This document shows, in pieces, positions 1 to 37,571 of a stretch of 37,571 nucleotides of DNA (positions are counted from its first letter, which is position 1; the number at the start of each line of letters is the position of its first letter). The notes beneath the pieces were generated by a model. It saw only the letters and a program-made list of their open reading frames with translations, was not told the origin of the DNA and did not search any database. The stretch spans positions 1 to 37,571 of the forward strand of contig CALVCT010000030.1 in NCBI GenBank assembly GCA_944326055.1, written 5' to 3'. The DNA is from an uncultured Erysipelotrichaceae bacterium. Its GTDB lineage: Bacteria; Bacillota_I; Bacilli_A; Erysipelotrichales; Erysipelotrichaceae. The position numbers and the translations under genes were made by a program.

Positions 1-124
1 ACAAGACGACGATAAAACGGTCATCATCCATCATATCGAGGCTATCTCTAATAAACAAAAGCTTATCTTCAGGATAGTATTTCTGATTAGTTGCCATATA
101 GGCATCGACTTTATTTCTTTCCAT
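1..124 (-). CDS. TM2-domain-type membrane protein, N-terminal fragment
   Basis: Partial gene: the frame opens at an ATG at 122-124 and runs off the left edge, giving 41 codons. The visible residues (MERNKVDAYMATNQKYY, then PEDKLLFIRDSLDMMDDD) resemble the conserved soluble head of bacterial TM2-domain proteins, which have a short N-terminal helical region followed by two membrane helices with an intervening GxxGxxRFY-type motif. The TM2 hairpin itself would lie outside the window, so the assignment rests on the head alone. An AAGGAG SD lies 6-12 nt upstream and a good promoter lies at 144-172. Function of these proteins is unknown. Confidence 0.6.
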   Translation of the reverse strand, partial: MERNKVDAYMATNQKYYPEDKLLFIRDSLDMMDDDRFIVVL

Positions 125-143
125 AAAATAACTCCTTTTATTA

Positions 144-172
144 ATTATGGAGTATAGCTAAAGCCTTGTCAA
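144..172 (-). promoter_or_regulatory. Sigma-A-type promoter for the TM2-type gene
   Basis: On the minus strand there is TTGACA (167-172), a 17-nt spacer and CATAAT (144-149). It sits about 20 nt upstream of the ATG at 124, with an SD in between. This is one of the best consensus matches in the window. Confidence 0.75.
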
Positions 173-180
173 TCAACTAA

Positions 181-223
181 GTCGACCAGACATGATCCAA
201 TAGCCTGCTCATCGATGGTCGAC
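181..223. repeat. Inverted repeat GTCGACCA/TGGTCGAC between two operons
   Basis: Perfect 8-bp arms at 181-188 and 216-223, separated by 27 nt. Each arm contains the palindrome GTCGAC. It lies immediately upstream of the TM2-type promoter (-35 at 167-172) and downstream of the DHHW gene. There is no T tract, so a simple intrinsic terminator is unlikely; an operator or RNA stem-loop is possible. The rest of 125-316 shows no gene. Confidence 0.4.
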
Positions 224-316
224 ATATCTAAGATCGATCGCTTTTTAATATCTTTATCGGTACCCTATAGTTTTTATGAATATTGATCACGATATCACTC
301 TTTTATACTTACTTTC

Positions 317-1375
317 TTATCTAAGAGCTCCGCTTTGATCAATGAATTCACTACCATAGATAAACAAAACTTTGGCTTTATCGTCTAAATCTAAACTTTC
401 GATCAAACTTGCATCAAAATAGCGAAGATCGATCACGTCGATCCTAGAATATGAATCGATGAGAAGTGGCAATAAAGAAGAAGCGAAAGAATCACGAAAG
501 ACGATGAGCCTCTGATCGATCTTAGCATCTTCGTTCTCTATCCTAAGATATGCACTTGGTCCGTCAAGATAGATATCGTAAAGATCTGGATGAGTGGTAG
601 CTTCTTTATCATAGACAGGCACTTCACTGTCTTTTTCAAGATCATAGACTCTGACACCGTTAAAGTCGCCTTCAAGATAATATAATATATCAGGATTTAC
701 ATCATAGAACGACTTAGAAAAAAGTGAACCATAGAAAGGATAGACCTCCCTTGCTTCAGTTGTGACAGGCACATAAATATCGCCGATAGCTTCAACGATA
801 TATCTAGCAACATCCTTTAGTTTATCTTGTCGCCAATGGATATCAGTATGATAGTAAGAATCAAGGGATAAGAGACCACTGATATCGATCAAAGGCATAT
901 CTAGACCATCTATGAGCAGTTGCCTAATATCATCAAACCTAAGATCTGAAGGATGATACAGTTCACTATAGTCATTCTTACGTGGTATACCGATAAAATA
1001 GACTTCACGATCAGAGAAATAGCTATCTTTAAGCTCATTAGTCTTTAAGATCAGATCACTCACCGACTCAGCATCAAACTTCAGTATATCGAAAAGATAG
1101 CCATCTTTCGAATAAACACCATCATTGTCTTTGAAATGAAAAAGATAACGATTGGTAAGATTCCGAAGCGTGATGAGTTCATCCCTAAAAAAGAGATGAT
1201 CACTAAGATAATCATCGAGATCTTCATAAAAGTCAGGATCAGCTAGATCGACTTTAGGAAAAGTATCTAGATACCTTCTTTCAAGATATGAGATCGTCCT
1301 ATTTGAAAAGACGGTCAAGACTGACATCGACAAAACGATAATGACTACAATTAACAAAGTTATCTTCTTATACAT
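317..1375 (-). CDS. DHHW/AlgJ-like surface polymer O-acylation partner protein
   Basis: 352-aa membrane-anchored protein with an N-terminal hydrophobic segment (about residues 5-23) and an extracytoplasmic SGNH-like domain. Diagnostic patches are the FRDELI segment (about 63-68), YYHTDIHW (174-181; the Asp-x-His core of AlgJ/AlgX/DHHW proteins) and a DSF motif near the C-terminus. The ATG at 1375 was chosen rather than an ATG 63 nt upstream, because it follows the MBOAT stop by one base (TGATATG junction) and puts the membrane segment at the N-terminus. Third gene of the DUF4358-MBOAT-DHHW operon. In AlgI/AlgJ/AlgX and DltB/DltD systems such partners help transfer acetyl or other acyl groups to an exported polymer; the substrate here is unknown. 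Confidence 0.75.
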   Translation of the reverse strand: MYKKITLLIVVIIVLSMSVLTVFSNRTISYLERRYLDTFPKVDLADPDFYEDLDDYLSDHLFFRDELITLRNLTNRYLFHFKDNDGVYSKDGYLFDILKFDAESVSDLILKTNELKDSYFSDREVYFIGIPRKNDYSELYHPSDLRFDDIRQLLIDGLDMPLIDISGLLSLDSYYHTDIHWRQDKLKDVARYIVEAIGDIYVPVTTEAREVYPFYGSLFSKSFYDVNPDILYYLEGDFNGVRVYDLEKDSEVPVYDKEATTHPDLYDIYLDGPSAYLRIENEDAKIDQRLIVFRDSFASSLLPLLIDSYSRIDVIDLRYFDASLIESLDLDDKAKVLFIYGSEFIDQSGALR

Positions 1376-1376
1376 A

Positions 1377-2717
1377 TCAAAACCTAAAATAAAGGAAAGG
1401 ATCAAATCCCGCTCCCACAAGATAAGCAAGCGATCCAATAAATAAGACGATGATACCTAAAGCTTCAAGATAGTGCATCCACTTAAGATCTTTAAATCTT
1501 TCATATATCTTCTTTAAAAGTGGTGAAGCTAAAATACAAGAGATGATCAAGATCGGAAGATAGCTACTTAAAAGGTACAAAGCTTCATTAGATAGCGCCC
1601 CTTCGAATGTGAACATCTTTATGATAAACCCAAAGGGATCTGCACTATGATTGAAAAAAACAAATCCAACGAAAACAACAAAAAGACAATAGATGTTTCT
1701 TAATATAGGTACCTCTGTGATCTTCTTTAGTGGTGTATAGCGCTCTAAGATGATAAAGATCCCAAAATATAGTCCCCAAATGATGAAACTATATGCAGCG
1801 CCATGCCACAGTCCAGTAAGCAACCACACCAGAAGTAGATTGAAGATATGCTTTGACGTCTTGCATCTTGAGCCACCTAAAGGAAAATAAACATAATCTT
1901 TGAACCAGGTTCCAAGACTCATATGCCAACGACGCCAAAAATCTCTTATCGAAGGTGCGTAAAGTGGATAATCAAAATTCTCTAAAAAATGCAAGCCGAA
2001 GACAAGGCCCAGCCCGATCGCCATGTCACTATAAGCGCTAAAATCGAAATAAAGCTGCACGACTTCAAAGATAGCGATCGACCAATAGATAATAGAACTA
2101 TCAACGCCTTCAAATTCTAATACGATAGCTCCAAGGGTGTTAGCGATGATACACTTCTTCGCAAAACCGATCGTAAACCTTCTAAGACCATAATAACATT
2201 CATCTATATCGATCTTTCTTTCCCTTTCGACTTCCTTAGCTATCGTCTCATAGCGCACGATGGGACCGGCAACGAGCTGACCGAAAAAAGTTAGATACGT
2301 ACCATAATTTAAGATCGACCTTGAAGCTTTGACTTGTGCTCGATAGACATCGATGATATAGCTTGCAGCCTGGAAGCTGAAAAAAGAGATGCCCAGCGGC
2401 AAAGCTACTCGGTAGATGATACCGAAATTCTCTAAGATGAAGCCGCTGTATTTATAATAGACAAGTGGTAAAAAAGTGATCACAAGGCCCAAAGCTAAAA
2501 AGATCCTCTGGTGATGTATCTCGATAAATCTTGCGTAGTAATAGGAAAAGACCAAGACCGCTATCAAGATGATGGTCATCTTCCCTTCGCCATAGAAATA
2601 AAAGAAGAGCGATGACAAAAGTAAAACGCCATTTCTAAGAGCGCCTTTTGCGATAGCGTATAAAGAAATGACGATGACTAGAAAATAGAAGATGAAAGTG
2701 ATGCTTGAAAAGACCAT
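1377..2717 (-). CDS. MBOAT-family O-acyltransferase (AlgI/DltB-like)
   Basis: 446-aa polytopic membrane protein of the membrane-bound O-acyltransferase family, which carries acyl groups across the membrane to sugars or polymers outside the cell. Family landmarks are FYFYGEGK (about 39-46), LPLGISFFSFQ (106-116), FDFSAYSDMAIGLG (224-237), WRRWHMSLGTW (261-271) and the invariant histidine in LTGLWHGAA (His305). Length and C-terminus are normal for AlgI/PatA-type proteins. The start codon overlaps the stop of the lipoprotein gene by one base (TAATG), implying translational coupling. The DHHW neighbour marks it as part of a surface O-acylation module, probably on a wall polysaccharide or teichoic-acid-like polymer. 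No dltA or dltC is nearby, so D-alanylation is not supported. Confidence 0.9.
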   Translation of the reverse strand: MVFSSITFIFYFLVIVISLYAIAKGALRNGVLLLSSLFFYFYGEGKMTIILIAVLVFSYYYARFIEIHHQRIFLALGLVITFLPLVYYKYSGFILENFGIIYRVALPLGISFFSFQAASYIIDVYRAQVKASRSILNYGTYLTFFGQLVAGPIVRYETIAKEVERERKIDIDECYYGLRRFTIGFAKKCIIANTLGAIVLEFEGVDSSIIYWSIAIFEVVQLYFDFSAYSDMAIGLGLVFGLHFLENFDYPLYAPSIRDFWRRWHMSLGTWFKDYVYFPLGGSRCKTSKHIFNLLLVWLLTGLWHGAAYSFIIWGLYFGIFIILERYTPLKKITEVPILRNIYCLFVVFVGFVFFNHSADPFGFIIKMFTFEGALSNEALYLLSSYLPILIISCILASPLLKKIYERFKDLKWMHYLEALGIIVLFIGSLAYLVGAGFDPFLYFRF

Positions 2718-3190
2718 TAGATACCCTTGAAAGCTTCGACTATCCTCTCACCGATGCCTGTACCATCGATCATGACAAGAAGGACATTACCGTTCTCTTC
2801 AATAATGAGATCATCCTTCTCTACACCGACACAGATCCATTTGTATGTATCTAGGCTATTACGAATCTCCTCTTTTAGTGCTTCCGCATCCTGTCCATCA
2901 TTCAAACGGACTAAGACGACAGAATGTGCCACAGATGAGATCATCGGTTCACGAGCTAATGCCTCTTTGAAATCCAAACTATCAAGTCCAAGATACCATT
3001 TCACGTTCTCAGCCGTAACGACAGTAGGTTCACCCATCATCGGTAACTCGTCTTCTGCAAATCCAGCATATAACTTATCCATGACATCTGTTAAAGCCAT
3101 GTCATTTATTGCGCTGCTCTGGCTTTGATCTGAACAAGCACTTAATAATAAAAGCCCTGATATAGCTAAAACCGTTAATAATTTCTTCAT
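2717..3190 (-). CDS. DUF4358-type lipoprotein, first gene of the O-acylation operon
   Basis: 157-aa lipoprotein. The signal peptide ends in a lipobox (LLLSAC, Cys19), so the mature protein is membrane-anchored outside the cell. The remainder matches the pattern of DUF4358 proteins: a short alpha/beta domain with a central block of hydrophobic residues followed by charged ones, and a late G-N-V-L-L-V-M-I strand. DUF4358 genes commonly neighbour MBOAT and DHHW genes in Firmicutes, and this operon has the same trio. Excellent SD (TGGAGGAAATTAAATG) and a promoter just upstream. Function is not established; a role as accessory to acyl transfer is inference. Confidence 0.75.
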   Translation of the reverse strand: MKKLLTVLAISGLLLLSACSDQSQSSAINDMALTDVMDKLYAGFAEDELPMMGEPTVVTAENVKWYLGLDSLDFKEALAREPMISSVAHSVVLVRLNDGQDAEALKEEIRNSLDTYKWICVGVEKDDLIIEENGNVLLVMIDGTGIGERIVEAFKGI

Positions 3191-3212
3191 TTAATTTCCT
3201 CCAAACGTGCAT

Positions 3213-3242
3213 AATATAGCAAATATGTAATAGTAGTTGCAA
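3213..3242 (-). promoter_or_regulatory. Promoter of the DUF4358-MBOAT-DHHW operon
   Basis: Minus-strand TTGCAA (3237-3242), 18-nt spacer, TATATT (3213-3218), then the AGGAGG SD of the lipoprotein gene. It lies in the short gap after the metallopeptidase gene, so the O-acylation operon can be transcribed independently. Confidence 0.5.
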
Positions 3243-3263
3243 ATGTCATGAATCATCTCTAAC

Positions 3264-4100
3264 TCACATCTTACTCGCAAAGCTTCTGAAGTATTCCTTG
3301 ACTTCACCTACATCAAGATCGATCAATTTATCAAAGGAAAGATCCTGTGCAAGTTCTTTGATAAAACGAGCTCCAAGAAGATAGCCAGCATCCCCATGAC
3401 CATGATAGTCACGCCAATCACCAAAATATCGATCTGATCCCACTTTCGCGTCGCTGATGAAATCATCAGTAAGTTCTTTGAGATGTCCATCAAGATACTC
3501 TTTATAACCGGCATGATCTTGATGAAAATAGTCAAGATCACCAATAAGAGCTTGTTCAATGTACATCGCTATCCCCTCTGTATATAAAAGCCAGTAGAAC
3601 TTGTCTTCGATCATATCGAACTCTTTATCGATCTTTGCCCCATAAGTGTCTTGATAGATATGGCCAAGTTCATGATAGATCAAAGCTCTCAAATGTTCAT
3701 CATCATCCCAAGATAGTTCTAATATCTTTTCAACGCCAAGCAAGACCATATGATCACCTTGATGTTCAAGTGCCCATCCTGCACCATTACAAAGTCCTAG
3801 ATATAAAACGATAGTAACGTCTAAAGTTTTAGAAAAGAGCGACAAGAACCTTTGGTCCAAGTCAAACGTAACGTTCTGAAAGCTGCTTGAAATATCTTTG
3901 AATCTGTCATTTTTATCTATCGCTTCTTTGATGATGGGAAGAACATCATTTTTAAAATCATAGATCCTTACATCATCGATGATATTAGTTGAGATACCAG
4001 GTATCCATGCATCGATATATTCTTTCCACCTTTCAAGATTGAATTTCCTATCTAGATCATATCTAGCTAGTGTAGAAAGTGTATCTATTGATCTTATCAT
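3264..4100 (-). CDS. Putative zinc metallopeptidase (gluzincin-like, HELGH)
   Basis: 278-aa protein without signal peptide, so probably cytoplasmic. It has HELGH at residues 143-147 (HExxH zinc site) preceded by a hydrophobic strand-like region, and an LYTEGIAMYIEQ segment (about 172-183) whose glutamate is placed as the third zinc ligand of a gluzincin. A later GYLLGARFIKEL segment resembles the C-terminal helix of DUF2268-type predicted proteases. The exact family is uncertain. It starts one base after the methyltransferase stop (TGATATG), so the two are co-translated. Substrate unknown; the pairing with a methyltransferase is unusual enough to note. Confidence 0.65.
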   Translation of the reverse strand: MIRSIDTLSTLARYDLDRKFNLERWKEYIDAWIPGISTNIIDDVRIYDFKNDVLPIIKEAIDKNDRFKDISSSFQNVTFDLDQRFLSLFSKTLDVTIVLYLGLCNGAGWALEHQGDHMVLLGVEKILELSWDDDEHLRALIYHELGHIYQDTYGAKIDKEFDMIEDKFYWLLYTEGIAMYIEQALIGDLDYFHQDHAGYKEYLDGHLKELTDDFISDAKVGSDRYFGDWRDYHGHGDAGYLLGARFIKELAQDLSFDKLIDLDVGEVKEYFRSFASKM

Positions 4101-4101
4101 A

Positions 4102-4851
4102 TCAGTCTTTGATCGCTAAAACAGCGATGAAGGTCTTGATGTTCAAGTCATGAAGGATGCCTTCACTTGCCAGATCGTCATAGATATCGGCGATCCTAAA
4201 TCCTGCTTTGATCTGTGACCCGATCTGCTCACTGATCGTATGTGAGAAAGCAATGCCCCAATCATACTTGAGTGAATCTTCGTATTGTCTTTTGTCATTC
4301 AATGGATCAAAAGGCATCTTATAGATGAACTTCTGATTCTTCTCATCTAATGCATAATCTGCTTCTAGTGTATAGCCACCTAAGAGCCTTCCACCTTTCT
4401 TCAAAACACGATAGCACTCTTTAAAGACTGGTAAAACATCCCTTATATAACAATTAGATACCGGATGAAAGACCAGATCAAAGCTCTCATCTGCAAAAGG
4501 AAATCTCTTAGTCATATCGCCATTTATGATATCGATCTTATAGCCTCCTCGCTTTGCTACATAGTCGTCGCTAGCACATTGCCTCTTTGATATATCAAAC
4601 AATGTACAATGTGCGCCTTGAGAAGCAAAGATCGGCATCTGTTGACCGCCTCCGGATGCTAGACCTAAGACTTTTTTATCTTCAAGATCACCAAACCAGT
4701 CATGAGGCACATAGCGATAAGTTGTAAAATGAACATCCCAGTCGCCTTCTTTCGCTCTCATATAAGTCTCATGGTCTATTGCCTGACTACATTCCCATCC
4801 ATCATCACACCAATCATCGATGATCTTCACGTTTATCATCTGATAGTCCAT
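4102..4851 (-). CDS. Class I SAM-dependent methyltransferase (UbiE/type-11-like)
   Basis: 249-aa cytoplasmic protein with a type-11 methyltransferase core. Motif I is VLGLASGGGQQ (61-71), an acidic strand end follows at LFDIS, then a GDMTKRFPFADESFDLVFH stretch covering motifs II-III and a post-motif VLKKGGRLLGG. Residues 1-55 form an extra N-terminal region rich in Trp and acidic residues, common in this subgroup. SD TAGGAGG is 5-6 nt upstream of the ATG. First gene of a two-gene unit with the metallopeptidase. Substrate unknown. Confidence 0.8.
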   Translation of the reverse strand: MDYQMINVKIIDDWCDDGWECSQAIDHETYMRAKEGDWDVHFTTYRYVPHDWFGDLEDKKVLGLASGGGQQMPIFASQGAHCTLFDISKRQCASDDYVAKRGGYKIDIINGDMTKRFPFADESFDLVFHPVSNCYIRDVLPVFKECYRVLKKGGRLLGGYTLEADYALDEKNQKFIYKMPFDPLNDKRQYEDSLKYDWGIAFSHTISEQIGSQIKAGFRIADIYDDLASEGILHDLNIKTFIAVLAIKD

Positions 4852-4962
4852 ATTTGCCTCCTAGAATAATTTTGATCATGCCCTACCCTTTGATATCTTA
4901 GCACATGGAGAGATTGTTTTTTTATGTGATAAACACTACGATAGAATAAAGGAGGACATCCT

Positions 4963-5283
4963 ATGAAAGTCGAGACCCTTATCGTTATCTTGGGTATAGC
5001 GATGACTTTATTCATTGGTGAAGTCAATTTTATCTTTAACTACAGTATATTGGATTCTTTTAGAGATCTTAATCCTTTAGCGATCATCTCTCTTATGATC
5101 TTCATCTGCATGTTTTTAGTGCTCGCAATAAAAGTTTATAAGATGATCAAAAAACATGAGGTGATCGGAAAGCATGAGCGAAAGCGTTATATCATCATCG
5201 TTATCGCTTTGTATCTCTCCCTTTTCTACTTCATGTTTCAGACTATGCTATCAGAAGTATATATGACAATACCTAAAGTTTGA
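4963..5283 (+). CDS. Small three-helix membrane protein of unknown function
   Basis: 106-aa protein with three hydrophobic segments (about residues 5-27, 40-58 and 75-94), separated by a short polar loop and a basic loop (KMIKKHEVIGKHERKR). A strong SD (AAAGGAGGACATCCTATG) supports translation. It is a solitary plus-strand gene between minus-strand units and ends before a shared terminator at 5315-5345. No family was recognised. Confidence 0.65.
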   Translation: MKVETLIVILGIAMTLFIGEVNFIFNYSILDSFRDLNPLAIISLMIFICMFLVLAIKVYKMIKKHEVIGKHERKRYIIIVIALYLSLFYFMFQTMLSEVYMTIPKV

Positions 5284-5314
5284 TAACCAGTCTATTCTAG
5301 TGACATTTGAGCAT

Positions 5315-5345
5315 TTTAAAAGCCCTTCAAATGAGGGCTTTTAGA
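5315..5345. terminator. Bidirectional intrinsic terminator
   Basis: Hairpin AAAAGCCCT (5318-5326) / AGGGCTTTT (5334-5342) with a 7-nt loop, extended by a few A-T and G-T pairs. T runs occur on both strands. It lies between the small membrane gene (+) and the tRNA-Glu/rplT unit (-), so it can terminate both. Confidence 0.8.
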
Positions 5346-5350
5346 GAAAA

Positions 5351-5426
5351 TGGTGACTCGTACGGGATTCGAACCCGTGAATGTCGCCTTGAGAGGGCGA
5401 TGTGTTAACCGTTTCACCAACGAGCC
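5351..5426 (-). tRNA. tRNA-Glu, anticodon CTC
   Basis: 76-nt cloverleaf with a genomically encoded CCA (tgg at 5351-5353 on the plus strand). The acceptor stem GGCTCGT pairs with ACGAGTC with one G-T wobble, and the discriminator base is A. The anticodon stem is TCGCC/GGCGA around the loop CTCTCAA, giving CTC, which reads GAG. The T arm is ACGGG-TTCGAAT-CCCGT. Overall sequence follows bacterial tRNA-Glu. It lies directly downstream of rplT with only a hairpin between. Confidence 0.93.
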
Positions 5427-5428
5427 AT

Positions 5429-5445
5429 AAGGAGCACAGCTCCTT
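5429..5445 (-). other. Hairpin between rplT and tRNA-Glu
   Basis: AAGGAGC/GCTCCTT, 7-bp stem with a 3-nt loop, starting right after the rplT stop codon and ending 2 nt before the tRNA 5' end. There is no T tract on the minus strand, so it may be an RNA-processing or protective stem rather than an efficient terminator, allowing the tRNA to be co-transcribed with rplT. Confidence 0.5.
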
Positions 5446-5805
5446 TTATTTTGCTAGTGCTTTACTAGCTGTCTCACAGATAACTTTGAATCCATCTGCA
5501 TCGTGGATTGCTATCTCAGACAGCATCTTTCTATTGATGTTGACTTCAGCTAATTTTAATCCGTGCATAAGCCTTGAATAACTTAAGCCATTCATCCTTG
5601 CAGCAGCATTGATCCTAGCGATCCAAAGCTTGCGCATATCTCTTTTGAGCTGCTTTCTGCCGATATAAGCATAACGCAGTGAGCGCATTACTTGCTCATT
5701 AGCTGTCCTATATAGTAAGTGCTTAGAACCAAAGTAACCTTTAGCTAACTTCAGGACTCTCTTACGTCTGTTTCTAGTTGGAGTCGAACCTTTTACTCTT
5801 GCCAT
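5446..5805 (-). CDS. rplT: 50S ribosomal protein L20
   Basis: 119-aa basic protein matching L20 along its length: [19 protein letters not shown] at the N-terminus (extended rRNA-binding tail), then [36 protein letters not shown] and a C-terminal globular domain. L20 binds 23S rRNA early in 50S assembly and, in Firmicutes, represses its own operon through a leader RNA. Last protein gene of infC-rpmI-rplT; the leader candidate is at 6567-6688. Confidence 0.98.
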
Positions 5806-5821
5806 ATCCTATTCTCCCTCC

Positions 5822-6016
5822 TTAACCTTGTAGAAGTTCCTTTACGCGTTTGACATCTGTCTGATCCATGATCGCAGAGCCACGTAGTTGGACCTTCTGT
5901 TTATGCGTCTTGTTTGCAGCGAAGTGCGATGTGTACGCATGATGACGTTTGATCTTACCTGTACCAGTTACTTTGCAGCGTTTCGCAAACGTTTTCTTTG
6001 TCTTCATCTTTGGCAT
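5822..6016 (-). CDS. rpmI: 50S ribosomal protein L35
   Basis: 64-aa basic protein with the typical L35 start ([20 protein letters not shown]) and the conserved histidine/lysine-rich centre ([19 protein letters not shown]). It is a structural component of the large ribosomal subunit. Middle gene of the infC-rpmI-rplT operon, 16 nt upstream of rplT. Confidence 0.97.
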
Positions 6017-6029
6017 TTGATACTTCCTC

Positions 6030-6551
6030 CTATTTCTTCTTTGGTGCTAATACACAAGAAACAGTGTTTCCTTCAAGACTTGGCTTCTTTTCGATAACGC
6101 ACAGATCAGCAAGAGCTTCGATGAACTCATTCATGATCTTCATACCGACTTCCTGTCTTGTGATAAGACGCCCTCTAAAGCGCATATCGATCTTCACCTT
6201 CATCGAACCCTCAAGCCATTTCCTAGCTTGTTTGACTTTAGTATCGAAGTCATGCTTGTCGATGACTGGTGACAATCTTAGAGGCTTCACTTCTGTAACG
6301 TGCTGATTGCGCTTAGCTTCCTTAGCTTTTTTCTGACTCTCGAAACGATATTTACCATAATCCAATATCTTGCACACTGCTGGACGCGCATTAGGTGCGA
6401 CACAGAGCAGATCGAGATCCATGTCATAAGCTGTTTGAAGAGCTCTGTCTTTAGGCATGACACCCAATTGGTCGCCATTAGGTCCAATGACTAGCACTTC
6501 AGAAAAACGGATGCTTTCGTTGACGAGATCGTCTTGTTTCTTGTTTGTGAT
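6030..6551 (-). CDS. infC: Translation initiation factor IF-3, probable AUC start
   Basis: IF-3 of about 173 aa. The N-domain covers [24 protein letters not shown] and following residues, the linker is lysine-rich ([13 protein letters not shown]), and the C-domain includes [15 protein letters not shown] and RFRGR. The family start falls at [13 protein letters not shown], where no ATG/GTG/TTG exists. A strong SD (GGAGGTG, 6557-6563) is followed 5 nt later by ATC (6549-6551), in frame. Rare AUU/AUC/AUA starts are the known basis of IF-3 autoregulation, so AUC is chosen. An in-frame ATG at 6605 would add residues inside the attenuator hairpin and is rejected. Confidence 0.93.
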
Positions 6552-6566
6552 AAAAACACCTCCATT

Positions 6567-6595
6567 GAAAATAAAAAGTGAGTCAAAGCCCACTT
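6567..6595 (-). terminator. Leader attenuator terminator upstream of infC
   Basis: Minus-strand stem AAGTGGG/CTCACTT (6576-6595) with a 6-nt loop, followed by TTTTTATTTT. It lies between the infC promoter and the infC SD. An upstream CCACTT (6654-6659) is complementary to the left arm AAGTGG (6590-6595) and could form an antiterminator. Confidence 0.75.
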
Positions 6596-6688
6596 GAACA
6601 ATCACTATTCTGTAGCAATCATCATGACCTAGCTCCTTAGGAACTCAGGTGAGAAGTGGTCTTCTTCTTTCTACATCCTTTTTATTAC
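6596..6688 (-). ncRNA. Candidate L20-type leader RNA of infC-rpmI-rplT
   Basis: About 90-nt structured 5' region between the predicted transcription start and the attenuator terminator. It contains a CCACTT element able to pair with the terminator arm, and nested complementary pieces (GACC/GGTC, ACCT/AGGT, TCCT/AGGA) around 6620-6660. In Bacilli, an L20 leader at this position controls the operon by L20-dependent premature termination. The assignment rests on position and architecture, not on a covariance-model match. Confidence 0.55.
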
Positions 6689-6694
6689 GGACGT

Positions 6695-6723
6695 ATAGTA
6701 ACACATACTCCATAGATATGCAA
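6695..6723 (-). promoter_or_regulatory. Promoter of the infC operon
   Basis: Minus-strand TTGCAT (6718-6723), 17-nt spacer, TACTAT (6695-6700). It places the transcription start near 6688, about 135 nt upstream of the infC start codon. Confidence 0.7.
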
Positions 6724-6740
6724 GAAATTTCCACAAAAAT

Positions 6741-7223
6741 CTACTTCATATAAGCATCGATATCGATATCGATGCGCCGTACATCGATATAGCGCTCATC
6801 GATCGTGATCTTTGCGTAGGATGGCGGTGTCATATCCCGGTTCATATTACATGATCCAGGATTTATCATCCTAATACCTTCACTAGTATGATCATCATAG
6901 CGATGTGTATGGCCATAGAAGACGACATCAGCCTTTTCTTTTTTTGCCTTCTCGATAAGTCCACGATCAGATATCGAAGAAACATAGGGATCACCATGAA
7001 GCATCAAGATACGATGACCCAAGACATCAAAGAAGCGTTGTCTAGGCATCTCGTAGTCATAGTCATTGTTTCCTTTGACACTGACGAAAGGAAGGAGTTC
7101 TTTCATCGTCATCTCGCTATCACCGCAATGCAGATACATATCTGCATCCTGTTCTTTGTATAAGATATACTTCAAGACAGCGCTGTTGAAGTGATTGTCT
7201 GAAACTAATACGATCTTAATCAT
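6741..7223 (-). CDS. YfcE/MJ0936-type metallophosphoesterase
   Basis: 160-aa single-domain calcineurin-like phosphodiesterase with the metal-binding motif series complete: SDNH (residues 8-11), CGDSE (33-37), KGNND (50-54), LHGDP (about 74-78) and YGHTHR (about 103-108). These proteins hydrolyse phosphodiesters using two divalent metals; the physiological substrate is usually unknown. Start overlaps the murI stop by 8 nt. In many Firmicutes a homologue (YsnB) lies near racE and rdgB, as here. Confidence 0.9.
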   Translation of the reverse strand: MIKIVLVSDNHFNSAVLKYILYKEQDADMYLHCGDSEMTMKELLPFVSVKGNNDYDYEMPRQRFFDVLGHRILMLHGDPYVSSISDRGLIEKAKKEKADVVFYGHTHRYDDHTSEGIRMINPGSCNMNRDMTPPSYAKITIDERYIDVRRIDIDIDAYMK

Positions 7224-7926
7224 ATCGATAGCTCGCTTTCACGCAGTGCTTCATCAAATTCTCTGTGATCTTCGTCTTTGGTGTATGCAAGATGATAGCT
7301 CCTTCTTCTTTATTATCTTCGATAGAAAACGTTAGATCTCTAGAATCGAAGACCGGAACATCATAATACTCTTTGAAGAAATCTTTGTAAACAGGATAGT
7401 GTGTACAACCAAGAACGATAGCTCCTATCTGATCTTTGTCTATATCCTCTAGTTCCTTGAGCAACATCTTTATAACGACACTTCTTTCTTCGCCTTTTTC
7501 GATCATCAAAGCTAGTTTTGGCAAAGACACTGAAAGCACATCATATCCCCTTTTTTCAAGCTCATCTCTATAACGACCCCGCATCTTTGTATAGGTCGTA
7601 GATAAGACTAAGATCTTCTTATCATTTGGTACATCGACTTGTGAGACGGTCTTAGTTATGATGTCATGGACTCTAAGACCATAATCCTTTGTAAAGTCAA
7701 TAGCTGAACACATAGTGTTACAAGCAATAATAAGATCTGTACAATGGCGTCTTCTAAAAAATAAGACGATCTTTTCAAAGATAGCTTTTAGTTCTTCATC
7801 GCTTTTATCGCCATAAGGCATATGTTCTATATCACCATAAAAAAGGACATCTGTATCTTGGTGACTCTTGTGGATACTCTCAAGCAATAGCAGACCACCT
7901 AAGCCTGAATCCATAACTCCGATCAT
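7216..7926 (-). CDS. murI: Glutamate racemase
   Basis: 236-aa Asp/Glu racemase-family enzyme that makes D-glutamate for peptidoglycan. Signature blocks are the substrate-binding IGVMDSGLGG at the N-terminus, YGDIEHMPYGDKS (30-42), the first catalytic cysteine in ACNTM (about 69-73) and the second in LGCTHYP (about 172-178). It is slightly shorter than typical RacE/MurI (about 260 aa), ending soon after the last conserved strand. ATGA overlap with the upstream VanY-like gene and 8-nt overlap with the downstream phosphoesterase. Confidence 0.92.
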   Translation of the reverse strand: MIGVMDSGLGGLLLLESIHKSHQDTDVLFYGDIEHMPYGDKSDEELKAIFEKIVLFFRRRHCTDLIIACNTMCSAIDFTKDYGLRVHDIITKTVSQVDVPNDKKILVLSTTYTKMRGRYRDELEKRGYDVLSVSLPKLALMIEKGEERSVVIKMLLKELEDIDKDQIGAIVLGCTHYPVYKDFFKEYYDVPVFDSRDLTFSIEDNKEEGAIILHTPKTKITENLMKHCVKASYRYD

Positions 7927-8744
7927 GAGCCATCTCCGATATAACGTAGATGAAAAGATTTCCCATCGCTCACAAAACCATACTCATAAGCATGTTCAGA
8001 AAGCCATGAGCTTATCTCTTCATCCGCTTCATAGTCAAAAGCGAGACCTAATTGATGATCAGAGTGACCACTTGCATAGCTAGAGCAGACATCATCGCCA
8101 TCTAGGGAAGCCTGCTTGTCATATGACACATAAGAATGAGTAAAGATAAATGAACTTAGATCACCTATATCATCTTGCATCTTAGTCATCATCTCTTCAA
8201 GTTTTGTGATAGCTTCTTTTCTTAATATCACTTTTTGATCCAAGATCTCTTTTTCAGTAAGATCTTCCGGTGTATATCGATAAACACCGACTTGATCATC
8301 TAAACGCAAAGATAGTTCGATAGGACAAGCTAATGTACCATCAACATCATCAGCGTAAAACTCCATCAGCATCTTCACGTCGTAGCATGTACTTAGCTCT
8401 ACGATCTCATCATAGAGATCCAAAGCGATCATCTCTTCAGTCAATTCAACGACTTCTTTATCACTGAGACTTGGATCAGCATCCTTGATCGTATTGTATT
8501 CATCTATATGATAGATATCAAAACCATCATATGTCACATATTCAATGAAATAAGCAGGTGCGATATCAAATTCGATGATATACTCGATCTCCACATCATC
8601 TAGGTTGTTTCTGATCAATTCGCGATTTTCTTCATTCTGATACGGATAACGTGAGAGCACATCAAAATTATCGTTCATATGAGTGAAACACAAAACAAAG
8701 ATAAAAACGATCGCTACGACAAGTAGAGCTCTTTTAAACACCAT
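7923..8744 (-). CDS. VanY/DdcY-like LAS-family carboxypeptidase homologue lacking the catalytic Glu
   Basis: 273-aa protein with an N-terminal membrane anchor (about residues 5-20) and a C-terminal peptidase_M15B-like domain. The zinc ligands appear intact: SDHQLGLAFD (His230, Asp237) and the final His265 in FHLRYIG. In active D,D-carboxypeptidases the last ligand sits in an ExxH motif (EPWHxRY), whose Glu is the general base; here the same position reads K-S-F-H (Lys262). The residue was checked on the nucleotide sequence. The protein may therefore be an inactive wall-binding or regulatory homologue, or use another base. Its neighbours murI and, further away, murE make a peptidoglycan role reasonable. 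No SD-to-start conflict. Confidence 0.75.
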   Translation of the reverse strand: MVFKRALLVVAIVFIFVLCFTHMNDNFDVLSRYPYQNEENRELIRNNLDDVEIEYIIEFDIAPAYFIEYVTYDGFDIYHIDEYNTIKDADPSLSDKEVVELTEEMIALDLYDEIVELSTCYDVKMLMEFYADDVDGTLACPIELSLRLDDQVGVYRYTPEDLTEKEILDQKVILRKEAITKLEEMMTKMQDDIGDLSSFIFTHSYVSYDKQASLDGDDVCSSYASGHSDHQLGLAFDYEADEEISSWLSEHAYEYGFVSDGKSFHLRYIGDGS

Positions 8745-8756
8745 ACGAATATTATA

Positions 8757-9266
8757 CTATCTTAAAAGCCAATCGGCACCCTTGATCGTCTCTTGGTCAC
8801 ATAAGCCATCAAATCCCAACTGACGACGACATTCATAGATAGCTATCGCTACACAATTAGAAAGATTCAAGCTCCTAGCTTCTTTGACCATCGGGATACG
8901 ATAAGTATCTCTAAGATGATCCTTAAGGATAGCCTTAGGGATGCCTGTTGATTCCTTGCCAAAGATAAGATAAGTATCTTCAACATCTCTATCAAAGACG
9001 CATTCTTCAAAGCCTTTTTGACCATAACGCGAAAAATAGATGAATGCTCCGCTGTTTTGATCTAAGAAGTCGCTGTAATCTTTATATACGTGGTAATCGA
9101 CGTCTTTAACATAATCCATGCCTGCTCTTTTAAGATGTCTTTCATCAAGATGGAAACCTAAAGGCTCGATGAGATGCAACTTGCAATCAAAAGCCATACA
9201 AGAGCGCATGATATTTCCTGTATTCTGGGGTATCTCTGGTTCATACAATACGATATTGATCGACAT
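8757..9266 (-). CDS. trmL: tRNA (cytidine/uridine-34-2'-O)-methyltransferase
   Basis: 169-aa SPOUT-family enzyme that 2'-O-methylates the wobble nucleotide of tRNA-Leu. The TrmL start (INIVLYEPEIPQNTGNIMR) and the knot motifs are clear: YLIFGKESTGIP (about 98-109), IPMVKEARSLNLSNCVAIAIYE (about 124-145). Standard length. Its ATG overlaps the stop of the upstream DUF1461 gene by one base (TGATG). Confidence 0.95.
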   Translation of the reverse strand: MSINIVLYEPEIPQNTGNIMRSCMAFDCKLHLIEPLGFHLDERHLKRAGMDYVKDVDYHVYKDYSDFLDQNSGAFIYFSRYGQKGFEECVFDRDVEDTYLIFGKESTGIPKAILKDHLRDTYRIPMVKEARSLNLSNCVAIAIYECRRQLGFDGLCDQETIKGADWLLR

Positions 9267-9943
9267 CAGATCATCTCCTTTCTTTTAAAGTGAGCCATCG
9301 CTAGATAGACGATGACTAAGATGGTCAAAAAGACGACGATGATCATCATTACGAGATCGAAGAAGAAAGTCTCGGGGACCATCATGATGAGTCGATCTGT
9401 CAGAGGATCAAGAAGCCAAAGATCGTTACTGAAGAAGATCCTATGAAATGTCGTCCAAAAAAGATAAAAGTCACTCAGCGCAAAGACAGCTAAAGCGGCA
9501 ACTATCGACGCAAAGACGATAAGGACTCGCTTATAAGCATTCGCTAAGAGCTTAAAGATCTTACCTTTATACTTGATCGATAGATAGATGATCGAGATAA
9601 GAAAGACCACTAAGGCTATATAACGCACGGTACTAACGGCTGTATAGAGATCTCGCACATCGACCATGTGTTCTTTTTCTTTCGCATTGAACATCTCGAC
9701 TTGATCATCATCGATCATCACTTCAAGATCGAGCGTCTCATATCTTCCTTTGATATATCCTAGTAGTACGTCTGTTGCTTCATCAAGACTTCCATCATCG
9801 ATGCCTATGATATCCGCTACATCATTCTTCTCATATTCATACGCATAGAATGCTTCATTGAAAGCGCAGATATCGATGACACTTACGAAACTGAAGATGA
9901 TGATCGCTATGGCGATGATATGAGCTAAGACCTTATCTTTCAA
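9266..9943 (-). CDS. TIGR01906/DUF1461 integral membrane protein
   Basis: 225-aa protein with a hydrophobic N-terminal segment (9-28), an extracytoplasmic loop and three further membrane helices (about 108-126, 140-160 and 196-218). The family hallmarks are FNAKEKEHMVDVRDLY (about 85-100) and TFHRIFFSNDLWLLDPLTD (about 165-183), ending in PETFF. Members are widespread in Firmicutes and usually occur near trmL or other housekeeping genes; biochemical function is unknown. The gene overlaps rdgB by 11 nt. Confidence 0.88.
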   Translation of the reverse strand: MKDKVLAHIIAIAIIIFSFVSVIDICAFNEAFYAYEYEKNDVADIIGIDDGSLDEATDVLLGYIKGRYETLDLEVMIDDDQVEMFNAKEKEHMVDVRDLYTAVSTVRYIALVVFLISIIYLSIKYKGKIFKLLANAYKRVLIVFASIVAALAVFALSDFYLFWTTFHRIFFSNDLWLLDPLTDRLIMMVPETFFFDLVMMIIVVFLTILVIVYLAMAHFKRKEMI

Positions 9944-10508
9944 GATAGTCCACCAGTTTTTTGATAGCTAAAGAACGATGTGAGATCGCATTCTTCATAT
10001 CACTATCCATCATGGCAAAAGTCATGTCTTGACCTTCAGGAATAAAGATAGGATCATAGCCAAAGCCATTATCACCACTTGGAACATCAGCGATCTTGCC
10101 GTGTAAGATGCCTTCAAAAAAATGCACATCTTCATCGATTAGACAGATCACACAAGTGTAATAGGCATGACGATCTTTGATATCGCGCATGACCTTGGTG
10201 ATGAGCTTATTCTTTTCTTCATAGTCAAGATGATCTAAAAAACGGGCACTGTGGATATCAGGATAGCCACCAAGATAGTCGATCGATATCCCGCTATCAT
10301 CAGCGATGACAGGCATATGATAGATATCATGGTAGAACTTGGCTTTGATATAGGCATTAGCCTTGAAGCTATCGCCATCTTCAATAGGTTCTCTGATGTC
10401 ATTTAGATCATCTGTACCGATGACCCTTATACCATATGGCTTTAGGATCTTCTGGAATTCTTCTTTTTTATGAGCGTTGTGGCTCGCTAATAATATCTCT
10501 TTTATCAT
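9933..10508 (-). CDS. rdgB: dITP/XTP pyrophosphatase (RdgB/HAM1)
   Basis: Nucleotide-pool sanitising enzyme that hydrolyses non-canonical purine nucleoside triphosphates to monophosphates. HAM1 motifs: LLASHNAHKKEEF at the start, IADDSGISIDYLGGYPDIHSARF in the middle, SGDNGFGYDPIF and the C-terminal SHRSLAIKKL. The ATG at 10508 matches the family N-terminus; a TTG 24 nt upstream is the alternative. Neither start has a recognisable SD. First gene of the six-gene operon ending at the phosphoesterase. Its 5' end lies only 11 bp from the divergent LicA-like gene. Confidence 0.93.
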   Translation of the reverse strand: MIKEILLASHNAHKKEEFQKILKPYGIRVIGTDDLNDIREPIEDGDSFKANAYIKAKFYHDIYHMPVIADDSGISIDYLGGYPDIHSARFLDHLDYEEKNKLITKVMRDIKDRHAYYTCVICLIDEDVHFFEGILHGKIADVPSGDNGFGYDPIFIPEGQDMTFAMMDSDMKNAISHRSLAIKKLVDYLER

Positions 10509-10513
10509 ATAAT
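10508..10513 (+). promoter_or_regulatory. -10 element of the LicA-like/DagK/DinJ unit
   Basis: Perfect TATAAT ending 6 nt before the ATG at 10520, which puts the expected transcription start on or next to the start codon. There is no SD and only a weak -35 candidate. It overlaps the rdgB start codon on the other strand. Confidence 0.5.
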
Positions 10514-10519
10514 CTAACC

Positions 10520-11344
10520 ATGGAACTTTCAAATCTACTTAAAGGATTATATCACAAAGATATAGAGTGTACTAAGACAAATCTTGGCTTGACCAATACG
10601 ATATACAAAGCGACGATCGATGGCATGAAAGTTGCTATCCGTGTTCCGAATGATGATATCCATCATCTCATCGTCCACGATGAAAAAAAGATCTTGGATC
10701 TGATCAAGACGACCGATCTAGATGTCGATGAGATCTACTATGACAAAAAGACACACATAAGGATCACTCGCTGGATAGACGGTGCTAAGACATTTTCTGA
10801 ATGTCATGATATCGATAAAGATATGAGAGCAGTGACACTGATCAAGAAACTTCATGGCCATAGGTTCAAAGTAAATGATGTGTTTGATCCAAAAAAACTA
10901 TATCTCGATTTTAAAAGCTTAGTGACCCATAGATTATATGACTATGAAAGATATGAAGATCTCTTTGATGATTATGAGAAGATCGATCATGAGCTCATCT
11001 TGTGCCACAACGATCTAGTCAGTGGTAACTTCTTGCTCAAAGACGGCTGTGATCATCTCATCGATTACGAATATGCTGCGATGAATGACCCCTTCTTTGA
11101 TCTTATGTCTTTTATCAGTGAGAATAATATCGATGATATCGATCGAAGAAACGCGATCATCTTTTCTTATCTTGAAAGAGAGCCCAGTCATAAAGAAAGA
11201 ATCGAGCTCCATATCACAGAAATGATGATGGATCTGTTGTGGGCGATGTGGGCCAATATGTTATACTGCACAAGGAAAGAAGATGTGTATCTTGAGATAG
11301 CTGAAGATAAATATGCACATCTTAGTCGAGGTATCACTAAATGA
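10520..11344 (+). CDS. LicA/choline-kinase-like phosphotransferase
   Basis: 274-aa protein of the choline/ethanolamine kinase-like branch of the APH fold. It shows LGLTNTIYKA near the N-terminus (ATP-loop equivalent), a Brenner-type catalytic motif CHNDLVSGNFLL (about 161-172) and the metal-binding IDYEYAAMNDPFFDL (about 180-194). Members phosphorylate choline, ethanolamine or related small alcohols; the substrate cannot be told here. The ATG at 10520 is preferred over an upstream one inside rdgB because it matches the domain boundary. No SD; the mRNA may be leaderless. It overlaps the DagK-like gene by ATGA, which suggests a shared role in lipid or surface-polymer head-group metabolism (inference). 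Confidence 0.8.
   Translation: MELSNLLKGLYHKDIECTKTNLGLTNTIYKATIDGMKVAIRVPNDDIHHLIVHDEKKILDLIKTTDLDVDEIYYDKKTHIRITRWIDGAKTFSECHDIDKDMRAVTLIKKLHGHRFKVNDVFDPKKLYLDFKSLVTHRLYDYERYEDLFDDYEKIDHELILCHNDLVSGNFLLKDGCDHLIDYEYAAMNDPFFDLMSFISENNIDDIDRRNAIIFSYLEREPSHKERIELHITEMMMDLLWAMWANMLYCTRKEDVYLEIAEDKYAHLSRGITK
10546..10554 (-). promoter_or_regulatory. Extended -10 promoter of the rdgB operon
   Basis: TGATATAAT on the minus strand, a perfect TGnTATAAT extended -10, lying inside the coding sequence of the divergent LicA-like gene. Predicted transcription start near 10539, about 30 nt upstream of the rdgB ATG. Confidence 0.55.
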
Positions 11345-12219
11345 AACACATCTTTATCGTCAATAAGATCAGTGGCAAAGGTCAGAATATGGCTCTCATG
11401 GGCTATCTCAAAGATGTCCTTTTAGCTCTTGGTGTCGATCATGAGATCAGACTCACACAATATCCAAGACACGCAAAGGCAATAGCCAAGGAATATGTGG
11501 ATATAGAAGATGTCGTCCTCTATTCGATGGGTGGTGATGGGACCTTATACGAAGTGATCAACGGAATGGACTTAAGACAGCCGCTAGGGGTCATTCCTAC
11601 AGGTTCAGGCAATGATTTCTATCGCATCTTTGATAATAAAGAGGTCTATGATATCAAAGAGATCTTAGATAGAACTATCAAAGCAGATACAAGATCGATC
11701 GATCTTGGAAGTTTTGATGATACGCGTTTCATCAATACGCTCTCGATCGGCATCGATGCTAAGATCAATGAAGATGCCTCTTATCTTATACGGAAGTCTT
11801 TGATCACTAAAGGTCCAGCTTATATCGGAGCGATAGCTAAAAATGTCATCATCCCTAAAGCGACCAAACTCAGGATAGAGATCGATGGTGAGCTCTATGA
11901 AGATGAAGAATTCATATGTGCGATCATGAATGGTGAGTATTATGGAAACGGTAAACATTCTGCACCACAAGCCAAGATCGATGATGGCTATCTCGATGTG
12001 ACTTTAGCACCTAAATGCCCATTCTATAAAGTCTACCCGAAGCTCATCAAATATCTTGATGGCAAACATCTTGATGATCCTTTTTTTCAGATACTCAAGG
12101 CAAAAGAGATCAGGATCAAAAGTCCAGAGCCATTTGTCTATCAAGCTGATGGTGAAAACTATCATGGTGATAGTCTAGATATCAAAATATTAGAAAAGAG
12201 CTTGAAGCTCAAGATCTGA
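11341..12219 (+). CDS. DagK/YegS-family lipid kinase
   Basis: 292-aa diacylglycerol-kinase catalytic-domain protein. The ATP-binding region has SMGGDGTLYEVINGM (about 62-76) and IPTGSGNDFYR (about 85-95); the C-terminal lobe includes ICAIMNGEYYGNGKHSAPQA and the late ADGE segment. YegS/DagK enzymes phosphorylate diacylglycerol or related lipids; in Gram-positives DgkB recycles diacylglycerol released by lipoteichoic acid synthesis, which would fit the LTA-synthase-like gene in this window, but substrate is inference. Second gene of a three-gene plus-strand unit. Confidence 0.88.
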   Translation: MKHIFIVNKISGKGQNMALMGYLKDVLLALGVDHEIRLTQYPRHAKAIAKEYVDIEDVVLYSMGGDGTLYEVINGMDLRQPLGVIPTGSGNDFYRIFDNKEVYDIKEILDRTIKADTRSIDLGSFDDTRFINTLSIGIDAKINEDASYLIRKSLITKGPAYIGAIAKNVIIPKATKLRIEIDGELYEDEEFICAIMNGEYYGNGKHSAPQAKIDDGYLDVTLAPKCPFYKVYPKLIKYLDGKHLDDPFFQILKAKEIRIKSPEPFVYQADGENYHGDSLDIKILEKSLKLKI

Positions 12220-12226
12220 GGTGTAT

Positions 12227-12454
12227 ATGACAAATAAAACAGTAAATGTAACGATCAGGATGGATGAAAAAGTAAAAGAAAGAGCTGAAGTACTGTTCAA
12301 TGAACTCGGCATGAACATGACGACAGCTATCAATATCTTTCTTAAACAAGCCATTCGTGATAATGGCATCCCTTTCAAGATCGATGCCTTCAGTAAGACT
12401 AAAGATATAAAGACGACCATCGATGATGACGATGATCTAAAAGACATCTTTTAG
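12227..12454 (+). CDS. RelB/DinJ-family antitoxin, apparently orphan
   Basis: 75-aa protein with a ribbon-helix-helix N-terminus typical of DinJ/RelB: VNVTIRMDEKVKERAEVLF, then ELGMNMTTAINIFLKQAIRDNGIPF. The C-terminal tail is acidic, as in toxin-binding antitoxins. SD GAGGTG immediately precedes the ATG at 12227; a GTG at 12221 is an alternative. No YafQ/RelE-type toxin lies on either side: the upstream gene is DagK-like and the downstream gene is convergent phoH. It may regulate in trans or act as an antidote to a distant toxin. Confidence 0.82.
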   Translation: MTNKTVNVTIRMDEKVKERAEVLFNELGMNMTTAINIFLKQAIRDNGIPFKIDAFSKTKDIKTTIDDDDDLKDIF

Positions 12455-13404
12455 TGGTCATAACGTTCGATGATCTCTCTTACCAGTGGATGACGCACGA
12501 CATCAGCACCTTTAAGAGAAACGATCTGGATGTCTTCTAATGCTTGAAGCTTACCTATCGCATCTTTGAGTCCAGAGACGTCATTTTTATTCGTTATGCG
12601 GTCGATCTGTGAAAGATCGCCAGTGATGACCATCTTCGAATCATGACCTAGTCTCGTCAAAAACATGAACATCTGCATACTAGTGGTATTCTGTGCTTCA
12701 TCAAGGATGATGAAGGCATCGTTGAGACTACGTCCACGCATATAAGCTAATGGGATTATCTCGATGGTCTTTCTTTCGATGAGCGTCTCAGTGCGTTCAT
12801 GTCCTAACAGTTCATCTAAGGCATCGTAAAGTGGCATTAGATAAGGATCTACCTTCTCTTTGAGATCACCAGGAAGAAAGCCTAATGACTCTCCAGCTTC
12901 GACGACAGGTCTAGTCAAAACGATCTTCTTGATCTTATCGCTCTTTAGAGCTTTGATCGCCATGACTACCGCAAGATAAGTCTTGCCGGAACCTGCAGGC
13001 CCATCGACGATCGTCACAGTCGCATCTTCTATCGCTTTTACAAGTCGCATCTGCCCGATAGTCTTGGCTCTGATCGGCCGATTATTAAAGTCCTGGATAA
13101 GGATCTTGCGATGTAAGTCGTCATAATATACTTTATCGTCACTCTTCACAGCTTCATATGATCTTTTAAGTATCTCGATATCGATATGTTGGTGGTTTTT
13201 GATCAAGTGTACTAAACTGTCGATATGCTTTTCGAAAAGTCGATAGACACTATCTTTATCTGTCAAGATCTTGATCTCATCATCGCGGATGACGATAGCT
13301 GTCGCATATAATTTCTCTAAAGCTTTGATATTGGCATCATCAACGCCCGAGAGCTCCATGAGTCCATCATAATCAAGATCTAATAAAACAGCTCTATATT
13401 CCAA
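12451..13404 (-). CDS. phoH: PhoH-like ATPase (YbeZ/PhoL type)
   Basis: 317-aa protein with an N-terminal KH-like region followed by the PhoH P-loop domain: Walker A GPAGSGKT (135-142), TRPVVEAGESLGFLPGD (164-180), and Walker B FIILDEAQNTT (231-241) followed by GDLSQID. PhoH proteins are linked to RNA metabolism and often to YbeY. The start is TTG (13402-13404), supported by SD AGAGGTG 7 nt upstream and by the family N-terminus. Its TAA and the TAG of the convergent antitoxin gene share bases, leaving no room for a terminator. Confidence 0.93.
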   Translation of the reverse strand: MEYRAVLLDLDYDGLMELSGVDDANIKALEKLYATAIVIRDDEIKILTDKDSVYRLFEKHIDSLVHLIKNHQHIDIEILKRSYEAVKSDDKVYYDDLHRKILIQDFNNRPIRAKTIGQMRLVKAIEDATVTIVDGPAGSGKTYLAVVMAIKALKSDKIKKIVLTRPVVEAGESLGFLPGDLKEKVDPYLMPLYDALDELLGHERTETLIERKTIEIIPLAYMRGRSLNDAFIILDEAQNTTSMQMFMFLTRLGHDSKMVITGDLSQIDRITNKNDVSGLKDAIGKLQALEDIQIVSLKGADVVRHPLVREIIERYDH

Positions 13405-13424
13405 TATATCTCACCTCTTTTCAT

Positions 13425-13430
13425 ATTATA
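13425..13430 (-). promoter_or_regulatory. -10 element upstream of phoH
   Basis: TATAAT on the minus strand, 20 nt upstream of the TTG start with the SD between. No convincing -35; the gene may also receive read-through from rpsU. Confidence 0.35.
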
Positions 13431-13445
13431 TAACAGGTATAAGAA

Positions 13446-13468
13446 AAGCCGAAAGCTAGTTTCGACTT
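13446..13468 (-). terminator. Intrinsic terminator after rpsU
   Basis: AAGTCGAAA/TTTCGGCTT, 9-bp stem including one T-G pair, 5-nt loop, followed by TTCTTAT. It overlaps the rpsU stop codon. The interrupted T tract suggests partial termination. Confidence 0.6.
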
Positions 13469-13646
13469 ATTTTCCTCTTCTCACTTTACGTGCAGCTTCT
13501 GATTTGAGCTTACGTTTGACGCCTGGTTTGACGTAGTATTCGCGTTTGCGTGCCTCCATAAGGGTGCCATTACGTGATACTTGTCTCTTGAATCTTCTTA
13601 AAGCATCATCGAGAGCTTCGTTCTCTTTGACTACGACCTTTGCCAT
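13467..13646 (-). CDS. rpsU: 30S ribosomal protein S21
   Basis: 59-aa basic protein with the S21 pattern: [20 protein letters not shown], then [21 protein letters not shown] and an Ala/Arg/Lys tail. S21 assists initiation-site selection on the 30S subunit. Two tandem ATGs (13649 and 13646) follow the SD AGGGGTG; the second matches the usual family start and gives better spacing. It has its own promoter and a following terminator. Confidence 0.96.
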
Positions 13647-13678
13647 CATTTGTCACCCCTTTCCTTAAAGGCTAGACT

Positions 13679-13707
13679 ATTTTACGACATCGACGCAAAA
13701 GATACAA
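13679..13707 (-). promoter_or_regulatory. Promoter of rpsU
   Basis: Minus-strand TTGTAT (13702-13707), 17-nt spacer, TAAAAT (13679-13684), just after the asparaginase gene and about 33 nt upstream of rpsU. Confidence 0.55.
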
Positions 13708-13709
13708 GT

Positions 13710-14642
13710 TCAACTTGTTTCTTTTTTGAGCCAATCGGCACGAAAGACATCATCAACTTCAATATATCTCGCTACTTTAGTGTCATCAATGACAACGCGA
13801 TAAGTCTTTAATCGATCATTAAAAGCTGTCACAAAACTGAAACTGTCGATATTTGTATATGCACCGATATCTCCATCTTTAGATAGAGCGACGATACTGA
13901 TATCACGTGCTTGATGGCCTTTTTTCTCATAGCGTTCTAAAAAGGAAGTCAAAGCTATCCGCGTCGCATCACTTGGACTCTTTCCCTCTTTCATCAACCT
14001 TACGACTTCATATGAGAGAATGCCCTTCATGATGTCTTCGCCGACGCCAGTAGCACACGCTCCACCTATCTCGCTGTCGACATAAAAACCGCTGCCGATG
14101 ATCGCTGAATCGCCAAGACGGCCAGGGTGTTTATAGAAAAGCCCGCTAGTCGATGTGCCAGCCGTCATCGAACCTTTCATGTCAAGGACGACAGCACCGA
14201 CAGTATCGTGACCATCATAAGCTTTAAGTGCTGACTCTCTTTTTTCTTCATAGCGTTTTCTCGCCTTATCTGTCAGCATCTTCTTTTCTTTAAAACCATG
14301 AGCACTAGCGTATCGGTCAGCACCTTTTCCCACAAGCATGTTACAGATCTCTTCGTCCATCAAAGATGAAGCGACCGCAATAGGACTCTCGTGATCCTGC
14401 ATAGCACCGACAGCGCCGAAAGCTAGAGTATCACCATCCATGATCGCACTATCAAGCTCGACGACGCCTTCAGCATTGGGAAGTCCACCATAGCCGACGC
14501 TTTGAAGACGGGCATCATCTTCAACAGTGCGCACAAGTGCGATAAGTGCTTCCCTTGCGCTTTTTCCTTCTTTCAAATACTTCTGAGCCTTTATGACGCC
14601 CTCTTCAGCCATGAGCCATGTTGCAATGATCGCGTAATTCAT
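13710..14642 (-). CDS. N4-(beta-GlcNAc)-L-asparaginase/isoaspartyl-peptidase-like Ntn hydrolase
   Basis: 310-aa member of the T2 Ntn-hydrolase family. The autocleavage site is GHDTVGAVVLD with Thr147 as the new N-terminal nucleophile; downstream are AGTSTSGLFYKHPGRLGDSA and GSGFYVDSEIGGACATGVGE, the substrate-binding blocks of aspartylglucosaminidase. It would be made as a precursor that splits into alpha (1-146) and beta (147-310) chains. No signal peptide, so cytoplasmic. ATGA overlap with deoC. Whether it hydrolyses GlcNAc-Asn, Asn or isoaspartyl peptides is not decidable here. A short hairpin (13704-13718) overlaps its stop. Confidence 0.88.
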   Translation of the reverse strand: MNYAIIATWLMAEEGVIKAQKYLKEGKSAREALIALVRTVEDDARLQSVGYGGLPNAEGVVELDSAIMDGDTLAFGAVGAMQDHESPIAVASSLMDEEICNMLVGKGADRYASAHGFKEKKMLTDKARKRYEEKRESALKAYDGHDTVGAVVLDMKGSMTAGTSTSGLFYKHPGRLGDSAIIGSGFYVDSEIGGACATGVGEDIMKGILSYEVVRLMKEGKSPSDATRIALTSFLERYEKKGHQARDISIVALSKDGDIGAYTNIDSFSFVTAFNDRLKTYRVVIDDTKVARYIEVDDVFRADWLKKETS

Positions 14643-15280
14643 CCTTCTAATAATTTGACGCCGCTAGAGGTACCGATACGATCAGCTCCAAGTTGGATCA
14701 TCTTAAGGAAGTCGTCATGGGTTCTAACACCACCAGCAGCTTTTACCTTACATCTATCGCCAACACATTCCTTAAGAAGCTTCACATCTTCAAATGTTGC
14801 GCCATGAGTCGAGAAACCTGTCGACGTCTTGACAAAGTCTGCCTTAGCCTCAAGTATGCACTCGCAAGCCGCCTTTTTTTCATCGTCACTTAAAAGACAA
14901 GTCTCGATGATGACTTTGAGCACATGATCACCACAAGCTTCTTTGACTTTAGCTATCTCATCTCTTACATACTCTAGTTCATGATCTTTAAGCTTAGCGA
15001 TGTTTAGGACCATATCTATTTCATCAGCGCCTTTTTTGATCGCATCTTTAGTTTCATAGACCTTAGCTTCTGTCGTCATCTGGCCTAAAGGGAAACCGAT
15101 GACAGTACAGACACCTACATCACTATCAGCTAAAAGCTCCTTAGCGAGTTCGATATACGATGGATTGATACAGACAGTCTTAAAACCGTGATCTTTAGCT
15201 TCCTTGCATAGCTTTTTGATGTCTTCTCTTCTTGCGTCAGCCTTCAATTGTGTGTGGTCGATATATTTCGCTAGTTCCAT
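14639..15280 (-). CDS. deoC: Deoxyribose-phosphate aldolase
   Basis: 213-aa class I aldolase that cleaves 2-deoxyribose-5-phosphate to glyceraldehyde-3-phosphate and acetaldehyde in deoxynucleoside catabolism. Catalytic residues are in place: Schiff-base Lys151 in FVKTSTGFSTHGAT and the activating Lys180 in KVKAAGGVR; the N-terminal IDHTQLK motif is typical. The ATG at 15280 has a strong SD (AAGGAGGAG) even though it lies 44 nt inside the 3' end of murE. No other deo genes are in the window. Confidence 0.96.
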   Translation of the reverse strand: MELAKYIDHTQLKADARREDIKKLCKEAKDHGFKTVCINPSYIELAKELLADSDVGVCTVIGFPLGQMTTEAKVYETKDAIKKGADEIDMVLNIAKLKDHELEYVRDEIAKVKEACGDHVLKVIIETCLLSDDEKKAACECILEAKADFVKTSTGFSTHGATFEDVKLLKECVGDRCKVKAAGGVRTHDDFLKMIQLGADRIGTSSGVKLLEG

Positions 15281-16727
15281 TATCTTTCTCCTCCTTCATC
15301 TTGCGTATATAACGTATGGCGATATTATCGTCTCCAGCATAGGGTTCTTTACCAAAATCACGATAGATGAAATCTTCATCACCCTTGCCTAAGATCAAAA
15401 GTGTGTCTTTACTATTGAGCATGTCTAATGCGATATGGATGGCTTCTTCACGCGATTCAACGATGATATACTCATGACGTTTGATACCTTCAGCTATCTC
15501 TTTAGCTATCATGTATGGGTCTTCATCACGAGGATCATCTTCTGTGAGCACGATCTTATCACAATAATAGTCTGCTAACTCTCCGAATGTCTTACGTTTA
15601 GATCTATCACGTCCACCAGCACTGCCAAAGACAGCGACGATATTTTTAGAAGATGGAGTGATCTTTTGTGCATATTCAAAGACTTTTTGCAAGCCATCAG
15701 GCGTATGAGCGAAATCGACGATGACTGTAAAATCCTGACCTTCATCGATCTTATGCATACGACCAGCGACCGGCTTTAAAGTCTTGAGTTTACCGATGAA
15801 ATGCTCTAAGTCGTGGCCCATCTGATCTAAAGCTGCTAAGACAGCTAATAAATTATAGATATTGAAAGTTGCCACAAGATTCGTACTGATCATATAGCTG
15901 TGATCAGCATGCACTAAGACAAATTGAGTATACCCAGCATCAAGCTTGATATCTTTGGCCATATAATCAGCATCATTCTCTATGCCATAAGTTATGACCT
16001 TAGCTTTCGTATCTTGAACGATATCTAAACCTACTTCATCATCAACATTAGTGATAGCTATCGTATCATAACCCAGATCATCAAAGAGCTTCTTCTTCGC
16101 TTTAAAGTAGTTCTCCATCGTGCCATGATAGTCAAGATGATCATGAGTAAAATTAGTAAAGATCGCGACATCGAAATCGATCGCATCCGTCCGGTGTTGT
16201 TCAAGGCCGATGGATGAGACTTCGACAGCACAAGCTTTGACGCCTTTTTGGACCATATCTTCTAAATGCGATCCCAGTTCGATAGCTGTTGGTGTCGTCA
16301 GATCGGCATCGATCTTCACGCCCGCATAATCCATCCCTAAAGTACCGATATATCCACAAGGCTTATCGATATCGATGAGTTCTTTGATCAATGTAGCGAT
16401 CGTCGTCTTACCATTAGTACCAGTCACAGCATACATCTCCATCTTCTCTGATGGGTCATTATAGAACTTTTTGATGACTTGATTCATTACTTTTATGACA
16501 TCATCGACTTTGATATAGACAGCTTTCTCACTAGTATCGATCTCATCGTGGTAGACTATGGCTTTAGCGCCATTATGGATCGCATCTTTGATGAAACGGT
16601 GACCATCAGTTCTAAAACCTTTGATACAAAAGAAGATACCATCAGTCATATCTTTTCTAGAATCGATCGCTAATGTCTTGATATCGATGGCTGGTGCTCC
16701 TTTGAATATCTCGCTCAACAGCATCAT
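15237..16727 (-). CDS. murE: UDP-MurNAc-tripeptide synthetase, DDPR-type (probably not meso-DAP)
   Basis: 496-aa Mur ligase adding the third amino acid to UDP-MurNAc-L-Ala-D-Glu. The P-loop is VTGTNGKTT (101-109), the carbamylated-lysine region is HGTMENYFKAKKKLF, and NIYNLLA and AGRMHKI are the ADP-binding and linker blocks. The residue-selecting motif is DDPR (397-400) followed by DEDP. Meso-DAP enzymes have DNPR, so the Asn-to-Asp change suggests a diamino acid other than DAP, such as L-Lys or ornithine. Start: ATGATG after SD GGGGAGG; the second ATG (16724) is equally possible. It overlaps mtaB by 4 nt and deoC by 44 nt. Confidence 0.94.
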   Translation of the reverse strand: MMLLSEIFKGAPAIDIKTLAIDSRKDMTDGIFFCIKGFRTDGHRFIKDAIHNGAKAIVYHDEIDTSEKAVYIKVDDVIKVMNQVIKKFYNDPSEKMEMYAVTGTNGKTTIATLIKELIDIDKPCGYIGTLGMDYAGVKIDADLTTPTAIELGSHLEDMVQKGVKACAVEVSSIGLEQHRTDAIDFDVAIFTNFTHDHLDYHGTMENYFKAKKKLFDDLGYDTIAITNVDDEVGLDIVQDTKAKVITYGIENDADYMAKDIKLDAGYTQFVLVHADHSYMISTNLVATFNIYNLLAVLAALDQMGHDLEHFIGKLKTLKPVAGRMHKIDEGQDFTVIVDFAHTPDGLQKVFEYAQKITPSSKNIVAVFGSAGGRDRSKRKTFGELADYYCDKIVLTEDDPRDEDPYMIAKEIAEGIKRHEYIIVESREEAIHIALDMLNSKDTLLILGKGDEDFIYRDFGKEPYAGDDNIAIRYIRKMKEEKDNGTSEIYRPHTIEG

Positions 16728-17977
16728 TCTACCTCCCCTATCATCTTACCATCCTTGACTTTGATGACCTTGATTTTAAGAAGATCACCACTTGGATGAT
16801 CACCCATCACATATAGTGGCAGGTATTCTTTAGAATGTCCAAAACTAAATCCTTCTTTCTTTTCTTCGATCAAGACTTCTAAAGTCTTATTCAGATAGCT
16901 ATCTTGTAGCTCGCGTGCTATCTTAACATCAAGGGCAGCCACTCTTCTAGCACGCTCTTTTTTTATATCCGTGCCAAGATCTTTTAACAAAGCAGCTTTT
17001 GTCCCACTCTTTTTCGCATAAGGAAAACAATGGATGAAACTGAAACGTAAGTCTTTTAAGTTTTCGAGCGTCTCTTCAAATAGTTCATCAGTCTCTGTTG
17101 GATAGCCAACGATGAGATCTGTAGAGATCAAGATCTCAGGCACTTCTTCTTTGATCTTGAAGATACGCCTTTTATATTCTTCGATCGTATATGGGCGATG
17201 CATATCTTTAAGAACAGTATCGGATCCCGCTTGTAGTGGGATATGCAGATGTGGTGCAAGTTTGCCCTCTTTGATGTGCCTTATGATATCATCATCGACT
17301 TCTGTGACTTCGATCGATGATAAGCGTATAGTTTCTATCGTCTCTATCTTTTCAAGACGTGCAATAAGATCAGACAACTTATTACCTTTATCCTTATATC
17401 GTCCTGTATGGATACCTGTCAAGACGATCTCTTTAGAGTGCTCAGAAAGAACTTTTGCTTGATGATAGAGCTCATCGATATCACCACTTCTTTCATGCCC
17501 TCTGGCATAAGGTATCACACAGTATGAACAATACTGATCACAACCATCCTGTACTTTAAGAAAAGAGCGTGTCTTCCCTTTGTAGGTGTTAAGTGGCAAC
17601 GTCTCAAAATGACGATCGATCTCTTCTTTATAAAGATCGGCTTTGATGCCCTGATCGATATATTCTTTGATCTTGTCTTTATATTGTGAGCCAACTATAA
17701 GATCGATATCCTTGAGCACTTGTGCATCATGTCTTGCCTGTACATAACACCCTACGACCACCAAATAGGCATCTGGATGTTCGCGCTTTACACGATGGAT
17801 GAACTTACGCGTCTTAGCCTCCGCAACATTAGTCACACAACAAGTGAAGATGATATAGATATCAGCTTCTTCATTGAACTTTACTTCTTGATATTCTTTA
17901 TCTAATCGATCTTTGAGAGAATGAGCTTCATAGTCATTGACCTTACATCCCAAGACCATCATCGCATATCTTTTCAT
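16724..17977 (-). CDS. mtaB: tRNA t6A37 methylthiotransferase
   Basis: 417-aa radical-SAM methylthiotransferase that converts t6A37 to ms2t6A in tRNAs reading ANN codons. The N-terminal UPF0004 domain carries three cluster cysteines (LGCKVND, FTCCVTN, VGCYVQ); the radical-SAM motif is CDQYCSYCVIPYARG (CxxxCxxC); a TRAM domain ends the protein. The CVIPYARG context and GCKVND start distinguish MtaB from MiaB. The ATG at 17977 is preferred over one 24 nt upstream, because SD AGGAAGAGG lies just before it. ATGA overlap with rsmE. Confidence 0.94.
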   Translation of the reverse strand: MKRYAMMVLGCKVNDYEAHSLKDRLDKEYQEVKFNEEADIYIIFTCCVTNVAEAKTRKFIHRVKREHPDAYLVVVGCYVQARHDAQVLKDIDLIVGSQYKDKIKEYIDQGIKADLYKEEIDRHFETLPLNTYKGKTRSFLKVQDGCDQYCSYCVIPYARGHERSGDIDELYHQAKVLSEHSKEIVLTGIHTGRYKDKGNKLSDLIARLEKIETIETIRLSSIEVTEVDDDIIRHIKEGKLAPHLHIPLQAGSDTVLKDMHRPYTIEEYKRRIFKIKEEVPEILISTDLIVGYPTETDELFEETLENLKDLRFSFIHCFPYAKKSGTKAALLKDLGTDIKKERARRVAALDVKIARELQDSYLNKTLEVLIEEKKEGFSFGHSKEYLPLYVMGDHPSGDLLKIKVIKVKDGKMIGEVE

Positions 17978-18660
17978 TCCATCCCTCTTCCTATGATGCA
18001 TACAGCAGCGATAGCTGCAGTCTCAGCACGTAAGATGCGCTTACCAAGGCTGATACTGGAAAATCCGCGCTCCATAAGCAGCTGATATTCTTTCTTACTG
18101 AAGCCACCTTCAGGACCGATGACGATCAGAGTATCATCATCATAATCTTCTAGTTTCTTTTCTTCTTCTTTTTCATAGGCAAGAAGCTTATTTTTGACGG
18201 GCAGACTTGCAACTTCATCAAGTGACATAAAAGATGTTATCTCTGGTATCCTGTGACGTAAAGACTGCTCAGCTGCTTCTTTAGCGATCTTTTGATAGCG
18301 CTTGATACGCTTCACTTCTGAATCATCTTTGATCATTACTCTTTCACTAATGAGTGGTATGATCTTTGATACTCCAAGTTCAGTCGCCTTTTGAATGGCC
18401 CATTCAAAGCGATCGTGTTTGATAAGAGCTAGGGCTAAGACTAACTCGTGTCTCAATTCTCGCTCTTCTTTTATCGCGCTTATGACTTTAGCTCTGTCAT
18501 CTTCTAATGTGCATAAAAATGCTTTGTTTTCTTTATCGATAAGACGGAACTCATAACCTTTCATCTTACGCAAGACACGTTTTAGATGAAAGAGTATCTC
18601 ATCGTCTAATGTGACATATGTGCCAACTTTTAGCGTTTCTTTAATAAAATACTGTTGCAT
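17974..18660 (-). CDS. rsmE: 16S rRNA m3U1498 methyltransferase
   Basis: 228-aa SPOUT methyltransferase with the N-terminal PUA-like domain (HLKRVLRKMKGYEFRLID) and C-terminal knot: KATELGVSKIIPLISERV, EQSLRHRIPEI, IGPEGGFSKKEY and LGKRILRAETA. It methylates N3 of U1498 in 16S rRNA. First gene of the rsmE-mtaB-murE-deoC-asparaginase operon. SD AGGAG is immediately upstream. In most Firmicutes prmA precedes rsmE; here the upstream neighbour is a divergent LTA-synthase-like gene. Confidence 0.95.
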   Translation of the reverse strand: MQQYFIKETLKVGTYVTLDDEILFHLKRVLRKMKGYEFRLIDKENKAFLCTLEDDRAKVISAIKEERELRHELVLALALIKHDRFEWAIQKATELGVSKIIPLISERVMIKDDSEVKRIKRYQKIAKEAAEQSLRHRIPEITSFMSLDEVASLPVKNKLLAYEKEEEKKLEDYDDDTLIVIGPEGGFSKKEYQLLMERGFSSISLGKRILRAETAAIAAVCIIGRGME

Positions 18661-18683
18661 CTCTCCTATTATAACCTTTTAAA

Positions 18684-18692
18684 TGCTAAAAT
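18684..18692 (+). promoter_or_regulatory. Extended -10 promoter of the LTA-synthase-like gene
   Basis: TGCTAAAAT (TGnTAAAAT) ends 6 nt before the ATG at 18699, so transcription should start at the start codon itself. No SD is present, consistent with a leaderless mRNA. Confidence 0.5.
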
Positions 18693-18693
18693 C

Positions 18694-18699
18694 ATTATA
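18694..18699 (-). promoter_or_regulatory. -10 element of the rsmE operon
   Basis: TATAAT on the minus strand, about 34 nt upstream of the rsmE ATG, leaving room for the AGGAG SD. A second TATAAT at 18668-18673 is too close to the ATG unless the mRNA is leaderless. No clear -35. Confidence 0.4.
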
Positions 18700-20657
18700 T
18701 GAAAGCATATCATATCCTTATCCGCAATATCTTTATCATCTTTTTAAACATTTTAGCTATCGAGATCATCTTTAGGGCTTGTGCTGATTTCAACTTCTTT
18801 TATATGACGCTCACAAGGACCATCCTAGCAGATCTTGTGCTCAGCATCGTCTTAGGAGTGGTATTCTCACTCATTAGATATAGCCGTGCCAAGTTGTGGA
18901 TCTTGATTGTTTTAGTCATCTTCAGTATCTATGCTTTTGTCGAACTTGAGTTCAAGAACTTTTTGGATAACTACTATTCTTTCAGTGCAGTAGCTGATGG
19001 TGCAGGTCGAATAGACCAATATGTCTTGACCTTTATTGGTGATGCAAAGTGGTATTATTGGCTCGTCTTCATCATACCTTTGATCTATTTCTTATTTGCG
19101 CTCTTTGATCATCAGGACTATCGCATGACTTTTGATATCAGATATGTCATCATTTGTGTCTTGGTCACTTTGATATGTTCTGGTGCATCATACCTCTCCC
19201 TTGACATATCTGATACAGCGATCGATCTTAGACGAACATATCGCTCTTTTGATAATAACGATCTTCTGATCGATAAGCTAGGCTTGGTGCATTTCCTTTT
19301 TAGAGATGTCACAGCCTTGATCTATTCACCAGAAGACACAAAAGAGCTAGTTATCGAAAAAACAGAAGAACCAACAATCATCGATGAAGATGATGATCTT
19401 AAGGTCATCGATGACACAAGACTTGAAAAAGACACGCAGGATGAAAAGGATACAACGATCAAAATGATCGATGAATATATCCTTTCTAGATCATCTACAG
19501 TCACTACCAATGAGCACACTGGAGAATTCAAAGACTATAACTTTATCTACTTCTTGGTCGAATCTTTTGACTATATGGCGATCGATCCTGAGCTCACACC
19601 AACGCTTTATATGATGTATGAAGATGGTTATAATTTTACTAATCACTATACGCCTAAATACAGCTGCACGACGGGTGAATCAGAATTCATCGCTAATGTC
19701 TCATTAGTGCCATATAATGACGTCTGTACACCAAATGAAGTACCAGATAATGCCTATCCTCAAGCACTAGCAAGCCTCTTTAAAGAAGCGGGTTACGATA
19801 CGTACTCTTTCCACAATTGGTATGATGAATATTATGAAAGACGTATCGAACATGCATCTTTCGGCTTTGATGAATACCATAACATCGAAGATCTAGATAT
19901 TAAAGAGATCCAAGGATGGCAAAGTGATCTTACGCTCGTAGAAAAAGCTCTGCCACATTTTATCGATTCAGATAGATTCTTCAGTTTCATCATCACCTCT
20001 TCGATGCATTGGCCATATGATGAGAGTTCAACGCTCGGTGATCGCTATCTTGAAGAGATAGATCGCTTGCACCCTGAATATCCTATCGAGATCAAGCGAT
20101 ACCTATCGAAATCTATGGAACTTGACAAAGCACTAGCTTATCTTTTGGATGAACTTGAAGCTGTTGGAAAGCTTGATGATACTATCATCTGTCTTTTCTC
20201 CGACCACAATCCTTTCCGCCTTAAAGAAGATATGATCGCTGAGTATTCCTTTCTAATGGATCGTGATACGACTTATGGCATAAGTAAGACACCTTTTATC
20301 ATCTATAACCCAGACCTTGAAGCTAAAAACTTCACGATGGTCAATTCGACCTTTGATCAAGTACCGACGATCGCCAACCTCTTTGCGCTTGATTATGATC
20401 CTAGACTCTATGTCGGAAAAGATGTCTTCTCAAATGATCATCTAGTCATTTTCCCAAATGCAGACTGGATCAATGATGTAGGGATCTATAAAGTCGCTAA
20501 TAATACTTTCATTCCTTTTGATGAGGTGACTTTAAAAGAAGAAAAGATCGCTAGGATCAATGCAGAAGTTGCAAACAGCATAAGTTTCTCATACATGGTC
20601 ATGGATAGCGATTACTTTAAAGAAAGAGCGTATCTAGCTGATCCGAGCTATCGATAA
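18699..20657 (+). CDS. LTA-synthase-family (sulfatase-fold) membrane phosphotransferase
   Basis: 652-aa protein with five predicted N-terminal membrane helices (residues 8-170) and a large extracytoplasmic alkaline-phosphatase-fold domain. Active-site marks are Glu288 in FLVESFD, catalytic Thr325 in SCTTGESEF, the MHWPY substrate-region motif (436-440) and Asp502-His503 in FSDHNPF. Such enzymes transfer glycerol-phosphate from phosphatidylglycerol to a growing lipoteichoic acid chain or related anchor. An acidic, Asp/Glu-rich linker (210-255) joins the two parts. Solitary gene with a leaderless-type start and a shared terminator. True LtaS, LtaP or another phosphotransferase cannot be separated from sequence alone. 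Confidence 0.88.
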   Translation: MKAYHILIRNIFIIFLNILAIEIIFRACADFNFFYMTLTRTILADLVLSIVLGVVFSLIRYSRAKLWILIVLVIFSIYAFVELEFKNFLDNYYSFSAVADGAGRIDQYVLTFIGDAKWYYWLVFIIPLIYFLFALFDHQDYRMTFDIRYVIICVLVTLICSGASYLSLDISDTAIDLRRTYRSFDNNDLLIDKLGLVHFLFRDVTALIYSPEDTKELVIEKTEEPTIIDEDDDLKVIDDTRLEKDTQDEKDTTIKMIDEYILSRSSTVTTNEHTGEFKDYNFIYFLVESFDYMAIDPELTPTLYMMYEDGYNFTNHYTPKYSCTTGESEFIANVSLVPYNDVCTPNEVPDNAYPQALASLFKEAGYDTYSFHNWYDEYYERRIEHASFGFDEYHNIEDLDIKEIQGWQSDLTLVEKALPHFIDSDRFFSFIITSSMHWPYDESSTLGDRYLEEIDRLHPEYPIEIKRYLSKSMELDKALAYLLDELEAVGKLDDTIICLFSDHNPFRLKEDMIAEYSFLMDRDTTYGISKTPFIIYNPDLEAKNFTMVNSTFDQVPTIANLFALDYDPRLYVGKDVFSNDHLVIFPNADWINDVGIYKVANNTFIPFDEVTLKEEKIARINAEVANSISFSYMVMDSDYFKERAYLADPSYR

Positions 20658-20699
20658 AAGGCTTCATCGGTCCAAATATCAAGATCTTTTCATGTAAAT

Positions 20700-20733
20700 A
20701 AAAAGCTATAGTCTTAAAAAACTACAGCTTTTT
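20700..20733. terminator. Bidirectional terminator between convergent genes
   Basis: AAAAAGCT(A)TAGT/ACTA(C)AGCTTTTT: 12 paired bases with one A/C mismatch and an 8-nt loop, with T runs on either strand. It serves the LTA-synthase-like gene (+) and the uracil permease (-). Confidence 0.8.
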
Positions 20734-20749
20734 AAAAATACTTTTATCT

Positions 20750-22045
20750 TTAATCTTTCTTCTCTTTTGGTAAGACGAGGTTCAAGATGACACCAACGAT
20801 AGCACTTAAAGCCGTTCCGGATAGAGAGATGATGTTTCCGATCGGGAAGATCGCGCCACCAAGTCCGATGACTAACATGCCACTGGCGATAATAAGATTT
20901 CTTTGACTACCGAGATCGACTTGATTATCGATCAGGACTTTTAGACCATTTGAAGCGATGACACCATATAACAAGATCGACATACCACCTAGAACGCATG
21001 ATGGGATCGTTTCGATAAAAGCTGAGACGATAGGAAACAAACTGATGATGATCGCGATACAAGCTGCACCGACAGTGACATAGACAGAAGCGACTTTCGT
21101 CATGCCGATGACACCAGTATTCTCTCCATAAGTAGTATTAGCTGGACCACCGATAAGTGCACTTACTGAAGTAGCGACACCATCGCCGATGAGCGTCTTA
21201 TCAAGCCCTGGATCATGTAAGAAATCTTTACCACATATCTTTGACAAGACCGTATGATCACCTATGTGTTCAGAGATCGTGACTAAGGCGATAGGCAGGA
21301 TCGCTAAAGCAGCTGGTAGGGTCGGATTGAATGTATATTCCTCAAAAGCACCGCCCGTTGAGAATGGCAAGATGAATTCCGGTAATGCAAAGATACGGCC
21401 ATTACTTATGACTTCATTGATCGGTGAGAAATCTACGATACCAAGGATACACGCTAAGATATAACCACCAACGATACCAACTAAGAATGGAATGATCTTG
21501 AAGAAGCCTTTTGCCTTTGTCGACACAAATGCGACGACGATAAAGGTAAACAAAGCGACAGCGATATGTTTGAGGTCACCACCTTCTACGAGTCCTGCAT
21601 TAGAAACCGCTGAAGAGGCAAGTCCAAGACCGATAACGACGATCATCGGTCCAATGACGATCGGTGGTAAGATCTTATCGATCCAATCTTTACCGACAGC
21701 TTTGATGATCAGTGCAACGATAACATAGATGATACCGATCATGATAAGTCCAGATTGAGCACCACTTCGATCACCGCCCATCGCCTCTACAGCTGTCACG
21801 GTTGCGGTTATATAAGCAAACGATGAACCTAAGTATACAGGAACTCTAAAGCTTGTAGCGATCGCGTAGATGATAGTACCGATACCAGAGGCGAATAAAG
21901 CGACCGATACTGGATATCCGGTCATGATCGGGACTAAAATCGTCGCTCCGAACATCGCAAAGACATGCTGGAAAGATAGTAAGACGCCTCTGCCTAAAGG
22001 CGGCTTTTCTCTTACATCGAGCTGCAATTCTACTCTTTTACTCAT
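20750..22045 (-). CDS. uraA: NCS2-family uracil permease
   Basis: About 431-aa polytopic membrane protein of the nucleobase:cation symporter-2 family. Core motifs are SFQHVFAMFGATILVP near the N-terminus, the substrate-binding TISEHIGDHTVL and GGPANTTYGENTGVIGMT. These fit the uracil branch (UraA/PyrP) better than xanthine/urate permeases. The ATG at 22045 was chosen because an upstream ATG lies inside the leader terminator. The SD AGGAGG (22058-22063) sits 12 nt from the ATG, wider than usual. It is a single-gene unit with a regulated leader. Confidence 0.9.
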   Translation of the reverse strand: MSKRVELQLDVREKPPLGRGVLLSFQHVFAMFGATILVPIMTGYPVSVALFASGIGTIIYAIATSFRVPVYLGSSFAYITATVTAVEAMGGDRSGAQSGLIMIGIIYVIVALIIKAVGKDWIDKILPPIVIGPMIVVIGLGLASSAVSNAGLVEGGDLKHIAVALFTFIVVAFVSTKAKGFFKIIPFLVGIVGGYILACILGIVDFSPINEVISNGRIFALPEFILPFSTGGAFEEYTFNPTLPAALAILPIALVTISEHIGDHTVLSKICGKDFLHDPGLDKTLIGDGVATSVSALIGGPANTTYGENTGVIGMTKVASVYVTVGAACIAIIISLFPIVSAFIETIPSCVLGGMSILLYGVIASNGLKVLIDNQVDLGSQRNLIIASGMLVIGLGGAIFPIGNIISLSGTALSAIVGVILNLVLPKEKKD

Positions 22046-22166
22046 TTTCTCTAAAATCCTCCTTTTCAAGAACGAATCTTTCCAAAAAAAATGACCGGAA
22101 AATCCGGCCATCTAATGACTTATCTCAACTATCCGACGTTTTGATAGGTAAATTCGTTCTCATCAG
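22046..22166 (-). ncRNA. Unassigned structured leader RNA of the uracil permease gene
   Basis: About 120-nt leader. From the 5' end it has AGAACGAAT (22152-22160), a small hairpin CTATC/GATAG with a 9-nt loop, a strong terminator (22084-22111), then ATTCGTTCT (22069-22077), the perfect 9-nt complement of the first element, and finally the SD. So a 9-bp closing helix can enclose both hairpins and end 5 nt before the SD. I could not match it to the purine, preQ1 or PRPP riboswitches, and I see no PyrR anti-antiterminator consensus. Confidence 0.6.
22084..22111 (-). terminator. Attenuator terminator in the uracil permease leader
   Basis: ATGGCCGGA/TCCGGTCAT, 9-bp stem with one G-T pair and a 3-nt loop, followed by a run of 8 T on the minus strand. 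It lies between the promoter and the permease start, so it must be conditional. Confidence 0.85.
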
Positions 22167-22172
22167 TTCTTC

Positions 22173-22181
22173 ATATTACCA
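22173..22181 (-). promoter_or_regulatory. Extended -10 promoter of the uracil permease unit
   Basis: TGGTAATAT (TGnTAATAT) on the minus strand with no good -35; predicted start near 22166, six nt before the first arm of the leader helix. Confidence 0.5.
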
Positions 22182-22200
22182 TAACAAGCGCATAAATGAA

Positions 22201-22452
22201 AGATAAAGTTTTAGTTTTAGTTTTAATTGAAGATTTAAATATTTTTTGCGAAAGAATCACTAAGTATATCTTGGGTAGATTTCTATCCCCATCTACTACT
22301 ATAATTATTTTAATTACCTAACAACTAAGCAAGTGAAATATACTATTTTCTTCATATAAGTTGTCGAAAGTTAGAATATTTTTTATTTTAACCATGACAA
22401 AACCAATGCAACGAGCATTTTTTTTGATGATAAAGTCTTTGTGAGCGACTCT
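22201..22452. other. AT-rich gene-free spacer at the islet boundary
   Basis: No gene is supported. It holds three tandem copies of TTTTAG-like hexamers (about 22208-22225), A/T runs, and at 22392-22416 a segment whose minus strand reads CGTTGCATTGGTTTTGTCA, similar in style to the terminal inverted repeats of IS30-family elements. This may be the right end of the IS30 remnant; the matching left end was not found. Confidence 0.35.
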
Positions 22453-23056
22453 CTATTCTATTAGCCTCATTAATTCCTCAAGAAACTTTCGATTACTATT
22501 TGAGTAATCAAAAATCTTTCTTGGGTATTCATTGATCCATTCTTCTATGTGATAGATCTCATCATTTGTCCTGTCTGTCATTGAAGTTAGTTGATTTTGG
22601 AATATGTCTTCTAATCAGCTTATTAGCGTTTTCATTGCTGCCTCTTTCACTGGAAGAATAGGGATGGCAATAGTAGATCTTTAACTTCTCAACGAAACCA
22701 GAAAGCAGTAGCATACCATTATAATCCGCAAACTCTGATCCATTATCTACTGTTATACTTTTGAAAACCATTGAAAACATGCTTCCCCAAGTCTCGCGTA
22801 TTCTTTTCAACTCGATAACAACACTTTCGCTAGAGCAAGAACTCATTTTGCGTATGATCTCCATCCTAGTTTTTCTTTCAGTCAGAACTAAAAGGCAAGA
22901 TTTCTGCGTTTTTGTTCCTTTTACCGTATCCATCTCCCAATGCCCAAATTCATCTCTTTTCATTATATGAACTGGCCTTTGCTCAATACTTTCGCCAAGT
23001 AAACGCTTATGTCTCCGTTTACCAGTAGTCCTTACAGTTTTATATTCTCTTTTTCT
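22453..23056 (-). pseudogene. IS30-family transposase remnant, frameshifted and N-terminally truncated
   Basis: The IS30 DDE domain is recognisable: RRHKRLLGESIEQRP, then GHWEMDTVKG (first Asp), ITVDNGSEFAD (second Asp) and YYCHPYSSSERGSNENANKL (Glu), ending RRHIPKSTNFND. The frame then hits a stop at 22562. The true C-terminus continues in another frame from about 22581 (DEIYHIEEWINEYPRKIF, ending at 22453), so there is a frameshift. Upstream, the frame is closed by a TGA at 23057-23059 and the helix-turn-helix N-terminal half is missing. The element is dead. It marks the edge of a compositionally different islet. Confidence 0.88.
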
Positions 23057-23182
23057 TCAATAAAAAGAAACTTTGACTGCAACTTTGCAATCCAAGAATT
23101 ATTAGGATCACTATGAATTTTAGAATTACCTGAGATCACATCTAGATCCCACACATCATCATCTTAGGCGAGTGTATAAGAA

Positions 23183-23233
23183 AAGGAGGTATCAAAACCT
23201 ATGATTACATACCGGTTTTGAAACAACCTCCTT
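23183..23233 (-). terminator. Two-part hairpin, probable terminator of the secreted-protein operon
   Basis: Outer arms AAGGAGGT (23183-23190) / ACCTCCTT (23226-23233) and inner arms TCAAAACC (23192-23199) / GGTTTTGA (23214-23221), with a small asymmetric internal loop and 14-nt apical loop. On the minus strand it ends in TTTTCTTAT. It lies 74 nt after the last gene of the 24707-23307 operon. Confidence 0.55.
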
Positions 23234-23306
23234 AATAAATGTGATCAGCCTTGATATCACCAGTTAGTACTTCTAAATAAGCTTACGACTTCATTATCTA
23301 TAGTGT

Positions 23307-23612
23307 TTAATCGTATCCTTCACAATGGTCAAATTTGGTTACTGTGTCGTAGTTATTGTCGATTTTTTCGTAGCCACAGCGCGTATTCAAACAACTATAA
23401 ACATAAAACTTTTGCCTTATAGCATATATATCATCTCCTTTGCTATGATGGGCGCATGGTCTACGTTCATATACCGGATCCCCTAAAGTAGTAGTTATCT
23501 TCATAGCACCGCCACATTGTGAACAATAAGTGACTGGTACTCTTGCGGAAATCGATAATGTAGATAACAAAATTGTAATTATCGTTACTAAAACAACACT
23601 GGTTTTTTTCAT
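23307..23612 (-). CDS. Small secreted cysteine-rich (zinc-ribbon-like) protein
   Basis: 101-aa protein with a signal peptide (about residues 1-24; cleavage near SISA/RV). The mature part carries CSQCGG, a later RPCAHH and a C-x4-C pair in SCLNTRCGYEK, followed by DHCEGYD. The paired cysteines and histidines suggest a metal-binding or disulfide-bonded ribbon outside the cell. The ATG at 23612 with SD AGTAGG gives a proper signal peptide; an earlier ATG would add 14 non-signal residues. Third gene of the islet operon. Function unknown. Confidence 0.7.
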   Translation of the reverse strand: MKKTSVVLVTIITILLSTLSISARVPVTYCSQCGGAMKITTTLGDPVYERRPCAHHSKGDDIYAIRQKFYVYSCLNTRCGYEKIDNNYDTVTKFDHCEGYD

Positions 23613-23676
23613 AATACCTACTTTTACCAAAATATTGAATCTTAACACAGTCAATCGTTAACCGATTCTCCTACTT

Positions 23677-24570
23677 CTAATCCCAATGATACATTATTTC
23701 AAATTCATTATCTTGTGGATCTTTGAAGACGAGCCTTTTAAGCTGTGACTTTGCTCCTTCGCTTTCTTCTGGGAAATCAATCGGCGTTTCTGAGTAATGG
23801 TAATAGCCATCACCTTGGTACATCTCAAAGTCAAATTGTTCTATCTCAGCAAGGAATCTGTAGACATCATCATCGTTGTAAAAACGAACACTTTCTTCTG
23901 GGGTCTTGTATCTATCAACGATGATATCCTCATTTTTATACTCCCTTACGTTGAAATAGCATTTATCATGCAGATAACAATAGTCGCTGAAATAAGGCAT
24001 TTCATATTCGTCGAAAAGCTTTGTTAATTGAGTCGTCAAAGCGTCTTCTTGTGCGTCGTAGAGACATTCATATTCTCTGAATTCATCTTTTATTTGATAT
24101 CTCATTCCCAATCCTTCAACAACGCCCATGCGTGCAGCATTGATCGATTCAAAGACCTCATATCGATTTTCGCCAAAATAGATGTACATTATTACAGGAG
24201 TGAGATTATTGGGGTGATAGAAATCTAGACCAACATAATCAGAAAAGTACTCATTATTGTTGATTTGATATTCTACCCCTGCCAATGATTCGATAAAGTT
24301 TTTGGCTAGATCTTCATTATTAAATTTTAATCTTTGACTGCCGCCAAAGTATATGGTGACATCAGTTACTTTATCGAGATCGACCATGGAAAAATCGAAC
24401 GTTTCAGGGAAATTATATTCAACTTCCTCTTGGGCATCTGAATTTTCAGTTTTGATGACCTCCGTTGTGATCGAAGGCGTATTTGTTATGGTAACCTCGT
24501 TTACTGGAAGATCGCCGTCACAAGAACTTAGCAGTATCATGATAGATATGATAGACAGTAACTTTTTCAT
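23677..24570 (-). CDS. Lipoprotein of unknown function, islet operon
   Basis: 297-aa lipoprotein with lipobox LLSSC (Cys17), then a Thr/Glu-rich linker (about 20-55) and a domain of about 240 aa. Aromatic and acidic residues are frequent. Two similar-looking segments, each with a hydrophobic core and a predicted strand (VTDVTIYFGGSQRLKF and SQLKRLVFKDPQDNEF), hint at an internal repeat of a small sensor-like fold, but no family was recognised. Start codon overlaps the stop of the small secreted peptide gene (ATGA), so both are co-translated. Confidence 0.72.
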   Translation of the reverse strand: MKKLLSIISIMILLSSCDGDLPVNEVTITNTPSITTEVIKTENSDAQEEVEYNFPETFDFSMVDLDKVTDVTIYFGGSQRLKFNNEDLAKNFIESLAGVEYQINNNEYFSDYVGLDFYHPNNLTPVIMYIYFGENRYEVFESINAARMGVVEGLGMRYQIKDEFREYECLYDAQEDALTTQLTKLFDEYEMPYFSDYCYLHDKCYFNVREYKNEDIIVDRYKTPEESVRFYNDDDVYRFLAEIEQFDFEMYQGDGYYHYSETPIDFPEESEGAKSQLKRLVFKDPQDNEFEIMYHWD

Positions 24571-24707
24571 GATACTACAAATTCAGCTATTTTGGTTTCC
24601 ATATAGGTTGTAGCTTCACCGATATCCAGCGAGCTAGCACTAACTGTTGGTGACATAGTAAACAACATCATTAAAACAACTAGCAAAACACTAAGCAATC
24701 TCTTCAT
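24567..24707 (-). CDS. 46-aa secreted peptide precursor
   Basis: Short gene with a strong SD (AAAGGAGAAGATTATG). The product has a classical signal peptide (MKRLLSVLLVVLMMLF, polar end TMSPTVSA) with predicted cleavage after residue 24, leaving a 22-residue peptide starting SSLDIGEATTYMETK and ending AEFVVS. The stop overlaps the start of the lipoprotein gene (ATGA). It is first in an operon with its own promoter. It could be an exported signalling peptide, or an N-terminal remnant of a longer secreted protein. Confidence 0.65.
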   Translation of the reverse strand: MKRLLSVLLVVLMMLFTMSPTVSASSLDIGEATTYMETKIAEFVVS

Positions 24708-24782
24708 AATCTTCTCCTTTCTTTACTTAGCTTATGTTTTGTTGGATTTTATAGTTGGATGTAAATTGAAAACATAAAAACC

Positions 24783-24805
24783 GTAGATAGACCCAACTAG
24801 TCTAC
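24783..24805 (-). other. Hairpin with T-rich tail in the islet operon leader
   Basis: The roughly 160-nt leader from about 24867 to 24708 contains a stem GTAGA/TCTAC or, alternatively, TAGAC/GTCTA, followed by GGTTTTTATGTTTT. These alternative pairings plus a small AACTT/AAGTT hairpin upstream suggest a weak attenuator. No riboswitch class was recognised. Confidence 0.4.
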
Positions 24806-24873
24806 AATGCCGTTTCCGTACCTATGAGGATTGTAACTTAACATAAGTTTCTTGCCCCCTCTTTCTTAACCTC

Positions 24874-24902
24874 ATTATAGTTTAAAATGTAAGCCTTTAC
24901 AA
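24874..24902 (-). promoter_or_regulatory. Promoter of the islet operon
   Basis: Minus-strand TTGTAA (24897-24902), 17-nt spacer, perfect TATAAT (24874-24879). Strong match; it drives the secreted peptide, lipoprotein and cysteine-rich protein genes. Confidence 0.75.
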
Positions 24903-24960
24903 TACAAACTTACAGAAAATCGCCATTTTAGTTTTAAGTTTTGATGAAGGTCTTGTAAAA

Positions 24961-25028
24961 GGATCAGCTTGATAAGCTCCTTTGAAACATCCCATCGGAA
25001 ACATCTTTGCTTATCAAAGTTCTGATCC
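24961..25028. repeat. Large imperfect stem-loop downstream of a small membrane gene
   Basis: Arms GGATCAG-TTGATAAGC (24961-24977) and GCTTATCAA-CTGATCC (25009-25028): 16 paired bases interrupted by a 1/4-nt internal loop. The apical loop holds a direct repeat of GAAACATC. On the minus strand it is followed by TTTTAC. It could be a terminator for the gene at 25039-25230 or the relic of a small repeat element. Confidence 0.5.
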
Positions 25029-25038
25029 AAGATAGATT

Positions 25039-25230
25039 TTACATGTATCTCAAGATCTGTTTTACTTCACGAATAATAGGAACTAGATTATATATGCCGA
25101 TAATAAAGAAAACATCAACCATGCCAAAAGATCTATTTGGATCATAAAAACTTAGACTATAAAATACATTTGACATGATCATTATTATAAGATAGCATAA
25201 CCTAAATATGACTCTATACCCTATATTCAT
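25039..25230 (-). CDS. Small two-helix membrane protein, hypothetical
   Basis: 63-aa hydrophobic protein with two predicted membrane segments (about residues 5-27 and 36-53) and a short polar loop DPNRSFG. SD candidate GGGGA lies 4 nt before the ATG. It is followed by the large stem-loop at 24961-25028. No family was recognised and no clear promoter was found; it could be a genuine small gene or a chance frame. Confidence 0.42.
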   Translation of the reverse strand: MNIGYRVIFRLCYLIIMIMSNVFYSLSFYDPNRSFGMVDVFFIIGIYNLVPIIREVKQILRYM

Positions 25231-25316
25231 ACGATCCCCATATTTAGATATCGTTTAGCTCTGCTATACAGGTCAGACTCAAATACGATCGATGATTTTA
25301 ATAGCGATATCTAAGA

Positions 25317-26621
25317 TCAGTGTTCACTTTTATCTTTTATCTGCTTCTTATCTTCCTTATCTTCTTTGATCTTTGGATCACTCAGCTCGACCTTGATGAC
25401 GTTGACTTTCTTTTCATCAGCGTCCATTACTGTCACATGCATGTGCTTATAATCAAAACTATCGCCTTTTACAGGTATCTTGTCACAAGTATCTATGACC
25501 CAACCTGATACAGAAACGAATTCAAAATCATCATCGACTTTGATATCAAAATATTTGAACATATCGTCGATATCTTCATCGCCTTTGACAAGATAAGTCT
25601 TGTCGTCGATCTTCTTGTAGTATTCTTCTACTTCATCATGTTCATCATAGATCTCACCTACAAGTTCCTCTAAGATATCTTCCATAGTCACTATACCAAA
25701 AGTCCCACCATATTCATCGATAACGATCGCAAAATGTGTCTTTTCTGTTTGTAGTTGTCTTAATAATGAACTGATCTTGATATAAGGGGTCGTGTATATG
25801 ACTTTCTTGAGCTGTTTGCTGATGTCTTTTTTGGCATCCTCATTGTAATAGATATAATAGAAATCCTTCTCATGTAAAAAACCAATGATATTATCGATCG
25901 AATCTTTATATACAGGAAGTCTAGAATAGCCAGATTCTCGATATATCTTACCTATCTCATCAAGTGGGGTATCGATCGCTATTGCGACGACATCGACTCT
26001 TGGCACCATGATATCTTTGACATCGACATCATTGAATTCGATCGCATTAGTCAAAAGATCTGCCTCATGATCATCCATATCACCTTCACTATGCGCTTCC
26101 TCAACGATCGTTATGAACTCTTCACTAGAATAAGTCTCATCAGACTTCTCTACTTTGAAGATCCTGACGATAAAGCGCTTGAAGACGTCAAAGATGAAGT
26201 TGATAGGTCTTAAGATCATCATCAAAAAAGAGATGATCGGAACAACTAAGAGCGCAAAAGACTCTGGACGTTCCTTAGCGAGAGCTTTTGGTGTGATCTC
26301 ACCAAAGACAAGGATGATGACCGTCATGATAAGCGTTGAATAAGTGACACCAGCTTCTTGCCCAAAGATATTGATGAACAGTGCTGTAGCCAGTGACGAA
26401 GCTGTGATATTGACGATATTATTACCGATAAGGATAGTGCTTAGAAAAGTGCTATAATTCTCAACTATCTTATAGACCTTCATAGCCTTCTTATCACCAT
26501 TGTTGGCTAGGTTTTTGATCTTGATCTTATTGACGCTTGAAAAAGCTGTTTCTGTCGATGAGAAGAATGCTGACAGACAGACTAAGATAACTAGAGCAAT
26601 GATCAGTATATTACTGTCCAT
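25317..26621 (-). CDS. HlyC/CorC-type CNNM transporter with CBS domains
   Basis: 434-aa protein with an N-terminal DUF21/CNNM membrane domain (about residues 1-140; SSTETAFSSVNKIKIKNL, LIGNNIVNI, FGEITPKALAKE), a CBS-pair (about 200-320; DIMVPRVDVV, SRLPVYKD, DEYGGTFGIVTMEDILEELVGEI) and a C-terminal CorC_HlyC domain. CNNM proteins export or regulate Mg2+ (and Co2+). A highly charged Lys/Asp tail ends the protein. SD GAGG is about 10 nt upstream, overlapped by a leader ORF. No separate Mg2+ riboswitch was seen. Confidence 0.9.
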   Translation of the reverse strand: MDSNILIIALVILVCLSAFFSSTETAFSSVNKIKIKNLANNGDKKAMKVYKIVENYSTFLSTILIGNNIVNITASSLATALFINIFGQEAGVTYSTLIMTVIILVFGEITPKALAKERPESFALLVVPIISFLMMILRPINFIFDVFKRFIVRIFKVEKSDETYSSEEFITIVEEAHSEGDMDDHEADLLTNAIEFNDVDVKDIMVPRVDVVAIAIDTPLDEIGKIYRESGYSRLPVYKDSIDNIIGFLHEKDFYYIYYNEDAKKDISKQLKKVIYTTPYIKISSLLRQLQTEKTHFAIVIDEYGGTFGIVTMEDILEELVGEIYDEHDEVEEYYKKIDDKTYLVKGDEDIDDMFKYFDIKVDDDFEFVSVSGWVIDTCDKIPVKGDSFDYKHMHVTVMDADEKKVNVIKVELSDPKIKEDKEDKKQIKDKSEH

Positions 26622-26688
26622 AAGACTCTACCTCGCAAGATCTTAAAGATGCGAACTTACATCGTCGCGACAAAGGAACTTCTTCCAT
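26611..26688 (-). CDS. 25-aa leader ORF overlapping the corC-type gene
   Basis: ATG at 26688 preceded by a strong SD (CGGAGG, 8-nt spacing), much better than the SD of the main gene. It encodes MEEVPLSRRCKFASLRSC followed by seven residues, and its TAA lies 11 nt inside the CNNM/CorC gene in the -1 frame. The predicted transcription start (about 26714) makes it the first translated ORF. A hairpin (TCGCA/TGCGA) within it ends next to the downstream SD, so its translation could open or close that site. Confidence 0.55.
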   Translation of the reverse strand: MEEVPLSRRCKFASLRSCEVESYGQ

Positions 26689-26720
26689 TCAAATATCCTC
26701 CGAAAATAATTACGAGATTG

Positions 26721-26729
26721 ATTATAGCA
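26721..26729 (-). promoter_or_regulatory. Extended -10 promoter of the leader ORF and CNNM/CorC gene
   Basis: TGCTATAAT (perfect TGnTATAAT) directly after the ABC permease gene, no good -35. It gives the CNNM/CorC gene its own transcript. Confidence 0.55.
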
Positions 26730-26730
26730 C

Positions 26731-27459
26731 TTATAGACTAGACAATCTAGATGCAAGGATATCTAACACTTTATCAAAGAGGATGCTGACAACGATCATG
26801 ATGAGAGTCAGAGCGAAAACTTCTGGCGTCAGGATATTGATCCGATAGAAATATAATTCATGTCCTAGTCCAGTATGTACTTGTACCAAGAGCTCTGACA
26901 TCACAGCGACCTTAAAAGCTAGTGAAAGTGCGCTTTTAGCTGTCGAGATGATGTCATCAGTTATTAGTGGCAAGAAGATGCGCTTTATCTTAAAGATATA
27001 TGAAACATCATAAGTCTTCGTCATACGCAAGAGATCATCATCGATATTTTCAAGCGCAAACAAGATCCCATTATAAAAAAGTGGAAATGCCAACAAGAAG
27101 ATCGCGACCATGACTGAACCCTCTCTTCCGATCAAAAGCAGTGCGATGACGATAAGAGCGACTGTCGGTATCGTCTTGAGCACGTTGAGATAAGGTTTGA
27201 TGAACTCCTTGACTGTTTTATAACGATAAGCCAAAAAAGCCATAGTCAAGGCAATAAAAAAACTTATCGTGGAAGCTGATAGTGTCCTAAGTAGTGTATA
27301 GATGAGAGCGATGATGATCTCACCTTCGCTGATCTCACTTAAAAGGGCCACGAGAGTCTCTTCGATACTAGGGAAGATGATCGCATTGCCCATCATCAGG
27401 GCAATGCCCTCCCAAAGTATCAAGAGTATGATCAAACTTACAAGATAAGTCTTCTTCAT
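26731..27459 (-). CDS. ABC transporter permease (SsuC/TauC/ThiX-type)
   Basis: 242-aa BPD_transp_1-family inner-membrane permease with about six helices. The cytoplasmic coupling region is DVSYIFKIKRIFLPLI (EAA-loop equivalent; the usual Glu-Ala-Ala-x3-Gly is degenerate), preceded by FPLFYNGILFALENID. This subfamily imports aliphatic sulfonates, taurine, thiamine precursors or similar. It starts directly after the substrate-binding protein stop (TAGATG). No ABC ATPase gene occurs anywhere nearby, so it must borrow one encoded elsewhere. Confidence 0.85.
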   Translation of the reverse strand: MKKTYLVSLIILLILWEGIALMMGNAIIFPSIEETLVALLSEISEGEIIIALIYTLLRTLSASTISFFIALTMAFLAYRYKTVKEFIKPYLNVLKTIPTVALIVIALLLIGREGSVMVAIFLLAFPLFYNGILFALENIDDDLLRMTKTYDVSYIFKIKRIFLPLITDDIISTAKSALSLAFKVAVMSELLVQVHTGLGHELYFYRINILTPEVFALTLIMIVVSILFDKVLDILASRLSSL

Positions 27460-28410
27460 CTATCTTACATACATCGTATCATCGTATGCGATATCAAAAA
27501 GTTCCAAGAAACCTTTGACTTCATCGACACAATCTGTGCCATAGACAAGATCAAGTGCCATACCGCTATAAGCATCCTTCAATAGTGCAATATCATCGAA
27601 ACCAAGTTCAGCATAATCGACATCATAACTATCAAGGAGCGAAGTGTCGTTTTTGATCGCTATGATCGTATCTTGGATCGAATTAGTTAAGTTGAGGATC
27701 GCTTCCGTCTTGTCCTTGATAGCTTGAGATGAGACAAAGATCGCCGCTTGCGGATATGTGCTATCGCCAGTCACATCTTCATAAAGATCCTGGACATCAT
27801 AAAGTACTTCTAAAGCTTCATTGCTGTTTCTGACACGTGTTGCGACCGGCTCAGCTAAAAGAGCAGCACCATATTCCCCACTAAGCAATAGTGGCGCCAC
27901 CTCAGCGACCGAATTATAATAATCGACAGTCACCTCTTCATTGAGCTCTGATCTTATGAGTTCAAAGACTCTGCCAGGTACAGCACCTTCGCCAAAAGCT
28001 GCTAGCCTTCCATCATAGGTACTGCGATCACCAACGATATAGAGATTGCCCCAACTGACAACGGCTAATAATTGGTATTCAGCGCCATTATTTATAAGTT
28101 TTGTCCCAAGGTTCACTGGTGCGATTATAAGATCGCTGCTCCCGTCCAAAAATTCGGCACTGAGGACTTCTGAACCATCGACGATCTCGTAATCTAGAGC
28201 TATCGAACTATCATCTATGACCCCAGCTAAGCTCAATGCCGGAGCACCACTAGGCGAAACAAGGCTCAGTTCTACCTCACTGAAATCTGTCGTATCAGCA
28301 GTACCTACTGGTGTTTCATTTTTATTGAGCATCATTATTCCAAAGATGCAAGCCAAGATGATGACCAAAGCCAATAGCAGGCCGATGATCACTGGTTTTT
28401 TATCTCTCAT
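27460..28410 (-). CDS. NMT1/THI5-like substrate-binding protein, membrane-anchored
   Basis: 316-aa periplasmic-binding-protein-II fold protein with an N-terminal anchor (about 7-27). A cysteine lies within it (ILACIFG), but the lipobox is poor and hydrophobic residues follow it, so an uncleaved anchor is likely. The mature region has SPSGAPALSLAG (ligand-loop motif of NMT1-like proteins), AEFLDGSSDLIIAPVNLG, SGEYGAALLAEPVATR and YPQAAIFVSSQAIKD. Ligand unknown. It overlaps thrS by 11 nt and has no SD, so it depends on thrS translation and the thrS T-box. Confidence 0.85.
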   Translation of the reverse strand: MRDKKPVIIGLLLALVIILACIFGIMMLNKNETPVGTADTTDFSEVELSLVSPSGAPALSLAGVIDDSSIALDYEIVDGSEVLSAEFLDGSSDLIIAPVNLGTKLINNGAEYQLLAVVSWGNLYIVGDRSTYDGRLAAFGEGAVPGRVFELIRSELNEEVTVDYYNSVAEVAPLLLSGEYGAALLAEPVATRVRNSNEALEVLYDVQDLYEDVTGDSTYPQAAIFVSSQAIKDKTEAILNLTNSIQDTIIAIKNDTSLLDSYDVDYAELGFDDIALLKDAYSGMALDLVYGTDCVDEVKGFLELFDIAYDDTMYVR

Positions 28411-30142
28411 ATAACTTTTCGTCTCTCTCCTTCTTCAATCTTTCGACACACTCTGCAAGACTGATCGTCTCTGTGTCTTTCTTGCCATATTTTCTTAAAG
28501 TAACAAGTTTATTATCTCTTTCATTATCACCTAAGACGATAGCGTAAGGCACTTTTTGAGTCTGTGCTTCGCGTATCCTATAACCGAGTTTCTCATTACG
28601 TGCATCTACTTCTACCCTGATACCAATAGCTTCTAAAGCTTCCTTGACTTCATTAGCGTAAGTCAAGTGTTCTTCATGATGAACAGGAACGATCACGACT
28701 TGCCTTGGTGCTAACCAAAGTGGGAAAGCGCCTGCGAAGTGTTCGATGATGATACCGATGAAACGTTCGATAGAACCAAAGACGACACGATGCAGCATAA
28801 GTGGACGTTTCTTGGAACCATCTTGATCGACATAAGTCAGATCGAAACGCTCTGGTAAGTTCATATCGAGCTGTATCGTCGCACATTGCCATACACGATT
28901 GAGAGAATCATGGATGTGGAAATCGAGTTTAGGTCCATAGAAAGCACCATCACCAGGATTGATCTTGCATTCATGTCCAGAAGCATGACAAGCATCAGCT
29001 AAAGCCTTCTCTGCCCTATCCCATACTTCGATCTCACCGATATAGCCCTCTTCTGGTCTTGTCGATAGTTCGATGTCATAAGTCAGACCAAAGATCTTAT
29101 AGAATTTATCGATGAAGTCGATGAGTCTGATGACTTCTTCTTCGATCTGATCTTCACGTAAGAAGATATGCGCATCATCTTGTGTAAATGAGCGAACGCG
29201 GAAAAGACCATTGAGCGCTCCGCTTGCTTCATGACGATGGACTAAGCCAAGCTCACCAAGTCTAAGCGGTAGATCACGATATGAATGGAGGCTATTCTTA
29301 TATACTAAGATCGCACCTGGACAATTCATCGGTTTGATCGCATAATCGTGCTCATCGACTTTTGTCGTATACATATTGTTTCGATAATGATCCCAGTGTC
29401 CTGAAGTTTCCCACAGCTCACGGCTCATGATGATAGGTGTCTTGCAAAAGACGTAGCCTGCTTTAGTATGGACATCATACCAGAAGTTTTCAAGCTCATT
29501 GCGCAAGATCATGCCATTAGGTAAGAAGATCGGACAACCTGGCGCATATTCTGAGATCATGAAAAGTCCAAGTTCTTTACCAAGCTTCCTATGATCGCGC
29601 TTCTTTGCTTCTTCAAGCATATATAGGTGCTCATTAAGATCTTCTTCATTCTCATAACAAACGCCATAGACACGCTGCAACATCTTATTTTTGGCATCGT
29701 TTTTATAATATGCTCCAGATACTTTAAGCAACTTGAAGTACTTCATCTCCTTTGTCGTAGCAACATGTGGTCCACGACAAAGATCACAGAAATCACCCTG
29801 TCTATAGCAACTTATAACTTCGCCCTCAGGCATATTCTCAATAAGATCGATCTTATATGGATCGTCCTTGAACATCTCTAAAGCTTCCGCTTTCGAGAGC
29901 TCTTCACGGACGATGCGCTTGTTATCTTTGGCGCACTTCTTCATCTCTTTTTCGATCTTAGCAAGATCTTCTTCTTTGATAACCGCATCACCTAAATCCA
30001 TATCATAATAGAAACCATCATCGATGACTGGACCTACCCAGAATTTTGCGTTTGGATAAAGGTGTGAGATAGCTTGTGCTAATAAGTGGGCACAACTATG
30101 ATTTAGTACATGTAATCTTTCATCTTCTCTGATATTGATCAT
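28400..30142 (-). CDS. thrS: Threonyl-tRNA synthetase lacking the TGS domain
   Basis: 580-aa class II synthetase charging tRNA-Thr. The usual N-terminal TGS domain (about 60 aa) is absent: the protein begins directly at the editing-domain motif NHSCAHLLAQAISHLYP and retains the second editing motif CDLCRGPHV. The catalytic core has MNCPGAI (zinc/substrate region), RSFTQDDAHIF (motif 2), LHRVVFGSIERF (motif 3) and the anticodon-binding domain near APRQVVIVPV. The start is firm: SD GGGAGG 5-6 nt before ATG, right after the T-box terminator. Confidence 0.96.
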   Translation of the reverse strand: MINIREDERLHVLNHSCAHLLAQAISHLYPNAKFWVGPVIDDGFYYDMDLGDAVIKEEDLAKIEKEMKKCAKDNKRIVREELSKAEALEMFKDDPYKIDLIENMPEGEVISCYRQGDFCDLCRGPHVATTKEMKYFKLLKVSGAYYKNDAKNKMLQRVYGVCYENEEDLNEHLYMLEEAKKRDHRKLGKELGLFMISEYAPGCPIFLPNGMILRNELENFWYDVHTKAGYVFCKTPIIMSRELWETSGHWDHYRNNMYTTKVDEHDYAIKPMNCPGAILVYKNSLHSYRDLPLRLGELGLVHRHEASGALNGLFRVRSFTQDDAHIFLREDQIEEEVIRLIDFIDKFYKIFGLTYDIELSTRPEEGYIGEIEVWDRAEKALADACHASGHECKINPGDGAFYGPKLDFHIHDSLNRVWQCATIQLDMNLPERFDLTYVDQDGSKKRPLMLHRVVFGSIERFIGIIIEHFAGAFPLWLAPRQVVIVPVHHEEHLTYANEVKEALEAIGIRVEVDARNEKLGYRIREAQTQKVPYAIVLGDNERDNKLVTLRKYGKKDTETISLAECVERLKKERDEKLYER

Positions 30143-30149
30143 CTTGTCC

Positions 30150-30357
30150 TCCCTAAAAATAAAAGGTGATACACTAAAGGTCGCTATTGCGAGGTACCAC
30201 CTTGACTTATTACTTTGATCTTTAACGCAGATATACGGCTCACCTTTTCAGGGGCGACTTATAAGTAGTGATCTAATGGACCTTGAGATACTCGCAGCGA
30301 CCGTATCTTCTCTGATTACCAGTATCATCAGACCTTGTCTTACGCTAAGTCTTTTCG
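30150..30357 (-). ncRNA. T-box riboswitch (threonine) upstream of thrS
   Basis: Canonical antiterminator: helix AAGG/CCTT, 7-nt bulge TGGTACC (30193-30199; the TGGNACC box that pairs with the uncharged tRNA acceptor end), and helix TCGC/GCGA capped by AATA. Upstream is a stem-I region with an AGATAC/GTATCT arm. A probable specifier loop reads GATC-ACT-A, with threonine codon ACU at 30267-30269 and the conserved following A. Uncharged tRNA-Thr would stabilise the antiterminator and allow thrS transcription. Confidence 0.92.
30155..30203 (-). terminator. T-box-controlled terminator of thrS
   Basis: Outer stem AAGGTG (30198-30203) / CACCTT (30163-30168) with further inner pairing, followed by TTATTTTT. 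It is mutually exclusive with the antiterminator, which pairs AAGG (30200-30203) with CCTT (30177-30180). Confidence 0.85.
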
Positions 30358-30363
30358 CCTACT

Positions 30364-30391
30364 ATTATAGAGATTACAAACGACTTGTCAA
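30364..30391 (-). promoter_or_regulatory. Promoter of thrS
   Basis: Minus-strand perfect TTGACA (30386-30391), 16-nt spacer, perfect TATAAT (30364-30369). It begins 8 bp after the sufB stop codon. Confidence 0.85.
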
Positions 30392-30399
30392 TCGATATG

Positions 30400-31809
30400 C
30401 TAGCCTATCGAACCTTCCATATTCATCTTGAGTAGTTGATTGAGTTCTACAGCATACTCCATCGGTAGCTCTCTGGTGAATGGTTCGATGAAGCCCAGTA
30501 TGATCATCTGTGTCGCATCTTCTTTAGAGATGCCACGACTCATTAAATAGAAGAGCTGCTCTTCTGAGATCTTTGAGACGGTCGCTTCATGTTCGATGAT
30601 CGAACTTGCATTATCGACGATATTCGTCGGCATCGTATCACTTGTAGAGATATCATCTAAGATGAGCGTGTCACATTCGACCTTCGCTCTTGCGTGTACA
30701 GCTTTATCAGCTATCTTAACAAGTCCACGATAATTGACATATCCGCCACTTCTCGATAGTGATTTAGAGATGATATTGCTGGAAGTATCTTTACCAAGAT
30801 GGATCATCTTAGCACCAGCATCTTGTTTCTGATCCTTGGATGCAACTGCTATCGAGATACAGATACCTTTTGCTCTGTCACCTTGCAAGATACAAGCAGG
30901 ATATTTCATATTGATATGTGAACCAATATTGCCATCGATCCACTCCATGATGCCATCCTCTTTGACGAGTGCTCTTTTAGTGACGAGATTGAGGATATTG
31001 CTCGACCAGTTTTGGACCGTTGAGTAGCGGCATTTAGCTCTATCACCAACATAGATCTCAACAACAGCTGCATGCAGAGAATCTTTAGAATACTTAGGTG
31101 CTGTACAACCTTCGATATAATGGATATCTGCATCATCATCGACGATGATGAGCGTCCTTTCAAACTGTCCCATCTGCTCAGAGTTGATGCGGAAATAAGA
31201 CTGTAGCGGCTTATCTAGATGGACACCTTTTGGTACATAGATGAATGATCCACCAGACCAAACTGCAGTATTAAGGGCAGCAAACTTATTGTCAGCATAT
31301 GAAACGACTTTACCGAAATACTCTTTGAAGAGCTCTGGATGAAGCTTCAGTGCTGTATCGGTGTCATAGAAGATGACTCCGGCATCTGTCGCCTCCTTGA
31401 GCATATTGTGATAGACGACTTCAGATTCATATTGTGTCGAAACACCAGCTAAAAACTTCTGCTCTGCCTCAGGGATCTTTAGTTTATTGAAAGTATCTTT
31501 GATCGTCTCTGGGACTTCATCCCAACTCTTCTCGACCTTCTCTGATGGCTTGATGTAGTAAGTGAAATCTTGAAAGTCGATCTCGCTTAGATCAGGGCCA
31601 AAAGATGGCATGGGTAGTTCGATGAACTTCTGATAAGCTTTAAGGCGCAGATCCAACATCCATTCTGGCTCACCTTTGATCCTCGATATCTCTCTTATGA
31701 CCCCTTCATCAAGACCCTTCTTCGTCTTATAGATACTGACATCTTCATCTTTGAAACCATAAGCATATTCATCTTGGCTCTTGATGATGTCTTTATTGTT
31801 CTCGTTCAT
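30400..31809 (-). CDS. sufB: Fe-S cluster assembly scaffold subunit SufB
   Basis: 469-aa SufB, core of the SufBC2D scaffold that builds Fe-S clusters on the SufC ATPase. It has the characteristic SufB start ([21 protein letters not shown]), [25 protein letters not shown], the beta-helix core and C-terminal ...[32 protein letters not shown]. Final gene of sufC-D-S-U-B. Overlaps sufU by 17 nt. No terminator is visible between it and the thrS promoter. Confidence 0.97.
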
Positions 31810-32236
31810 CTCTCTTTAGCTCCTCTATGACTTCTTTGAAGCCTTTGACACCGATAAGACCACAATTGATGCGGTTAGCTTGTTTACTAAGTGTATCAAA
31901 AGCATTAGCTTCTTCAAGCTTATCTTCATCATATTCTTTCTCATCGAGCATATCTTCATATTCTTGGATGATAGCCAATGCTTCATCATAGCTCTTACCT
32001 TTGATAAGCTCACTCATGATCGATGTCGAGGCTGTTGAGATCGTACAACCAACGCCATCGAAAGCAACATCGACGATCTTGTGACCATCACCTTTGATAT
32101 AGACAGTTATATCATCGATACAGGAATCAGCCGCCATATGTTTTGACTTATAGCTCTCATCAGTGATTGTCTTCTTGTTGCGTGGTGTCTGATAGTGATC
32201 CATGATGATCTCACGCTTGAGTGTCTGGTCCATCAT
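31793..32236 (-). CDS. sufU: Zn-dependent sulfurtransferase SufU
   Basis: About 147-aa IscU-like protein that accepts persulfide sulfur from SufS. The three cysteines and one aspartate that hold zinc in Bacillus SufU are present: SCIDD (Cys-x-Asp), FDGVGCTIS and [10 protein letters not shown]. The usual CGD is CID here. ATG at 32236 is chosen because it overlaps the sufS stop (ATGA) and follows SD GGAG with 7-nt spacing; an upstream ATG inside sufS lacks these. The insertion typical of SufU versus IscU ([18 protein letters not shown]) is present. Confidence 0.93.
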
Positions 32237-33471
32237 ATCGCTGCTCCGATACATTTCTCAAGTGTCGCTTCTTTGATCACTGCTATCGTCCTATCGATCT
32301 CTTCTTTTGTATTATAGAGATATAATGAGGCTCTGATCGTCTCCGATGCACCTATGACATTGAGCAAGATCTTAGCACAGTGATTGCCAGAGCGGACCGC
32401 AATACCTTGACTATTGAGATAAGCTGCTGCATCTTGAGCAAAGATACCATTGATATTGAAAGTAACGATCGAAGTCTCACTTTTTGGATTATAGACCGTG
32501 ACATTATCAAGTTTAGCCATCTCATCTAAGAAATACTTGTGGAGCTCTTTGCCTTCTGCTTCGACATTCTCCATGCCAAGATCCATAAGATACTTCAAAG
32601 CTTCACCAAAACCTAAGACACCTTCGACACAAGGTGTACCAGCTTCAAACTTGAATGGTGGATCTTTTAATAAGATATTACCACAGATATCAAAACGAGC
32701 ATTCGATCCTCCTCCCAACATGAAAGGATCCATCTTCTCTAATAGTTCATATCGGCCATAAAGGACACCAACGCCACTTGGACCAAGCATCTTATGTGCA
32801 CTGAAACAAAGGAAATCGACATCTAGATCCTGGACATCGACTTTGATATGTGGCACTGATTGTGCACCATCACAACAAACGATCGCTCCATTCTCATGCG
32901 CATATCTTACGATCTCTTTGAGTGGAATGATGTTGCCTAAAACATTAGAGACTTGTGCTAAGGTGACGACTTTGATCTTGCCAGCTGCTTCCCTCAGGAT
33001 CTTCTTGTAAGCTTCAAGATCAAAGACACCTTCATGATCTAATGGTACATATTCGATCTTAGCACCAGTGACCTCACTGACTTTGAACCAAGGCAAGATG
33101 TTTGAAGCGTGTTCTGCTTCAGTTGACAGGATGATATCTTCACTTGTTAAAAACTTTTGACCATAGCCATACGCTACTAGATTCAAAGATGAGGATGCAC
33201 CATTTGTAAAGACGATGTTCTTTTCACTAGGTGCGTTAAGGAACTTTGCACAGAGCTTTCTGACTTGTTCATACTCACTTGAGACTTGATATGATAGATC
33301 ATAATCGCCACGGTGGATATTCGCATTCTCTTTGGTATAGTATTCAGTGACTTTATCAATGACGCATTTAGGCTTAAAAGAGGTAGCAGCACTATCAAGA
33401 TAGATACGTCCTTTACTCTCTTCGCTTTGGATCATCGGAAAGTCTTTTCTGATCTTTTCTCTATCTAACAT
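32233..33471 (-). CDS. sufS: Cysteine desulfurase SufS (group II)
   Basis: 412-aa PLP enzyme that takes sulfur from cysteine and hands it to SufU. Family blocks: YLDSAATSFKPKCVID at the N-terminus, NIHRGDYDLS, the PLP-lysine in CFSAHKMLGPSGVGVLYG, and the active cysteine in VRSGNHCAK. Group II character is shown by the short Cys loop. Start overlaps sufD by 11 nt. Confidence 0.97.
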   Translation of the reverse strand: MLDREKIRKDFPMIQSEESKGRIYLDSAATSFKPKCVIDKVTEYYTKENANIHRGDYDLSYQVSSEYEQVRKLCAKFLNAPSEKNIVFTNGASSSLNLVAYGYGQKFLTSEDIILSTEAEHASNILPWFKVSEVTGAKIEYVPLDHEGVFDLEAYKKILREAAGKIKVVTLAQVSNVLGNIIPLKEIVRYAHENGAIVCCDGAQSVPHIKVDVQDLDVDFLCFSAHKMLGPSGVGVLYGRYELLEKMDPFMLGGGSNARFDICGNILLKDPPFKFEAGTPCVEGVLGFGEALKYLMDLGMENVEAEGKELHKYFLDEMAKLDNVTVYNPKSETSIVTFNINGIFAQDAAAYLNSQGIAVRSGNHCAKILLNVIGASETIRASLYLYNTKEEIDRTIAVIKEATLEKCIGAAI

Positions 33472-34204
33472 TCTCTTCCATCCTTTCTTGGATCAAATTG
33501 ATGATCGCATCTTTATCTTCATGACCTTCAAAAAGTCCTTCATCTGGTAAAAGATATGAAGTTACAAGCAAGCGCATAGCTTCTTCTTCTTTGATGCCAC
33601 GACTCTTCATATAATAGAGCACTTCTTCATCTATCGTTCCGCTGCTCATCGCATGGCTTGCTTCGACATCGCTCTCTTCGATAAGCAATATTGGATCGAT
33701 CTTGACATCTTTGACTTTGCCAGAGACCAAAGTCCTGCTCTTTTGGTGAGAGATCGAAGCTTTAGCTCCATTTATGATCTTGCCTGTACATGTAAGTCTA
33801 AGTCTTGCATCATCAAGAGCCACAGCTGAGTTATCGATAGCTACAGCAGTATCTTTTGAAGCATTGGTACATAAGATATCGATATCTTTATCAGTACTTA
33901 CAAGATACTTCGATATCAAAGACAAAGAAGCGTGATCTTTGACCTCTATACGACTTTGAGCTTTGAGCACTGACTTTGAGACATCGATAAAAGCTATCGT
34001 AACTTCACTATCTTCGATCTTGCCATCTTCTATAAGATCGATATCTAACTCTTCAAGTACGATATAGATGATCTTGGCCTTGGCTTTCTTGATATGGTAT
34101 CTGATCTTTAGGACCTCACTATCGATAAAGATGATATAGCGATCATCTTTATCTATATATAGATCGAGATCAGAATTATCTTTAGTATGAATGATCTTAT
34201 CCAT
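33461..34204 (-). CDS. sufD: Fe-S cluster assembly protein SufD
   Basis: About 247-aa SufD-type beta-helix protein, shorter than typical SufD (over 400 aa), lacking much of the N-terminal region. The C-terminal SufBD core is clear: SISHQKSRTLVSGKVKDVKI, SDVEASHAMSSGTIDEEVLYYMKSRGIKEEEAMRLL. The ATG at 34204 follows SD AAGGAG at the end of sufC, two bases after... the sufC stop; an upstream ATG would run into sufC. Short SufD proteins of this kind occur in Firmicutes lineages with compact suf operons. Confidence 0.9.
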   Translation of the reverse strand: MDKIIHTKDNSDLDLYIDKDDRYIIFIDSEVLKIRYHIKKAKAKIIYIVLEELDIDLIEDGKIEDSEVTIAFIDVSKSVLKAQSRIEVKDHASLSLISKYLVSTDKDIDILCTNASKDTAVAIDNSAVALDDARLRLTCTGKIINGAKASISHQKSRTLVSGKVKDVKIDPILLIEESDVEASHAMSSGTIDEEVLYYMKSRGIKEEEAMRLLVTSYLLPDEGLFEGHEDKDAIINLIQERMEENVR

Positions 34205-34205
34205 C

Positions 34206-35027
34206 TTAGCTCCTTGGGTTGAGTGCACATGTACCAAGTGAGAAGATGAGAGGTCTTTCCTCTTTCTTCACTGGGTGGATCTTGAGCTCTTGATATAACC
34301 AATCATAACCATCCTTATCGATCTTCTCGACGAGTTCACTGTCTCCTTCAACGACGATCCTACCATCGACGATGACATGGGCATGTGTCGGTTTGATGAT
34401 ACCGAAGAACCTGTCATAATGTGAAACGATGATAAGACCTGTGCCTTCTTTTTCTTTCTCTTCTAAGATCGCATCTGCGACAAGTTTAATCGCATCGACA
34501 TCGAGACCAGAATCGATCTCATCTAGCATCGCGATCTTTGGCTTCAAGATCATCATCTGTAAGATCTCATTACGCTTCTTCTCGCCACCTGAAAACCCAT
34601 CATTGACGAAACGATGCGCTAGATCTTCTTTCATCTTGAGCTTTTTGATATTTCCTTCGATCTCTTTATAAAAATTGAACAGCGATATCGGTGTCTTTCG
34701 TCTTGCGTTGATAGCGGCTTTAAGGAAATCAGAATTCGTGACACCACTGATCTCACCTGGGTTCTGCATCCCTAGAAAAAGGCCTGCTTTAGCTCTCTCA
34801 TCAACACTCATCGTCAAGACATCTTGACCATCGAAAGTGATAGATCCTTTTGTCACTTGATAGCGTGGATGACCCATGATCGTTTGTAATAATGTCGATT
34901 TACCATTGCCATTTGGTCCCATCAGGGCATGGACTTCCCCTGCATTGACTTCTAGATCGACCCCTTTGAGTATCTCTTTGTCATCGACATTCACATGAAG
35001 ATCTTTTATAAGTAAAGTACTGCTCAC
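34206..35027 (-). CDS. sufC: Fe-S assembly ATPase SufC
   Basis: 273-aa ABC-type ATPase of the SufBCD scaffold. Walker A GPNGNGKST (normally GPNGSGKST or similar), signature FSGGEKKRNEILQ, Walker B KIAMLDEIDSGLD with the SufC-specific DEIDSGLD, and the H-loop IVSHYDR. The start is GTG (35025-35027), well supported by SD AAAGGAGG 7-8 nt upstream. The C-terminus extends about 20 residues past the usual end (ERPLIFSLGTCALNPRS) and its codons contain the sufD SD. Confidence 0.96.
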   Translation of the reverse strand: MSSTLLIKDLHVNVDDKEILKGVDLEVNAGEVHALMGPNGNGKSTLLQTIMGHPRYQVTKGSITFDGQDVLTMSVDERAKAGLFLGMQNPGEISGVTNSDFLKAAINARRKTPISLFNFYKEIEGNIKKLKMKEDLAHRFVNDGFSGGEKKRNEILQMMILKPKIAMLDEIDSGLDVDAIKLVADAILEEKEKEGTGLIIVSHYDRFFGIIKPTHAHVIVDGRIVVEGDSELVEKIDKDGYDWLYQELKIHPVKKEERPLIFSLGTCALNPRS

Positions 35028-35038
35028 TTCGAATCCTC

Positions 35039-35104
35039 CTTTGAAACACAGAGATTATAGCACATCTCAAGAAAGTGATAGTGTTTTATACACTTGTCTC
35101 AAAG
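35039..35104. promoter_or_regulatory. Dyads around the suf promoter in the sufC/prsA divergent region
   Basis: Two nested inverted repeats: CTTTGAAACA (35039-35048) with TGTCTCAAAG (35095-35104; one mismatch), and AGTGT-N5-ACACT (35080-35094). They flank the suf extended -10 and overlap its -35 region, the layout of a repressor operator. No known Fe-S regulator site was recognised. Confidence 0.45.
35054..35062 (-). promoter_or_regulatory. Extended -10 promoter of the suf operon
   Basis: TGCTATAAT, perfect TGnTATAAT, with weak -35 (ACTATC at the expected distance). Predicted start about 20 nt upstream of the GTG. Confidence 0.6.
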
Positions 35105-35136
35105 GTTAGATTAAAGTCGATTTTTGCAGTATAAGT

Positions 35137-35164
35137 TTGTAAAACCTTGACACTAGTATATAAT
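35137..35164 (+). promoter_or_regulatory. Promoter of prsA
   Basis: TTGTAA (35137-35142), 16-nt spacer, TATAAT (35159-35164), about 30 nt before the ATG with SD GGAGG between. A TTGACA at 35147-35152 has no -10 at proper spacing. Confidence 0.6.
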
Positions 35165-35193
35165 ATAAAGGCATTTTTAGTTTAGGAGGTACT

Positions 35194-36249
35194 ATGGATA
35201 CAAAAGAGATCCTAAGGCGATTTTGGTTCGTCGGATTGATCGCGATCTTATTTATAGGATTCATCGTGGTATATATCGTACAAACGATCCAGAATCAGCC
35301 AGTAGTAAAAAGTCCAGTCGAGAAAGATGGACAGTATCTGATCTATACGATCAATGGCGAAGACTATACTGCTGATGATCTATATTCAGATCTATTAGAT
35401 GTATATGGCCAAACAAAAGCATATGATGTCTTTGAAAGAGAAGTCTGTGATAGAGCTATCGCTACGACAGATGAGATGCGCGACATCGCTACGAGCAATG
35501 CAGCTTATCTACTTGAACAATATGGCGAAGAAGAACTCACATCGCAAATGAAGAGCTTAGGCTATGACAGTGCTGATGACGCCTATGACTATTACATCTA
35601 TATCCAAAAATCGATGCAGTTAAGAGAAGATTATCTAAGAGAACACATGGATGATATCGTCACACCTTATGTTGAAGAGAACCATCCAAAAACGATCTCG
35701 CACATCCTCATCAGAGTCGCTGATGTGACAGAGACAAAGAATGAGGATGGTACAGTAACATATACGGCTAACCCTACTGATGAAGAGCAAGCGAAGCTTG
35801 ATGAAGTCTTACAAGCTTTAGAAAATGGTGAGGACTTTGCGAGCGTCGCTACTGAATACAGTGATGATTCATCAGCAGAAAACGGTGGCTCACTTGGCTA
35901 TTTCGATAATACGAACACCAAATATGTCACAGTCTTCGCCGATGCAGCCAAGAAACTCAGTGGCAATGAAACTTCTGAGGTCATTACGAGCCAATATGGT
36001 TGGCACATCATCCATTGTGATACAGATGATATTGAAGAACTCTTTGATAACACTGATTTCCTCAATGCCATCTTTGCCGTAGATCCAGATGCATACTATG
36101 CACCATTACTTGCAAAAGCTGAGGAGCTAGGTATCAGTTTTGAAGATCAAGATCTTTGGGCCAAGATCGAAGCTGATATAGCTAGTGAGACAGAAGATAC
36201 ACAAGATACAAACGATACTACAGACAACACAGAAAGCGAGGTCGAATAA
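35194..36249 (+). CDS. prsA: PrsA-like foldase with parvulin (PpiC) domain
   Basis: 351-aa membrane-anchored peptidyl-prolyl isomerase that helps exported proteins fold. It has an uncleaved N-terminal anchor (about residues 10-32) rather than a lipobox, a SurA_N-like helical chaperone region (about 50-160), and a PpiC domain (about 168-275; ISHILIRV, ENGGSLGYF, SQYGWHIIHC). A low-complexity Thr/Asp/Glu tail follows. SD TTTAGGAGG before the ATG. First gene of a three-gene plus-strand unit with a PrsA-like lipoprotein and a HIT protein. Confidence 0.92.
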   Translation: MDTKEILRRFWFVGLIAILFIGFIVVYIVQTIQNQPVVKSPVEKDGQYLIYTINGEDYTADDLYSDLLDVYGQTKAYDVFEREVCDRAIATTDEMRDIATSNAAYLLEQYGEEELTSQMKSLGYDSADDAYDYYIYIQKSMQLREDYLREHMDDIVTPYVEENHPKTISHILIRVADVTETKNEDGTVTYTANPTDEEQAKLDEVLQALENGEDFASVATEYSDDSSAENGGSLGYFDNTNTKYVTVFADAAKKLSGNETSEVITSQYGWHIIHCDTDDIEELFDNTDFLNAIFAVDPDAYYAPLLAKAEELGISFEDQDLWAKIEADIASETEDTQDTNDTTDNTESEVE

Positions 36250-36250
36250 G

Positions 36251-37117
36251 ATGAAGAAGATATTAGTTGCCTTATTAGCTTTACTGATGTTGGCAGGATG
36301 CTCAAGCGAAGTTACATCAGTATCTGATCCTGACACAGTCATCATCAGTGGTGATGGCGTGAACTATACAAAACAAGACCTCTTCATCGATATGAAGAAT
36401 GGTGATATCACATCGATCCTCATCGCTGACCTTACTGAACGTATTGCCGGGTTTGAAGAGATCGATATGACAGAAGTCGAAGGAGAAGTCTCATCATACT
36501 TTGAAGAGCTAAGAACGACTTATGGCGATCAATATGAATCGATGATGGATTACTATGGTGGTGAAGAATCTTTTAGAGAGACGATGGTCTCAAGCTATAC
36601 ACTCGATGCCTTAGTTGAGAAGTATTGTGATTATCACTATGAGGAGCTTGTAACAGAGTATGTCCCAGTACTTGTCAAGATGCAATCATTCGATGATGAA
36701 GAAACTGCCACTAAGATGATAGCTGACATCAATGGTGGTATGACATTTGAAGAAGCATGTACAGAAGCTGGTATCGACGCAGTAGCTGGAGAGACAGTCT
36801 ATACGACAGCCAGCGACATCGATGAACAGCTAAAGAACTGGTTCAAAGATTGCGAAGTCGGTCTTACACAGACACCTGTCGTCGTCATGACTGATTCGAC
36901 AGACTCTGAAGGTGTCGTTACAACGACTAATACTTATTATGTCATCGATGTCATCGCCAATGACGCAAACGATTTCAAGGAAGAATTCTATCGTACGATA
37001 GCTTCTGATATAACTACTGAAACAGTCTTCAATTACTACTTCGAAAAATATACGATCGAAGTCTATGATCAAGATATCTACGAACTACTAAGTGAAAAAT
37101 ACGAAGGTATCAACTGA
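36251..37117 (+). CDS. PrsA-like lipoprotein with degenerate parvulin region
   Basis: 288-aa lipoprotein (lipobox MLAGC, Cys18). Layout resembles PrsA: acidic N-terminal chaperone-like helices, then a segment LVKMQSFDDEETATKMIADINGGMTFEEACTEAG that looks like the start of a PpiC domain, but the diagnostic GGxLG and W/F-HII blocks are absent. It is probably a non-catalytic foldase relative. ATG at 36251 chosen because the signal peptide begins there, one base after the prsA stop; an upstream ATG lies inside prsA. SD GAGGT is in the prsA tail. Confidence 0.78.
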   Translation: MKKILVALLALLMLAGCSSEVTSVSDPDTVIISGDGVNYTKQDLFIDMKNGDITSILIADLTERIAGFEEIDMTEVEGEVSSYFEELRTTYGDQYESMMDYYGGEESFRETMVSSYTLDALVEKYCDYHYEELVTEYVPVLVKMQSFDDEETATKMIADINGGMTFEEACTEAGIDAVAGETVYTTASDIDEQLKNWFKDCEVGLTQTPVVVMTDSTDSEGVVTTTNTYYVIDVIANDANDFKEEFYRTIASDITTETVFNYYFEKYTIEVYDQDIYELLSEKYEGIN

Positions 37118-37512
37118 TGTGCATATTCTGTAAGATCATAAACAAAGAAATACCATCATCGATCATCTACGAAGATGCGGATGTATTAGCTATCTTAGAT
37201 CTAGCACAGACAACTTTAGGCCATACATTAGTTATGCCAAAAAAACACTATGCGAATATCTTAGAGATCCCCGATGATGAGCTCGCTCATCTCATGAGTG
37301 TCGTAAAGATGCTGGCTAAAAGGATCAGTGATAAGCTAGGTGCTAAAGGTTTCAATCTCTTAGTCAATACAAACGAAGTAGCGGGACAAACTGTCATGCA
37401 TCTACATGTACATATCATCCCCCGCTATGATGAAAATGATACGATCAAGATCGAGTTCACTGAAAACAAGCTTGATCTAAACGAGATAGCAAATAAGATC
37501 AACGAACTGTGA
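37117..37512 (+). CDS. hit: HIT-family nucleotide-binding hydrolase (HinT-like)
   Basis: 131-aa histidine-triad protein with CIFCKII at the N-terminus, the LGHTLVMPKKHYANI motif and the triad HLHVHIIPR (about residues 95-103). Such proteins hydrolyse adenosine phosphoramidates and related adducts. Start overlaps the stop of the lipoprotein gene (TGATG). In Firmicutes hit is often next to prsA or the ecsAB genes, in line with this placement. Confidence 0.95.
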   Translation: MCIFCKIINKEIPSSIIYEDADVLAILDLAQTTLGHTLVMPKKHYANILEIPDDELAHLMSVVKMLAKRISDKLGAKGFNLLVNTNEVAGQTVMHLHVHIIPRYDENDTIKIEFTENKLDLNEIANKINEL

Positions 37513-37533
37513 GTCAAAGCTCACAGTTTTTTT
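37505..37533 (+). terminator. Strong intrinsic terminator after hit
   Basis: AACTGTGAG/CTCACAGTT, 9-bp stem with a 6-nt loop overlapping the stop codon, then a T7 run. The final 38 bases hold no supportable gene; an ATG at 37555 opens only five codons without a good SD. Confidence 0.9.
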
Positions 37534-37571
37534 ATCAAGATAGAAAGAAAAAATATGATCACTAGATACTC

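Follow-up and report, generated by a model that had tools for sequence, protein, structure and literature searches.

As a rule, a known leader peptide controls a single operon. The ErmC leader and TnaC, which respond to drugs or metabolites (PMC8429421, PMC8298421), combine a very short upstream ORF with conserved residues and hairpins near the ORF end, and the tiny ORFs with the motif RYKNG described here share these features; the RYKNG motif, however, precedes many unrelated exported-protein operons. Ketolides stall ribosomes at Arg/Lys-X-Arg/Lys (PMC8298421), which the RYK or RYR of RYKNG leaders would fit, a likeness that serves as a lead only, and the window copy (RYG) breaks this motif. 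RY[KR] is found in 43 of 45 leader ORFs, but the window has RYG and the cargo examined downstream includes no resistance methylase, so that the leaders do not group with macrolide- or ketolide-inducible ones; no tryptophanase was seen downstream either. SecM, MifM, VemP, ApcA and ApdA monitor Sec/YidC (PMC7897499, PMC10987492, PMC10951233), and in peptides of this kind an export or membrane signal is combined with a spacer longer than 30 residues, and the genes that follow are secA, secDF or yidC (PMC10987492). RYKNG ORFs resemble them in having a conserved short C-terminal motif 5' of export-linked genes, but are mostly 9-30 residues long without a localization signal, and fall outside this group. 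They also differ from attenuators governed by amino-acid supply (trp and his type), having no codon runs and a cargo of exported orphans. The conserved short ORF directly 5' of genes that marks leader-peptide attenuators does appear to be present, judging from coding conservation. A search of a literature collection found no RYKNG peptide.

The window (the whole stretch of 37,571 nucleotides that was analysed, from an uncultured Erysipelotrichaceae bacterium) contains such a leader ORF within the following features.

24874 to 24902, minus strand: promoter TTGTAA-17-TATAAT, retained in most copies in the same genome.
24860 to 24851, minus strand: purine-rich ribosome-binding site of the leader ORF.
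24797 to 24844, minus strand: leader ORF of 15 codons, MLSYNPHRYGNGIVD and stop; ten copies, with differences mostly synonymous in the leader-ORF frame only.
24791 to 24799, minus strand: 5' arm TAGTTGGGT of a long-range RNA helix, containing the leader stop codon; compensatory changes.
24752 to 24760, minus strand: 3' arm ATCCAACTA of the same helix; compensatory changes.
24567 to 24707, minus strand: 46-aa ORF, consisting of the signal peptide of the shared module and a unique 22-residue tail.
23677 to 24570, minus strand: orphan lipoprotein of 297 aa, overlapping the 46-aa ORF at ATGA.
23307 to 23612, minus strand: exported Cys-rich protein of 101 aa.
23183 to 23233, minus strand: terminator-like hairpin and T-run (-21 kcal/mol) at the operon end.
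22112 to 25316, no strand: inserted region, between a xanthine/uracil-type permease gene and a CNNM/HlyC gene.
22562 to 22963, minus strand: rve-type transposase fragment adjoining the operon (PF00665, 6.9e-8).

The original prediction that exported proteins form an operon here, along with an undescribed element, was correct, and its promoter is indeed present at 24902-24874 and retained in other leader copies; by consensus alone, promoters are found at chance level (11 against 10.1 expected). Overlooked within the leader were a conserved 15-codon ORF (ATG TTA AGT TAC AAT CCT CAT AGG TAC GGA AAC GGC ATT GTA GAC TAG) and its multi-copy nature. The locus belongs to an expression module present in several copies, and from the evidence, which consists of sequences throughout, mostly draft assemblies, we regard it as just probable that this module is a leader-peptide attenuator by which operons for exported proteins are controlled; RYKNG tiny genes ahead of exported-protein genes look like an undescribed translational switch. 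In the Rfam search the leader had no match at gathering score, the only matches in the window being a tRNA (5354-5426) and a chance-level CRISPR-DR2; the idea of a CRISPR repeat was dropped, the copies being dispersed leaders. No Pfam or NCBIfam family exceeded its cut-off for any of the three operon proteins.

Nine further promoter-leader copies (about ten in total) were found by searching the genome (1.38 Mb, 81 contigs) with positions 24708-25000. In the aligned copies, conservation runs from just 5' of the -35 element to the first gene, and in some into the signal peptide. The genes behind the leader differ between copies and are mostly exported orphan proteins: a 35-aa signal-peptide ORF and a 101-aa lipoprotein (C56), exported proteins of 159, 225 and 234 aa (C31, C44 and C19b), a Cys-rich protein with a MacB-like ABC transporter (C9), a membrane protein with an ABC protein (C46), a lipoprotein (C19a) and an ABC system (C33). 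Almost none of the cargo matched in a Pfam search, the exceptions being ABC transporters and a C39-like peptidase (PF13529, 4e-9) that sits behind a leader of genome G001.

Ten copies chosen by DNA similarity, not by peptide, differ pairwise across codons 2-12 by 151 synonymous and 75 non-synonymous changes in the leader-ORF frame, against 31 and 183 or 19 and 176 in the other two frames, and codons are exchanged with the residue kept (AAC/AAT, CCC/CCT, AGG/CGA, TAT/TAC). Most genomes of the genus have related tiny RY[K/R/G]NG ORFs, and so does one other genus of the Erysipelotrichaceae. A strict pattern had 34 matches against none for its reverse in 316 genomes of the order; of these, 32 are tiny ORFs belonging to two genera within a single family, and the strict matches L104 and L111 (inside a gene, beside a tRNA) were rejected as chance. 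Across 394 genomes of the class, matches lie in the same two genera only, and viral contigs had no match to the strict pattern. The pattern used for the initial contig scan (His at position 7) was too narrow, matching the G005 assembly only. Within the genus, a relaxed pattern brought up leaders of shorter length, e.g. MKARYKNGDVEG and MTARYKNGD, also before exported proteins; further leader peptides are MLSYNPHRYKNGIIG and MKARYKNGD. Because the counts of the relaxed pattern are uninformative (54 matches in total, not above the 66 of the reversed control), short leaders of the MKA/MTA type are recognized by ribosome-binding site, position and shared cargo.

RYxNG is invariant in all 45 distinct ORFs collected, a conservation inflated by selection of the set by motif. 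In these 45 ORFs the third motif position is K, R or G (38, 5 and 2), the residue after G is I, D, E, V or L, exactly 7 or 3 residues precede R in 41, and the tail beyond RYxNG ranges from 1 to 23 residues. The window copy reads RYGNG, as does only its close copy C56 among the leaders; because Gly replaces the Lys/Arg of nearly all others, the window leader may be altered and impaired. At one locus (L175, G000:C42, approximately 1-1013, minus strand), the leader motif and a lipoprotein form one continuous reading frame (MLNCGPSRYKNGILPWQKN...SITGC). At two contig ends of G003 (L088 and L091) the leaders are identical (MFVYNPHRYKNGETLSTG) and have a perfect GC-rich hairpin; the position of the L088 leader ahead of metG (methionyl-tRNA synthetase) is probably due to a contig-end repeat and was excluded as a functional link.

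The next ORF has an export-type signal for 28 of 36 leaders, compared with 9 of 37 window genes (Fisher p 6e-6), the signal being called by a simple hydrophobicity rule and the baseline being window genes only; cargo starts mostly 21-210 nt 3' of the leader ORF. The C11 leader (MFKLNPSRYKNGVF) and the G008 leader (MKARYKNGDVDN) precede homologous cargo (2e-46). Leaders alike in RYKNG alone precede homologous cargo in different species (C11 and L153; L142 and L169) and the Cys-rich family cargo of C9, L089, L144 and L161; a further homologous pair (L160 and L173) has leaders alike in the short form. The latter two (G001:C58 and G005:C59) are secreted C39-like peptidases (PF13529) behind MTARYKNGD and MTARYKNGDTILSN. 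At L044, L045, L089, L144 and L161, the gene behind a RYKNG leader encodes an exported (often Cys-rich) or a membrane protein and is accompanied by MacB-like fused ABC transporters, an arrangement that recalls bacteriocin/immunity operons. Small exported Cys/His-rich ORFs of the YCEVCNHHHVNGICTHEKCDC type (L051, 407-586; L020, 1083-1280) occur just 5' of the C11 leader and beside a relative of the window Cys-rich protein in G001.

Since the order of residues is kept while codons, tail and RNA context are free, it would be the nascent peptide that acts, and not amino-acid supply or RNA sequence. It is unlikely, for this reason, that the leader ORF merely boosts expression by mRNA protection, ribosome loading or re-initiation without conditional stalling: strong ribosome-binding sites and the spacing of the cargo would suit such a role, which nevertheless leaves the conserved order R-Y-K-N-G with free codons unexplained.

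The long structured leader originally proposed is not borne out by folding energy, which is no better than that of shuffled sequence (z = +1.1), although covariation supports one helix within it. In the window's subgroup, TAGTTGG, starting at the leader stop codon, pairs with CCAACTA approximately 35 nt downstream, and pairing is kept in the variants TAGCCA/TGGCTA (C33), GTTGAAA/TTTCAAC (C11), GTTGGAACTA/TAGTTTCAAC (G008) and GTTGA/TCAAC (C41, C19b and G004). An alignment of nine sequences, built without fitting to this helix, has 96% of its cells paired and three pairs with two-sided changes; the covariation score was equalled by 1 of 500 shuffles, and slid controls pair at 27-40%. A terminator-like hairpin lies behind the leader ORF in 12 of 35 cases (4.8 expected), directly 3' of the ORF in G005e, G005f, G007, C24 and L112. 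The subgroups differ in RNA architecture: the stop-codon helix is confined to the window's subgroup, others have a clear terminator, and neither is present in several second-genus leaders.

The attenuator module would consist, in order, of a promoter, a tiny ORF with RY[KR]NG near the C-terminus, a short conditional RNA, a signal peptide and exchangeable cargo. In the simplest case, the nascent RYKNG peptide would, under some condition, slow or stall the ribosome, which would mask either TAGTTGG at the stop codon or, just downstream, the 5' arm of the terminator-like hairpin; a ribosome at the leader stop codon would prevent the stop-codon helix, and the altered RNA fold would change expression of the exported protein. 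The cargo (orphan secreted proteins, lipoproteins, small membrane proteins and MacB-like ABC transporters) probably serves cell-surface interaction or competition, which is the weakest step of this explanation. More tentatively, RYKNG leaders could be a new class of very short arrest peptides, by which one common small molecule or translational stress would be sensed in the ribosome tunnel and, by way of a single switch, a translation-gated regulon of unrelated exported proteins and transporters, for surface functions or competition, turned on in gut Erysipelotrichaceae; we consider this possible, if doubtful.

A palindrome, TGTAA-N4-TTACA (TGTAA-AGGC-TTACA), overlaps the -35 element in most copies of the same genome, and the window promoter has a longer inverted repeat (TGTAAG..CTTACA, 24914-24888). 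Both palindrome halves are changed in the G004 promoter (TGAAA-AGGC-TTTCA), and the promoter of G005 C12 (TGTAAACGATTCCA) resembles a CcpA cre site. It is possible, from these sequences, that a common regulator acts at the promoter palindrome. The RYKNG peptide might act in trans, as a short pheromone, intracellular or exported, for a common regulator with TGTAA-N4-TTACA as its binding site; there would be one copy per operon. The conserved peptide sequence and the shared palindrome are in keeping with this, but the peptide has no signal sequence, its tail ranges from 1 to 23 residues, second-genus promoters lack the palindrome, and a trans signal would need no dozens of cis copies ahead of different operons, which makes action in trans quite improbable.

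The permease and CNNM genes that flank the inserted region are adjacent in three congeners (G003, G004 and G007), and the window has 3.2 kb extra between them. Within it, a 63-aa ORF (25039-25230, minus strand) with a weak match to DUF6056 (E 0.0013, below cut-off) is probably a gene fragment. This insertion, with the transposase fragment alongside, and copies C30 and C56, which are 94% identical up to the start of the signal peptide and unrelated beyond, would agree with a leader that is chiefly a recombination or gene-conversion module, through which cargo is swapped while promoter and signal peptide stay the same and the ORF is a passenger. That account leaves unexplained both the mostly synonymous drift and the presence of RYKNG leaders across genera in unrelated DNA, and there is little chance that it suffices; it is compatible with the attenuator explanation, and both can be true together.

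The individual genes of the operon were in large part as predicted: the 46-aa ORF with its signal peptide (24707-24567), the ATGA that joins it to the 297-aa ORF (24570-23677), the lipoprotein nature of the latter (its N-terminus ends LLSSC; Pfam LPAM_1 at 16.1 bits, cut-off 20), and the exported 101-aa protein (23612-23307) with C30xxC33 and C74x4C79. What gave way was the claim that the 46-aa ORF is a peptide precursor, since in the same genome this promoter, leader and signal peptide also stand before longer exported proteins (159, 225, 234 and 196 aa). The 46-aa ORF is similar to longer proteins over the signal peptide only, largely as expected of a truncated start. At C56, a parallel ORF of 35 aa likewise extends into the start of a lipoprotein, and the start codon is gone from the G004 copy. 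The 46-aa ORF is probably a cargo gene in truncated form, maintained to couple its translation to that of the lipoprotein gene, and the supposed peptide gene probably merely a borrowed secretion signal. That the operon yields an exported 22-residue peptide, translated along with the lipoprotein and serving signalling, adhesion or competition, is very improbable despite a good signal peptide and the ATGA coupling, because the tail has no relatives, the signal peptide is common to longer cargo, and C56 has a parallel remnant and G004 a start-less copy.

Co-occurrence of the three genes, which had also been proposed for a search, was not found elsewhere, the Cys-rich protein alone having relatives. 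The lipoprotein has none in 60 related genomes (a single match, E=0.009, crosses four stop codons), a scan of genome contigs, or plasmids, and its AlphaFold2 model is unusable (pLDDT 33). The Cys-rich protein belongs to a family of at least five with invariant C..CG..CxH..G.D..C..C..C; its model is good (pLDDT 81), yet has no significant fold match, and the sequence search gave chance-like zinc-finger matches only. Its relatives at C9, L089, L144 and L161 have the gene order of lactococcin 972-type operons (TIGR01653, TIGR03608), in which a MacB-like ABC transporter comes after a small exported protein, but the Cys-rich protein scores 12 bits against the TIGR01653 cut-off of 32.1, through its signal peptide only, and the ABC protein falls under its own cut-off. 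Because of the insertion, the transposase fragment and the 46-aa remnant, the three genes were probably brought together locally behind the shared module.

The RYKNG leader provides a sequence tag for locating orphan secreted proteins. If the attenuator explanation is true, one motif before dozens of unrelated exported-protein operons would constitute a shared translational switch, which would account for the joint control of orphan secreted proteins in these gut bacteria.
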